From Picochlorum sp. 'celeri' (Eukaryota; Chlorophyta; Trebouxiophyceae): 64,000 bases of DNA. Where the stretch lies: assembly GCA_010909725.1 (NCBI GenBank), contig JAACMV010000014.1, forward strand, positions 372,001-436,000. Reading direction: 5' to 3'. Below the pieces are notes generated by a model that had not been told where the DNA came from, did not search any database, and saw nothing but the letters and a program-made list of their open reading frames with translations. Below are positions 1 through 64,000 of this stretch, piece after piece. The number at the start of each line of letters is the position of its first letter. Positions within the stretch are counted from its first letter, which is position 1. The translations under genes and the position numbers were made by a program.

Positions 1-439
1 AGTGGACAGCAATCTAGACGCAGCAGAACAAAAAGGGTATCAACTTATGGATGTCGTGTTGGTTCGAAAGAGTTATGAAGAGAAACGACAGCGACGACGC
101 GCGAAAGGAGTTTCAAGAGCATGGAAACTCAAACGATTGGATATGGAGGTTGATGAAGAGGAAGATGCAAAGGCTGGAGGTAGAAGAAGGAATGGGGAGG
201 TGTCTGCAGCAGAACAAGAAGCAGCCGACATGGAACGATTCCTTGAAGAGCTTGAGGAAGACGCTGATTTGCGTTCTCGTATTGCCATCTATAAGGATTC
301 GCAAGCCGCAGCAGCAGCTAGAAATGCCATGGAACATGACATGCAAGACAGTGATGAGGATGACGACGTTCCAGAGATTCCATTAGAAGAGCTTTTGGAT
401 GATTTGGCAGCAATGCAGCTTGACGGAGAGAACGCATGA
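1..439 (+). CDS. NMD3: 60S ribosomal export protein NMD3, C-terminal part (5' end outside window)
   Basis: The reading frame is open from base 2 to the stop at 437-439, giving the last 145 residues of a longer protein. The segment begins with a GYQLMDVVLVRKSY stretch, then a basic RQRRRAKGVSRAWKLK block, an acidic FLEELEEDADLR segment, IAIYKDS and a final PEIPLEELLDDL. This order (basic linker, LEEDxxxR, YRDS, acidic leucine-rich tail) is the C-terminus of NMD3 as I know it from yeast and animals. NMD3 is the adaptor that carries the 60S subunit to the exportin CRM1, and the acidic leucine-rich tail fits the nuclear export signal region. The zinc-binding N-terminus would lie upstream of the window. 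Confidence 0.85.
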   Translation, partial: VDSNLDAAEQKGYQLMDVVLVRKSYEEKRQRRRAKGVSRAWKLKRLDMEVDEEEDAKAGGRRRNGEVSAAEQEAADMERFLEELEEDADLRSRIAIYKDSQAAAAARNAMEHDMQDSDEDDDVPEIPLEELLDDLAAMQLDGENA

Positions 440-636
440 AGGTTGATTATAGATTGATTCATTGTACTCATGTAACCATAGAGTGTCGACATGAGATCCG
501 AATTGCCTCATCATTCTCCCAGTAGTCTGTGACATGCCAGCACTCATCACATGAGACAACGTGATGCATTGTATTTATGCATGCATTCTCCAATCGCCGG
601 TGCATTATAATGTGAATAGGATATATAGAGTATAAA

Positions 637-2073
637 ATGAACGCCAATTGGTGCAGAAGAGCCAGTTCAGGGCCTTTGACATGCCGTCCCATTTCCAGTT
701 CGGCGGTCAGCAGGATCCGTGTGAGGGACGGCAATGTGCGCCATAGCTTTAGGAAATATGATATAATCAATAAAGAAATGCATAAAAATGGATCAGTAGT
801 CAAAAGAATCGGAAAAGAAGGCAGCATTGTAGGTGCCGCAGCCAGCGTATTCGCAGCAGGTGGGCGTTTTGCAGAGTGTTGGTGTTTTTGGAGACATCAT
901 ATCAGACGATCGTCATCCAGCCTATGAATCAACCATGGTACTGACACAATAATACGTTCCTATTGCAGATGTAGCCAAAGAAGAGGACGGAGGCATGGTT
1001 GAGAATATCAAGCTTGGTCTCTTGTTTGCTTCCTGGTACCTGGCCAACATTTACTTCAACATGTATGTATCGTCTGCACACTGTTCATATTCCATATCCT
1101 CATCTCACACAACTATCGATGATGTTGCAGTTTCAATAAGCAGCTGTTGAAAGTTTTCCCATACCCTGTGACCTGTACAGCCATCCATTTCATGGTTGGG
1201 AGTATCCTTGCCCTGACAATGTGGCTTTTGCGCATTCATCAGCGTCCAAAGCTTGAATCAGGGACCCTGAAATCTATCAGCCCATTAGCAGGAATCCATG
1301 TCCTGGGCAATGTATTGACAAATGTGTCATTGAAAGCAGTGGCAGTCTCTTTCACCCACACCATCAAGGCCCTCGAGCCATTTTTTAGTGTCATCATGTC
1401 CTTCATCTTTTTAGGATCCATCCCGACAATCCCTGTAGCTGCGTCACTTGTGCCAATTGTTGCTGGTGTTGCATTGGCATCCATCTCTGAACTCTCCTTC
1501 AACTGGACTGGATTTTTAGCTGCTCTAGGATCAAATGTCACATTTCAGTCGAGAAATGTTTTATCCAAAAAGTTCATGCTCAAGGGTACGTGATATTATT
1601 GTGAGGAAGAAGATTTCTATACGCAACAACAAGGTACTTGGTCTAACACACACATGTTCATGTACATGCTTGGTGCAGGAAAAGATGGCTTGGATAACAT
1701 CAACCTCTTCAATATTCTGACAATTATGTCATTCCTTATTTTGGCTCCAATAGCAATTTTAGTGGAAGGAGTCCAAGTGACCCCAGCCGTCATTCAGTCA
1801 CTCCCAGAAGGAATGCTCATCAAGGCCATCATTGCGAGTGTTTCCTTCCATTCATACCAGCAAATATCGTATCTGGTACTTCAGAGAGTATCCCCAGTCA
1901 CTCATTCAATAGGAAATTGCATCAAGCGAGTCGTCGTCATTGTTGCTTCTGTCATTGCATTCAACGTTCCAGTGAGCAGACAAAATGCCTTGGGAACAGC
2001 CCTGGCATTGTTTGGTGTCTTCCTGTATAGCCAAGCGAAAAGGGCTCAGAACGCCAAGGAAAAGGCAACATGA
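637..2073 (+). CDS. PPT: Plastid phosphoenolpyruvate/phosphate translocator
   Basis: Membrane antiporter of the triose-phosphate translocator family, expected in the plastid inner envelope, exchanging phosphoenolpyruvate for phosphate. Exons: 637-859 (tentative end; 832 is the alternative), 969-1062, 1131-1585, 1679-2073, about 388 residues. The last three junctions keep frame precisely (donors GTATGT and GTACGT, CAG acceptors). The matching segments are [67 protein letters not shown] and a final FLYSQAKR. These fit the PPT branch better than the triose-phosphate or glucose-6-phosphate branches. The first exon codes an Arg/Ser-rich, acid-poor leader suited to plastid import. Its 3' end is uncertain because the donor GTGGGC is weak and the intron is about 109 nt. 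Confidence 0.85.
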
Positions 2074-2436
2074 TCATAGATAGACCACATTTTGATACAT
2101 CGAGTACTACAATATAATGTAAAATCCGGGTACATGCAGTCGAGATCTTGCCAACAGATCTCTGTACCATCAAGAACATGCCATGCATGCATGCCATGAA
2201 TACCGCTTCAGTAGCGTTTTTACCAAACACATTACACTAAATTTATTCATAAACAAGACGAAAGCGTCACATTTTGGTCATTCAGAGACAGATAGGTCGG
2301 GCTCCGCAGCCGGTTGACTGAGTTTTGCAGTTCAGTTCACGACGCAGAAAGCTTTCATTCGACAACGAAATCGGATTCATCTGAATATATTACGAGTAGT
2401 TTTGGAGGTTATCAGAGGAGCATTGTACTGGTCGAA
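2074..2436. other. Intergenic region
   Basis: Noncoding gap of 363 nt between PPT and the next + strand gene. It holds overlapping GCATGC palindromes near 2170-2200 (CATGCCATGCATGCATGCC). The open frame continues upstream from 2437 without an ATG. I see no RNA gene. Confidence 0.5.
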
Positions 2437-3393
2437 ATGCCGCTGTTGAACAACAACATTTTTGCGGCACTGAAAAGGACGAAGAAGGAGCCAGCGAAGG
2501 AGGTGGCTGAGGAATCAGAAAATGGTAATGGTATTACTATTGAAGAGCAGAATGAAAAGCACGATGAGATCGAAAAGGCAATTTTCGATTCATCCGCCGG
2601 CTTTGGGGACTGGGCCGAAGAGGCCGAAGGGGACTGGGGAGCCACTCCCGCACCCGCTGATATAGAAAATGACGATGGATGGACGACGCAGACATCAAAA
2701 GCGAGCACAAAGAGTAAAAAGAGAGGAGGAAATAGGAAGAATAGGAACAAGAAGAAGCCAGAGGCTCTGGTGAGTCAGCAGGAGGAGGAGGAGGCTGAGG
2801 ATGTTGCTGTGCCACCTGATATGGAAGAAATCATGGCGGAGATAGATGTGGAAGCTGAGCTTGGCATTGAGTTAGCAAGGACTGACGATGAGGAAGATAG
2901 CAGCGAGGAAGAAGAAGAGGAGGAGGAGGAGACTGTTCCACCCCCTGCAACGGTGACACAGCAGCAGGAACCAAAGCAGCAAAACTTATCCAAGAAGGAG
3001 ATGCAGGAACTTAAAAAGAAGGAATTGGAGGATTTGGATGCCATGTTAGCAGAACTGGGAGTTGATACTCAGCAGCAACAGCCAACGCAGAGCAGCACCA
3101 CATCTGCAAAGGCAGCAAAGCGCAAGGCAAAGAAGGAACGCAAGGCTGCATCTCAGGCAGGCAGCAATTCCGAGAATGATCAGAATACAGAGCAGAATAC
3201 TTCCGGAAACGCTCCTTCAGGCCCCGCCATCGATCCAGATGCCGTCAAAGCTGCCAAGGCAGCTGTGAAGAAGAAGGCAGGAGCTAAAAAACCAGCATCT
3301 GCAGCCCAAGCTGCTGCCAAGGCAGCAGCAGCAGCAGCTAAAAAGAAAAAGGGCAAGGATGCATCAAAATTTAATGAATTCCCCACGAGATGA
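2437..3393 (+). CDS. Acidic/lysine-rich low-complexity protein, function unknown
   Basis: Single-exon ORF of 318 residues from the first in-frame ATG (MPLLNNNIFAAL). The frame is open further upstream, to about 2314, but has no earlier ATG. The protein has a short tryptophan-containing acidic segment (GFGDWAEEAEGDWG) and a Lys/Arg/Asn-rich patch. A long acidic run of about 16 Glu/Asp/Ser residues follows, then a predicted coiled coil LSKKEMQELKKKELEDLDAM ending LAELGV. The C-terminus is an alanine/lysine tail rich in KAAK repeats. The composition suggests a nuclear, nucleolar or ribosome-associated protein, but I do not recognise the family. It converges on cytochrome b5, with 76 nt between stop codons. 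Confidence 0.7.
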   Translation: MPLLNNNIFAALKRTKKEPAKEVAEESENGNGITIEEQNEKHDEIEKAIFDSSAGFGDWAEEAEGDWGATPAPADIENDDGWTTQTSKASTKSKKRGGNRKNRNKKKPEALVSQQEEEEAEDVAVPPDMEEIMAEIDVEAELGIELARTDDEEDSSEEEEEEEEETVPPPATVTQQQEPKQQNLSKKEMQELKKKELEDLDAMLAELGVDTQQQQPTQSSTTSAKAAKRKAKKERKAASQAGSNSENDQNTEQNTSGNAPSGPAIDPDAVKAAKAAVKKKAGAKKPASAAQAAAKAAAAAAKKKKGKDASKFNEFPTR

Positions 3394-3469
3394 GTCGATA
3401 TAGTATCTATTATTTTCCTCTAATACCATTCCACCGCACGTACAAATCATAATAATACGTTTTTTACAC

Positions 3470-3874
3470 TCAGTTGTTATTCTTCAAGTAGTACAATACG
3501 ACTGCAATCAACACAATGAGCAAAGGAAGCAATGCCCTGAAAAGCCCTCCTCCCTGTTCCGCGTCTGCATGGCTCTGTTTCTGAGATGCCTTTGCTGCAC
3601 CAGTAGTTGCGTGCGCATCACCACCTTCAAACTCACCAATGTAATAATCGTTCAACATTTCCTGCGCTGTCGTACTATGCCCAATCTCCTCAAAGTCCTC
3701 AGTACCATCCTTTCCAGACGCAGCCACCACAATATCATATCCACCAGGGTGTTCATCCAAGAATCGAGTCACATCATAGACCTTGCCATGAATAATCAAC
3801 CAGCAATCCTTCTCTGAGCGATGCTTTGAACACTCTTCCAAAGAGTACACCTTCTTCTTCTCTGTCTCTGCCAT
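3470..3874 (-). CDS. CYB5: Cytochrome b5, tail-anchored
   Basis: Small haem electron carrier of 134 residues, probably on the ER membrane, supplying electrons to desaturases and other oxidases. The b5 domain spans about residues 8-85. The first axial ligand is in FLDEHPGGYDIV (the HPGG signature) and the second is the His of EEIGHSTTAQEML. A polar linker leads to a single C-terminal hydrophobic segment (LLPLLIVLIAVVLYYL) followed by a short lysine/asparagine tail, the usual tail-anchor layout. No intron. The ATG at 3874 directly precedes the domain, so the start is well supported. Confidence 0.95.
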   Translation of the reverse strand: MAETEKKKVYSLEECSKHRSEKDCWLIIHGKVYDVTRFLDEHPGGYDIVVAASGKDGTEDFEEIGHSTTAQEMLNDYYIGEFEGGDAHATTGAAKASQKQSHADAEQGGGLFRALLPLLIVLIAVVLYYLKNNN

Positions 3875-4253
3875 GATGGATTGAGTGAATCAATGATTCA
3901 ATAAATGAATACAAGTGTTAATAAATGAATGAAATCCAGATTCTGTCAATCCTCCACGTGACTGTCAGTGAGGTCACGTCGATCTTTTCTGTCAGCGTTC
4001 CTGACTGTTTCTGAGAAGCAGAAGACGTATTCTTCGGCTTTTTGTGGAAATAATGAAAATATAAATTACAATGTGTCAATTAATTCGACCAAGAGCGTTC
4101 ATTACCAGACATCGGGATGGGGCGGGAACATGCTCTCCCTTGCTGTTGTGTGTCTGTGTGGCCAATCATTGTGAAGGAGGAGCCGGCTCATCCATGTGAA
4201 CACACCTTTTTTTTCTTTCAATGCATCCCTATCTACAGACATATGCGCATGCA
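3875..4253. other. Intergenic region
   Basis: Gap of 379 nt upstream of cytochrome b5 and downstream of the ankyrin gene, both on the - strand. It is AT-rich with a pyrimidine run at 4206-4220. I see no convincing ORF, RNA gene or long repeat. Confidence 0.4.
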
Positions 4254-5624
4254 CTACGCTTGTGTCTTGATACGTTTGTTGCTCAATGAAGCATTGTTCT
4301 CTTCCAAACCTTTGAAGTAGTCTACAAGCTTGGTCACCTTGTCCTTCAAGGCATAGTCCATGGCTGTGTTACCCTCTCCATCTCTCACATCAACACGGGC
4401 CTTGGCAGACTCGACCAAATACTTGACAACATCATATTTCCAATAGAAAGCAGCCTGTAACAATGCAGTGCGCCCATGGCTCTCTCTGGCTTCCACATCA
4501 GCATGACATTCTTCCACCAAAAAGGCAACGATATCACGTTTACCATGCCCAGCAGCCATCAGGAGTGCATTAAATCCTTCACAATTCGTCGCATTCAAAT
4601 CAGCTTTACCCTTCTTCACTAGTACTTTGACGACATCAAGATGATTGTATGCAATCGCGAGTGCAAGCACGGTGTTCCCATCGAATTTGACATTCACATT
4701 AATCTTGCCCAAGCTCAGCAGGTACTCGACAATAGCAACATGACCATGCCTGCAGGCAATGGAGAGCGGACTGTCCGAATTGTATACGTCTCTACACCTC
4801 ACACTAGCACCCGCTCTTTTCACCAAATACGTGACAATGTTGAGTCGTCCAAACCGGCATGCCAACATCAGTGGCGTCCAGTAATCACCATCCTTGACCT
4901 GTGCTACATTTATACCCTCCTTCTCCCCTTCTCTGAAGATGGGAGCCACCAAATGCGCATGTCCAAATTCACACGCATAATGCAGCAAGCATCGATCGTC
5001 TTGGTCCTGATACGACATGGGAATACCCGTCTTGTTCATCATCCTTGCCAGAATAGGATACACTGCCCCAACCTGGCATGCATATATTTGAGTCAGCTCA
5101 GGACATGAGAAAGCCTGCTCGAGATCTTCAGCGGTACATTTGCCTTTATTGAACACAGCCAAGGCCTGCGACCCATTCTTTATCGTCTCGTACACATGAG
5201 AAGGGATGTATCTCAATGCACGGTACTCTGCCATCTTTTCAAACTCCTCCTTGCTCAACTCCTCATCATAATCGATGCACATCTCATCCAACTCCATTTG
5301 CCAATCCTCAGTATCTAGATTGACATACATCTTTCTGTGATAGCGGAAATCCACAGCCTTGTCCTTCTGAAGATGCACTCCACACCTCACAGCAAGGTAC
5401 CGTCTGGCAATATGCTCCTTGAGTTCTTCCTGGGGCAGCATCCTAAGAGCATATAGACTCAACAATCCTCTCATATGATATATATTGTATGGATTGTAAT
5501 AATGCGAGACGATTTTCTGACGAATAGTGGGGTTTCCAAGCACCTGTGCTGCCAGACTGGTTGGGTTTGGAACTGCCTTTGTTGTTGTTGGGGTTGTATC
5601 AGATTCATTCCCACTCGCACCCAT
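4254..5624 (-). CDS. Ankyrin-repeat protein
   Basis: Intronless ORF of 456 residues starting MGASGNESDTTP. The first half (about residues 25-210) is helical and of no family I recognise. It contains YHMRGLLSLYALRMLPQEEL and an acidic stretch (DLDTEDW-like to MCIDYDEELSKEEF). The second half (about 210-440) is a run of six or seven ankyrin repeats, with typical cores such as LLHYACEFGHAHLV, TPLMLACRFGRLNIV, SPLSIACRHGHVAIVEYLL and GRTALLQAAFYWKYDVVKYL. Ankyrin repeats bind other proteins, so this is probably an adaptor, partner unknown. The short polar tail ends SNKRIKTQA. It shares a 750 nt divergent upstream region with the secreted FG-GAP gene. Confidence 0.85.
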   Translation of the reverse strand: MGASGNESDTTPTTTKAVPNPTSLAAQVLGNPTIRQKIVSHYYNPYNIYHMRGLLSLYALRMLPQEELKEHIARRYLAVRCGVHLQKDKAVDFRYHRKMYVNLDTEDWQMELDEMCIDYDEELSKEEFEKMAEYRALRYIPSHVYETIKNGSQALAVFNKGKCTAEDLEQAFSCPELTQIYACQVGAVYPILARMMNKTGIPMSYQDQDDRCLLHYACEFGHAHLVAPIFREGEKEGINVAQVKDGDYWTPLMLACRFGRLNIVTYLVKRAGASVRCRDVYNSDSPLSIACRHGHVAIVEYLLSLGKINVNVKFDGNTVLALAIAYNHLDVVKVLVKKGKADLNATNCEGFNALLMAAGHGKRDIVAFLVEECHADVEARESHGRTALLQAAFYWKYDVVKYLVESAKARVDVRDGEGNTAMDYALKDKVTKLVDYFKGLEENNASLSNKRIKTQA

Positions 5625-5897
5625 GGTTTTTTTAAAATTATATATATTTCTTTTTTTTCCTTTTCGTGTGTGTGTATTTGAGATGGTAAAGGGCTGTCAG
5701 AATACAAGAACCGTTTTTTGTAATTGTTGCGCAAAATTTGAAATTTCAAACCTCTTCAAGGTGGAATATATTTTAAATATGAATGGTCCAATTGGTCCTA
5801 TTTTTAGTTTAATTTTTAATGATAGTGAGGTTACTTCATGGCGATGAATATCTGCCATCCTCAACTTTACTTGTCAGGATCTTGGCCTGGTGGCTCA

Positions 5898-5911
5898 CAG
5901 CCAGCTGGCTG
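5898..5911. repeat. Perfect 14 bp palindrome
   Basis: CAGCCAGCTGGCTG, each half the exact reverse complement of the other, centred on a CAGCTG E-box. It shares its last base with the next palindrome. Confidence 0.85.
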
Positions 5912-5934
5912 ATTGGTATCTGCAGATACCAATC
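5911..5934. repeat. Perfect 24 bp palindrome
   Basis: Two 12 bp arms (GATTGGTATCTG and its reverse complement) meet with no spacer at a CTGCAG centre. The left arm includes an ATTGG (inverted CCAAT) box, which the right arm repeats on the other strand. Confidence 0.9.
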
Positions 5935-5936
5935 TC

Positions 5937-5954
5937 CACCATATGCATATGGTG
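5937..5954. repeat. Perfect 18 bp palindrome
   Basis: CACCATATGCATATGGTG, two bases after the 24 bp palindrome. The centre is ATGCAT, with CATATG on each side. Confidence 0.9.
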
Positions 5955-6088
5955 ATCGTTTAAAGAGCAGCATTGGAGATTTACTCTCCTTTTAGGTGTT
6001 CAGAATGAGAATGTAAATATGCTGCGACGACAATGTTCAGAGCACTGTTTGTGAGCATGTACCCTGGGCAGCCAGCTTCCTAGGCCCA

Positions 6089-6104
6089 GGAGCCTGCAGG
6101 CTCC
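6089..6104. repeat. Perfect 16 bp palindrome
   Basis: GGAGCCTGCAGGCTCC, nested inside a wider inverted repeat CCAGCT/AGCTGG (6072-6077 and 6105-6110). Confidence 0.88.
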
Positions 6105-6377
6105 AGCTGGAGGAGAAGCTTGAGCTCGCCACGTGTGACAGGGCGTGATTCGTCTGATCTGTTTCATCCCTGGCAGCGCGTGTGTTGTCTGGCTGTATAA
6201 TCCATGCGAATATATACAATATTAGAAGTATTCATGCCGTGCGATCGTAAATGATACGTCTGTGTGTCTAGCCGTCGTACCGCTGGCGTGAGCAAGGAGA
6301 ACGTGACAGTTGGTGTTCTCGTTGTTGTTGTTGTGTACACTGAATCACATTGCCGAGCCAATACAATACATGCAGTC

Positions 6378-7837
6378 ATGTTTGAAAGAAAGAACCAATC
6401 TTTCAAGGTTGTACGAGTGATGCTTCTTGTCTGCGTGGTGCTCGGGAGAGTGGCAGACTGTTTGCAGGTGCGCAAGGGGAAGCATTATGGAGCACACCTT
6501 GGTCTGGGCGTGGGATCTTCAAAACCATCTCGACGGCCGTATTTTGAATTCTTTGCAACCGAGTGCTCATTTCCTCAAGATGAAGAGCCGCATGAAAAAT
6601 GCTTTGGCAGTAAGCTCCATATATTCTACCATTTTAAGGACGAGTACACAAGGCACAGTAGGGTGACTTTTAAGCCAAAAAACTTTGTTGGGAGGAGGAA
6701 AGGTCCTCGCTTTTTCCGGCCCGTTATCAGCGCAGATCACGTGACCACTGAAAAGTATCTCACATTGACAACGTACAAGGATAAAAGGAATGGGTGGGAT
6801 CGCCTTGTGACGTGGTTTATTCGTCCCATTGATGAGAAGTGGACAAGACCCACCATCAAGAGGGTAGAGGCACCAGACAATGCATCATCATGGTATGGAC
6901 ACAGTCTTTCCATCTTTCCAGGTGACCCTGACAATGGAGGAGTACTTGTCGCGGATAGAGGCAGGGCATTTGTGCAGTATTATGACAACAAGCTGAACAA
7001 AGTCCCGAAATCAGATATTTTGCCACCATTGCCAGACAGTCCCCAGCTCCCTGCAGAGGCATTTGCAACATGTGTTACACAGCCTTTTGGATTTTCTCCG
7101 CTAATATCTCAGCCAGGAGACGGGGGGAAGGGGAATTTATTTACGATAGAAAAGAAGAGTGCATCAGAGCCTGGGTTTTATAGCGTCAAAGAGTTTCTCA
7201 AAGGGCCATGGTATGATGAAAGGTTTGGCACAAGAATGGTGGGCAGGTGGAGGTATGTTGTTTGCCATCGCATTCCTCTCTCATTTTCAGTGTGTTGCAT
7301 CATCATCATCATCATAAATATGAACTATTTGCATGTAGGAATCTCATCGTGAGTGGCTACAGATACAGTGGCAGGCCTATCTTATATGTGTATCGGCAGG
7401 TGGAGAATACGTCGTACGAGCCAGCTCGTTGGAGGTTTAAACACAAGATTGATACATTAGGAGAGAAAAATCTCAAAATGAAAATGCACGAGCCACCAAT
7501 ATTCGATGTATCCACGGATTATATAGTGATTGCAGGATACAGAGGAAGAAAGAATACAAAATCGTACAGGGAGTTTGTGGCCCTGTACAAACTTGTTCGG
7601 TACCCAAGTGGAGATGTCAGGTTTGAGTACCAAGGGAAAGTCAAAGATCCTCGCTATAAAGATAGTTTAAAAAATAACCTGTATACATTGACCTCCAATA
7701 AATTTGGGTTTTCGGTGGCTGTGAGCAACTCTGGGGATGTGTTTGTGGGGTCACCAAATGCATATTCAAGGGTCAAGAATGGCAAGGTTGAGTCCAAGGG
7801 CAGTGTTGATCTCTTCTTGGCCCAAGACTTTCGATGA
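6378..7837 (+). CDS. Secreted FG-GAP beta-propeller-like protein
   Basis: Exons 6378-7252 and 7339-7837 (donor GTATGT, acceptor TAG; the junction restores W-R-N) give 457 residues. The first ATG at 6378 opens a signal peptide: basic n-region, then VMLLVCVVLG and a small-residue end near ADC. The body holds at least three blocks resembling FG-GAP (integrin alpha-type) repeats: WYGHSLSIFPGDPDNGGVLV, FGTRMVGRWRNLIVSGYRYS and FGFSVAVSNSGDVFVGSPNA. These begin with Phe/Tyr-Gly and pass into a strand, as propeller blades do. It is likely an extracellular or cell-surface binding protein, ligand unknown. I see no catalytic motif. The intron contains a (CAT)n run. Confidence 0.72.
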
Positions 7838-8087
7838 GATTTAGTCACTTTTTCTATATTGTATGTAGATACAGACACCATCATCATGTAATCCTGGGAG
7901 GGACATGGCTTGGCATGCCAACCATTTGATATTAAAACTCAAGATTGTCTCTCACGTGCTTGAATCAGATGATGTGATGGTTGATGGATGCATGTTGTTA
8001 CAAATGCAATGCAGATGCAATCATAGTATATGTGTAAGAGATGACGAATGAGAGGACAACATTCACACATTTTGATCAAACATGGTA

Positions 8088-11000
8088 TCAAACCCTTCTT
8101 CTGGCTTCCTTGGCAGCAGCAACCATGTTTTTCAAGGATGGAATCACCTCGCTCCATCTCCTTGTCTTGAGTCCACAATCAGGATTAATATGAATGCGAT
8201 GGACGTCGCCTTGGACGATGCCCGCCTGTATGAACGACTCAATCTTGGCCAACATTGTCTCAACTGGAGGAACAATGGGAGAATGCACATCATAGACTCC
8301 AGGGCCGATGTCTCGCTTGTATCCATACGATGCAAGGTATTGCATCATTTCGTCGGAAGATCTTGAGTTCTCAATTGTGAGAACATCGGCTGCATAGCAT
8401 AAAAGAATGTAAGAATATAAGAAGTGACAAAATACAACATTGATGAATTGCTCGTACCATGCAAGGCATCAATGGACTCCAAAATGTCCTCAAATTCAGA
8501 GTAACACAAATGAGTCACAATCTGGACCTCGGGTCTGGCAACGCTGGTTGCCAATCTGAAGGCTTTTGTTGCCCAATCCAAGTACGCCGCCCATCTCTCC
8601 TTCTTTAAAGGAAGGCCTTCCCTGAGAGCAGGCTCGTCAACTTGACAAATGATGCACCCGTTGTTCTGAAGATCGTCCACTTCTTCTCTGATGGCAAAAC
8701 CAATTTGACGAGCTTGTTCAGATCTCGATATGTCTTTACGAGGGAAACTCCAATTCAAGATGGTTACTGGTCCAGTGAGCATACCTTTGACTGGCTTTTT
8801 TGTAAGTTTCTGAGCCAGTTGAAATTCGTGGACAGTCATGGAGCTTTTTCTGGAGACGTCTCCGTGGATGATTGGAGGTCTTACGTACCTTGATCCATAT
8901 GATTGGACCCATCTGCGATATATAGTTGTAAACAGTCATGACACCTTGCATGTGTCGACGGCAGGAATCCATGGTACCACATACCCGTGATTTGTGAAGG
9001 CAAAGCCATCCAATTTGAGGCCAAAGTATTCAACCTATAGTTCAGATAATATAATCCATCGATACTATGTTCCATACCATAAACACACGCTGACAAGGAA
9101 TACATACCATATCAGACCTCTCCGCCTCTCCATGCACAAGTACATCCAAATCAAGTGCCTCTTGAATACCAATGCAATATCCAATCTCGGCAGCAATAGC
9201 CTCTCTGTACTCTGTGTCAGAGATTTGCCCCTTCTTATACTGCAGCCTCACTTTTCGAATGGTCGAAGTCTGAGGAAAACTTCCGATTGTTGTCGTCGGG
9301 AAAGCTGGATACACATGTTGCTTTTTCCTTCTCTCCTCATAGCTCTCAGACCGTGTCACCAAGTGCTCTTCAAATACAGCCTCTTTCATGGTTCTTCTCC
9401 CCAGACAAGGTTCTGCGCAACTGTCAAATCCCTTCTTGAGGGCATTGGATAAAAAAGACAACTCCTCGAGCTTTTGGACAGCGAACGACAGCTTTTCTCG
9501 AAGGGTTGGGTCAAAATTGTCCTCAAGCATGACATCATATGGAACATGTTGCAATGAAGTTGATGTCTGCGGTCGAACAAACCCATGTGTTATGGTAGTA
9601 TTGGTTTATATAGATGGGTAAAATGTTGTTGGCCTCGTACCTGAACACAAATAGATTGGCTGTTTCCAAGCAAGCGCTTCAAAGACAGCAACACATTCAT
9701 TGCCTCATTGGTATCTTTCCAGACACTCCTTCCATCCACCACTCCAGCACCGAGTCTCTTTGACTGCAGTACATTAATACAGAATTATATATGACAGTAC
9801 ACACCTTGGCTGTGATAGGCACGAGAGATTTTACAGACCTGTGGAAATCCATGTGTGGCAATGAGGGTGAACATCTCATTGCCACTTGTAGCTCCAGGAA
9901 CACCACAAAAATCAAACCCAATGGCATGCACCGGGAGATTGATGACACACTGATACATTGCCTCGGAGACGTCATCATATGGAATAACCAAATGAATCGG
10001 CACTTTGTCAGTTGCAAGCGAATGGTATGTATCAGATGTCACTGCAATGGTGTCTTCAGAGTCAAAGATGGTGAGACAAGGTTCGTGAACCTGTGACACG
10101 CAGACAGAAGAAACCTCAATTTCTTGAAGACACACATTCAAAATAGTAGGATGAAGGGGTTATCGTATTTATGCACATTTTTTGACAGGCGTTGTGATGA
10201 TCCCCAACAGGTATCACACACAACTTTTTTTTTCAACATCAACAGGCTCATATAGGACAGTGTTCCAAGGGTATTGATAATTGTTTCGCTGTGATTTTCT
10301 CTTGCTGCTGACATGTCAAAAAAGCTCGTATACCAGTACCCTCAAGGATTTGAACCTTGATGATCTCCATTTCTGGAGTGCTTTACCAGTCAGCCAAGGG
10401 TTCTAGAGCAAACATGCCAACACGTGCTAAGAGTACGCACTCTGGTATGAACAATCTCATGTACCAGATAAATCACAGCGAGAAAAATCACACCAAGGAA
10501 TGACATCACAGATAGATGAACACAACAATGGCATACCTGAACTTCCGGCACCCCAAGCTCACCAAGCCTGCCCATAAGTTCCACATAATGCGGTATCAAC
10601 GCCTTGAGTAAGTTCAAGTTCAGAGAATCAAATGACCCTCTGCAGAGATACGCGAGAGTCAGAGGGCCAAGTATGAGAGGCACAGCCTTGTCCACCCCAA
10701 TCACCCTCTGCCCTTTCTTCACCTTTTCCAACAAAGGACCCCAATTCGCGTTGGGTGTCATGTCACCCTCGATATCAGGAGCAAGATGATGATAATTTGT
10801 ATCGAAATACTTGCTCATGTCCAATGCTGGGCACTCTGGAGTACCTCGAGCACAGGCAAAGTACTGTTCCAGACCTTGCAAGTGGCTGAATCGGTCAGGG
10901 ACCAGACCAAGGTACGTCACCGCAAAATCCAACACGTGATCATACAATGTCCCATCAAGGGCCACCAGATCCACTCCCATGTCCGCTTGTTCCTTCCAAG

Positions 11001-11160
11001 CGCGGGCGTCAACCTCCTCAGCCGCCAACAGCAAAGCCTCCCCACTCAGGCCACCACTCCAATAGGACTCGAGGGCTTTCTTCATTTCTCGCTTGGATCC
11101 AATCCTTGGAAATCCAATTGTTGAAGAACAGTAAAGCTGTGATGATGCGATCTGAGACAT
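8088..11160 (-). CDS. METE: Cobalamin-independent methionine synthase, 7 exons
   Basis: Makes methionine from homocysteine and 5-methyltetrahydropteroyl-triglutamate without vitamin B12. Exons in transcript order: 11160-10537, 10090-9839, 9763-9641, 9566-9108, 9034-8985, 8912-8458, 8389-8088. They sum to 2265 nt, 754 residues, matching the usual MetE length, and every junction restores the family sequence. One example is the GG|A join giving [16 protein letters not shown]. The zinc site is intact: His and Cys in [13 protein letters not shown], Glu in [11 protein letters not shown] and Cys in [11 protein letters not shown]. The N-terminal [19 protein letters not shown] is the folate-domain start. 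Five introns are 68-75 nt. The first, 10091-10536 (446 nt), is an outlier and contains the tRNA-like element. No plastid leader is evident, suggesting a cytosolic enzyme. Confidence 0.96.
10335..10403 (-). ncRNA. tRNA-like element inside METE intron 1, lacking a normal anticodon loop
   Basis: Read on the - strand (same sense as METE), this 69 nt segment folds as a tRNA. The acceptor arms GAACCCT (10403-10397) and AGGGTAC (10342-10336) pair at six of seven positions, with an A-A mismatch at position 2. The D-arm TGGCTGACTGG matches a pol III A box, with a GCT/AGC stem. The T-arm is perfect: CAAGG, loop TTCAAAT, CCTTG, which also forms the B box GGTTCAAATCC. A five-base variable segment is present. 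The anticodon arm is abnormal: the CTCCA/TGGAG stem encloses only GAAA, a GNRA-type tetraloop, so there is no anticodon. No CCA is encoded. It may be a decayed tRNA, a SINE head or a functional tRNA-like RNA. Confidence 0.5.
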
Positions 11161-11793
11161 TCTGTCGGTAGTAACGTGTTGTAGGTTTGTTTGATCAGAT
11201 ATCTTGACTCCACAAAGGACTTGTGATCAATAGAGCAATGAAACGCAAATTTCACTTGAAGAACACTTGCAGTTTGTATGCAGGTCATTGAAATTCAGAT
11301 ATTGAATTATAATGTACGCATCGTGACGCAGATTCAGCCATTATCATCGTGATCTGATCCAGTTTGATGGCCTGCACATCGGCCTCCCTTTAGTTTTATG
11401 TTTGATGGGACACCTTGCTTTATCGTATTTTGACACGTGCTCATCCCCTATCAAATGAAATCTTGATGGGGTGCCCCCGATGGAAAAAGCGCAACTACTT
11501 CTCCTCCCATCAAGAGGTGGTGTTGAAGGATCAACTACATCATTGTTCTGTTAAAGACATAGGAGCACCAAAATTGCCAATATACGGCAGATCCATTGAA
11601 ATATCAGAGGTTACTTTTAAACTATTGCTGTAAAAAGTGATATTAAGATTGGGTTTGAGTCATGGATCATGATAGATCGTACCGATCGCTGAGGTGGTTG
11701 TGAAGCACTGCGTCAGTGTCACTCGCCACCGGCAACAATGTCGGATTTGAGAGCCATCACATAAATGAGGACTTTTATAATTATCAGGCGTGT
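11161..11793. other. Intergenic region between METE and the Fanzor gene
   Basis: This 633 nt gap is the divergent upstream region of METE (- strand) and the Fanzor gene (+ strand). A palindrome-rich patch, ATGGATCATGATAGATCG followed by TACCGATCG, lies at about 11661-11690. Short upstream ORFs start at 11738 and 11765, and the second overlaps the proposed Fanzor ATG. I found no terminal inverted repeat matching the 3' side of the Fanzor gene. Confidence 0.45.
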
Positions 11794-14766
11794 ATGATGG
11801 CAACAGCAGACGGAGAGGTGCAAGCTTACGTACAGGACACAAGTCCCAAGCTTGGCCTCTACAGAAAGCCTTCAGGGAAACAGACACAGTATGAGAATTT
11901 AGTGATCAAAGTCATTAAACCTGGATCACTAGGTGGATACCAAAATCATAGTCGGGAAACTAAGGGACAATGGCGAGGAGTTGCACGGTCCCCCCGACTA
12001 AAAAATCTACTTTTTGACACGGCAACAATGCTTGGTCACATCTCCTTTGAGGCCACCCAGGCTGCACATTACCATGTCTATAGATGCTTAGAAAATGGTA
12101 TCGATCTTGGACCGATGGATTTTAATGGCTTTTGGTATAAAATATTTGATGCAATAAAAGACCTTAGGTATGGTGGGGGTCTACACCATATTGACACGCA
12201 CCTCTACGATTCACTCAGGGAGTATGAAGAGAATGCCCCATTGAGAAGAGACGATCACCATATTGATGCTGATGAACCTTTTGGGATATGGGATTTACCA
12301 GGGCACAGGGTTTGGAGACATGCTTGCCTCAAAGCTGCTGCAAAAACAAAGGAACAGAATTTGGGCGTTATTCTTCAAACAAATGCATATCATAATTTGG
12401 GAAAGGTGATCAAGGTGCGTATTGCTGAATACTTTGGCGATACATATGCTGATAATTTTCGTTCGCTCGTATCAGCTATTGCCAAATGCATCTGGGACGA
12501 TCAGCCTTTGGAGAAGGTCAAGGAGGGGTACAAGCGGCTGAGTGATCTCACACAAGAGGAGATTAGAGACATCGCTTGTCATGTCATAGATCCTATTCGG
12601 GAGAAATTTCCAGATGAGACAGGTCGAAAGGATAATTCGAAAATGATACAATTTGTGTATTTTGTTATGGGTGAGGTGATTGAATACAATAGAGTACGAT
12701 CTCGTCAGCGGGGAGCACAGATTGTCAAATTTGTAAATGTGTGTGTTGGTCAGCAGCTGGCAAACGACATCGAGAGAGAAATGGGAGATTTGAGCAAGAA
12801 AAAGTTTGTCTTGTTCATGAAACATGCGTTGGACATATTTCGGCAGTGCTCAGGTTCAGATACGTCCAGTGTTTGCAGAGATATTGGCATCAGATGTTCT
12901 CAACGTGTATCAATGAATGGAAAATATCGCAGTTACATCCTGCGACGTTTATCAGAGAGAATTTTGTATCAGACGGAAAATTCAATGCTCAAGGATGAGC
13001 TTGTGCTAGACCAACATCAAACAATGTGGATTGACAGGATTACTGCTCAGCTGCAGCTTCCTTCCAGCTTGTCTGAATTTGAATCAAAGAAAGATCTCTT
13101 CGTAAAATATCTTAGAGAGTACATTGTACCAAAACTTCGGGAGTCGAATCTATGTGTGGCACAGAGGGATCACCAAAATGGAAATAATAAGATCCCATGG
13201 GGCAGAAAGATTGTGGTGCCCTCAATTCTCCCCTTGGCCAAAAAAAGAGCGTGTCATGTGAGCATCCCTAATGATGCAATCACATCATTGGCAAAGTTCT
13301 TGGCAGAAGAGGATAAGGATATCGAACAGAAGATCACAGCCATGCAGATCATACTCTCTGAGGCGAAAGAGAGAAAGATGGCAATTGAGAAAGAGATTGA
13401 TGAACGCATGTTGCAAGAACAAACCGATGAGGAATACGAAATGGTGTGTCAAATAGAGAGGAACAAGATTGCCAGCGAGAAACGATTCAGAGCCATTCCT
13501 ACAGGAAAAATACACAAGTACAAGATGAGGCCTGAGGAGACCGCCTTCAGCATGGACAGAAAGAAGAGGAAAGAAGAGTATTTGTCGAGCAGTGAAGAAT
13601 TCAAGCAAGCTGAAAAGGAATGGGAACGTGCCAAACTGCTATATCAAGAGTGTTGCTGGATGGCTCTGTTCAATATTAAAGTGAAACGACGCCATGATGC
13701 ACACGAGTGGCTTTTTGGTGGCGAGTTATCAACAGATGGTGTGGACGTGTCGATGCAGTACTACAGAATCAAAACAGATGAAGAATTTGAAGCAGGTCAA
13801 AAAGAGAAGAAAGAAAGCGGAAAGAAAGCCTTGCAAAGAAAGACCAAGAGAACAGGCAAAAAGCCTGCAGGCTCGGGCAGTGCTCTGACGGCAGACAAAT
13901 CGGATGATATCTCAAGTCAAGCAGATTGGCGTAGAGCAAAAGATGTTTTGAAAGATGACCTCAGTAATGTATGCGTTTTTGATCCAGGTCCATCAGGACA
14001 TGTGGGCATCAGGATGGATAGATCAAAATTTGACACCCTGAAGGAGAACAGAAAGCATGGTGACTACGACCCTTTTAAGACAATACACCTGAGCAACCAT
14101 GAGATGAGAGCCCGGTCAGGGAAATTAAAGAGGATGAAGCTGAAAGCAATATGGTCAGAAAGTAAACCCAAAATTCGGGCATGGAATGCTACAGCACCGA
14201 GTCGAAAGGTAGCAACAAAAGCAGAGATCTTGGACTTTTGCAGAAATACAAACAGCCAGTTGCACGATGTCTATGGTTTTTATTCTCAAAACTGTTTCCG
14301 GCGGCAAAGGTTTTCCGTATACTCCCGGACTCAGCACATGTTGGACATGATGGTTGAAAAGATCTGTGGCACATCAGAGAGGAAAGTGCAGGAGAAGACT
14401 GTAGTCGTATTTGGAAATGCAGCAATAAATTCAGGAGAGTGTCGAACAGGACGAATATGCTTGGGAGAGCTCAAACGTCTACTTCGACAACGCTGTTGCT
14501 ATATTGAAGTTGACGAATTCAGGAGCAGCCAATATTGCTGTGCGTGTCAAACAAAGTTGGAACCTCCCCCAAGAGTTGGGCTACACAAGCGCTGGAAAGT
14601 ACGCCGTTGTATGAACAATGAATGTGAGCGTGCTTTCTGGCAAAGGGATGTAAATGCAGCCATAAATCTCGCCAAGTTCTTCCTCTGGGAAGTTCATGGA
14701 GAAGACAAGGACAAAGTCTTCAGAAGGCCTTGCAGGCTTGACGAAGATGACGTGCCTGATGTGTGA
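11794..14766 (+). CDS. Fanzor: eukaryotic TnpB-like RNA-guided nuclease
   Basis: Intact single ORF, 990 residues from the first in-frame ATG (11794; ATG 11797 follows). The frame is open to 11704, so an upstream exon is possible. The C-terminus carries the split RuvC fold of TnpB/Fanzor. Motif I is Asp730 in VCVFDPGPSGHVGIRMD. The Fanzor-style Glu908 is in YIEVDEFRSSQYCCAC, just before the zinc finger. Motif III is Asp952 in WQRDVNAAINLAKFF. The zinc ribbon is Cys915, Cys918, Cys939 and Cys944 (CxxC and Cx4C), and the VVVFGNAAINSG strand fits the family. About 700 residues precede motif I, long for TnpB but usual for larger Fanzors. They include a basic coiled-coil region (about 525-610) and a Lys-rich linker before motif I. 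Family proteins cut DNA guided by an RNA from the element's 3' end. No transposase ORF is adjacent. Confidence 0.85.
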   Translation: MMATADGEVQAYVQDTSPKLGLYRKPSGKQTQYENLVIKVIKPGSLGGYQNHSRETKGQWRGVARSPRLKNLLFDTATMLGHISFEATQAAHYHVYRCLENGIDLGPMDFNGFWYKIFDAIKDLRYGGGLHHIDTHLYDSLREYEENAPLRRDDHHIDADEPFGIWDLPGHRVWRHACLKAAAKTKEQNLGVILQTNAYHNLGKVIKVRIAEYFGDTYADNFRSLVSAIAKCIWDDQPLEKVKEGYKRLSDLTQEEIRDIACHVIDPIREKFPDETGRKDNSKMIQFVYFVMGEVIEYNRVRSRQRGAQIVKFVNVCVGQQLANDIEREMGDLSKKKFVLFMKHALDIFRQCSGSDTSSVCRDIGIRCSQRVSMNGKYRSYILRRLSERILYQTENSMLKDELVLDQHQTMWIDRITAQLQLPSSLSEFESKKDLFVKYLREYIVPKLRESNLCVAQRDHQNGNNKIPWGRKIVVPSILPLAKKRACHVSIPNDAITSLAKFLAEEDKDIEQKITAMQIILSEAKERKMAIEKEIDERMLQEQTDEEYEMVCQIERNKIASEKRFRAIPTGKIHKYKMRPEETAFSMDRKKRKEEYLSSSEEFKQAEKEWERAKLLYQECCWMALFNIKVKRRHDAHEWLFGGELSTDGVDVSMQYYRIKTDEEFEAGQKEKKESGKKALQRKTKRTGKKPAGSGSALTADKSDDISSQADWRRAKDVLKDDLSNVCVFDPGPSGHVGIRMDRSKFDTLKENRKHGDYDPFKTIHLSNHEMRARSGKLKRMKLKAIWSESKPKIRAWNATAPSRKVATKAEILDFCRNTNSQLHDVYGFYSQNCFRRQRFSVYSRTQHMLDMMVEKICGTSERKVQEKTVVVFGNAAINSGECRTGRICLGELKRLLRQRCCYIEVDEFRSSQYCCACQTKLEPPPRVGLHKRWKVRRCMNNECERAFWQRDVNAAINLAKFFLWEVHGEDKDKVFRRPCRLDEDDVPDV

Positions 14767-14911
14767 TACAACCAAAGTCACATTGCTACATGCATATATA
14801 TACAGGGTATATATACAGGGTAGCCGCGGAGTATATAAATAGAGAGTAAATTTTTTGGTCTATTACACCTACTTATAATAATACATAAACCGCCATCAAC
14901 TCTCCTTCATT
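14767..14911. other. Fanzor 3' flank with a tandem TATATACAGGGTA repeat
   Basis: The 145 nt between the Fanzor stop and the RPS30 stop hold two adjacent copies of TATATACAGGGTA (about 14797-14822), then CCGCGG and an AT-rich run. In characterised Fanzors the guide RNA is transcribed from the 3' end of the ORF and its 3' flank, so this is where a guide scaffold would lie. That assignment is inference, and I cannot fold it reliably. Confidence 0.35.
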
Positions 14912-15252
14912 TTACTGACTGTTTGGTCCACGCTTCTTTCCGAAACCAGTGACAACATTCACAAAACGACGGTTGTACTTCATGCGCTTGCAAGCACGTC
15001 CAGTTGGCTTCTTGGCCTTCTCCTGTGGAGCCACCTTTGGGGTCTGTCCACGCACTTTACCAGCACGGGCGAGAGATCCGTGTACCTTTCCTGCGCAATA
15101 ATAACAAGAGAATTAAAATAAATACAAACTAGGTATGCGCGAATGCCCCTGTGAAACTGAACAAGCGCTGTCAAACGGCGGAGGCCGCCAACATGAGAGC
15201 TTCATTCGTTCCAGCCGGACGGCGTATCTGTAGTAATTAGATACGTACCCAT
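14912..15252 (-). CDS. RPS30: 40S ribosomal protein eS30
   Basis: Exons 15252-15249 and 15090-14912 give 60 residues. The first exon is only four coding bases (ATGG), and the 158 nt intron has GTACGT and CAG ends. The join gives [20 protein letters not shown], the near-invariant start of eS30, and the protein ends with a conserved basic segment ([20 protein letters not shown]). No ubiquitin-like fusion precedes it, unlike the animal FAU gene. I looked in the intron for C/D-box snoRNA signals and saw none. Confidence 0.95.
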
Positions 15253-15461
15253 GGTATTATTTTATCTATCAAGTGTTGGATATAAATTAATGAGTTTTAG
15301 AAGATGGACGAGGGCTGTCATGGTCATAAAGCGGCCGAGGACCTGTTCCTGAATTCGCAGTACCACGGCGATGCCACAATCGCAGTACCACCAGGTAGGC
15401 TGAAGATTAGTTCTACACCTGCACACGATTAAATGAATAATTGATAGTCTATTTCATCAAT

Positions 15462-16544
15462 ATGGCGATGATGATGCTTCGGAGGAGACTGCTAGCCGGT
15501 ATGGGAGGAGAATGGAGGAGTGGTCTTGGCGTCGCATCGCGTGATTGGAGTTTTGGGAATGGTTTTATGACTGTGGGAGGCATCGAGAGAGATTTCACAT
15601 CTTTAACATCATCCTCAGGTACTAGTGGCGGGCAGATGCGCCATAGCGAGCTTGAGGGCGTTACAAATAGAGTCACATCTTCTTCTACTTTGACAGCACA
15701 GAATCCCCTCGATATGATGATGAGGATGATGATGATGAAGGGACAGCAGCGATGCATGTCGACAATGACTGATTTGAAACCTAGCAGTAGCAGTAGTATT
15801 GGTGCGGAGCAGCAGGCAGCCATGGTGAGCAGCATGATGGAGTCTGCAGCTGAGCACGCAAGTTCCCGTGTGCCAGTATACGATTTGAACAAACAGCCCG
15901 TGTCAGGAGCAGATGGTGCTCCTGCTCATATAGAGCTACCCGATGACGTCTTTGCAGAACCCGTTCGAGTGGATATTTTACATAGGGTTGTCCGATGGCA
16001 GTTGGCAAAGCGTCAACAAGGGACGCATGTGACAAAGACACGGTCAGATGTTCGAGGTGGCGGTCGAAAACCATGGCAGCAGAAGGGTAGTGGGCGTGCT
16101 CGACAGGGTACCATTCGGGCACCGCAATGGCGGGGCGGAGGTGTGGTGCATGGACCTGTGTTGAGGTCTCATGCGCACAGTCTTCAAAAGAGAGTACGCC
16201 GACTGGGATTGAAATGTGCCGTGTCAGCCAAGATTGCCGAGGGTCGATTCCTTGTTGTTGATGCATTGCAGCCAGAGGATGCAAAGACGGCAACCATGAA
16301 GGGACATGTGGGGAAATTGTTAGAAGGGGCGCCTCGCGAGTCTGTCCTGTTTGTGGATACCACTCCAGTAGATGAATTACGATTAGGAATACGCAACATT
16401 CCTTGGGTTGATGTATTACCAGTAGATGGTATGAATGTATACTCTATTCTTCAGAGAGATTTTCTCATTCTAACCAAGGATGCCGTGGATGAATTTATCA
16501 ACAGGATGAGGAGGCCCATCAGGCCATGTTCTAGAACACCATGA
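15462..16544 (+). CDS. Organellar (probably mitochondrial) ribosomal protein uL4
   Basis: Intronless ORF of 360 residues. The first ATG (15462) opens a basic leader (MLRRRLLAG), followed by about 120 residues of Ser/Met-rich low complexity. The uL4 domain then starts at PVYDLNKQPV. It has the diagnostic basic loop TKTRSDVRGGGRKPWQQKGS through GRARQGTIRAPQWRGGGVVHGP, and the C-terminal block NVYSILQRDFLILTKDAVDE. This is the bacterial-type protein that lines the large-subunit exit tunnel, so it works in an organelle. The arginine-rich, acid-poor start favours mitochondria over the plastid, but that is not certain. Part of the leader comes from ATG-repeat microsatellite (15715-15740, MMMRMMMMK), so leader length is probably variable. 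Confidence 0.9.
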   Translation: MAMMMLRRRLLAGMGGEWRSGLGVASRDWSFGNGFMTVGGIERDFTSLTSSSGTSGGQMRHSELEGVTNRVTSSSTLTAQNPLDMMMRMMMMKGQQRCMSTMTDLKPSSSSSIGAEQQAAMVSSMMESAAEHASSRVPVYDLNKQPVSGADGAPAHIELPDDVFAEPVRVDILHRVVRWQLAKRQQGTHVTKTRSDVRGGGRKPWQQKGSGRARQGTIRAPQWRGGGVVHGPVLRSHAHSLQKRVRRLGLKCAVSAKIAEGRFLVVDALQPEDAKTATMKGHVGKLLEGAPRESVLFVDTTPVDELRLGIRNIPWVDVLPVDGMNVYSILQRDFLILTKDAVDEFINRMRRPIRPCSRTP

Positions 16545-16575
16545 GTATTATTATTATTATTATTCTACATGTTGG

Positions 16576-18084
16576 TTACACATGAAAATGTTTATCAAAC
16601 AACTGTACAAATTGGAAATCCGCGTACAATTTTCGTTGGTTGTACCATCTCCCATGCAGTGTCTTTTGGGCTGCCACAGCAGCCTGCACACTGTCAAACT
16701 TGATGTAGACACATCCTTTGCTGTCCTTGTCCAAGTGCAAGAAAAGCACCCGTCCAAATTTAGAACATTCATCACGAATATCCGACTGAATATCTTCATC
16801 CCAGTATTGTTCAGTTTCCTGCGTAGGGTCAAAAGCATTTTTTAGCAAGAGACATGGCGTCGGAATCGGCGACGCTGGTCCTAAAACACCCTGCATCAAT
16901 GCAGTCTCGTCCACCTCATCAGGAGTCGACACTTTCTTGGCAAAATCCGGCATTTTCGGTACCTCAATACCTGCATTTGCTGCTAATCTATTCATCAGAT
17001 TCGCACGTGACTGCGCAGACAATTTCATACCGCCTCCATCGTCAGCATCAACATCAATTCTCTCCTCCACCATTCCCTGCGCAACAGCATCAACACTTGA
17101 GGAATGCATTTCAAGTCGCATAAGCATGCCTTGAATATCTATTTTGCCTTCTAATTCAGCGACTGCTTGTTGAGCATCCTTTGAATTCACAAACTGCACA
17201 ATAGCACTTCCCAAAGACTCGCCAGACTCATCACGATCCACATGCACACTAAACACAGGACCAAACGGCTCGAATATAGGTTTCAAAAACTCTTCCGACA
17301 ACGATGGATGTACATTCGACAACTTGACCTTGCCTGCAGCACTACTCGTACCATTCCCTTCCAGAGCCTGCTTCTTTGCTGCCTGGGCAGTATGCCATGC
17401 CACATTCTTCTCAGCCTCACTTGGCTTGACCATGACAGCCTGCCCCATCAACTCCTGCCCCGACATACCCAACGCCACCGTCACACTCTCTCGTTTCTCA
17501 AACTCTACATACGCAAAACCCTTGGATCGCCCAGACATGCGATCCTTGATAATCTTAATGTCCACCAAGGGACCCGCTTGGACAAAGAATTGAAACAAAT
17601 CACGCTCGGACGCTTTCAAATTCAAATTATACACTTGAACCGTACGCATCGTTCGATCCAACTGAGCAAGCTCGTCCTCCACAGAAATGTTTTTGATCCG
17701 ATTCCTCTCCTCCCGGTGCCTCCTCTGATACCGACGGTCACCCTCATCCTCATACCGGTATCGCTCCCTCCGGCGTGACCGTGATCCATAGTCATAGTCA
17801 TAATCATCTCGGTGTCGATGACGCCGTCGTCGCCTATCCGGAGACTCGGAGTCGGAGCGATGCCGTCTTCGATGACGGTCTCTCGACCCATCAGACCCAC
17901 GGCTTCTGGACCTCCTCGACGGAGACCGTCTCTCTCGTCTACTCGAATGCTTCACATGACGAGAAGGAGTATCACCATCTTCTTCTGGACTGTGATGGCG
18001 CCGAGACCCATTCACATCTCGTGAACCATCCAAAGGCGAGGCTGACCGTGTCCGAACAACCTGTTCTGCCATAGTATCCGTCAT
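16576..18084 (-). CDS. RBM39/CAPER-like splicing factor
   Basis: Intronless ORF of 502 residues. Residues 1-130 form an Arg/Ser/Asp-rich domain. RRM1 (about 150-225) has RNP2 TVQVYNLN and RNP1 SKGFAYVEF. RRM2 (about 250-330) carries KVKLSNVHPSLSEEF and LGSAIVQF. The C-terminal domain (about 400-495) resembles a U2AF-homology motif, with CLLLKNAFDP, an acidic helix and KGCVYIKF. This RS-RRM-RRM-UHM layout is that of RBM39, which links U2AF/SF3b binding to 3' splice site choice in the nucleus. UHM domains bind ligand tryptophans of splicing partners. The stop lies 31 nt from the convergent uL4 stop. Confidence 0.92.
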   Translation of the reverse strand: MTDTMAEQVVRTRSASPLDGSRDVNGSRRHHSPEEDGDTPSRHVKHSSRRERRSPSRRSRSRGSDGSRDRHRRRHRSDSESPDRRRRRHRHRDDYDYDYGSRSRRRERYRYEDEGDRRYQRRHREERNRIKNISVEDELAQLDRTMRTVQVYNLNLKASERDLFQFFVQAGPLVDIKIIKDRMSGRSKGFAYVEFEKRESVTVALGMSGQELMGQAVMVKPSEAEKNVAWHTAQAAKKQALEGNGTSSAAGKVKLSNVHPSLSEEFLKPIFEPFGPVFSVHVDRDESGESLGSAIVQFVNSKDAQQAVAELEGKIDIQGMLMRLEMHSSSVDAVAQGMVEERIDVDADDGGGMKLSAQSRANLMNRLAANAGIEVPKMPDFAKKVSTPDEVDETALMQGVLGPASPIPTPCLLLKNAFDPTQETEQYWDEDIQSDIRDECSKFGRVLFLHLDKDSKGCVYIKFDSVQAAVAAQKTLHGRWYNQRKLYADFQFVQLFDKHFHV

Positions 18085-18756
18085 TGGAACACGAGGTTAC
18101 TTTTTATTTGCCAAAACAGTTATAAATAGTCTTCTTACCCTTGATATTCCTGAACAATATTCCCTACAGTGGTCGCTCTTCGGATGACAGTGGTTGAAAT
18201 ACTCTCTTGACGAAAGAATAACACCGTCTATACGACTCTTGATTTATATAGGGTAGAAATATATATGAATGTCTCCAAGGGAAGGCGCATGCATTCAATA
18301 ATTGATAGTTTCCATGTCTCTGATATTGCCAAGATGGGACAATATCGGTCGAATGTATCATCTGACCGTACATGTCAAAACCAGGGCTAGGTACGCTGTT
18401 TGCCCAGACCTTTCGACTCGGTTTTGGCCAGAGGATATGGATTCAATGGCCCACATAGACTCTGTATCATCATGTACAACCGTATGTTGGGTATATGACT
18501 GGTATTCGAATGCATGCACCCATGCAGTATCATGATTCACATGCATGCAAGCACATTGTTGTCCCTTTCAACGACACATTGAGTGGGAGAATATACTCTG
18601 GTCAACGGTCTCTTTCAGTATGGCGACATGTATGGTCTTCCCATGGCACCGGCGCCCTTTTTCTATTCTTTACTATTTACACAGTATTGTTGGTGCAGTA
18701 GACCAACCAGTTGTCCCCAATATAGTTGTAGTTATAGTTGTTGTTCGGGAGATTCC
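18085..18756. other. Intergenic region
   Basis: 672 nt between the divergent RBM39-like and SNAP-25-like genes. A cluster of GCATGC-type elements lies at about 18508-18555, including GAATGCATGCACCCATGC and ACATGCATGCAAGC. The SNAP-25 frame extends to 18583 but earlier ATGs are less plausible starts. No RNA gene seen. Confidence 0.4.
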
Positions 18757-19692
18757 ATGGAACCAACGTGGCAGAAGAAGAGAGCCGCGTTGTCGTCCCA
18801 GTCGAGACGTCGTGATGAATTATTGGCAGGCTCTGATTCATACAACCAAGGAGGCCAAGGAGGAGGCGAGGTGCGTGCTTCAGCAGCAGGCATGGACCCC
18901 CAGATTGTTGCCCAGCGAAGAATGGTGCATAGAGGTCTCCAAGAGCATCGCCAGACGACAGAATCGGCAAAGCGAAGTCTCCAGGTTGCAGAATCATGCT
19001 TGGAGATATCTGGTGCCGTTCTGACCGAGGTGCAGCGGCAGGGTGAGTCATTGGATAAAACAGAAAAGCACATGGAGGAGATGGAAGAGGAAGTTGTCGA
19101 GGCAGAGAGTTTGATCAAATTCATGCAAAAATGTTGCCTGTTTCAAGTCTTCTGTTGCTGTTGTACTGATAAGGATGTGAAGCGTGATAAATCTCGCAAA
19201 GCGAGATTGAGACAGAGGCGGCAAGAGAATGAAAGGATGATCCAAGCATTGTCACGAGCAAGAGAGGACAGGCACAGAGATTTACACGAGTTGCTGCATG
19301 ATGAACAAGGACCTCCTATCGTGACCATGGATGGAGATACGTCAGAACAAAAAGATGCCCTTAAAGTAGCCGCAAAATACCATCACGGGACGTCAAGCAC
19401 CGCCACCATTCCCTTTTCAGCGCAAGGACATGGCATGTCTCAGCGGTCCAATGCAGCTGTGCAGTCAGGGGCCATTACGGCAGAGGAAATTCAAGAGATT
19501 AGCGAGGAGACTCTCCAGCAGGATAAATACCTTACACAGATTGACAAAACCATGGATAAGCTCAAGGCGATGGGATTGGAGCTGAGCAGAGAGCTCCATG
19601 AGCAAGACGAGCAGATTTCGAAAATTGATGAGACAACGTACAATACTCGGATGACACTGACCAGCCTATCAAGGCAGGCTCGTAAGATTTAA
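18757..19692 (+). CDS. SNAP-25-like Qbc-SNARE with cysteine cluster
   Basis: 311 residues from ATG 18757 (context ATTCCATGG). Upstream in-frame ATGs would add a poorly structured Cys-rich segment. Two SNARE-type coiled coils flank a central linker. The first (about residues 50-122) has heptads such as LQEHRQTTESAKRSLQVAES and ends LIKFMQKCC. The second (about 250-310) runs from LTQIDKTMDKLKAMGLELSR to MTLTSLSRQARKI. Directly after the first helix is Cys126, Cys127 and Cys133-136 (CCLFQVFCCCC), placed like the palmitoylated cluster of animal SNAP-25. There is no C-terminal membrane anchor. It is expected to pair with a syntaxin and an R-SNARE in vesicle fusion, with the cysteines providing membrane attachment. 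The stop is only 39 nt before the next ATG. Confidence 0.8.
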   Translation: MEPTWQKKRAALSSQSRRRDELLAGSDSYNQGGQGGGEVRASAAGMDPQIVAQRRMVHRGLQEHRQTTESAKRSLQVAESCLEISGAVLTEVQRQGESLDKTEKHMEEMEEEVVEAESLIKFMQKCCLFQVFCCCCTDKDVKRDKSRKARLRQRRQENERMIQALSRAREDRHRDLHELLHDEQGPPIVTMDGDTSEQKDALKVAAKYHHGTSSTATIPFSAQGHGMSQRSNAAVQSGAITAEEIQEISEETLQQDKYLTQIDKTMDKLKAMGLELSRELHEQDEQISKIDETTYNTRMTLTSLSRQARKI

Positions 19693-19731
19693 TGGCATTG
19701 TAATTTTACTATATATAGTACTATCTGGAGT

Positions 19732-21379
19732 ATGTCCGGATTTCAACGTGTACAGAGTCATCACGAACTCAATGACCCGAATCATGTTCCGACAGTGGTA
19801 CGTGGCGACTATGGCCCTGAATGCTCTATATATGGTACTATGAATATTTTTACATGCATATGTAGGTTATAAAGGTCGGAACGTCGAGTTTAATCAGACC
19901 AGAGCAGAATTCTCTGAATTTATCGAGTCTCGCTGGTATCGTCGGCTTGGTCAGAGATTTGAGAAATGAAGGCTATCGAGTTGTTCTTGTTTCTAGTGGT
20001 GCTGTGGGGGTCGGTTGTCAGCGGCTGGAATTGGAAGTCCGGCCCCGGTTACTTGCGAAGAAGCAGGCTCTTGCTGCTGTTGGCCAGGTGCATTTGATGA
20101 GGTATTATGATGATCTGTTCAGTGCGTACAATATCACGTGTTCACAGGTTCTTCTGACGTTAGAGAATTTATCAAGTAGAACGACGTATTATAATGCGAT
20201 GAATACCTTCAATGAGTTGTTGAATTATGAAGTGATTCCCATTGTGAATGAGAATGATACAGTTGCTGTTGAACAGTTGAGGATTGGAGATAATGATACG
20301 CTGTCGGCGCAGGTTGCGACTCTTGTCCATGCGGATTGGTTGTTTTTATTGACTGATGTGGATGCCTTGTATACGGCGAATCCAAACGTTGATCCGAGTG
20401 CTCGTCCAATCCACTTGGTTCCTGATTTGTGGGACCTGGAGGTGAATACAAGCACAGCTGGGACGCAGTGGGGGACAGGAGGTATGGCAACAAAACTTAC
20501 AGCGGCTCGAATGGCGACAGCAGGGGGATGTAATGTAGCTATTTGCCATTTTGAGGATCCTGGCAATGTGATGGATATTCTCAGGGGAAAGCAGGTTGGA
20601 ACTGTATTCCGTGCATCAAATGCACCTGTGCGGGGGCGCAAGAGATGGATTTTAAGCATGAAGTCTATCGGTGAATTATGGCTCGATGCGGGAGCTGTGC
20701 GAGCTGTCAAGGATCGACATTGCTCCCTCTTCTCAGCCGGTATTACCAAGGTTGTGGGCCACTTTTCTGATCAGGATGTGGTGGCAATTTGTGACGAGGA
20801 AGGAAGGGAATTTGCTCGCGGTCTTGTGAATTACAACCATGTACAAGTCGATGCGGTCAAGGTACGATGCATTGTATTATTTGTACATGTTGCAGGAAGG
20901 AAGATGAAGGTATGAACACAAATACTCTTGTCATGCAGGGTGTTTCATCAAAGCAGCGCTTGAAAGAATTCGGGGACACATACGCAGAGGATGAAATCGT
21001 GCATCGATCAACCATTTGTCTTTTGATGCCTCAGAAGAAAAAGGTGACAATCATCAACGAGGCTGGCGAGGAGGAAGAAGCCGAATGCGATGATGACGAT
21101 GATGAAAGCATTGTAGACCCACTCGCAGATTCTCGCAGCACCACACCGGCCCTCCCACCAGCCATCCAATTTGTACCAGCATCTGCACTACACGGATTGT
21201 CCGATAACGCGACAAACGACGTGTCGAACAAGCTCAATGCGCTGAAATCAGACAAGAATGAGTCTGGAAAGGAATGGAAAAATGAATTGGTCAGCATCGT
21301 TGAAGAGGATTCAGACAAGACTGGTGATGCACTTGCAAAGAGTATTGAGAAGATCAATCTCGAAACGAACGACAAGTGA
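19732..21379 (+). CDS. PROB: Glutamate 5-kinase (monofunctional) with PUA domain and acidic tail
   Basis: Phosphorylates glutamate in the first step of proline synthesis. Exons 19732-19797, 19866-20861 and 20939-21379 keep frame and give 500 residues. The amino-acid kinase domain starts at VIKVGTSSLIRP and includes VLVSSGAVGVG, IPIVNENDTVAVEQLRIGDN and FLLTDVDALYT. The glycine-rich GTQWGTGGMATKLTAARMA follows. A PUA domain lies at about 250-350, ending RGLVNYN. The last 130 residues are an acidic, poorly ordered extension that bacterial enzymes lack. There is no glutamyl-phosphate reductase domain, so this is not the fused P5CS of land plants and animals. It has no obvious organelle leader. 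Confidence 0.94.
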
Positions 21380-21559
21380 TGATGGTGGTGGTGGTGAGAA
21401 AATATCTGTACCAAATCAGCAGCAGCCTGATGTACCAAATATTTGGTTCTTTAAGGAAGAAGAAGAAGAGGAAGATTTCATGACACTGCATTATTCTACT
21501 CGGCATGGCGTATCAACCGATGAATTTATATTTTGCATGATAATGTAAAACGCATCACC

Positions 21560-22345
21560 ATGGTGAGAACACGAAGATCCAAAGAAATAGAGGAAGAACA
21601 GGTGCATGACGATTCTGGGAATGCGCAGGCATCGTCGGGAAGTGATAGCGACGACGCCCCAGAAGAGGTTTCATTAGCACATAGTAAAACTGTACGCTAC
21701 TATATGCGCCATGTATTGATCCATACTGTAATGTGTGACGACGTTGTCTTTTTCTCTCTTTGGGAAACATGCAGAATGCTCTACGTGAAAGGAAACAAGA
21801 GCGATTGGTGCAGCGAGAACAGAAACAAAAAGACAAGGAAAAGCGAAACAAACGATTACAGGCGGCCCAAGCTGAAAAGAAGAAGGACCTGCCTCCTTCT
21901 GAAGAGGGCTTGGACCTCTTACCTGACACTGTCCTCGACGCTATTCGTCCACGACATGACGATGATGATGAGGGAGACGATGACGATGACGAAGATAGAC
22001 GGGTGGTCGAGAGACGGATCGTCAGTGAGCAATTACGGCATGGTATTATGCAAGGGAAGAAGAAGAAGAAATTCCAGGACAAGACTGTTGGTCCAGTACG
22101 GGTCACAACCCTCACTGCCCACTCGTATTCTTCATCAGCAGGTATGTTTTTGATTCTTCTTGGAGTGGTTTGTACCATGTGATGATTTGCACATCATGAT
22201 GATGTTTTCTATATACTATAATATAGGGTGTGAAGAAGCCAAGGCTTTCCTTCAAAAGAAATTAGGACAACGACACAAGCGTTCCTATTCTGGTGGATCA
22301 TCATCTTCGTTTGGACCAAAGAGACAAGCATATACCTATTTTTAA
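21560..22345 (+). CDS. Small charged protein, possibly nucleolar (NOL7/NUC129-like)
   Basis: Exons 21560-21691, 21775-22141 and 22227-22345 join in frame (donors GTACGC and GTATGT; acceptors CAG and TAG) to give 205 residues. The protein starts MVRTRRSKEIEEEQ and has an acidic Ser/Asp patch, then a lysine-rich coiled coil (about 50-85). A second run of Asp (about 105-125) and a KKKKKF patch follow. The C-terminus EEAKAFLQKKLGQRHKRSY resembles the short C-terminal motif of nucleolar NOL7-type proteins, where AxxFLxxxL precedes basic residues. The match is short, so nucleolar function in rRNA processing is tentative. Its stop lies 11 nt before the next ATG. Confidence 0.6.
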
Positions 22346-22356
22346 TAACACTATTC

Positions 22357-22776
22357 ATGGAAAAGGAAGGGGAAGGAAGATTGGAGACGTGGCGAGATGT
22401 GTTGAACGGACTGCTGTGTTCAAAACGGATTGATGGATACGCATTGCTGGATACATCGACGGCGAATGTCGTATTAGGATTTGGTAATTTATATGAAGGA
22501 TTTATGATTCCTGATAGCGATGGTAGTGTAAGTGGGGTTGAAGAACGGGAAGCGTTGGTTCAGAGTGTACAGAGTGTGGAGGTACCGACGAGCATTCGGT
22601 TGAAAGGCTGTGGATTTATTGTTGTTCGTCGTGAGACATCATTTATATTCGGTGTGGGGCATCGTAAAAAGCAGTCTGTGTCGCTTCATTCTCTGTATGG
22701 GGGGGTTTTGGTGGTGACGTATTCCAGAGTGTCATCTCCATCCTTGCAGGCTGTGTTGGGTGCTCTGATGGCATGA
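22357..22776 (+). CDS. Small protein, possible profilin-like fold
   Basis: Intronless ORF of 139 residues whose ATG is 11 nt after the previous stop, with no room for a separate conventional promoter. It starts with an amphipathic helix including a Trp (ETWRDVLNGLLC). Alternating strands (DGYALLDTSTANVVLGFGNL, GCGFIVVRRETSFIFGV, YGGVLVVTYSRV) and a final helix (SLQAVLGALMA) follow. Size, the N-terminal Trp helix and the helix at the end resemble profilin or a roadblock/longin fold, but key profilin residues are not clearly present. Treat the function as unknown. Confidence 0.5.
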   Translation: MEKEGEGRLETWRDVLNGLLCSKRIDGYALLDTSTANVVLGFGNLYEGFMIPDSDGSVSGVEEREALVQSVQSVEVPTSIRLKGCGFIVVRRETSFIFGVGHRKKQSVSLHSLYGGVLVVTYSRVSSPSLQAVLGALMA

Positions 22777-22934
22777 GTACAGATTCATGTGACGATACTA
22801 CCAGTCGAGTATATTGTAGAAAATTATATTTATTCTGATAACAATTCCTATTCTTATATAGTATTAACACAACAAATATTGATATATATATATATGAATG
22901 GCAGTGAGCCAGATGATGATGGCCATGGCCATCA

Positions 22935-23796
22935 TCATGATGATGAGCCAAACATCGAACTGGCAGCAGATCGTGCCATAGAGAATGATCCCGAGGCCAG
23001 ATACGTCATACCTTGCGTTCCTCCTGGGAAGAATGATGCAATATAATACACGAGTGTAATGAACTGAGTGACACACATGGCAATGGAGTATATATAGCTG
23101 TGCATCACCATGGATGCATACATGGTCCCTACAAGACTTCCAATATATGCTGCATAGCACAATAATAATATAGTAAAAGTATCACAGAGGAACGATTCGA
23201 TGAGCATCCATCTCTATATAGATTACAGAAGTAGAAAGGTGGAAACACACCTGCAGTTGGGACAAGCCTCTCTTTTGATGTGATGCTCCCAAACATGGCC
23301 TTCCATCCTCGTAAAAATCCAAGGGATGATAGAATCAACGCCGATCCCAGAGAGAATGTGATTGCGAATTTAGATGGGCGGAGAATAATCATGGGAAGAA
23401 AGATGAAAAAGGCAAGCAGCAACAGAAAGACTCCTACTCCAGCAAAAGCAGCAAAGTACACGTATTGCGTGGTCCCTGGTACTCTGCATAACGTATGAAA
23501 TTGATATAAAACCCACACATATCGCTGCTGTGATGAATAAGCATGGATGCGTACGTTTGGACTCCCTCAACTACCGATGTTGAAGCTGCTGAAACAGAAG
23601 ATACTGCATCCGTGGCCAATTTCTTCATGGACGCAGTGCCTTCTTCTGCACTTAATAATAATTTACTAGAAACGGATGATTTCATGGCATCTTTGGATTG
23701 ATAGGATTTCCAATCGGAAAGAACTGACGCTGTTTCTGCTGGTGGTTCCTTGTCAGGAGCGGTTTTACCCGAGAACCAGCCACTAAACGAGGCCAT
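22935..23796 (-). CDS. SFT2-family vesicle transport protein
   Basis: Exons 23796-23555, 23483-23251 and 23149-22935 join in frame to give 229 residues. A cytosolic, Ser-rich N-terminus of about 80 residues precedes four membrane segments: FAAFAGVGVFLLLLAFFIF, FAITFSLGSALILSSLGFL, AYIGSLVGTMYASMVMHSYI and IAMCVTQFITLVYYIASFF. The SFT2 hallmark GFLRGWKAMFGSITSKERLV sits between segments two and three. The third and fourth junctions match the family's transmembrane spacing and the protein ends with a Ser-rich tail. Members help endosome-derived vesicles fuse with the Golgi. The (CAT/ATG)n run at 22915-22945 covers the stop codon. Confidence 0.88.
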
Positions 23797-23854
23797 GGTG
23801 GATCTATTGATACTTTTTTATATAAAGAATACAGTTTGTTGACGGATTGGAGTG

Positions 23855-24163
23855 CTACATCGCTGGAAGATGAGGGATGATGATTTCAGAGGGCTGGCTA
23901 TGCACAAATGGAGCTCCATGTTGTTGAATTGGTAACACGTCACTGTTCATCATCACCTGGATAATACAGCTGTACATGGCGTATGTGAGTTGTGATGAAT
24001 GATCCAATAGGGTATATCTGCAATCGCAGATGATGCCGGGGTTCATTGTCCTTTCATTTTGAGAATGGAACGTTCCTCCTTCCTTGTCTGTAAAAGTGAA
24101 ATCGACTGGAGGCAGGCGCCCAGGTGTCGTTGACCATTGCCTGGGCCATTCACCACGATACAT
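23855..24163 (-). CDS. Hypothetical small protein
   Basis: ORF of 102 residues from an ATG at 24163 (MYRGEWPRQW). The sequence AAACAG directly upstream could also be a splice acceptor, so it may be the last exon of a longer gene. I see no motif, leader or membrane segment and do not recognise the family. Its residue mix is more protein-like than the surrounding shadow ORFs, but support is weak. Confidence 0.3.
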   Translation of the reverse strand: MYRGEWPRQWSTTPGRLPPVDFTFTDKEGGTFHSQNERTMNPGIICDCRYTLLDHSSQLTYAMYSCIIQVMMNSDVLPIQQHGAPFVHSQPSEIIIPHLPAM

Positions 24164-24597
24164 CCTGTTTTAGGCATGATATGGGATATATACACCTGAT
24201 ATAGTCAATATTAAAGGATTGATGCGTGTTTGGAAGCAGAAAGATTCACATTGATAGTGCTTGTGCGTTTGGAAAAGATTCAAGGGGTTTGACACATCCA
24301 GATTTGTGTGACAAGGTGTCATAGATGTCCCTGTTGCGTAGCTTCAAGATCTACTTTTGATATAATCATACATACATTTGATAGATTTGATATCGTTTGG
24401 GCTGGATTCTGCGAGTTGCTAGTGCTTTGTGAGTTTCGTTTTAAAATTACGCTGCCGGTCAAAGGAGTGGTTTGAGCGTTGGGCGGTGCGACGAGGAAAG
24501 GGTGCTCTTGTTCGTGCACATCGCAGTGCTTCAAATTGCATTCTTCATCTTCTATTGGTATCGAAAAAATATCTGAGATATATTTTGAGAGAAACCC
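24164..24597. other. Intergenic region
   Basis: 434 nt upstream of the F-box/LRR gene. One frame is open from 24429 across the start of that gene, but its protein shows no structure and it is out of frame with the F-box. Nothing else seen. Confidence 0.4.
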
Positions 24598-26730
24598 ATG
24601 TCTTCGAATTGGGATTTAGTCCCTATCGGGGCCTTGGAGCAGGTATGCACAGTAGTGTTTTGGTGGAAGAGGGAATTCGTACGACTCTATTGCATGCTGT
24701 TGCAGATTGCGGAATGTCTTGGGGATGATTATTCATCATTGTCAAATATGAGATTAGTATGCACAAGTTGGAGGGATGCTGTGTCGTCGGCGAGGATTTG
24801 TCTGTGTCCCAGAGGGTATGACGACAGCCCTGGTGCGTTTGTAAGACCACGGGTTTTGGATTTTTCTCGACGTCAATTTTCTCCTGTCATGAAGAGTGGT
24901 TATTTGGACAAGTTTCAAAAAGATTCTATGCGATTATTGGAGCGTTGTGTTCTCGATAATATGCAAAGGATTGCATCCTTGTCAGCCTTGGCACCTGCCA
25001 TGGAGAATTGTTTGTTGGAATTATCCTTGCAGAATTCTGCAGTGACGGATGGTATGCTATTGGATGTGCTGCCGAAATTAAAATTATTACGAGAGTTGGA
25101 TCTTCAGGGATGTTTGTATCTGCGGGGAGAATGCATACGTGGGCTTGAGTACACCAGAGAGCTGCAGGTGCTTAAACTGGGTGCATGTGGGATGGACCTC
25201 GTTGGTGCGCTGGATGCATGGAAAGCTGTGATGCCAACTCTGAAACATCTGAGAATGTTGAATATTATGAATAATATCGTATCGGATGAGTGTATAAAGG
25301 AGTTGGTTGGATGCACAAAGTTGGAATATTTGGACATTAGAAAGTGTCCAGATGTCACTCTGTATGAAGGCGTGTATCATTTAAGTAGAAGCCTCTCGCG
25401 TTTAGAAACGTTCAAACTTGGGCCTTTATATCATTGTTCAACCGATGAAATATGGCAGATGATTCCGAGGTTCAAGCATGTGAAGGCTTTGGAGATTATG
25501 GGAGCAGTAGAGAGGCATGCGAGGCCATTGACAGATGTGCTGGAAACGTCCATCTGGCATGTGCCTCGTCTTGAAAAGTTGAGTTTGATGGATTCTCAAT
25601 TTGATTGGTCGACAATAAAAGTTTTGAGTATTAGCTGTGGGGCGACACTAGAGTATTTGAATTTGAGCAGGTCTCAAAAGAAGAATGCTTTTTGGTGGGA
25701 TCAAAGATTAGAGCACCAGGACACGACTGTGGCGTTTCCGAAACTAAAGGTTCTCAAGTGCAATAATAATAGCGACATATCTTTGACATTCTTGAATCAT
25801 TTATTGGCCGCTGCGCCATTTTTAGAGGACTTGGATCTCAGTGGACTTTGCCTTGCTCCATCTGCAAAGACCACAAGGAGATACCTCGTGTCAGGATACC
25901 AAACAGGAAGTCGACAATTGAAGGAAGTATATGAATTTTCAAGAATTTTGGGGTCTTTACAGCATTTAGAAGTCTTAAAGCTAGCTGACACTCACCTTGA
26001 GAACGTACATTGCACCCATCTGAACCAGTTGCACAACCTACAAGTTGTTGACATCAGTAAGAATGCAGGGGTGACAGATGCACCATTTGATTCAGGGATG
26101 CAACAATGGAACAACATTAGGGTATTGAAATTATCGGGAACGCAGGTTAGCGTGAACTCGTTTGTTGCTGTAGGCACAGTTTTGGAGCAGTTAGCGGAAC
26201 TGCACATCTCAGGGACTATACAGGGATTGCAAGAATTTTGCGAGTCGATCAGGTCTTCTCCACTAAAAGAATTACACATAGAGGATTGTGAAAACTTGAA
26301 TGACGAGTCTTTGGGCATCATCCTGTCCAATTGCCCCGAGATCAAGGATCTATCGCTTGCAGGATGTTGTGGTCTTTCCCCAGATGGCCTCTTGCAGGTG
26401 ACCATGCTTCCCAAGCTGGAGAGGTTGAATCTTTCTCGTCTGCATAATGCACTTGATGACGATACGCTACAGTGTATCATATCAAACAACAGATCAATCA
26501 GTGAGCTTTTCCTTTCAGGACATGAGAATCTCTCAAAAGACAGTTTGGAGTTTCTCTTGAGTTCAGAAATGCTCCAATTCGTGGACATTTCGTTCTGTTT
26601 CGGCATCGGAAACGATGATCAATGCACAGAGATTGTGGCGAAAAGGGATTCTCCGATTAAAATCCGTCTCCCTCAGGGCACTTCGAGATTAGGGCTTGTA
26701 CATGCAAGGCGAAGTCTCTCATTTGAATGA
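24598..26730 (+). CDS. F-box/leucine-rich-repeat protein (FBXL type)
   Basis: Exons 24598-24642 and 24706-26730 give 689 residues. The 63 nt intron (GTATGC to TTGCAG) is a multiple of three and has no stop, so the unspliced frame also stays open. Splicing is preferred because it creates a proper F-box: NWDLVPIGALEQ joined to IAECLGDDYSSLSNMRLVC and TSWRDAV. Leucine-rich repeats follow from about residue 95 to 680, for example LRELDLQGCLYLRGECI, LEYLDIRKCPDVTL and IKDLSLAGCCGLSPDGLL, mostly the cysteine-containing type. Such proteins act as the substrate-binding part of SCF (Skp1-Cullin-F-box) ubiquitin ligases, with the repeats choosing the target. The target is unknown. The stop lies 41 nt from the convergent TrmA stop. 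Confidence 0.88.
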   Translation: MSSNWDLVPIGALEQVCTVVFWWKREFVRLYCMLLQIAECLGDDYSSLSNMRLVCTSWRDAVSSARICLCPRGYDDSPGAFVRPRVLDFSRRQFSPVMKSGYLDKFQKDSMRLLERCVLDNMQRIASLSALAPAMENCLLELSLQNSAVTDGMLLDVLPKLKLLRELDLQGCLYLRGECIRGLEYTRELQVLKLGACGMDLVGALDAWKAVMPTLKHLRMLNIMNNIVSDECIKELVGCTKLEYLDIRKCPDVTLYEGVYHLSRSLSRLETFKLGPLYHCSTDEIWQMIPRFKHVKALEIMGAVERHARPLTDVLETSIWHVPRLEKLSLMDSQFDWSTIKVLSISCGATLEYLNLSRSQKKNAFWWDQRLEHQDTTVAFPKLKVLKCNNNSDISLTFLNHLLAAAPFLEDLDLSGLCLAPSAKTTRRYLVSGYQTGSRQLKEVYEFSRILGSLQHLEVLKLADTHLENVHCTHLNQLHNLQVVDISKNAGVTDAPFDSGMQQWNNIRVLKLSGTQVSVNSFVAVGTVLEQLAELHISGTIQGLQEFCESIRSSPLKELHIEDCENLNDESLGIILSNCPEIKDLSLAGCCGLSPDGLLQVTMLPKLERLNLSRLHNALDDDTLQCIISNNRSISELFLSGHENLSKDSLEFLLSSEMLQFVDISFCFGIGNDDQCTEIVAKRDSPIKIRLPQGTSRLGLVHARRSLSFE

Positions 26731-26771
26731 ATGTCTCTCTGATTGTGTAAATCTTTACAAGATCTCATCAT

Positions 26772-28189
26772 CTATTCCACTTTTTGCCTTTTTGAGGATG
26801 TGTCATCTTGCTTTTTCTTCAGATACAAACCACACTCTACATGATTGGTGTATGGGAATTGGTCAAACATGGCAAACCTCTCAATATCAAATATACTCGA
26901 CACTGCATCATAGTCTCTCTTTAGGGTATCAGGATTGCAACTGATGTACAAGATATTATCAAACTCTTCCATCAATTTCCGCGTCTCGGGATCCAAACCA
27001 GCCCTTGGGGGATCCACAAGTAACGTTTTGAACGAGCAATCCAACAGACCACTTCCCTCCAATCGCTTATACTCTTTTCCAGACTTCCACCCCTCTGTGA
27101 ACTCCTCGCTCCTCATCCTCGCCACAAACACATTCGTCACATTATTCATCTCGAAATTCTTCCGTGCAGCTGCGACTGCAGATTTACTGACTTCAGTTGC
27201 AATTACTTTTCTAAAATTTGGTGCCACCACCGTAGTAAAATTCCCATTGCCGCAGTACAGCTCCAACAAATCATGGTCTCCAGACCCCTGCGTACACGAC
27301 ACTGCCCACCCAAGCATGGAGGAGCACGTATATGCATTCGGCTGACTAAACGCTCCTTCAACTTGAACATATCGAACAGTACCCCTATCTTGAACCTCGA
27401 AAGCTTCAATCACTTCGTCTTTATCCAAGCAAATCTTTTGCTTTCTACTTCTTCCAATCACATGTAAACACGTCAAACCTTGACAATCCGCGATAATCGA
27501 CTCCCTCATCTTTTTCGCATGCTCTGTCCACCCATCATCCAACTTTTTATGATACAGCATTGTCACCATTGCCTCCCCTGTCAGTGTCGTATGAAAATTC
27601 ACCTGGAACAACTTGTGCTTCAACGCATCATTCTCCAGCACAAGCCTTCTCACATGCGCCATGAGCGCATTCACAAGCTCTGATGCCACAGGAAACTGAT
27701 CCATTCGAATCTTTTTCGTACCATTAGGTCCATTCTCTTCCTTTTGATGCATCACATAATACATATCATCCCCATCATGCCACACTGTGAATTCAGACCT
27801 GCACACATACTCTGAATCAATTGGTAACCGATACATCTCCCTCACAGACTGAATCAAAGCACCCACCTCATCCGATAATGCCGAGCCTTTGACTCAAAAA
27901 CCTCCAACGCAGGAGGACGATATCCACTAAAAAGAGCCTCCACACGCTCCTTCTTCTCCTTCAACTGAGGAGCATACTCTCCCTTCTCCATCCGCTCAAT
28001 CACCGCAAGAGGCCCATCATTATTTTTTTTAATGCCATCGGATGCACTCATAGTGCAAATAATTCGCTGTGCAGCGCACAATCGTGTTTTAAATGCGACA
28101 GTAGAAATCTGCTGTCTCCTACTTATCGACACCGTGGCCCCAATAAGCCTTGCATGCATTCCAAAATACATGAAAAATATACTATTCAT
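26772..28189 (-). CDS. TRMA: tRNA (uracil-5-)-methyltransferase, bacterial TrmA type, with N-terminal leader
   Basis: Makes 5-methyluridine at position 54 of the tRNA T-loop. Exons 28189-27867 and 27798-26772 (donor GTGGGT, acceptor CAG; join HYRM-R-SEFTVWHDG) give 449 residues. The body is collinear with E. coli TrmA: FPVASELVNALM, HKLFQVNFHTTLTGEAMVTM, LYHKKLDDGW, LLELYCGNGNFT, VDPPRAGLD, the catalytic Cys in ILYISCNPDTL and the Glu in NHVECGLYL. About 80 extra N-terminal residues are rich in Arg, Ser and Thr and begin MNSIFFMYFGMHARLIG, suited to mitochondrial or plastid import. It lacks the RRM seen in animal TRMT2A. Bacterial ancestry is inferred from the close match. Confidence 0.93.
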
Positions 28190-28266
28190 TCAATCATTCA
28201 TTCATCGACGCCAGGATGTCATCTCTGGGATCAATGCCATGCATGCCAGCCACATCTGAGAACATC

Positions 28267-28974
28267 TCAGATATGTAGCAATCTCAGATTTCTATCAATG
28301 AATCCAATGGTATCCTCCAATCCTTCCGATCTATCTGTGAGAAAGTATACTTCTGCTGCTGAATACACGCTCCCCACGATGGCCCTCTGCGTGTACCACC
28401 GAAGATCCAGGGAAGAATCCCCAGCATACCTGACAATGCAATCAGATAGCCTCTTCACATTCTCTACTGCGTATGCCACCTCCCCTGGAGTCGCCTGGAT
28501 AGCAAGAGCACTCGCCCAAAGCTGCCTATAAGGGCTGAGCATGGTGACTCTCTGTGTCAATCCAAACAACAATTTGTCATGCCTACTTGTCTGTGTCTCA
28601 TCATGTGCTTTCTCTGCTTCTTTCTTGAGAAGTTTTTCTAGCTCATCGTTACATCGTTCGTTAAAGTGTTGCACTAATGCTCCAGGACCCCGAATCGCAC
28701 CACAACTGGCTGGCGAAAGGGATAATTCTTCTGCTGCTACTTGAAGACTCTTCCTCGTCCACCCATGAAAAGGAACGTGATGCGATACAGCTCTTTCTAG
28801 TATCTGGTCCAACATGGAATCTTTTTCAGTCATAAGGGAGCGTTTGCTAAGAAAATTAATGACCTTGTCGTGTGAATTCAAGGACATGTCTTGACCACAC
28901 AACAAGGCCCTTGCGATGCCCGACACCAGGGCCTTTCGGGCACCTGCAGTCGATCCTATGGCATGTAATGACAT
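28267..28974 (-). CDS. COQ9: COQ9 ubiquinone biosynthesis protein
   Basis: Intronless, 235 residues from ATG 28974, the first ATG in an open frame. The N-terminus (MSLHAIGSTAGARKALVSG) is basic and helical, suited to mitochondrial import. The family signature is LERAVSHHVPFHGWTRKSLQ, followed by AAEELSLSPASCG. The C-terminal segment SSLDLRWYTQRAIVGSVYSA then YFLTDRSEGLEDTIGFIDR matches the part of COQ9 with a D-W/L-x-x-YTxR pattern. COQ9 is a lipid-binding protein that presents ubiquinone precursors to the hydroxylase COQ7 at the inner mitochondrial membrane. It lies 77 nt upstream of TRMA on the same strand. Confidence 0.9.
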   Translation of the reverse strand: MSLHAIGSTAGARKALVSGIARALLCGQDMSLNSHDKVINFLSKRSLMTEKDSMLDQILERAVSHHVPFHGWTRKSLQVAAEELSLSPASCGAIRGPGALVQHFNERCNDELEKLLKKEAEKAHDETQTSRHDKLLFGLTQRVTMLSPYRQLWASALAIQATPGEVAYAVENVKRLSDCIVRYAGDSSLDLRWYTQRAIVGSVYSAAEVYFLTDRSEGLEDTIGFIDRNLRLLHI

Positions 28975-29170
28975 GATGAGTACATTATGCAATGCTAGAT
29001 GATGACAATGGGCATGAGACCTTGTTGTATAGAGAATGTCATTTTAATGGTCTATTTAGGGACGAATTCGAATGCAAGTGAGAAGAGAAGGATGAATCTG
29101 AGGCGACTGCCTGTTGCCTTTTCGACCATATTTCGTGTGTTAAAGAATAATTATCCTAGTACAAAAAATC

Positions 29171-29933
29171 ATGAAGAATTCATTCGAGACGCTAGAGGAT
29201 ATGGATGAGGAGCAGCAGAGGACAGTTCTGGAGGAAGAGTTTCAACTTTCTTGCTCTGTTGGGACCAAGGGCACACAGCCACGGCATCTACGGGATGCTT
29301 TGATATGGATTGATTTGGAAATGACTGGTACGTCGCATACACGTGAGATATATATATGTATGTATATGCCTGCAGGAGTGCATTATGACTGTTCATCCTT
29401 TTTTCTTCTTTTCCCATACATACTTGAATGCATACACTGTAGGATTGGATCTGGAGAAGGATTCTATTTTACAAATAGCCTGCATTGTAACAAATGGATC
29501 TCTATCGGAATGTATTGAAGGAGAAGAAATAGCGATACATCATAGTGATGAGGTGCTGGATGGAATGAATGAATGGTGTCAAGAGCATCATGGAAAAAGC
29601 GGCCTTGTAGACCAGGTTAGAGCAAGCAAAGTCACCATGGCTGAAGCGGAGGAGCGAGTGCTGCGATTTATAGAAACATATGCTGAGCGTAATTCTCCCA
29701 TTGCTGGAAATTCTGTGCATGTGGATGTGCAGTTTTTGAAGAAATACATGCCTCGAGTGGCATCTTATGTCCACTATAGGATTGTGGATGTCTCCACCAT
29801 TGGTGAGTTGTGCAGGCGATGGTATCCTCGAGTGCACAAACGGCATACAAAAAAGAATGCACATACCGCCATGTCGGATATTCGGGAGTCTATTGAACAG
29901 CTCAAGTTTTACAGGAAACATATTTTTAATTAA
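29171..29933 (+). CDS. ORN: Oligoribonuclease (REXO2/Orn, DEDDh 3'-5' exonuclease)
   Basis: Degrades 2-5 nt RNA fragments to mononucleotides. Exons 29171-29327 and 29443-29933 (donor GTACGT, acceptor TAG) join as MT-G-LDLEKD and give 215 residues. The four metal ligands and catalytic His are visible: Asp and Glu in IWIDLEMTG, Asp in NSVHVDVQFLKKYMP, and His and Asp in HTAMSDIRESI. About 45 residues precede the nuclease domain and are not a clear organelle leader. The stop codon (29931-29933) directly abuts the stop codon of the convergent fibrillin gene, with no base between them. Confidence 0.94.
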
Positions 29934-31280
29934 TCAATCATCTTGTACAGACGTGTCTCTCACATGGACGAATACAGATCCTTTATTTCCTTTGGTGATA
30001 CGAATAGTATTGTCCAAGTACAGCCAATCGACATATCCATCGGCGTCTGTTTCGATTGGAAGGGTAAATGTCAGAAATCCGAATTTGAAAAGGACGCGTG
30101 AGATGACCACTCTTGTTCGTGTTACAGACACAGGTTCTGCACTGGCTTCTGCAATAATACTAATGCCTGGGAAAAGATCTACTCTATTTTGAAGAGCTGT
30201 TCCATCCGCGCTGAGTATTTGCCAGTTTTTCACCACCTTGACCAGCCGCTGTTGCAATGGATTAGCAGTTTCACCTTGCTTTGTCCACAGCAGTCTCCAA
30301 CCTCCACGGCACGCTGGACTATACGCTGGTCTCGGAATACCTGCTCCAGAGTCGAGAATATCGTCAATACACGCTTCAATAGATGAGTCTGATGTAGATG
30401 ACGAAACAGATTCTAACAAGCGCTCCTGTGGCCCATTATCTTTCACAAGAACAAACAGGGTCCCTTTGTTTCCTCGAGACAGTCTGAACTGACCATCTTT
30501 GCTTAAATACGTAACATCAAGCCACCCTTTCCTCTCGTCGCCTAGAAGCCGAAAGGGCACAGGATATGGGATTGTCAATGGAAGGGACTTGAAATAAAAT
30601 GCAGCTGTATCAAACTGAAAATCAATGCGTGTGTGCACCTTGCTCGGCGGTTCCACCGAACTCGTACCAAGAATACCAAATGGAAGCCCCTTTCCTTTCC
30701 TCGGCTCAAAATCCGGGAGCGGCTGCGCATCTGTAGACCCAGCAGCCTCAACTTTTAAAAACCCTACAGTCTTGCCAAAATCCACAATGTTGTTCACCCG
30801 AACACCAGAAGGTCCAGACAGCACTTCTTGAAACACAGAAAACCCATCAACGCCGGTAAACGATCGTTGAATTGGCGACGCTGAGGACGGGCGCGTCGTA
30901 TACAAGAGCCTCCAACGTCCCTGCAGTAGCTTGGACTTTGTAGGATCTTTGACACCCTGCCCGCTCCTCTCCAACTGTTCGACAGCTCGCTCCAAACGAC
31001 TCTGCTCATCTGGACCGATCCCACTGACTCCACGTCCTTTCACACCTGACACAGCGTCCAGGATATCCTGCTCAGCGCTCGTCGACCGAGGCTCCACCAT
31101 AGAAAGGGCAGCACGTGTCACAAGAATAGAACCCCTCACATTCGCACTATTCTGCTTCTTCAATACCAATGTATTACATTTTCTATGCGATGAGATCTTT
31201 TTTGTGGTACTTGAGCGACATTGAGTTGTTGACACCAATTGGTTCACATGTCCATGGACATGTGAAGCAATCCAAGACAT
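29934..31280 (-). CDS. Plastid-lipid-associated (PAP/fibrillin) protein with two PAP domains
   Basis: Intronless ORF of 448 residues. Residues 1-60 form a Ser/Thr/Arg-rich leader fitting plastid import. A first PAP/fibrillin domain (about 65-285) includes LQGRWRLLYTTRPSS, IVDFGKTVGFLKVE, RIDFQFDTAAFYFKSLPL and a closing YLSKDGQFRLSRGNKGTLFV. A second, shorter one (about 300-445) repeats the same landmarks: CRGGWRLLWTKQGETANPLQ, NRVDLFPGISIIAEAS, a strand-rich middle, and YLDNTIRITKGNKGSVFVHV. Fibrillins bind lipids or quinones at thylakoids and plastoglobules. The WLDVTYL/VDWLYL and RxxxGNKGxxFV motifs recur in both halves, so this is an internal duplication. Confidence 0.88.
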   Translation of the reverse strand: MSWIASHVHGHVNQLVSTTQCRSSTTKKISSHRKCNTLVLKKQNSANVRGSILVTRAALSMVEPRSTSAEQDILDAVSGVKGRGVSGIGPDEQSRLERAVEQLERSGQGVKDPTKSKLLQGRWRLLYTTRPSSASPIQRSFTGVDGFSVFQEVLSGPSGVRVNNIVDFGKTVGFLKVEAAGSTDAQPLPDFEPRKGKGLPFGILGTSSVEPPSKVHTRIDFQFDTAAFYFKSLPLTIPYPVPFRLLGDERKGWLDVTYLSKDGQFRLSRGNKGTLFVLVKDNGPQERLLESVSSSTSDSSIEACIDDILDSGAGIPRPAYSPACRGGWRLLWTKQGETANPLQQRLVKVVKNWQILSADGTALQNRVDLFPGISIIAEASAEPVSVTRTRVVISRVLFKFGFLTFTLPIETDADGYVDWLYLDNTIRITKGNKGSVFVHVRDTSVQDD

Positions 31281-31548
31281 GGCGCTGTCTCCTCGTTCTT
31301 CACCGCAATCGCCTTAAGCTCAGTGTGCTGTAGTTTACTTTAAATTCAATTGCAAATACATCCTCAGATATCAGCCTTTGTACATTGAACCATCACGTTA
31401 TGAGTGGTCTAACTAAATAGAGAGTTTAAAAACGTTTTCTGAACCACCTTGGCCATGTCATCATACGTGTCCGTTGCGACTCGAATACAAAAATAAAAGC
31501 AAATTTCTGTACATGTAATACCCAATTATATTTCATTAGAACAATTTC

Positions 31549-32277
31549 ATGGTGAATTCTGTCGCAATAGCTGTTCCAGTGGGCATAGCAGCTGGGGTTT
31601 TTGCCCTCTGGCATGGCCTCACATACTATGAAGTGGACATGAAATGCGAGAAACCAAAGTATTCTGTCCTCAAAAAGCTTGGGACAACAAAGACATGGTA
31701 TGGAAAGACGGTTCCCAAGGCCGAACTTCGTCGGTATGCCCCATACCTGGTTGCATATGTTACTAGTTCTGGTGATTCCACAATGCGGGAGGCCCTTGGG
31801 TCTGGATTCCGCCAAATTGCAGGGTTTATATTCGGAAAGAACACCAGTCCGACTGATGGGTCGAGCTCCAAGGTTGCCATGACCAGTCCAGTCACGTTGG
31901 AATATGCACAGCAGTCTGAGAAGATTGCCATGACCAGTCCAGTCGCAGCTGAATCTCTAGGGGATAACACCTACAAAGTAGCATTCATCATGCCATCAAA
32001 ATACACAAAGGAAACGCTGCCTAAACCCGTGAATAATAATGTCAAGATTGAAGAAGTCGGGTCACACACCATGGCAGCAATGACATGGAGAGGATCAAGC
32101 CCAAGCGAGCAAACCATGATGAGCAAGGCATCCGAGCTCAAGCTACTGTGTGAACAAGAAGGATTGAAAACAAAAGGAAACATACATTTGTATCAATACC
32201 ATCCTCCATTCGCCCCGGCATGGATGAGAATCAATGAGGTCCTGTATGAAATTGATGATATTCCTGCATCAACGTAA
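31549..32277 (+). CDS. SOUL haem-binding family protein
   Basis: Intronless, 242 residues. An N-terminal hydrophobic segment (VAIAVPVGIAAGVFALWHGL) could be a signal anchor. The SOUL/HBP domain follows from YYEVDMKCEKPKYSVLKKL to the end. It has the family pattern SGFRQIAGFIFGKN, a duplicated KVAMTSPV / KIAMTSPV motif, YKVAFIMPSKYTKETLPKP and a final YQYHPPFAPAWMRINEV. Family members bind haem or tetrapyrroles; in algae and plants some act in plastids or the eyespot, others in the cytosol. The last nine coding bases overlap the convergent carrier gene. Confidence 0.93.
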   Translation: MVNSVAIAVPVGIAAGVFALWHGLTYYEVDMKCEKPKYSVLKKLGTTKTWYGKTVPKAELRRYAPYLVAYVTSSGDSTMREALGSGFRQIAGFIFGKNTSPTDGSSSKVAMTSPVTLEYAQQSEKIAMTSPVAAESLGDNTYKVAFIMPSKYTKETLPKPVNNNVKIEEVGSHTMAAMTWRGSSPSEQTMMSKASELKLLCEQEGLKTKGNIHLYQYHPPFAPAWMRINEVLYEIDDIPAST

Positions 32278-33114
32278 TTTCTCATATACTGTCCAAAATG
32301 TAACTTGCCACGGCCCTAATCGAAGCCACGTCATACCAAACCCCTTGTATAAGCCGGAAAGTCCTTCTTGTTGCCATGTCTGCCTCAAGCAGTGGAGAGA
32401 ACTGGAGTAGGCATGGGATGAATCATTCATCATCCTGGATTTGACCACATCTGCCGGCGTGGAAATGAGAGAGCTACAAAATCCAGAGAATAATGATGAT
32501 AGAACATGCGTGCGTGTATCCGATGCTGACAAAGGTATTCTTTCTGATGCAACAATCATATTTTTGATCCAATCATAGGATGTCAGCTCCCCAATATTCA
32601 CCAAGGCTGCTCTCTGTACCGCTGGTCCACATCCCTTCCACATTCCTCGAAGACCCTTTTTCTCAGAATAGAGTACCCGAAAGGCATCAACCACGCCTGA
32701 ATACCGCTGACGAGATGGAGGCTGGGAGGCATCAGCAATCAACCTGACTTTGACCAAATCAAATGGGGATGCTACAAATTGACCCAATGCTCCAGACATA
32801 CACCCAATAATCATCGACTCGTACAGCGATGGAACATGTCCAAGAGCATCCTTGAGCCTTTCAAACGTTGCAATTCGTATACTAGTGTATGGAATGTGTC
32901 TCAACACAGCTGCACTGCACCCAGAATACATGCCCATGAGTCCCCTCTGTCCAACAACATGTCCCACATCCTGCATCTTCACTCTCCATCCTGCTCGCTG
33001 GGAGAGCTGCAATCGTGTCTTGATAAGATCCAAGGGAAAGGTGGCAGTCTCTGCAACACAGGCTGCTGTTGCAGCTGCTGCCAAGCGCTTCTCGTTTGCA
33101 AGAGATGCCACCAT
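32269..33114 (-). CDS. Mitochondrial carrier (UCP/dicarboxylate-like subgroup)
   Basis: Intronless, 281 residues, the usual size for the family. Three repeats each bear a P-x-D/E-x-x-K/R signature: FPLDLIKTRLQL, SPFDLVKVRLIAD and TPADVVKSRMMND. A matching G-containing helix follows each (for example RGLMGMYSGCSAAVLRHIPY). Six membrane helices are expected, in the inner mitochondrial membrane. The first repeat RLQLSQRAG and the second VKVRLIAD resemble uncoupling and dicarboxylate carriers. The substrate cannot be fixed from sequence alone. The stop codon (32271-32269) lies inside the SOUL gene's coding sequence. Confidence 0.93.
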   Translation of the reverse strand: MVASLANEKRLAAAATAACVAETATFPLDLIKTRLQLSQRAGWRVKMQDVGHVVGQRGLMGMYSGCSAAVLRHIPYTSIRIATFERLKDALGHVPSLYESMIIGCMSGALGQFVASPFDLVKVRLIADASQPPSRQRYSGVVDAFRVLYSEKKGLRGMWKGCGPAVQRAALVNIGELTSYDWIKNMIVASERIPLSASDTRTHVLSSLFSGFCSSLISTPADVVKSRMMNDSSHAYSSSLHCLRQTWQQEGLSGLYKGFGMTWLRLGPWQVTFWTVYEKLR

Positions 33115-33320
33115 CCTGTATGATTCAGTTCTTCATCGCATATCAATAGATCGATATTTTTCTGGTGTGTGTCATGTTGGGACCATGCCTAATTAATCAG
33201 TGTGGGTTATGCCTTTGCTGTGCAAATCTGCAGATCTTCATCTAGAGATCTGTTTTGGGGGAAGATCTGTATGGTATATTCTCGCCATTGGATACAGATA
33301 AAACCACATTAAATATTTCG

Positions 33321-34254
33321 ATGGTCAACATGAGGTGTCAGATAGCTGTATATGGAGCTTCTGGCTTTAGTAGATTCTCTACCATCTCCACCAGACGACG
33401 ACCCCAACCTTGTCGACAAGGTCTTGGCTATTATGGCCATAGAAGGTGCACAAGGGTGTGTGGGACGCCATATCGCAACACAAATGAAAGATATATGTAT
33501 GAAGAAGTGTTAGAACTGGATGGAATGGATCTCGAGGATTTGAGGTCATCCATGGATGAGGCAATAGTCGACGAAGAGTACGAGAAAGCTGCATTTTTGA
33601 GGGACAAGATTCATGAATTGGAGAATAATGATCCTGTGTTGAGTTTGGAGAGGGATTTGAAGCTTGCTGTGGAGGAGGAGCGATATGTATGTGCCATGAT
33701 TCACTTCTTTGTGTGTCACCTGTGTTTGCTCATGTGTTGATTTGGTGTTGTAGGATGATGCGGCGAGGCTGAGGGATGAGATTGCTTTATTAAAGCCTCC
33801 TGAAATGGATCCGATATCACCTGATGGTGGATTGCAATCGCTATGCAAGAGTACACGGACAACTGAAGGTGTTCAAGTTGAGGTTCAATCAGTGTACGTG
33901 CCTCAGCATAATAGAATGACAGGGGGGTATATGTTTGCGTATAAAATACATATTACGAATAAAGCGCATCCTACGACCATCAAGCTTGTGTCGAGGCGAT
34001 GGGAGATTACGGATGCAAAGGGACGAGTGAAGGTTGTTGAAGGAGCTGGTGTGATTGGGGAACAGCCCGAGTTGTCGCCTGGTGAGACGTTTACGTATCA
34101 GTCTGTGTGTCCCTTGGAGACGACCACAGGAAGAATGAAGGGCCACTTTGAGATGTATAGCAGGGCGAGTCCAGATTCTAGTTGGAATACAAGCTTTTTG
34201 GTGGATGTTGGCGAATTTCAGTTTGATATTGATGGGCCGAGCACCTTTGAGTAG
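33321..34254 (+). CDS. Plastid-targeted UVR-motif and ApaG-domain protein
   Basis: Exons 33321-33686 and 33754-34254 (donor GTATGT, acceptor TAG) give 288 residues. The leader (MVNMRCQIAVYGASGFSRFS) is Ser/Arg-rich and acid-free for about 45 residues. A paired UVR-like helical region follows (about 65-150): LRSSMDEAIVDEEYEKAAFL, then RDKIHEL, and after the intron AARLRDEIALLKPP. The ApaG/DUF525 domain occupies the last 120 residues: GYMFAYKIHITNKA, LVSRRWEITDAKGR, GEQPELSPGETFTYQS and MKGHFEMYS. The combination is known in plastid proteins of algae and plants. ApaG domains are beta-sandwiches of unclear role, and UVR motifs bind partners in Clp- and UvrB-type proteins. Confidence 0.85.
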
Positions 34255-34403
34255 TGCAATTTTTCACCTTGATGGATGATTTATTTTTTTCGATTTTTTT
34301 CTGCCTGGTCTTCTTCTTTGTAAGAAGAAGTTTCTTTGTATGTTTGTTAAAAAAATAAACACAGGGGTGATTTGATACACATCAGATCCGAAGCAAACAA
34401 TCA

Positions 34404-37400
34404 TTAGGCCTCAACCTCAGCTTTGGGCTTTTTAGCCTCCTCTGGGAGATTGTCCTCTGCTTGTTTCCTCTTCTTGCCAGTGGCGTCTGCATTGTCGTTT
34501 GCTTTTGCCTTTGCCTTTGGACCGCGCTTTTTACCTGCTGGCTTTTCGTCCTCTTCGTTCTCCTTCTCTATCAAGCGGATGAGTGTGTCGCATCGACGTG
34601 CTAATTCTTGTGGGGTTCTGCTCTTGATGAACCAATCGAATCTGAACCTCCATGAATTGCGAATCTCTGCTTTGAGCTCCTCCCATGCACCGTATCCAAG
34701 CTTGTGGACCATGCATATCAAAAATCTATCCTCCTCCTCATTGTACGCTTTGCCCTTGGATGGGCCGTACTGAATCTTCAAATCCTGCCAAGGGTTTTTG
34801 CACTTTGACAATTTCTTGGCAATAGCATCCATGATGGCTGCCTGCCACTGAATTCTTTGTTCTCCTTTTTCAATATTTTTGAAAATTCTGTCAGCATCGT
34901 GCAGTTTGTGACCTCTTTCCTTGAATGCAGCTGCATATTTTCTGATCTCCTCCTCAGTCTTTCCATCAATCTCTTTGCAGATGGCATCAAGATTATCTCG
35001 GCCGTGGCGTTCGCACGAGCGAACAAATGCATTAAAGTCACGTCGACTCCAATTCGTAAATCCTTGGGATAAGAGCAGGTCTCGTTCTTTCAGTTCCTCG
35101 TCCGTGAGAGGTTTTGGATCATCGTCCTTTGGAGCAATAGCTTCATTGATGGCCTCCTCTGATGCTCCCTGTTGCCGCATAGTGTTTTCTCGCTGTTGGA
35201 TACTGTATATGTGAGTATTATAGGCATCTTGCTTTTTGTAGAGTTCAGTAATCCGATCAACATCGAAAAATTGATGCTCTGGCAGATTTGGCATTTTGAT
35301 GGCACGTGGACCTGAAGGCTTGGATCCCTCTTTTCTCGAATTGTTTTCTGCATAGCTCACGATTCTCTTACGCTCTCTCTTTGGTGGATCAACCCAGTTT
35401 GCTCCCATCAATGCCTTGAGTTGCTCTACCTGGTCCTGATTCTCTTCTTCCTTCTCTTTCTTTGCCTCGAAATCGTATGCAGACATGCCACCATCCATCG
35501 CAAACTTCATTGCATCATCGGTGAAGTTCTGCAATTTTTCGTTCAGCTCATTGGTCGTCCTCTCTCCTTTCTGGATAATAGCATCAATATCCTCCTCCGT
35601 GATTTTCGACGGTGCAGAAGAGAAGACCATCTCTGCTCCATAGCGAACCATGCTGAGCAAATCGTCCTTGTTCACACTCTTGGTGTTCTCAACAAGGCGT
35701 CCTTGCTGGATGACAAGTGCATCCAAGCGAAGCTTTTTGTATGCCTTTTCAATAACCTTCTCCTCGATCGCATGCTCTGTGCACAATCTGAACACTTGGA
35801 CTTCTTTCTTCTGACCAATACGATGTGCACGATCCATTGCTTGCAAATCCATCTGGGGATTCCAATCCGAGTCGTACAATATAACAATATCTGCAGTGTA
35901 CAAATTAATACCCAAGCCTCCAGCTCTTGTTGACAAAAGGAAAATGAACTTTTCAGAATCTGGGGCATTGTATGCATCAATCTGTGACTCTCTGTCATCA
36001 CCAGATGTGTTTCCATCAATCCTGCAGTACTTGTATTTTCTATACACGCAATAATCTTCCAAAATATCAATCATACGTGTCATCTGTGAGAACACAAGAA
36101 CTCTGGAACCACGTTCTTGAAGTTTGGGAAGCAATTTATCCAGCAGAACAAGTTTTCCTGCATTCTCCACCAAATGCTCTCCTGTAAAGTATGGTGGTCC
36201 TGGCTCTGCTCCTTGGAACAAATATGGATGGTTGCAACATTTTCTCAATTGCATGACAATATTAAGCAAACGTGATCGATCTGCTCCTCCAGTAACTGCA
36301 TCCATATCCTTCTGCAGCAATGCTGCATAGTATTTCTTCTGCATATCAGACATACCAATCTTCAAAATCGTCTCCTTCTTTGGAGGCAAACTCTTTTCGA
36401 CATCACTCTTAAGTCGACGCAGCAGGAACGGCCTCAGCACCTTGTGCAGCTGCTGAACAACTTCCGCCTCTGCCTCTTTCCCATCCCCTCCAATTTGGAA
36501 CCATTCATCAAACTTCTCTGCCGAGGAGAACACCTCTGGCAACAAAAAGTTGAGCAACGCCCACAATTCATGCAAGTTATTTTGCAAAGGAGTACCAGTG
36601 ATCAAAAGTCGATAGTTTGTCCTGAGAGTTCTCACAACTCTGGAAAGGATTGAATTCTCATTCTTGATGCGATGTGCTTCATCAATAATCACATATCTCC
36701 AGTGGAACTTTTTCCAATGGTTTTTCTCCTTGATCACCATTTCATACGATGTCACAACCACATCAAACTTCCCTGGACTGCACAGGTTCTCTTTTTGATA
36801 TGCACGGTCCTCTGCATTGCCATGAAACTTCACAGCCTTGATCGATGGGCACCACCTTCTGAACTCATTCAACCAATTATGAAGAGTAGATTTGGGAACA
36901 ATGACCATGTGAGGCCCCGTGATACCTCTATACTCTCTGAGATAGGCCAACAGGGAGATTGTTTGCAGTGTCTACATCAAACATTCTTTTTGTCAGGACA
37001 CCTCTTGATGAGGACACAATTGCAGACAGAATATCACACACCTTTCCGAGACCCATCTCATCTGCCAAAATACCATTGATCCCATTATCATACAAATGAA
37101 TCAGCCAATTCAATCCTTGCATCTGGTATTCACGAAGCTTTCCATGAGCAATAATAGATGGCTGTGCGAGCAGCCTATGCCCAGCCATTTCCCCTCCAGT
37201 CTCTTCATCCCTCAACAACTCCTCATCCTCTTGCTCTTCCGTCCGCATGCCTCCATGCCTGCCCTTCTTCTTCCCTTTGCCTTTCAGTGACTCTGCCGGA
37301 GCAAAATGCTGAAACACTTCTGCTTGCTGCAACAAAAAGTCCAGGCGCTTCTTTCCACGCGCAGCCTACATACGATATCATAATACGTCAGCGTGTATTC

Positions 37401-37925
37401 TTTACAATGCCTGAGCACGCACCACCATTCACATACCTCTCCTGCCGCAGCATCAGAGTTCAACTTTGCATGCATTTGCTCAACCTGCTCCTTCCTCTGC
37501 TGCTCCAACAGCTTCAAACGAGCCTTCTCTTTCCGAGCCATCTCCTTTGCCTGCTCATTCTCCAGAACCTGCAGAACACGATATTGAGTAGACTCGTGAG
37601 AAACCACCCAGCCCACGTTGGTATTGTGGACACACTGACAGCTGCCAGTAACGCATTCAAAAAAGCGCCCATCTCGTGCGTCCTATTCCATAACAATAAT
37701 TAAATAATCATTCAAATTCAACCATTTGATAAAACGTACGTCATCAGGAGCTTCTTCCTCCGTGTTATATTCTTCCCCATCGTCAGGCTCTTCCTCTTCC
37801 TCTACGTCACTCGCTGACGCATCTGCTATCGCAAAATCATCATCTGGTGCACCATCCTTGTAGGAAACCTCGTTTTCCTCCCCAGTATCCCCTGCGGCCT
37901 TCACGTCCTTACCCTCTTCAGCCAT
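34404..37925 (-). CDS. ISWI: ISWI-type chromatin-remodelling ATPase
   Basis: Exons 37925-37740, 37682-37437, 37365-37042 and 36971-34404, all in phase 0, give 1107 residues. An acidic N-terminus is followed by an unusual Cys-bearing segment ([20 protein letters not shown]) and a basic coiled coil. The Snf2 ATPase has Walker A in [20 protein letters not shown], the DEAH box in [34 protein letters not shown], and helicase-C motifs [20 protein letters not shown] and [17 protein letters not shown]. The C-terminal HAND-SANT-SLIDE region is present ([20 protein letters not shown], and [19 protein letters not shown]). It slides and spaces nucleosomes in the nucleus. The Lys-rich tail contains [13 protein letters not shown]. 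Confidence 0.96.
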
Positions 37926-38118
37926 CGAGAGTGCTTTCTGATCTTTCTTGTACTGGTGTGAACACCTGAATATCTATCTGTTCAGCAGTCAATATTTCAA
38001 ATAAATTTGTATACTGTATTCGATTGGATGTATCAACGCCGTAGTACGCCAATGAGACTCGGAGCGTTTGAACGTTGGGATTTTTAATTGCTAATTTCGG
38101 AATTTTTACATTTGAATG

Positions 38119-40140
38119 TCATGCTCCAAGCAATGTTTTGACATCCTCTGGGGGGTGGATGGAGGAAATCAGAGCGCTTCTAGATGCGGCATGGTATGCA
38201 TTTGTATACACATCAACAATGCTCGAGGCAATTTTGTCTGCAATAGCGTTCCTGATGCCTTGCTCAATGATGGCTTGGTCTGCTCTGACAGTGCTGCATG
38301 ACGGGTCTTCCAGCTTTGACCACAGTGCAATGGCACCTTGGGCAGCAATGTCCTCGGACAGAGGCTGATTATCTAAAGCTTCATTGCTCTCTGTTTCGCC
38401 ATCGACTGTAATATGCGCCTTTTCAGCGTCATTGGTGGAGCTCTGTGCGCGAAGCAATGTTCCCTCTAAAATCCTTGAAACATCTGTGGCCACCATGCGG
38501 TCCATGGTCTCTTCAATCTTCTCTTGCAATTTCTTAACAAGAGCGGACGCGGATTCGTACGATTCAATCTGACGCCGGATATGACACAAGCAGTTAATAA
38601 TGTACACATACTGCTTGTTTGGATTCATTGCAGATGTTGTGTCATCCAACCTGACTGAGGATTTTGGATTGAGCGCATCTGCTCCCGCAATCACTGAATC
38701 AATGATTGGATCCATAATGTTGAATAACAAGGACTCGAATTCATCATCTTCTGTCACGGAGGCGTCGCCAGTATCGTCTTTATGTAGCAGTGAACTTTCA
38801 TAAAACTTGATGATGCTGACGCCAATGGAGAGTCTGTCACTGTACAAGTCAGGCATGGAGAGGTCCTGAGGAGGGAGTGGGGGCTGCCTCACCAATCTAT
38901 CTCCTCGCTGTTTCATCTGATCTCGTAATAATTTCTCAGCGTTTGACTGGCAGGATCGCAATGTATGTAAAAGCTTTCCATCTTCGCCCATGACTGGTTG
39001 TATGGTTCTCACATAAAATCCAAACAATGTGGTGAGCTGGAAATTCAACACGGGAGATGGAGCAGCCATGAGAATTTGATCCAGGCGTAATTTCAATGGC
39101 CTGCAAATACTATCAAAGATTGTGTCCATGATTTCTTGCAGAGACAAGAGTTTTGATGAATCATCCTCATCCGTCTTGTTGTTGTCTTGTGCTTGCATGT
39201 ATGCCTGTAAACTAGATGTTCGAGAGACAAGACCTCGGGAATCATAGCACCCTTGGAACAAATTGCCTACAAGCTCCATCTCACTCGCAATGGCTGCGTG
39301 CACCCACGCAAGCATATCATTGGCGTATCGCCAAGGATCCGCTGCATGCATTTCAATGGGTCGCGGGCCCTGAGATAGAGCCTGAATGAATTTTTCAAAC
39401 ACGGCTGTTCTGCGAGCCATGGCAATCTCCTCTGCGCAGTACGAGTATAGAGGAGGGCGAGATCGCAACAATTTCATCGCCTTTGGGATCATCTCGGCAA
39501 TTTCTGGGGCATCAGGAGACTCGATTGATTGACACTCGGCCTGAATCCAGGAGCACACATGTTTGAATGCTTCATCTTGCAGCGCAGATAACTCATCCAG
39601 CAACGCCAAACCAGCCTTGTGGTGATACGATAATCCTAATGATCGACAATTACTATGGACAATCTGAACTTTCTTCAGCGCATCGATAAAGGCTTCATTG
39701 ATCACCCCTTCCTGCAGTGTCTGCACATATTCTCGTGGAAGTTGATACTTCTCCTGAAATACATCCAACCATTCCTTTTTGGACTCTGTCAACGATATAG
39801 AATGCTCTAATCTTTCAATATCGTTCAGGACGTTGGAGCATTGCAGCTCTCCCTCGGTCAGAACAGAAGACATGGTGTCACACAAGGACCCCAGCCTTGC
39901 CAAGTCATTGCACACTGTATCAATCGATCCCATGATTGTTTCAGCATCTTCAACAAACCGCGTACTACTCTCAATCAGCCCCTTTTCGATTATGGAACGA
40001 ATGTTTCTGCGATTGTATGCGCTGTTATCGTTGTAAATAGTGGAAAGTGCTGAGAGATCTTTGGACACTTCTGGGCTATCCGTCTTTTGCCCCAAAACTT
40101 TGCTCAACTTGCGCTGCAAACCAGGCGCTACTGTAGACAT
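38119..40140 (-). CDS. COG6: Conserved oligomeric Golgi complex subunit 6
   Basis: Intronless ORF of 673 residues, near the family's usual length. The N-terminus LQRKLSKVLGQKTDSPEVSK, then ALSTIYNDNSAYNRRNIRS, matches the COG6 start. A coiled coil follows (about 55-130), then FIDALKKVQIVHSNCRSL and AGLALLDELSALQDEAFKHV, leading into CSWIQAEC. The rest is helical, typical of tethering-complex subunits. COG tethers vesicles returning within the Golgi, and COG6 belongs to lobe B. No membrane segment is present, consistent with peripheral attachment. Confidence 0.88.
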   Translation of the reverse strand: MSTVAPGLQRKLSKVLGQKTDSPEVSKDLSALSTIYNDNSAYNRRNIRSIIEKGLIESSTRFVEDAETIMGSIDTVCNDLARLGSLCDTMSSVLTEGELQCSNVLNDIERLEHSISLTESKKEWLDVFQEKYQLPREYVQTLQEGVINEAFIDALKKVQIVHSNCRSLGLSYHHKAGLALLDELSALQDEAFKHVCSWIQAECQSIESPDAPEIAEMIPKAMKLLRSRPPLYSYCAEEIAMARRTAVFEKFIQALSQGPRPIEMHAADPWRYANDMLAWVHAAIASEMELVGNLFQGCYDSRGLVSRTSSLQAYMQAQDNNKTDEDDSSKLLSLQEIMDTIFDSICRPLKLRLDQILMAAPSPVLNFQLTTLFGFYVRTIQPVMGEDGKLLHTLRSCQSNAEKLLRDQMKQRGDRLVRQPPLPPQDLSMPDLYSDRLSIGVSIIKFYESSLLHKDDTGDASVTEDDEFESLLFNIMDPIIDSVIAGADALNPKSSVRLDDTTSAMNPNKQYVYIINCLCHIRRQIESYESASALVKKLQEKIEETMDRMVATDVSRILEGTLLRAQSSTNDAEKAHITVDGETESNEALDNQPLSEDIAAQGAIALWSKLEDPSCSTVRADQAIIEQGIRNAIADKIASSIVDVYTNAYHAASRSALISSIHPPEDVKTLLGA

Positions 40141-40681
40141 TTTTCTATGTGTTATATCTAATATGTGCTTGTTCTTGGTATCTATCGAGTGTAAACCTAA
40201 AACCAGAGGTACGACAAGTAGCCTTTCATCGTCCCTTTGCTAGTACAACGTCACATCTATGACTTCCATAGCCATTAAATATCTTCAATATACAATTTTA
40301 TATGAGTTTCAGGCAAGATCAGTTCAATGTATCCGGGGAATTTGAAGATCCATCCGTGTGGCACTCGATCTCTGTGGCCAATTTCGAGTCCGGACAGGAA
40401 GGGTCTTTGACCGTTCCTAGTAAACGAACGTTCACCGCGTTGTTTCTCGGACCTTGTTGTCAATGACACAGGCATCATCGGTCAAATGGTCTGCTTATAT
40501 CAAATACTGCACTATATAAAATTGATTGCAGGTGTCGGATGGATTGGAGGCCCTGCATTATGGAGGACATTGATGTGTAACTGCCCCGAGTCTACCGTTG
40601 CGTTGACTGTTTGGTATTTCTGCGTGTATCACGGATACGTCGTTACATCCTTTGGAAAAATATACCTTGTATCTCGTAGTT
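40141..40681. other. Intergenic region
   Basis: 541 nt between the divergent COG6 and TBC genes. A 67-codon ORF on the - strand (40478-40275, MMPVSLTTRSEKQ) contains GWIFKFPGYIELILPE, which looks protein-like, but I do not recognise it and do not call it a gene. No RNA gene seen. Confidence 0.35.
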
Positions 40682-43027
40682 ATGCTTGGAGAGGGACAAG
40701 AGCCAGTTCCTTGTCGCGGTGACCCCAACGAGGGTGCAGGTACCTCTACAGCACCAAAATCATCCCTTCGGGATGACTATGGATTTGTGATTCAGTCGCC
40801 GTATGTTAGTTTGTATCACACATTCTTTCACGTGTGGCATGAGGAGGAGATTGAGCGATGTCATGTGTGGGATGCGTGGATATCGAAGCATGCATCAGCA
40901 TGCGCAGATGCTGATAGTTCACAGCTCTACAATGCACTCAAGAATGGCCCTCTGTCCGACTCGCGGGAGGGGTTGGAGGAGTTGCATGCGCTTGTTCGAA
41001 TGGGAATACCAAAGAAATACAGAAAGGTGTGCTGGAAACTGTTTCTAGATATAGACTCTATACGGGTCGATGGTGAGTATGCCAGATTGTTAAACACACT
41101 AGAGGAGAGGGAGAGAGAGCAGCAGGATGGGACGAGACCAGGCACCCAGGATGATACACTGCCCGAGGAGGACTTTATGGGGCAGATTGACAAGGATTTA
41201 CACAGGACATTTCCTGATCATCCTCTTCTTATGGAAGGATCTGATGGAAAGAAAAAGTTGAGGCGCATGCTCGGTGGATATGCAATGAGGAATCCGGTGG
41301 TTGGGTACTGCCAAGGCCTCAATTTCCTTGCAGCTGTCTTTCTTCTACTGTACGACGGAGACACAGAGGAGGAGGAGGCATTTTGGTGTTTTGTATCGCT
41401 CGTAGAAAATATTTTGACGGGATATTTTGATCCGATGATGATCAACCAACAGGTGGATGGCCTGGTTTTTGAGCAGCTCTTGCAGCAATTGTTGCCGCAT
41501 GTTGCATCTCACATTGAAGACATTGGTGTTCATGTACCAACTGCTGTCGCTGGATGGTTCTTGGTTGCATTTGTGAATTCCTTTCCGATCGAGACATTAT
41601 TACGAGTGTGGGATATGATATTTTTTGAAAAGAGTCCAGTGGTCTTGTTTCGAGTGGGACTTGCACAGATTGACATTTTCTCTGAAGCATTGTTAGAAGC
41701 TCGACAAGATGTGGATGCCTACATGTTGTTTCAGGCAATGGGACCGATGAGTTTTGATGCTAGCAAGATTTGTGAAAAATCTTGTGTGCATTTTTCTCAT
41801 GTTAAAGATTCTGCGCTGAGAATATTGCGAGACAAGTATGCCCCTGGAATCACTCGGGTCATGGAGAAGATGTACAATGTAGAAAGCAATTTGCCGTCCA
41901 TGACAATATCTACAGGGGTGCCAAAAGCACCCCAAAGTCGCATGTCTTCTTCTTCTTCTTCTGCTACAGGTCGGAAAATGATTTCAGATGGAAGAATTTC
42001 AAAGAGAGAGAATAACGCAGAAGGAGGAAAAGAAGAACTCCACAGCGTGGAGGGAATCGGTGGTCGGCTGGGTATACTGCGGCTTCGGCATAAGGACCAA
42101 ACAGACAGCTCAGAGGATCTTCTTGTTCAATCCAAACTGGAATCTCTTCGTCGCACACAGAGTGCATCGCTATCAAACCTGTATAATTCTAGAGGACACA
42201 AAGAGAGACTACAGCAGCAGCTACGAATCAATCTGCTGTCCATGTCAACATTTATTCCAAATTTGAGCATAGCACCTGTTGCGACAGCCTTTCGAATTGC
42301 AGGAAACATTCCATCTCGGGCACGGACATTATTTGCTGAAAAGCAGACTGGCACGAAAGATAACAGCCAGACAGAAGTTTTACAAAAGGGATACGGATCA
42401 AGTCGGACCATTGACATCTCTGCATCAGTCTCGAAAAACTCTAAACAGGGTGACGGCCCAGTGTCTCGTCGATTCACAGATGGCGGTGCATTGGTGATGG
42501 CATACTCACCACAAAAGCATACATCCACGCCAATATGGTCAAAAGCATCACCATCCAAGATCCACATGCATGAAAGCCAACTTGCGTCTATTACCAAGCA
42601 GAACCTGAAAGCATTAGCAATGCAGCTGGAACAAGAAGTAGGGATAGCATCCCAACGCCTCCAAGACATTTCCAAGGTAAACGTGGAGAAGGCGCACATG
42701 ATACAAGACCTCTCCACACAACTGGAAAAAATACAAGACGAAGTGGAACACAAGGCTGACATTCTAAATGCCCTCTTCCAACGAAGAACACACCTTGAGA
42801 AACAGGCCTCAGAGTTGGAACTACAGTATAGAAAACAGTTGACAGAAAACAACCAACTCGTTACATCCTGGAAAGTGACGCAAGAAGCAGTCCTACGAAA
42901 CAATCAAAAGCTGAAAGAGCTCATGGAACTGGCTGGCAAATCATCACAGGGCGATTCGAGTCCCACAAAGAGGGGATTTCAACAACATGTGCATAGACTG
43001 ATTGGCAGAAAATTTACATCAACTTGA
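40682..43027 (+). CDS. TBC-domain Rab GTPase-activating protein
   Basis: Intronless, 781 residues from ATG 40682. The TBC domain spans about 95-340. The Arg finger is in QIDKDLHRTFPDHPLL and the Gln finger in VVGYCQGLNFLAAVFL, so both catalytic residues are present. FWCFVSLVENILTGYF, ETLLRVWDMIFFEKSPVVLF and FRVGLAQI follow as in active family members. A disordered Ser-rich middle (about 425-620) follows, then a C-terminal coiled coil (about 645-760; for example LALEQEVG-like heptads and AHMIQDLSTQLEKIQDEVEH). It is expected to turn off a Rab GTPase; which one cannot be told. The stop is 22 nt from the convergent bL27m stop. Confidence 0.93.
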   Translation: MLGEGQEPVPCRGDPNEGAGTSTAPKSSLRDDYGFVIQSPYVSLYHTFFHVWHEEEIERCHVWDAWISKHASACADADSSQLYNALKNGPLSDSREGLEELHALVRMGIPKKYRKVCWKLFLDIDSIRVDGEYARLLNTLEEREREQQDGTRPGTQDDTLPEEDFMGQIDKDLHRTFPDHPLLMEGSDGKKKLRRMLGGYAMRNPVVGYCQGLNFLAAVFLLLYDGDTEEEEAFWCFVSLVENILTGYFDPMMINQQVDGLVFEQLLQQLLPHVASHIEDIGVHVPTAVAGWFLVAFVNSFPIETLLRVWDMIFFEKSPVVLFRVGLAQIDIFSEALLEARQDVDAYMLFQAMGPMSFDASKICEKSCVHFSHVKDSALRILRDKYAPGITRVMEKMYNVESNLPSMTISTGVPKAPQSRMSSSSSSATGRKMISDGRISKRENNAEGGKEELHSVEGIGGRLGILRLRHKDQTDSSEDLLVQSKLESLRRTQSASLSNLYNSRGHKERLQQQLRINLLSMSTFIPNLSIAPVATAFRIAGNIPSRARTLFAEKQTGTKDNSQTEVLQKGYGSSRTIDISASVSKNSKQGDGPVSRRFTDGGALVMAYSPQKHTSTPIWSKASPSKIHMHESQLASITKQNLKALAMQLEQEVGIASQRLQDISKVNVEKAHMIQDLSTQLEKIQDEVEHKADILNALFQRRTHLEKQASELELQYRKQLTENNQLVTSWKVTQEAVLRNNQKLKELMELAGKSSQGDSSPTKRGFQQHVHRLIGRKFTST

Positions 43028-43049
43028 TTAGAATTCTAGGTACTATGAC

Positions 43050-43587
43050 TTATTTAACATTGACATAGGTCCGATTCTTCTTCCGATCTTTTGTAAAAGA
43101 CACACAACCTTCCACCAAAGAAAACAGTGTATGATCCTTCCCCATACCCACATTCACACCTGGATGAAACCTTTTCCCTCTCTGCCGCACAATAATGTTC
43201 CCAGGGATACAATGCTCGCCTCCAAACAGCTTGACTCCCAAGAACTTGGGGTTGGAGTCCTTGTTATTCTGAGTGGAACCTCCCTGCTTCTTCGATGCCC
43301 ACCGAACTTGCGTATACAGTGAACTACTATTGCTACTAGGATGACATGTTTGGTCTATTGTATCAAGACGAGTCTTTAATGCGCCAGTTACCAACTGGTT
43401 CGTCGTCAAACCTCCTGCACAGCAAAAGAGATCGTTACACACATGAGCGGCTGTTGCGATTCGCCATTAAATCATATCAATACATACCACTGAATGAACG
43501 AGTGCATCCAGATCCCCTCCATAGGGTGCAGCCGAGAGACTCGGAGATGCGCAGAACCACTTGTCCAAACTCTCGCCGGCAGTTCAT
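43050..43587 (-). CDS. MRPL27: Mitochondrial ribosomal protein bL27
   Basis: Exons 43587-43488 and 43414-43050 (donor GTATGT, acceptor CAG; SFSG-GLTT join) give 154 residues. The first exon reads [20 protein letters not shown], an Arg-containing presequence. The bL27 domain begins [20 protein letters not shown], then [40 protein letters not shown] and [10 protein letters not shown]. It sits near the peptidyl-transferase centre of bacterial-type ribosomes. The WASKKxGGS start and the basic presequence suggest mitochondria rather than plastid. Confidence 0.93.
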
Positions 43588-43693
43588 CTCTCTATCACGA
43601 TATTATGCATACTTTGATTACAACAATAGTATGATCAACAGTACGGACAGGTATATATACGTGTATATAAGCAAGATGGAGAGATGTGCATTA

Positions 43694-45514
43694 TCAAGTG
43701 CATTCCTGGGATGGCCTTGTCAAGAGCATGGCAACAAGAATGAGTATAATACCGCTTAGAACCCCAATACACCCTATCAAAAACTCTGTTGACCATACAT
43801 GTGTGTCATTCTTTGTTGTGCGTCGTCCCACCGTCGTCTCATCATCGCAAGTGTCCTCTTTCGTATCATGACTGTGGTGGTCCTTGTCCTCCTCGGTGAT
43901 TGTCCTTGCTGGTATCATTGTCTTTTTAGGTTCCTCACACTCAGAGGCTGGAGGTGTCAGGATATACCCATCCATCACATCACATTCAACCACAGACATG
44001 TTTCTTCTGTGTTTGGGCTTTGACAGAGAAAACTGGTTCTGATCTGCCAAGCTTTGTTGCATCTTTCGAAGGGAGGAGAACCCATCCCGAAACTTTGGCT
44101 CTACTTGACTGAGAATCATATCCCAATCTTCTGCAGAATCTGGCAATAAATCTGTAGGATGTTTGGGCTTGGGGGACGATAGTTTTTGGTCATCATCAGT
44201 CTCTTGGTGATCAATCGTGGCAATCTTTTGATCTGCCAATCTCTTGAACATTTGATATGCTTCAAGCAGAGAATCTGTCACACCCTTTTCTATAAACTTC
44301 TTCCACATGGTATTCTTTGTAAACGGCACACCAATATGAATCCGCAAGATGGAAGAATTCGATGATCTTGTATCTGGAAAAATATCCCATCGAGTCTCTA
44401 CTTTGAAGTGATCCCCATACGGAATATCGCTCATAACCTGACTCGTTTCAAACAGAATATGATCATTCTTGTACACACGAACACGCTGTGTTTGATGACA
44501 CAGCGCTTCAGAAGGCCCAATCCTGAAACCCTTCAACATGGTAACAAAACTCAAATCCCTGACTGGCCCAATCAAATTATGCTCATCCCAGGAAGACAGT
44601 TCAATCTGCTTGTGACCCTGTGCCGTGTGAAAATCTATGAAAAAATCTGATTTTGAACTCAAAAAGGTGTCATAAAACCCTTTTGGCTCCACAGGAAGAG
44701 AATATTCAATAACTTTCTGCATTGTATCCGATACAGCAGGTGCTTCTCGTGGCTCCGACGAGGACGACACATCCGCAAAAGCAACATGCTTTATTTTCTT
44801 CTTCCGTCCCTCCTTCCTCTTTTCTTCTTCTTCTTCGTGTTCCTCATCGTCCTCCTCTCCTTTTGGTGTCGTAATCATATCACCATTGTGTAAATCCTCC
44901 TCTCCTACCATTGTCGCCGCCGTATCAATAATATCATAATGATGTTCAGGCGACTCTGGAGGTGTCCCTCCATCATGCCGCAGCGTGGTGGTACACCCCC
45001 TAGAATCCTCCCACAAGGACAATATCAACCGAAACGCTTCCTCTCTATTCAAAAACGACGTAAAAAACTCCTTCTTCACCTCCTCTTCACTCGCCTTCCA
45101 CACAATCTCCACCGAGTTTGGAAACCCAACATTCTTCATCTTCCTCAACGACAGAATGGCATCAATCGGAATCACCTTGATCTTGTGATACCCAAACAAC
45201 GAGCACGAAAAACACACATGCGCATCAAAAATATACATCCGCCCCTGTAACAATATCTTCTTCTTCAACGCACACATAAAACTATCCAACAATTCCTCTC
45301 CTCCATCCAACCCAAACTGTCCCTGCAGTTCCTTGGTCTTTGACTCAATCCTCCTCACCCAACTCTTCCTCCCCTTGGTGGGTGCATCGAATTTCTTCTT
45401 CCACGACGTCGCCGTCGTTGTCTTTACACGCAACTGACCTCGATGAGACGCAAGATGATCCTCCTCAGCCATATCCTCTCGCTCCCCCAGCTCATGTACC
45501 TTGGATGACTCCAT
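43694..45514 (-). CDS. GRAM-VASt membrane protein, probable lipid-transfer protein at ER contacts
   Basis: Intronless, 606 residues. A GRAM domain (about 60-180) has LLQGRMYIFDAHVCFSCSLF and VIPIDAILSLRKMKNVGFPN, ending in EEAFRLILSLW. An acidic low-complexity stretch with a basic KKIKHVAF patch follows. The VASt domain (about 270-430) runs from YSLPVEPKGFYDTFLSSKSD to FVTMLKGFRIGPSEALCHQT, then RWDIFPDTRSSNSSILRIHI and FTKNTMWKKFIEKGVTDSLL. A single C-terminal membrane helix (FLIGCIGVLSGIILILVAML) anchors it. This layout is that of the GRAMD1/Lam/VAD1 family, which carries sterols between the ER and other membranes. Plant VAD1 affects cell death control. Confidence 0.88.
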   Translation of the reverse strand: MESSKVHELGEREDMAEEDHLASHRGQLRVKTTTATSWKKKFDAPTKGRKSWVRRIESKTKELQGQFGLDGGEELLDSFMCALKKKILLQGRMYIFDAHVCFSCSLFGYHKIKVIPIDAILSLRKMKNVGFPNSVEIVWKASEEEVKKEFFTSFLNREEAFRLILSLWEDSRGCTTTLRHDGGTPPESPEHHYDIIDTAATMVGEEDLHNGDMITTPKGEEDDEEHEEEEEKRKEGRKKKIKHVAFADVSSSSEPREAPAVSDTMQKVIEYSLPVEPKGFYDTFLSSKSDFFIDFHTAQGHKQIELSSWDEHNLIGPVRDLSFVTMLKGFRIGPSEALCHQTQRVRVYKNDHILFETSQVMSDIPYGDHFKVETRWDIFPDTRSSNSSILRIHIGVPFTKNTMWKKFIEKGVTDSLLEAYQMFKRLADQKIATIDHQETDDDQKLSSPKPKHPTDLLPDSAEDWDMILSQVEPKFRDGFSSLRKMQQSLADQNQFSLSKPKHRRNMSVVECDVMDGYILTPPASECEEPKKTMIPARTITEEDKDHHSHDTKEDTCDDETTVGRRTTKNDTHVWSTEFLIGCIGVLSGIILILVAMLLTRPSQECT

Positions 45515-45966
45515 GTATCCGTATCACTTTGAATGTACTCAAAACCCACTATAAATAGTATATAATAAGACACGTATTCGAATACCACCACCACAATGCT
45601 ACCAGAGCATCTCTTTTATCAAAAATATTCGATTTTCCAACAACAAGTTGCAACGACTATACCCAGTCATCGGTCAAAAGAACCCTTTTGAGATTCATTC
45701 CCATCCATTCTTCATACTTTAGGAGAAAAAAGTACAGTAGAAAATAACATATGGTAGCACAGGAGGGAATGCTGCGATGGCGTTATATGACGATGATTCC
45801 CTCTCGAGAAATCTCGCGAGAGAATAGAGATCTCTTCTTAGAGATCTTCTCTTCTCCATCATGCATGACAACACCATGCAGCCATTGATTAGTATATCCA
45901 TGGATATGAATGCATTGCAACACATGATATAATAAACAGAGTACTTTATTATTGATTACATCATCA
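45515..45966. other. Intergenic region with inverted repeats
   Basis: 452 nt upstream of the GRAM-VASt gene and 3' of SecE. A hairpin-prone stretch at 45790-45845 contains CTCTCGAGAAATCTCGCGAGAG-like symmetry (6 bp arms) and AGAGATCTCT. ATATCCATGGATAT (45893-45906) is a perfect 14 bp palindrome. No ORF of note. Confidence 0.5.
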
Positions 45967-46560
45967 TCAAAGCGAAGAAGAAGAAGACGAATAGATTTGT
46001 CTGGAAATCTCAGAGAGAGAGGTATTCACCCCAAACAAGACCACGCTGGTCCCCAACACCAACGCAATAACCAACAACGTGTTCAACAATGCACTCGTAA
46101 AACTAGGCCATTCGATCAATCGAACTTCCTCCAACACCCCCTGCACCAGAGATTCATCCTTGGATGCATCATCCTGTGACGCTGCTGCTGCTGCTCGCAG
46201 GGCACCCATCTGTCTCTGAATCTCTTCTGTACTCAACACTGTGCTGTCCTGTGATGCATCTTCAGTAGTACTACTATTGTCTGTGGCTGTAGAGACTGTC
46301 TCGTCGACAGTATCGTTCTTCTCTTGTTCTTCTTCTTTTGGTACCTGCGTATCCTCGTCACCCGCTCGTACCGAAAAGGCCGCAGACGTTCTTCTTTGTC
46401 CGTTTTGAGCAATGCGATATACATCCATCTGCTTCTCTTTTCTATGAATATATCCATGTACAGAGGATGGAGCACTATGGCGAATAGGAAGACATTGGCG
46501 ATGTTGGATTCTGCACTGAGACTGCGTGGCTGCAATGGATAAAGATACTACGGCCGACAT
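45967..46560 (-). CDS. SECE: Plastid preprotein translocase subunit SecE
   Basis: 197 residues from ATG 46560, intronless. The first 75 residues are Ser/Arg/Gln/His-rich with almost no acid (MSAVVSLSIAATQSQCRIQ), as expected of a plastid transit peptide. An acidic, disordered linker follows. The SecE core is at the C-terminus: VLEEVRLIEWPSFTSALLNT with the conserved E-x-x-x-I/V-E/D-W-P motif, then a single membrane helix LLVIALVLGTSVVLFGV. SecE clamps SecY in the thylakoid or inner-envelope Sec translocon. The last codons before the stop are a run of six Ser (TCT/TCC) made by a CTT-type microsatellite. Confidence 0.88.
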   Translation of the reverse strand: MSAVVSLSIAATQSQCRIQHRQCLPIRHSAPSSVHGYIHRKEKQMDVYRIAQNGQRRTSAAFSVRAGDEDTQVPKEEEQEKNDTVDETVSTATDNSSTTEDASQDSTVLSTEEIQRQMGALRAAAAASQDDASKDESLVQGVLEEVRLIEWPSFTSALLNTLLVIALVLGTSVVLFGVNTSLSEISRQIYSSSSSSL

Positions 46561-46739
46561 TCTTGCTCTATTTTCCTTTTTATCTACGACTTTTTGTTTG
46601 TATAATTGAATAATGAAACAACAGGATGCGCAGCATCCTCTTGTCTTGAACTGGAGATGAAGACCACACAACTTGGCAAGCCTTTTTTTTTTCCTTGTTC
46701 AAAGAACAGCAATCTTAATCTTCTTCTTCTTCTTCTTCT

Positions 46740-47648
46740 TTACACCACGGATACAAACATTATTACTATCATCATCATCATCATGCTGAAGAAAGAAGAA
46801 TAATAATAAGAGGAACTACTTGTGGAATCCTCCCCTTGGGTGGTCGATGTTGTTGAAGAACTAGAAGAAGATGTCTGCCCATCAGGAAAGTATGCTGCAC
46901 ACTGTGCTGGCACATCTCCAGAAGACGAGCTAGGAATATCCACATAACTCGAACATGTCGTACTCAGAGACGATGGGCACGAGAATGCCTCAAACGTCGT
47001 CTTATCGATACACATCTGAATCTCCACCAGGGCATTGCTGGAGCACTTGAACACTGCCCCAGACACCCCAAATGCCTCTTGGATGGCCTCCTCAACATCC
47101 TCTGTGCGCACATCATCTCCAGATGACAGATCAATACCATTCTCTTCCAAAGCAACATTCAAATCATACTGCGAGTTCAACTCGAGAGCTTTGGCAAAGT
47201 AGTCTTCCTGTGTCGGAAGCACAGAGAGAGAGCATGTTCCATGCTTGCTCCACTCGTGATTCCAGAATCCTTCATCTGACCCCGTGAGAGAGATCCATTC
47301 GCAATCCATTTGCTTCAGTGTATCCGACTCCAAGTTTCTCGTCGAGAACCTGTCGCTTGAATCGCAGTATTGAGGCCATCCGTTGTAATAATTTGGCCAC
47401 AAGCCATGAATGGTAAATTGATTGAAGGGATCGACACTGCACGAGTTGCTCCTGTATTCACAATATGATGGTCCGAATTGTCTGACAAATAAAAAGAAAT
47501 CAAAATCATTCTCTGCTGCTGCTGCAACGAGGGCTGTTGTTCCCAGAGGTGACGTGTTTCGACCACTTGTAGTCAAACAGCACAGGACGACTGCTACAGC
47601 AAGGTGCATCAGCCATCTGGCTGATGATGAATAATATTCTGATACCAT
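46740..47648 (-). CDS. RNase T2-family ribonuclease, secretory, with hydrophobic C-terminus
   Basis: 302 residues, intronless. A signal peptide opens the protein (LMHLAVAVVLCCLTTSG). The domain starts with FDFFLFVRQFGPSYCEYRS. Both catalytic motifs are intact: CAS1 FTIHGLWPNYYNGWPQYC and CAS2 FWNHEWSKHGTCSLSV, each with its histidine. Paired cysteines are typical of the secreted or vacuolar acid RNase fold. After the domain comes a Ser/Thr-rich spacer (about 255-285) and a terminal hydrophobic stretch (FFSMMMMMIVIMFVSVV). That resembles a GPI-anchor signal or tail helix and is uncommon for this family. The hydrophobic end is encoded in a (CAT)n microsatellite. Confidence 0.92.
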   Translation of the reverse strand: MVSEYYSSSARWLMHLAVAVVLCCLTTSGRNTSPLGTTALVAAAAENDFDFFLFVRQFGPSYCEYRSNSCSVDPFNQFTIHGLWPNYYNGWPQYCDSSDRFSTRNLESDTLKQMDCEWISLTGSDEGFWNHEWSKHGTCSLSVLPTQEDYFAKALELNSQYDLNVALEENGIDLSSGDDVRTEDVEEAIQEAFGVSGAVFKCSSNALVEIQMCIDKTTFEAFSCPSSLSTTCSSYVDIPSSSSGDVPAQCAAYFPDGQTSSSSSSTTSTTQGEDSTSSSSYYYSSFFSMMMMMIVIMFVSVV

Positions 47649-47914
47649 TGCTTTTTGCTAATGAATTAATTAGCACTGCAGTGCAGTAATGTCATCCTTT
47701 CATCGCAACATGAGCATGAGCTTCTTCTTCTTGTTGTTCTTGTCTGGTGTTTTTAAAAAAGGGTGATGCAGTGTTGTTGCCAGATATTGACCCATCAAAG
47801 GATGCGTTCAATGGGAACATGGTACCACTTCTGGGATTCAACCCATGCTCATGTGTCTCAGCCCTATAGGGATGGGTTTCTTTGCATGAACAATACTCAT
47901 ATATATAATAAATA

Positions 47915-49886
<1,972 letters not shown>

Positions 49887-49940
49887 CTGTGAAATAATAA
49901 TAATGACTGTAGTGATTTGTAATACACTGAATACGAATAA

Positions 49941-51739
49941 TCATCTTTTTCTAGAGGAATTTTTCAACGCTTTTTGAAAATCAAAGTCTTGTTCCTTGTC
50001 ACCACCACCTACTGAGTCATGTTGGCGCTGCTCTTGTGTCCCAGGCTGACCGAGAACAAATGGATTTTGAACCATTGAGGTAAAACTAGGGTCTCGGCTT
50101 CCCTGTGCTGATGGATGAGTGACATCATCAATGGAAGTCCCTGGAGCTTCCTCTACACTGCCAAACCCTGCAAGGGAGTCACCCGGCAGCAATTCATCCA
50201 CCACATACACCGGCTCCCCCTGATGTAGAGTTTCTGCAGCAGCGGCCTTCCCAGTCTCATCGATGCTCATCTGTTTGAAAAGGCTAGCAGCTTTTTCTGG
50301 GGACTCCTTGCTGAGCATTGTTTGTTCATGGGGATATTTTCGAGGAGACAGAGACTGCTCTTGAATTCCCTTGACAATATGCGACCCTGTTCGAAACAAA
50401 ACTGGGGGTTCAATTAGCTCTTCATCCTGGCTCATCTTGCTGTATGAATGACTGGGCAGTGTTGTCTCTCTGGCTTCCCTGGTTTTGCTAAGCAACATAT
50501 CACGACGCCTGATATTGGCATCCTGCGATAATATTGCGGCTTCAGTCATTCGTACATCCATCGATTTGGGCGGTACAGTGCTTGTTGGATTGGATCTCTT
50601 TCTGAGATTGTTTGATTGGTCGAATCCTTGTGATGCAAAAGAGCTCAAGCTGGAGTCTGACCCTGGTATGACAAACCTCCGAAGTGTCTCCACTTTTTCA
50701 TTCTGTCGCACCCCACTGCTTTCTGGATCAGTTGAAGAACTTGGCTGCCACTCATTGTAACTATCTGATCGAGCAAACTTATCCAGTTCTGTTGACCCAT
50801 TGCCTCTATGAAGAAACGTGACTCCAGCACCTCCTGTATGCCCGTCAAACACATCCCCATTGCCCAGTTTTGTCTCAAATGAAAAGTTTCTCAGGTACCC
50901 CAGGCTATCTACCTTGGAGAATCCACGAACCAAATATTCTTCCTCTGTCATGCTGGATATTTTGTTGGGAGACGTGGATCCCTCCAACAATGCTTTCAGA
51001 TCATACTTTCCAAATGACAATTTTCTATCAACATCATCTCCCATTTGCGACTTTCGTGGAGAAGAGTCTGCCACTCGAAGTATCTGAGCCGCTGAAACTT
51101 CCAAATCTCCTGGATACAAGCTTGGATCCACCCCCATATCAGATGGAATACGTTCCAAAAACGAATCATATGGCTCCAAATCCTCTCTGGCATCATGCCT
51201 CGGGGCCTCTGCCATCCTTTGCTCCTGCACGGGCTCTTCCCGCTTCAAATTTGTTCCAGCAAGTTCTACACTATCTTCACCAAATATTTCCGAATATCGT
51301 TTCTTTCTCATCGCAGCCTCCCTCTTCGGTCTGCTGGACTTCCCAGCACTGAGACCCGACCCTGATGGTGTCATGCTACCAGCCTGGCCCATGGACACCC
51401 TTCCCGCCACCCTGCTCGTACTCGTGCACAAATAATGAACCATAACAACATCATCATGGCGTTTATCTAGAATCCAATAACACCTCCTCTGCAAACCATC
51501 ATTCCTATCAGCATGAGCATAATAGCAATTGAGTGTTTCCTTGTCTTGAACTTTTAGCTTCTCATGTGTCTCTTTGATCGTCTTATTATCTGTGCATCGG
51601 AACAGTAATATTATAGTGTTATTATGTGTCCATCAGGAATACATGACACATCGCCACGCACCATTCTTCTTTCTCCAAGTGTGCTTATCATTCCGAAACG
51701 CCCTACACACTTTTCTAGAAAAGATGTACAGCCGCCCGC

Positions 51740-51770
<31 letters not shown>

Positions 51771-52055
51771 GCACATCAATGAATCAACACGTCCTCTTCA
51801 TATATATACTCAGCGCGAATCCAATCCAATCCACATACCTTCAGGCTGCGTCGCAGCCTGCTGTGGCCAAGACAAGTCCAATCCCTGAAACTTCTCCAAA
51901 ACTGCCAGCACTTCTTCATTCTTCAACCAGCTCGACTCTGCTTTCTTCACAATCTCCATCACATTTTCCCCCAATTCAGCTGCCTCTGGATCCAGAGGAA
52001 CAGCTTGGCGCTTCTCTTCACCGGGCGGAATCCTGCTAATGACCAGGTCTTCCAT
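49941..52055 (-). CDS. CAMTA-like protein with CG-1 DNA-binding domain only
   Basis: Exons 52055-51839, 51739-51662 and 51589-49941 give 647 residues. Joining them reconstructs a CG-1 domain (about residues 40-150): SSWLKNEEVLAVLEKFQG, then GRLYIFSRKVCRAFRNDKHT and WRKKN, then KTIKETHEKLKV, LNCYYAHADRNDG and LQRRCYWILDKRHDDVVMVH. This is the DNA-binding domain of calmodulin-binding transcription activators. The remaining 490 residues are Ser/Pro-rich and disordered, with SPRK and RKRS patches. I could not find the IPT/TIG fold, ankyrin repeats or IQ motifs that CAMTAs normally carry. Nuclear action as a transcription factor is inferred. The second exon's acceptor abuts a (TG)14 tract. Confidence 0.85.
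51743..51770. repeat. (CA)14 dinucleotide microsatellite at a splice acceptor
   Basis: Fourteen CA units on the + strand, read as (TG)14 in the CAMTA-like transcript. The tract ends exactly where the CAG acceptor (51742-51740) of that gene's first intron begins, so it stands where the pyrimidine tract would be. Confidence 0.95.
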
Positions 52056-52268
52056 TCTGCTCCCTGTCTGGCGCTTTTACTTTATATATCACCAGAGAAA
52101 AGAAATAATTGAACTGTGAAATGGAGTCCTTCTTCACCACAAGGAATTCATTTGAAACGTCTTGACTAAAAACTGGACTGCCCGCGTCTCCTCTGTCCTT
52201 GTCGATATACCACTCTACGAATTCTCAAAATATTTTTACATTCATTTATTTGTTCTAGATAAATACCA

Positions 52269-53492
52269 TTAGATGGCTCGCCGTGCCACGATTGTTCTTT
52301 CATTCTGAGTGTTTGCCATCAGGCACAAGTTCTTCATCCCAGTAATGTCACAGGTAAATGCATCCGACAACGCTTTAATGGACTTGTCCAAGTTCCGCGC
52401 TCCATTCCCTCGAAACTTTAAGGTCACGACCAGCATCCCTCCTGGTCTGAGATATTTCAGTGCAGGTGCAAGCATCTTGCCAAGCATGAAGGGATCTCTA
52501 TTGGCATCACACGTTATCAAATCCACCTCTTTCTTCGTCGCATTCTCCATAATTCGATCAATATCAGGACCTGCGTCCTGTGATACCTTTTGCACGTGAT
52601 GAACATTATCAAGAGCTGCAACAGACTCGTGCAGCATGGCAGGGTCAATGGCAATCACCGTGTGCATGTCTTTGGCCAATTGATGCGTCCATCCACCAGG
52701 AGCCGCACCAATATCTATCGCACATGCATCCTTCTTTCGACACTCATCCCAAAACCCAGTCACCAGAAGCGCTTCGTGCAACTTGCCAGCAGCCTTGCAA
52801 AACTGACCAGCCACTCTGGCATCCCCATCTGGCTTTGTATGAAACGTCTCACACGCTGGTCGTAAACAATACCGAAAACTACCGTCTTTCTTTTGAATAA
52901 TATGCAGGGTTCGTGTGAAATTGACTGGATGAAATTCAAACACACCATCATCCCCAAAAGCATCCAAAAACTCTTTTTCCAAAGGCCTTGGGCAACACAT
53001 GATGCGCACCGGCGCCGACTCTTTCTCTTTTATAACACCATCTGAAGCACTCAATTGCGCCACGACATCCTCTATAGAGGACGCCGTACCATCCTCATAC
53101 GCTCCTCCAAACAAAAACATTCTATTCACACAGTGCTGAAGGAAGGATGCATCCATCCAATCCACCCATTCCTTCCCAGTCCGACCCACATTCTCAAACA
53201 TCAACAAGTACGTCCCCGTGCGCTCTACCCCACGCGGGTACCCCAGGTATTGAGCCTTTGATGCAGCTCCAAACGCCCCTCGAGGAAAGACAACATGTCG
53301 AATGGACTCATCCTCAAAATACTCCATCAAGCGCTTCGCATGAGAATAGTGATTCACTTGAAACACACAGTCCATCCATAATGAGGACCCATCGTTCCCA
53401 TGGCTGCTCGCATCCGCCGTGACACGCTCTCCCTGTTGCATGGCATGGTCCTCGCATGCAGTCCCATTCACATGCTCTCTATCCCTCTTCAT
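52269..53492 (-). CDS. FtsJ/RlmM-like RNA 2'-O-methyltransferase
   Basis: Intronless, 407 residues. The C-terminal half holds an SAM-dependent methyltransferase: motif I AIDIGAAPGGWTHQLAKD, an acidic residue in VIAIDPAML, DLITCDANRDPFMLGKML and MLVVTLKFRGNGARNLDKS. These supply the Asp and Lys expected of the FtsJ catalytic set. The N-terminal half (about 40-200) has a THUMP-like position but no clear domain. Family relatives such as RlmM methylate 23S rRNA 2'-hydroxyls. The RNA target here, and whether it acts in an organelle, are unknown, as no transit peptide is evident. Confidence 0.8.
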   Translation of the reverse strand: MKRDREHVNGTACEDHAMQQGERVTADASSHGNDGSSLWMDCVFQVNHYSHAKRLMEYFEDESIRHVVFPRGAFGAASKAQYLGYPRGVERTGTYLLMFENVGRTGKEWVDWMDASFLQHCVNRMFLFGGAYEDGTASSIEDVVAQLSASDGVIKEKESAPVRIMCCPRPLEKEFLDAFGDDGVFEFHPVNFTRTLHIIQKKDGSFRYCLRPACETFHTKPDGDARVAGQFCKAAGKLHEALLVTGFWDECRKKDACAIDIGAAPGGWTHQLAKDMHTVIAIDPAMLHESVAALDNVHHVQKVSQDAGPDIDRIMENATKKEVDLITCDANRDPFMLGKMLAPALKYLRPGGMLVVTLKFRGNGARNLDKSIKALSDAFTCDITGMKNLCLMANTQNERTIVARRAI

Positions 53493-53546
53493 CGAACCAA
53501 TCTACTATGTGTTGTTTAAATTTAAAATGCGTGTTAAATAATAAAG

Positions 53547-54083
53547 TCATATCTCACAGTACACTCGCTCCATCCTGTATCCACGACGCCGTGCCCTCTC
53601 TGCAAATTGCCTTCCACGTTCCACATCCACATCACACCCATATCCTTCCATCAGCATTTGACCCAACAGCGCCATAGCCTTGACATCCCCACGCATCGCA
53701 TCTCTCTCAGCCTCCATATACCATCTCTTGACGGCATCGTCCACAACAGCCCCCAGAGGTGTTGGAGCCATCAACCGTCCATCATGACTATACACAACAG
53801 GTATTTCTTTCGTAGCCTTGTCTCCTCCCTTCCTCTTGCTACTACCACTATTACTATTATGTGACTTTCGTGAAGAAGACGGAGCTCCTCCGTCGCCAGC
53901 AGAAGTATTCTTCATCCAAAAGAGGTGATTTTTTCCAAAATTGTTTGACACGCTTGCTCTGCAAAGAGGAATGCTTCTTCTTGTTGTTGTTTTCTGTTGA
54001 CCCGAGTGGTAATAAGACCCTTGTTGTTTTCTAGTAGGAGGAGTAATAATAATACGAATGGTTGTTGTATTCAGGGAATACAT
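53547..54083 (-). CDS. Sel1-like repeat protein with N-terminal leader
   Basis: 178 residues, intronless. The N-terminus (MYSLNTTTIRIIITPPTRKQ) through about residue 60 is rich in Thr, Ser, Arg and Gln with no acid, suited to organelle import. A Ser/Lys-rich linker follows. The C-terminus has one clear Sel1/TPR-like repeat: RDAMRGDVKAMALLGQMLME then GYGCDVDVERGRQFAERARR. Such repeats mediate protein contacts; no enzyme motif is present. Its stop is 54 nt upstream (in window coordinates) of the ATG region of no other gene; the FtsJ-like ATG is at 53492. Confidence 0.6.
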   Translation of the reverse strand: MYSLNTTTIRIIITPPTRKQQGSYYHSGQQKTTTRRSIPLCRASVSNNFGKNHLFWMKNTSAGDGGAPSSSRKSHNSNSGSSKRKGGDKATKEIPVVYSHDGRLMAPTPLGAVVDDAVKRWYMEAERDAMRGDVKAMALLGQMLMEGYGCDVDVERGRQFAERARRRGYRMERVYCEI

Positions 54084-54439
54084 GAACCGAGGCTGCTACA
54101 AATGTTCCGACACTCGGTGATAAACCCCAATACTTTTCAATATTGTGTTGCTTGTGTTTTATTACGAGACACGTATTGAACGATACAATAGAACTGGTAG
54201 GTCAATTCAATAATACATGGCGGTGAATGTAAAACTCTCTCTCTCTCTGTGGCTTTTTTTAATCTTCTTTTTATGGTGTTTTTTTCGGCATTTATATGCC
54301 ATCGGCGGCACTGCAACGTACATTTTTTGGGGGGTATATACTTTTTCTCTTTCATTCATCCCTCAAGAAAAAAGTAACACCCACTTTGGTCGGCAATCCC
54401 AAACGAATCACTAAAAGACAACACAAACAACAATCAACA
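54084..54439. other. Intergenic region
   Basis: 356 nt between the truncated haemoglobin stop and the Sel1-like ATG. It has a CTCTCTCTCTCTCT run (about 54236-54249) and T-rich stretches. No gene seen. Confidence 0.4.
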
Positions 54440-55054
54440 TCAGGGTGATGATGATGTGTCTGCTGATTTCGTCTGATGGTGAAATTCGTCCAGGTATTCA
54501 ACAATACCAGACCCTCGCATCCTCAACCCAGACCGGATAATCTCAATATCCTCCTCACTGCTCGCCTTCAACACACGTTCTAAACTGTGGGTCACCTCAT
54601 CTATATCCTGATCCTGTTGCTTTCTAATTCTTTCAATCTCAGCGAGAGCACTTCCGAATGGATCATCTTCCGGGGGCTTCCTTTCAAAGATTGGCCTTGC
54701 CGTATGCAGAATAGCATCAGCTTCCTCCACCATCTCGCTCGCGCATTCAAGCTCCACCAATGTGTCATGGAAATGACCAGCCACGATATCAAAATGATAT
54801 TCATTCAACCCACGCTCTTCAATCAGTTTTTTATGAGCTTCTGCAATATCCTTTCCTGTGTATTCTGCGGGTCCTCCCATCACGTATGTGAAGAAATCCA
54901 CCTGCTTCTTCTTAATCCTGTCTGTGTCCACTCCATCGAAATACCCAGAAACCTTATCATCTGACAGCAGTTTTTTATAAAATAACTCGACAGCAGGGAT
55001 GATTAAGCCCAAAGCAGCGACGGGCCCTCCGAGCTTGTCAACCAGACTCGGCAT
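54440..55054 (-). CDS. Truncated (2/2) haemoglobin, group 1-like, with C-terminal extension
   Basis: 204 residues from ATG 55054; the open frame reaches 55087 without another ATG. The globin (about residues 4-118) has LVDKLGGPVAALGLIIPAVE, FYKKLLSDDKVSGYFDGVD, KKKQVDFFTYVMGGPAEYTG, the proximal His in AHKKLIEERGLNEYHFDI, and a final HFHDTLVELE. These match 2/2 globins of the N type found in cyanobacteria and green algae. Those bind oxygen or nitric oxide and in some algae help control nitrate assimilation. About 85 further residues, acidic and helical (for example IERIRKQQDQDIDEVTHSLE), are not part of the globin. Confidence 0.9.
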   Translation of the reverse strand: MPSLVDKLGGPVAALGLIIPAVELFYKKLLSDDKVSGYFDGVDTDRIKKKQVDFFTYVMGGPAEYTGKDIAEAHKKLIEERGLNEYHFDIVAGHFHDTLVELECASEMVEEADAILHTARPIFERKPPEDDPFGSALAEIERIRKQQDQDIDEVTHSLERVLKASSEEDIEIIRSGLRMRGSGIVEYLDEFHHQTKSADTSSSP

Positions 55055-55695
55055 CCAAATGTGTCCAAACCTCGAGAGATGAAACAATGTTTCCTACGTA
55101 CGTCTTATTATTGAAGATATCTCATTGCCTAATTTCTGTTATTATTATAGTACAAGGAGGGCAAGAATGGAGTCTGCAGATGATGCCCGTTATTCGAACA
55201 CAAGCATGACAGAGGGATGTCGTCATCATCATCGTTATCGATGACGATGCAAGCTTGCATTGCGCCTTAATTAAGGCGATGCACTAGTTGTTTCTGACTG
55301 TCTCTACAGCTTTGTTTGTATCATCCACTGTGACAAATAGTATACATCAACCACCCTGTATCTCTTTCTGATTTCTCTGGAAGAGAAGGGAATCATCCCT
55401 GTGAATTGTAACCCTTCAAAGACAGCCTTTGAAAAGCATCCTTGAAAACAGTCGTAGATCTCAGATCTCAGATCTGCCACAGCAGCACTCCGAGCGTGGG
55501 ATGGTGGTCCCTCAAGGTATTCTCAGCCACCACAATACTTGAGACATTGTCTGCTGTTATTAGTGTCATTGAAATTTTAAAACAGCCTTGAATGCGGTGC
55601 GCTGAAGGCTTTCAATCAATCAATCAGCCAGTCAGTTGTGTGCAGAAATTTTGAATTCTGCGCGGTATCACTTCATTAAAAACCCGAGTAGTTAC
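55055..55695. other. Divergent intergenic region with palindromes
   Basis: 641 nt between the divergent haemoglobin and uracil-DNA glycosylase genes. It holds ATGCAAGCTTGCAT (55247-55260) and CGCCTTAATTAAGGCG (55263-55278), two perfect palindromes two bases apart. A hairpin with arms TCATCG/CGATGA lies just upstream, and a triple AGATCTC-type repeat at 55458-55475. No ORF or RNA gene seen. Confidence 0.55.
55247..55278. repeat. Pair of perfect palindromes (14 and 16 bp)
   Basis: ATGCAAGCTTGCAT at 55247-55260 and CGCCTTAATTAAGGCG at 55263-55278, separated by TG. Both arms match exactly in each. Confidence 0.9.
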
Positions 55696-56649
55696 ATGCA
55701 ACGCATCCCTTTCTATACGTATAATTCTTTACTAAAATCTTCGAATACAAGGTTATTATTCCGTATCAGCATGGGACAGAAGCGTTTGGACTGCTTTGTG
55801 GTTCAAACAGAGTCCTCAACAGCAAAGAAAGTCAAGGCCACAGGCGCCGCTCATATATATACCAGTGCTGAGGATGTCAATATTGGAAAGAGACGGGCAG
55901 AGTCGAATAAAAACCATGCTCTCGCCAAACAAGCTGTGATTGCATGTGAGAGAGAGGGTGCTGTCCCATACCTGAAGGATCTATTGATTGAGGCATCGTG
56001 GAAGGCAGAATTGGAATCAGAATTTGAGAAGTCGTATTTTAAATCGTTAGAAACATTTGTGAGAGAGCAATGGGTGGGCGGGAAGCTCGTCTTTCCTCCC
56101 AAAGATTGCCTCTTCAGGGCCTACAATGCTGTGCCTCTGAGGCAAGTCAAAGTTGTGATTCTAGGGCAGGACCCGTATCATGATCTGGGCCAGGCGCAGG
56201 GGCTGTCCTTCTCTGTTCCCACAGGGAAACAGTTACCGAGCAGTTTGCGAAACATATATAAAGAGATTACGGAGGATATTGGCTGTCCCATGTCCAAGCA
56301 GAATGGATGCTTGGAGCCCTGGTCCCATCAGGGCGTGCTCCTTTTGAATGCCGTCCTGACAGTCGAAGCGCACAAAGCTGCCAGTCATAGTAAAAAAGGA
56401 TGGGAGGAATTCACCACGCACACGGTCCGTGTGATCAACAAGGAAACGTCTGGTGTTGTGTTTCTGTTGTGGGGCAAGTATGCCCAGGAGAAGGGCAGTT
56501 TGATCGATACGAAACGGCACCACGTGCTCAAATGCCCCCACCCATCTGGACTCAGCGCACACAGAGGCTTCTTTGGATGCAAGCATTTCAGCAAGGCGAA
56601 TGCCTTGCTCAAGGAACAGGGCAAGGAACCAATCAACTGGCAAATATAG
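55696..56649 (+). CDS. UNG: Uracil-DNA glycosylase (family 1) with two likely start codons
   Basis: Removes uracil from DNA to begin base-excision repair. 317 residues from ATG 55696, or 292 from ATG 55771. The catalytic motif is VVILGQDPYHDLGQAQGLSF and the minor-groove loop is HPSGLSAHRGFFGC, both intact. KQLPSSLRNIYKEI and GVLLLNAVLTVE also match. The longer form begins MQRIPFYTYNSLLKSSNTRL, basic and acid-free like a mitochondrial presequence. The shorter form begins MGQKRLDCFVVQ, where QKRLDCFV resembles a PCNA-binding box at the extreme N-terminus of nuclear UNG2. Both compartments could be served by one gene. Intronless. Confidence 0.95.
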   Translation: MQRIPFYTYNSLLKSSNTRLLFRISMGQKRLDCFVVQTESSTAKKVKATGAAHIYTSAEDVNIGKRRAESNKNHALAKQAVIACEREGAVPYLKDLLIEASWKAELESEFEKSYFKSLETFVREQWVGGKLVFPPKDCLFRAYNAVPLRQVKVVILGQDPYHDLGQAQGLSFSVPTGKQLPSSLRNIYKEITEDIGCPMSKQNGCLEPWSHQGVLLLNAVLTVEAHKAASHSKKGWEEFTTHTVRVINKETSGVVFLLWGKYAQEKGSLIDTKRHHVLKCPHPSGLSAHRGFFGCKHFSKANALLKEQGKEPINWQI

Positions 56650-56880
56650 GGTAGTATACGGTCAACCTAGGCACTTGATGGGATACGTCCTCCCAATGGG
56701 CTGATCCATCGAGAGGTACATGCGAGACTCCGACCTCTCGTCCTTGTAGTTCTGAAATATATTTCACTCTATCCTGCTACACAACAATTCTCTCATTTTT
56801 ATCATTTTTAGCATATTGTGACAAGAATTGAGACTTCTTGGGGCAGGCGCATTTGAATTATTGACGGATTGTGGAGAACC

Positions 56881-59800
56881 ATGGCAGGAATCGCAGGAAG
56901 CAGAAGTTTGGTGCTTACTCCAGCATCGTGCCGTTCTCTTCTTCATAGAAAGTCCTATGGACGTAAAAATGTGAATTCACGCCGTACAGTGGCTGTAGCC
57001 AGAAATGTATGTGGTTTTGAATACAAGTTGCATTGCGTGCGCGACCTCGAATCGAGGGAAGGAGGGAACGACGTAGGATGGAACAATGTATGTTTCTAAT
57101 CCTTATTTATATTCATATGCAGTCATCAGATGTGCCATCGCAGTCAAATGGTCGAGTTTCTAGTTCAAGCAATCAGTCACATGTGGCCAATGCCCTCGCG
57201 ACGGATCGACCAGTGTTTGACGTGGTCGATGCTGAGAGGCACGTGCCTATTGAGGTTGCAGACGCCGAGGAGATTTTGAAAGAGCGGGATGCATGCGGAG
57301 TACGTGTTTCTATGTGGTTTTGGTTGACATGTGGTAGTTCGCGCTCAGGGCGAACCAATCTCTACTACTATCCATTCTCGGCGCATGAATGATCTGGAGT
57401 GGCGTGTTATTTGCAGGTTGGATTTATTGCCAGTTTGAAAAATGAACTGAAGCATGATATTGTGTCAAAGGTGCGTCTTGTGTTGTGGTAGGGTTTTTGG
57501 TGTTGGTGGCAGAGGTTGAATGTTCAAACATCTCTCGGACGGTGTTCTGATAATGCTACTACTGTTGTAGGCTCTTGTGGCTCTTGGATGCATGGAGCAT
57601 CGCGGTGCTTGCTCTTCTGATGACGTTTCAGGAGATGGTGCTGGGTTGATGACCCGCATTCCATGGGGACTGTTGAAGAAGGAGTTCCCATCATTGAATG
57701 AGAAGACCTGCGGAGTTGGTATGGTGTTCATTCCAGATGATGACTCGGTTGAAGAGCAGGCGAAAGCCATGTACCAGAAGGTGGCTGATGCCGAGGGCTT
57801 TACTGTTCTCGGGTGGAGAGATGTTCCTGTGGATGTGACATATGTTGGAGCCATTGCCAAGGCAAACATGCCACGATTCCGTCAGGTGATGCTTGAATCC
57901 AAGGAAGGACTTACTGGAAAGGATTTGGAGCGCGCTTTGTATGTTGTGAGAAAGTTGGTGGAGAAGGAGAGAGATGCCACATTTGATGCTGAGACCGCTT
58001 TCGACTTTTCCACATGCACTCTGTCCAACCAGACAATTGTGTACAAGGGAATGCTCAACTCCGCATCTGTTGGTCCATTTTTCAAGGATCTTCAGAACCC
58101 AGATTTTGAAACGAATTTTGCGATTTATCACAGACGTTTCTCCACCAACACAAATCCAAGATGGCCACTTGCTCAGCCATTCAGATTTTTGGGACACAAT
58201 GGTGAGATTAACACATTGCAGGGAAATATCAACTGGGTTGCTTCCAGACAGACTGGTTTGAAGAGCTCTGCATTGCAAGGAAGGGAGTCTGATCTTCTTC
58301 CTCTCTGCTCAGCTGCTGAGTCTGATTCCTCCAATTTGGATCACTTGGCTGAATTGTTGGTGAGAACCGGTAAGGATCCAACCGAAGCTCTCATGATTTT
58401 GGTGCCAGAGGCATACAGAAACCATCCAGATTTGGTGGCCAACTATCCAGAAGTGGAGGACTTTTACACATACTGGGAGGGTATGCAGGAGGGATGGGAT
58501 GGACCAGCTCTCCTTGTTTTCTCTGATGGAGAAAAGGTCGGAGCTCGCCTTGACAGGAATGGTTTGAGACCAGCTCGTTTCTGGAGAACATCTGATGACA
58601 TGATTTACGTTGCATCAGAGGTTGGTGTCTTGGGTGATGTCTTTGAGAATGCTGCTAATGTTGTGGCAAAGGGACGTCTTGGACCAGGTCAGATGGTGTG
58701 CGCTGATATGGTGAATGGAACATTCAAGGAGAATACAGCCATCGCCAAGGATGTGGCATCTGGCTCACCATACAAGGAGTGGGTATCCAGTACTTCCAGA
58801 ACACTCGAGTCCTTGAGTGCCACAAATGTGTTGGATGAATGCCAGATGGACGCTGCCAAGTGCATCAAATTGCAGTCTGCAGTCGGATATGGTTTGGAAG
58901 ATCAGCAGATGATTATCGAGGCCATGGCAATGACTGGTGCTGAGCCAACATACTGCATGGGAGATGATGTTCCCCTTCCAGTGTTGGCATCATCTGCCCA
59001 CATGCTGTACGATTACTTCAAGCAGCGTTTTGCTCAGGTCACAAACCCACCAATCGATCCACTTCGTGAGGGATTGGTGATGTCTTTGGGAATGAGACTT
59101 GGTGGAAGAGGTAATTTGCTTGAGGCTGGTCCAGCAGCATACAACCAGGTCATCCTGAATTCACCAATTCTTTTGGAGTCTGAATTGGCTGCCATTGCTG
59201 GGGATTCGAGCCTGAAGACGCAGACTTTGTCCACCATTTATACTGCTTCTGGAAAAGGTTCCATGAAGACTGCCTTGGACAAGTTGTGCCAGGATGCCGA
59301 GGCTGCTGCTCGTGCCGGTTGTCAATGCATTGTCCTCTCTGACAGAGAAGCTGAGAGCAACACCAGCCCAGACCAGCCGCCAATTCCTCCTCTTTTGGCT
59401 GTGGGAGCTGTCCACCACCACTTGATCAAGCAGGGAGTTCGTACTGATACATCTCTTGTTGTGGAGACAGCACAGTGCTTCAGCACCCATCACATTGCCA
59501 TGCTTGTTGGTTATGGAGCCCACGCCATCTGCCCATACCTCGCCTTCGAGTCATGCAGGCAGTGGAGAGCATCTCCTCGTACAGCAAACTTGATCAAATC
59601 CGGCAAAGCTCCAGATCTCACAGCAAAGCAGGCAACTATCAACTATAAAAAGGGACTCGAGAAGGGTCTCATGAAGATTTTGTCCAAGATGGGTATCTCA
59701 CTCCTCTCCTGCTACCATGGAGCTCAGATTTTCGAGGTGTATGGACTTGGCAAGGAAGTTATTGACACTGCCTTCAAGGGATCCGTGTCTCGCATTGGTG

Positions 59801-62082
59801 GAATGTCTCTGGATGACCTTGCTGAGGAGAATGAGCGCTTCTGGTCAAAGGGATTCCCAGAAAAGGATCTCACCAAGCTTGATGATTATGGATTCATCCA
59901 ATCCAGACCAAAGGGAGAGTATCACGCAAACAACCAGGCCATGGCCAAATTGTTGCACAAAGCTATTGGTTTGGGAGGAAAAGGCATGGGCCCACAGGAG
60001 GCATATGATGCCTACCTGAAGCACTTTGAGGACTCTCCAGTACATGTCCTCAGAGATATGCTGGAATTAAAATCCGACAAGGGCGCCATCCCAATTGAGG
60101 AAGTCGAGTCCGCTGCCGACATCATGTCCAGATTCTGCACCGGAGGTATGTCCCTGGGAGCAATTTCTAGGGAAACACACGAGACAATTGCCATCGCCAT
60201 GAACCGTATTGGAGGAAAATCCAACAGTGGAGAGGGAGGTGAAGATCCAGTGAGATGGGAGAAATTGAACAATGTCGATGCTGAGGGCAAGAGTGAGAGC
60301 CTTCCACACTTGAACGGTCTCCAAAATGGAGATATTGCAACCTCGAGAATCAAGCAGGTCGCCTCTGGAAGATTCGGAGTCACCCCAGAGTTCTTAGTCA
60401 ACGCTGAGCAGCTCGAAATCAAGGTAGCCCAGGGAGCAAAGCCAGGAGAAGGAGGTCAGCTCCCAGGAAAGAAGGTGTCCCCATACATTGCCGGCATGAG
60501 ACGCTCCAAGCCAGGAGTCCCACTCATCTCCCCACCACCACATCACGACATCTACTCCATCGAGGATTTGGCACAGTTGATCTACGATCTTCATCAGATC
60601 AACAAGGCCGCCAAGGTCTCTGTAAAACTAGTAGCTCAGGCTGGAATTGGAACAGTCGCATCAGGTGTCGCAAAAGCCAATGCTGATGTCATCCAAGTCT
60701 CTGGACACGACGGAGGAACCGGTGCCTCACCAATCTCTTCCATCAAGCATGCTGGAGGACCTGTCGAGATGGGACTTGCTGAAGTTCACCAGACTCTCAC
60801 AGCAAACGGACTCAGAGAGCGTGTCAGTCTCCGAGTTGATGGTGGTATGAGAACAGGACGCGACGTCCTCGTCACCGCTGCATTGGGAGGAGACGAGTAT
60901 GGTTTCGGTACCATTGCCATGATTGCCACTGGATGCATTATGGCCCGCGTGTGCCACACCAATAACTGCCCAGTCGGTGTTGCATCCCAGAGAGAGGAAC
61001 TTAGAGCCCGCTTCCCAGGAGTGCCAGAAGATCTGGTCAACTACTTCCACTTTGTAGCCGAAGAAGTGCGCGCTGGATTAGCCTCCATGGGTCTCCGCTC
61101 TCTTGATGAGCTTGTCGGCAGAGCTGATTACTTGAAACAGCGAAGCACACCACTTGAAAAGACAACTGGTCTTGACCTCAGCTTCCTCACCACCTATGCT
61201 GGAGAGACAGGATCAAGTATGAAGAGAATCCTGCAGGAAGCACACGACAATGGACCACAGCTCGATGATGAAATCTTGGCTGATCCAGCCATCCCAGCTG
61301 CCATTGAAAACAATGGCTCTGTCACCAAGGATGTGGAGATTGTCAATGTGGATCGCTCAGCCCTCGCTCGTGTTGCCGGAGCTGTCGCTCTCAAGCACGG
61401 AGACAGAGGATTCAAGGGAGAGATCGCCATCAACCTCAGAGGATCCGCAGGTCAATCCTTCGGATGCTTCTTGGCTGGCGGCATGCGTGTCAAGCTGGTC
61501 GGAGAGGCCAATGACTATGTCGGCAAGGGCATGGCAGGAGGTGAAATCTCCATTGTACCACCAGAGGAATCCACATTCGCCCCAGAAAAGGCATCAATCG
61601 TAGGAAACACCTGCTTGTACGGCGCCACTGGAGGAAGACTCTTCGTCGGTGGACGCGCTGGTGAGCGCTTTGCTGTCAGAAACTCCATGGCAGAGACTGT
61701 TGTCGAGGGCACTGGAGATCATTGCTGCGAGTACATGACTGGTGGTGTCGTCGTCGCACTCGGCCCAGTCGGTCGCAACGTCGGAGCAGGTATGACTGGA
61801 GGTCTTGGATACTTCTACGACCCAGAGGGCACCTTCCCAGAAAAGGTCAATGGAGAGATTGTCCAGATCCAGCGCATCCAGACAGAGGCCGGAAAGACCC
61901 AGCTCAAGACGCTCATCCAGGACCACGTAGACAGAACAGGATCATCCACCGGACGTGCCATCCTCGACTCCTTCGACGCTGAGCTGCAAAACTTCTGGCA
62001 GGTTGTCCCACCATCCGAGGCCAACACACCAGAGGCCAGCCCAATCGCAGAGGAGGACAGTTCTGTTGCAGTAGCTGCATAA
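56881..62082 (+). CDS. GLU: Ferredoxin-dependent glutamate synthase, plastid precursor
   Basis: Makes two glutamates from glutamine and 2-oxoglutarate with ferredoxin electrons, the central step of ammonium assimilation. Exons 56881-57006, 57123-57299, 57417-57470 and 57571-62082, all in phase 0, give 1622 residues, the usual Fd-GOGAT length. A 99-residue leader (Ser/Arg-rich [20 protein letters not shown] then a propeptide) precedes Cys100 in [13 protein letters not shown]. That is the catalytic N-terminal cysteine released by processing. Class-II amidotransferase, central, FMN-binding and GXGXG-like C-terminal domains follow. The 3Fe-4S cluster is Cys1241, Cys1247 and Cys1252 (C-x5-C-x4-C). 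There is no NADH-binding beta-subunit extension. Codon use is strongly biased (CCA, GGA, ATC, AAG), suggesting high expression. Confidence 0.97.
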
Positions 62083-63212
62083 GTAAGTATGCAGCAGCCG
62101 CCATCGTCGTCGTGCTCTTCTTCTTTTCCTTCTCCTCTTCCTCCATAGTTGTAATAGTATCGACATCGATGAATCAATCAATCAATTTGTAACATACATG
62201 TATCAACTTGAGTTGTGTCTAATGCAAGCGTAGTAGTAGTAGACAAGGGCATTCCCATCAAAGGGCTAGGCCAATGGGAACAAGGGCATCCGGGTGCTGA
62301 CGAGGACAACAAGATACCGCATGCATACGCCACTCCAAATCTGGCATGCAACAACGGTGCGCTCCCTCATCCGACATGGATCAACACATACCCTAGTCCC
62401 TCCCCGAAACTCGTCAAAGTTTTTCCAACAATAAAATTTTGATTTCATATTCCACTCAGAGACGATTGATATTTTCAGACAAGGTACGATGAGCAAGACT
62501 CGGTCGGATAACACGCCGAGATACGTCCGGACGAGGGTATCCGAACACTACCATTCGGATGCGGCCATGAATCGCTTGCATGCGTTACCCATTGGATATA
62601 TATTTGAAAATCATGATGAATGAGTGCCATTGTGTGATATAATTGAGGAGGAGGGGAGTAAACGTGGTCGTCGTGGCAGTTGACGTGACCTTGTCCGGTC
62701 ATGGAGATGGGTTGATGGGTAGGGAGGGTTGAGATCGAATCTTCCGTCGTAGTAGGAATCTGACGTGTTCTAGGGCTAGGATGATGGTGCTGTTGTAGAA
62801 CAATGTACGGCCCGATTGACCAGTATTCTTTATACATTGTAGATTTGATACATTTTGGTATTGATTGATCCAAGCGCATTGCTGTTTGAAGCGACGTGTC
62901 ACTCATTGATTGATTGACTGTGTGATTTGTTTCAACTGGTGGTGTTCAATCAGAACTGGAGAGAGCAGATCAGATCTATTTGATTGGTAGACGATAGATA
63001 TAAGAGAGTGGTTGATCTATTGGATAGCCGTGTATGGTTGTATTCCTGTCCTGATTGGTGCATTTCAATTGCGGACAGTACACACACACATATAATATAC
63101 AACAACAGAGACAACCACAGAAGTGGATCAAGAGAAGAAGAGGAAGAAAGCGGTAGAGTGCGATACGTCATCTCTGCTGCTGATCTTCGTATAAAGCAAA
63201 ACATTCATTATA
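62083..63212. other. Long intergenic region
   Basis: 1130 nt between GLU and the B3 gene. It holds CATCGATGAATCAATCAATC-type repeats (62161-62185), a short CA run near 63080 and several ATTGATTG/GATTGATTG repeats (62868-62920). A 143-codon - strand ORF (62906-62475) is His/Pro/Ser-rich without structure and is not called. I see no RNA gene. It probably contains the GLU 3' end and the B3 gene promoter. Confidence 0.45.
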
Positions 63213-64000
63213 ATGATGATGATGAATACAAACAAGACGGTGGTGACGGGGCAGCATGGGCGTGTGTCTTTGCAGAATGGTGGGAGCGAGGTGATGGATT
63301 TGGTGACGCCAAAGAGTCGAGAGGTTGGATTGTTGGCGAGGAAGAGTGATTCTTCGGTGGATCATTTGGACAGTTGTGATACAGATGCTGCTGTGTTGGA
63401 TGATGGAGTGTCTGCAAAGGAGGTGTTGGTGGCCAAGAGGTTGACCAATTCTGATTCATCATCTGGAAGGATTATTTTGCCAAGGGTCGCGGTGGAGACG
63501 AATATGTCCTTTGTGACGGCACACAGGCATTATGCGTTGCATGTGAAGGACGTGCGTGGTGTGGAGCATGAGTTTGTGGTGAAATCGTGGGCCAATGGAA
63601 CAGAACACAGGAGGGTGTTTGTGTTGGAGCAGGTGGGCAAGTTTTTGAAACAGTATCATGTTGGTGTGGGAGATACGGTTGGAATTTGCAGAGTGGGAGA
63701 TGGTTTTGTTGTGGAGGTGAATACGGATGATGTGAAGATGGCAGCCATGAATGGACGGTGCACAGCATCAACAGCTGTGACTGCATCGCATATGACATCC
63801 ACGTCGCAGCCAAAATCGGCGGGATCGGGTGGAAAATGCAAGAGGAGTGCTCATTGCTCCAAGGTTGCAGGACACCCTGGATTCTGTTCGGGAAGAAAAG
63901 CTTCCACGGGGGTTTCCAACAACAGTTACAAGTCCTCCCAGAGTTATTATTATTCTGGAGAGGATTCTTCGCATTTTGGGGTTGATGGAAGTGATTTTAC
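63213..64000 (+). CDS. B3-domain DNA-binding protein, partial (3' end outside window)
   Basis: The frame is open from ATG 63213 to the window edge (262 codons) with no stop. Three further in-frame ATGs follow immediately (MMMMNTNKTVV). A plant-type B3 domain lies at about residues 73-165: VLVAKRLTNSDSSSGRIILP, then YALHVKDVRGVEHEFVVKSW, ANGTEHRRVFVLEQVGKFLK and VGVGDTVGICRV. These fit the B3 pattern LTxSDxxxxGRxxLP, a W near the middle, and GD near the end. Downstream, about residues 209-228, is a small Cys/His cluster, KCKRSAHCSKVAGHPGFCSG (C-x5-C-x5-H-x3-C), which may bind zinc. It is expected to be a nuclear transcription factor; its target is unknown. Confidence 0.82.
   Translation, partial: MMMMNTNKTVVTGQHGRVSLQNGGSEVMDLVTPKSREVGLLARKSDSSVDHLDSCDTDAAVLDDGVSAKEVLVAKRLTNSDSSSGRIILPRVAVETNMSFVTAHRHYALHVKDVRGVEHEFVVKSWANGTEHRRVFVLEQVGKFLKQYHVGVGDTVGICRVGDGFVVEVNTDDVKMAAMNGRCTASTAVTASHMTSTSQPKSAGSGGKCKRSAHCSKVAGHPGFCSGRKASTGVSNNSYKSSQSYYYSGEDSSHFGVDGSDF

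Follow-up and report, generated by a model that had tools for sequence, protein, structure and literature searches.

The natural role of Fanzors, the eukaryotic RNA-guided nucleases, has been stated as unknown (PMC10432273). Extracts of PMC3627910 record Fanzor1 in Chlamydomonas, Volvox, and Chlorella, and its association with a Mariner-type transposase is already known (PMC3627910). In the alga Guillardia theta, the gene for GtFz1 (PDB 9CER) has no inverted repeats and its guide RNA overlaps the last 17 codons (PMC10432273); the protein carries Asn in place of the third catalytic Asp (extracts of PMC11423790; also seen in our alignment). In the Spu-1/SpuFz1 families of Spizellomyces punctatus, the right end overlaps or adjoins the open reading frame (ORF) and ORF-less ghost copies occur (PMC10432273). 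Clear inverted repeats of 30 nt border the SpuFz1 copies, and the SpuFz1 guide RNA spans the right end and continues 14-15 nt into the flank (PMC10432273). The green-algal Fanzor1 elements CRe-1, CRe-2, and CRe-3 of Chlamydomonas include many 5'-truncated copies that keep their 3' end (PMC3627910), and they possess introns and Helitron ends. In the trebouxiophyte Auxenochlorella, for which a phased diploid assembly exists, no repeat is more abundant than a Fanzor element according to extracts of PMC12633428; those extracts, within the open-access literature consulted, contain no report on Fanzors of Picochlorum. For TnpB, a model has been described in which a cut is made in the allele without the element, after which the element copies itself there by recombination (PMC10432273).

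Picochlorum is a small marine green alga, and in the genome of Picochlorum sp. 'celeri' an intact Fanzor1 gene lies on one chromosome copy and a gutted remnant on the other. The gene represents no novel type of system and adds a further member to the known Fanzor1 group. The C-terminal half of GtFz1, comprising RuvC and zinc finger, aligns with the encoded protein, including the TDG and DPG motifs and the glutamate at the Fanzor position, and inverted repeats, absent from the GtFz1 gene, are not recognizable here either; the Picochlorum protein (990 aa) is longer, however, and keeps its third Asp (Asp952). With the Spizellomyces families it shares a profile match (to SpuFz1), the position of the right end relative to the ORF, and the occurrence of ORF-less copies, whereas it is not bordered by inverted repeats like those of SpuFz1. 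The truncated copies retaining a 3' end recall the CRe elements; unlike in these, the ORF needs no intron and a Helitron end was not identified (the search did not extend to Helitron proteins). The likeness to Auxenochlorella is one of description.

The window analyzed here is a stretch of 64,000 nucleotides (contig C14, positions 372001-436000), and the genome searched consisted of 30 contigs with 27,412,692 bases. The phased diploid assembly of Picochlorum celeri is given in extracts of PMC7225527 as 27.43 Mb in 15 scaffolds for each of two sets with 46% G+C; across the window, G+C varies from 43 to 54% in 2-kb steps. The features discussed below are collected in Table 1. As proposed in the original prediction, the coding region of 990 residues is a single open frame uninterrupted by a stop, and this frame stays open upstream to a GTG at 11716, which would extend the product to 1016 aa. 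The same prediction had described the neighbors METE and RPS30 as intact, of which the METE N-terminal exon and the RPS30 exon were checked and are present. It had also seen neither a transposase ORF nor an inverted repeat, and none is recognizable at this locus. The copy sits 387 kb inside a 1.16-Mb contig and is thus chromosome-interior.

Table 1. Features of the Fanzor1 locus (window coordinates) and of a transposase-linked relative elsewhere in the genome
Feature	Position	Strand	Basis
Fanzor1 ORF, ATG to TGA, 990 codons, intron not required	11794..14766	+	homologues and profile matches to GtFz1 and SpuFz1
Codon of Asp730, predicted catalytic (DPG, RuvC-I)	13981..13983	+	invariant in five-protein alignment; aligns with GtFz1 DPG
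Codon of Glu908, Fanzor-position glutamate, six residues ahead of first finger cysteine	14515..14517	+	alignment, motif, PMC11423790 (extracts)
Zinc-finger region C915xxC918...C939x4C944	14536..14625	+	alignment and motif
Codon of Asp952, predicted catalytic (RD motif)	14647..14649	+	alignment and motif
Candidate guide-RNA scaffold over the 3' end of the ORF	14616..14797	+	raised identity to C19 copy, identical codons
Conserved 22-bp right end of family 1, AGTCACATWGCTAYATGCATAT, non-coding	14776..14797	+	genome site count and alignment
Expected guide beside the right end (putative)	14798..14817	+	analogy with SpuFz1
Stretch replaced on homologous chromosome C18 by unrelated or strongly diverged 1.43 kb	11267..14691	.	
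METE N-terminal exon, neighbor of Fanzor1 ORF		minus	PF08267, E 2.4e-54
RPS30 exon	stop at 14912-14914	minus	name given from exon sequence
Ribosomal protein L4	15465-16541		PF00573
6.0-kb DDE_1-transposase-plus-Fanzor1 element (L021, L052, L053)	C20, about 40512-34488	reverse	open frames, inverted repeats

By its sequence, the ORF is a Fanzor1 gene with the full set of catalytic and zinc-finger residues. The three acidic residues claimed for the RuvC site (Asp730, Glu908, and Asp952) indeed show the Fanzor arrangement, and the proposed CxxC...Cx4C finger is complete; all seven residues are invariant across five Fanzor proteins of this genome, namely the window protein and four others that are 58, 23, 19, and 20% identical to it. 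The Fanzor1 motif of Bao and Jurka, D-X(125,275)-[TS][TS]XX-C4 zinc finger-X(5,50)-RD (PMC3627910), is found in the protein as Asp730, Ser911-Ser912, the four cysteines, and Arg951-Asp952. In Fanzors, the catalytic glutamate follows the fifth strand and precedes the zinc domain (extracts of PMC11423790), and this displaced glutamate (Glu908) as well as a conserved Gly874 upstream of it are invariant in the five families and aligned with GtFz1. PMC10711439 employs the search pattern DPG-x(120-160)-E-x6-CxxC-x(12,18)-CxxC-x(4,8)-D, which was built for prokaryotic TnpBs; the window protein has the DPG, E-x6-CxxC, and Asp elements of this pattern, but 175 residues between DPG and E, 20 between the cysteine pairs, and a second pair of the form Cx4C.

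Because the PF07282 zinc-ribbon match stays below its cut-off (E 1.7e-5; 25.3 bits against 26.3 bits), the NCBIfam search returned 0 families, and a PDB search with the single window sequence gave matches at chance level alone, the Fanzor1 call rests on the motif, the profile search, and the homologues. The PF07282 cut-off is passed by two of the four sister Fanzor families in the genome. When a profile of 11 relatives (including the Picochlorum sp. BPE23 protein, which has no C-terminal half) was compared with the PDB, GtFz1 (E 1.4e-11) and SpuFz1 (E 7.3e-6) were recovered and no further sequence at E <= 0.1; a five-sequence profile found GtFz1 at 2e-8 and a prokaryotic 'Transposase' (9j09) at E 0.12. 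Among PDB sequences at E <= 0.1, the profile matches are to Fanzor1 only, and the predicted Fanzor identity is borne out by motif and profile at the level of Fanzor1.

Outside this genome, the only close protein among 5.8 billion is the hypothetical protein M9434_000408 of Picochlorum sp. BPE23 (P0001), which is 96% identical over 74-76% of the query. Its model of 759 aa ends in an unrelated tail without the C-terminal RuvC part, which may be a gene-model artifact or a true truncation. A query with residues 715-990 retrieved five proteins, the BPE23 protein and four unnamed metagenome proteins of 948-1011 aa, the latter being 42-47% identical across these residues. In a C-terminal tree of 11 rows, the window protein and its paralogues group together (94/97) and are joined by the four metagenome proteins (91/97), both forks being short of the tool's star; the remaining three Fanzor families of the Picochlorum genome fall outside this group, and the branch leading to GtFz1 is very long. 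The cluster therefore defines a subfamily of 'long Fanzor1' proteins, about 950-1020 aa in length. As regards viruses, an IMG/VR scan with one peptide pattern taken from the alignment matched 11 stretches, none of which encodes a relative.

Alignment of the window protein with that of BPE23 covers 738 residues and shows 28 differences. Two of these differences fall in 192 conserved columns and 26 in the 546 others (Fisher one-sided p 0.011), a column being counted as conserved when the C19 paralogue and at least two of the four metagenome homologues agree. With a classification drawn from the four metagenome homologues, without C19, the counts are 3/279 versus 18/363 (p 0.004), seven differences with fewer than three aligned outgroup residues being dropped. 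Since the differences avoid conserved columns, amino-acid purifying selection has likely acted on at least one of the two branches since the window and BPE23 copies split.

Within its own genome, the window protein belongs to a dispersed family (family 1), in the search for which 46 of 52 candidates were scored. Full-length or near-full-length paralogues, about 56-58% identical, lie on C19, C11, C10, and C16. The C19, C11, and C10 copies are open across 975-1034 codons, a longer C10 frame containing a stop, and the C16 match is broken near codon 931 into two pieces; the intact copies among these are found at distances of 35-117 kb from a contig end. Over a shared stretch of 3.7 kb, the C19 and C10 copies agree at 96.4% (dN 0.018 and dS 0.055 over 917 codons); this stretch stops sharply, and the sequences flanking it are unrelated. 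The family-1 ends that the two copies share contain a weak inverted repeat, equaled by 14 of 2000 shuffles. At <= 2 mismatches, 13 sites in the genome carry the right end AGTCACATWGCTAYATGCATAT, against 0 for the reversed control: in the window, on the other allele (C18), on C10, C16, C11, C19, C27, C2, C22, C8, and C17, and further at the far ends of C14 and C18. On C8 (L049) it is preceded by a decayed C-terminal remnant alone, and on C2 (L050) no Fanzor sequence was detectable before it. Other decayed copies have no right end (C3, C23, and C4, where it is cut short), as do short family-1 fragments on C15, C27, C18, and C14. Two 3' fragments with different flanks, L008 (C4) and L033 (C27), begin at a common internal base after AAACAGG and extend to the right end or nearly so. 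Between the homologues C11 and C19 (L003 and L002), the flank of the family-1 copies is common on one side only, and the break coincides with the element border.

Most of the Fanzor sites counted lie near contig ends. Within 125 kb of an end are 14 of the 17 family-1 sites on contigs of known length and 16 of 18 sites of a second family; alleles are counted apart and the limit was picked after the positions were seen, so that binomial values exaggerate the effect. From 21 family-1 sites listed, four on C18 were dropped, and from 20 family-2 sites, those on C29 and C30. The elements of family 2 are about 2.57 kb long (e.g., L009:17-2587) and encode a Fanzor only; none of 2000 shuffles equaled their 26-bp inverted repeat. 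The family-2 copies are about 99.4% identical, have 20 identical right ends, and lie mostly near contig ends, and the family was probably active until recently. The ends carry TA, preceded by A in all rows with a readable left end, 12 of the 15 inspected (two rows are incomplete and one is unmatched by the pattern; alleles counted apart). A clean empty site was sought on C15, which does not have the C27:10469-13033 copy, and rejected, as the right flank matches (98.4%) and the left flank does not. At L011 and L048 on the homologues C27 and C15, the flank is likewise common on only one side of the Fanzor element, with the break at its border. Extra cargo in the C15 copy (L043), considered as the element's transposase, turned out to be another repeat; it has a 206-codon frame and 69 genome matches and is inserted within the left inverted repeat of the family-2 Fanzor. 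An element of about 530 bp without an ORF (L044, C2:1322100-1322900, with a similar one on C22) has an inverted repeat of the same kind and TA at both ends, resembling the Spizellomyces ghost elements.

The Tc1/mariner transposase domain PF13358 has 0 matches in the Picochlorum genome and PF03184 (DDE_1, which we take to be pogo-like) has eight. The element on C20 combines an open 896-codon frame with DDE_1 (E 3.5e-14) and an open 811-codon Fanzor1 frame between related inverted repeats, and its ends align with those of family 2 (left, 0 of 1000 shuffles as good; right, 1 of 1000). Judged from these frames and ends, it is apparently a complete transposase-plus-Fanzor1 element; the corresponding copy on C5 looks decayed. 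In the open-access literature searched, we found no paper in which Fanzor and pogo occur together.

The partner allele of the window copy was compared on the homologous chromosome C18, whose alignment with the window breaks off after 11266 and resumes at 14692, with 107 mismatches in 5576 bases of flank. Between these flanks, C18 has 1.43 kb versus 3.43 kb on C14, and it retains the terminal 75 bp of the Fanzor coding sequence, together with the right end, at about 97% identity. The sole genome match of the C18 filler is to window positions 11447-11715, upstream of the ORF, at 70%; smaller pieces align at 11324-11359 and 11743-11824. A 70% match inside 98% flanks rules out simple drift of the same allele; the filler may have arisen by gene conversion, by introgression, or when a break was repaired from a template. 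Part of the filler (C18:386594-388017) can be read as a fragment coding for an EF-hand (PF13202, E 0.001, which misses the cut-off).

In search of the left end, matches to that of family 1 upstream of the window copy and on C18 were no better than shuffles (708 and 717 of 2000, respectively), and BLAST revealed no similarity to the paralogues upstream of the window ORF. The copy, having neither a recognizable left end nor a linked transposase, therefore probably no longer moves. Among the options named in the original prediction, the solo copy is the best reading, with the right end kept and the left end not found: the window copy would be a solo, chromosome-interior descendant of the long-Fanzor1 mobile family. 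The paralogues, the gutted C18 allele, and the right end go beyond what that prediction had noticed.

By analogy with SpuFz1 and GtFz1, the guide RNA was sought over the 3' end of the ORF. At element positions 3400-3600, the DNA is 0.82-0.85 identical to the C19 copy, versus 0.57-0.77 elsewhere in the ORF, and in codons 930-990 the codons are identical at 31 of 44 conserved residues (permutation p 0.002, the best of five nested stretches, the other four giving 0.27, 0.11, 0.03, and 0.21). The fold of the candidate is no better than shuffles for the window (z -0.91, 38 of 200 as good) or for C19 (z -1.34, 18 of 200), and 0 of 49 pairs changed on both sides; the guide RNA thus stays a candidate. 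The expected guide has genome matches at <= 2 mismatches on C14 and C18 only, and therefore no present target is visible. The protein would bind a guide RNA encoded by its own gene, transcribed across the 3' end and the right end, and the adjoining flank would presumably act as the guide. As predicted by homology, the protein would cut guide-matched DNA beside a short adjacent motif. Cuts of this kind may favor copying of the element into an allele that has none, and the window copy, even though it does not have what is required for jumping, could in principle convert an empty allele in this way.

Taking these observations together, we assign a probability of about 0.75 to the reading that this is an intact Fanzor1, the solo remnant of a long-Fanzor1 mobile element, predicted to act as an RNA-guided nuclease with a guide from its own 3' end and probably immobile. 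It is somewhat unlikely that the gene is intact by chance and already unused, i.e., a recently silenced relic still without a stop. The gutted partner allele and the decayed relatives elsewhere (L049, L006, and L037) fit such a relic, while the constraint seen against BPE23 speaks against it, even if that constraint may have acted on the BPE23 branch or before silencing took place. The same sparing of conserved columns would suit a host-domesticated Fanzor, kept for a cellular task of the alga rather than through self-propagation of an element, as would the interior site between housekeeping genes and the absence of the left end. However, the right end is still conserved, and the gutting of one allele shows that two copies, at any rate, are not required; we regard domestication as unlikely.

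Continued mobility with cryptic ends and a transposase acting in trans is the least credible of the alternatives. Sharp common ends in the family-1 copies on C19 and C10 are in its favor, and the near-identical family-2 copies and right ends imply that Fanzor elements do move in this genome; the window copy, however, is only 58% identical to its nearest paralogues and has no recognizable left end, and the genome searches yielded no closely similar second copy. Slightly less remote, yet very unlikely, is that the two alleles form a pair of drive and resistance: the C14 Fanzor would cut and convert element-less alleles, and C18 would escape by keeping the right end, which parts the guide-matching flank from the adjacent motif. 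The right-end remnants on C8 and C17 and the ORF-less right ends on C2 and C22 would then be further escapees. Against this stand several decayed copies without a right end (C3/C23, C4 in part, and the short fragments), and C18 may equally well be an ordinary deletion or an introgressed haplotype. The solo remnant of a mobile long Fanzor1 remains the reading we prefer.

Picochlorum grows fast, is diploid, and has a phased genome, and its editing with Cas9 is reported in paper titles. With an intact Fanzor1 allele facing a gutted one, and with a transposase-plus-Fanzor1 element that is apparently complete in the same genome, it offers a practical place to test the role of a Fanzor in its own host.
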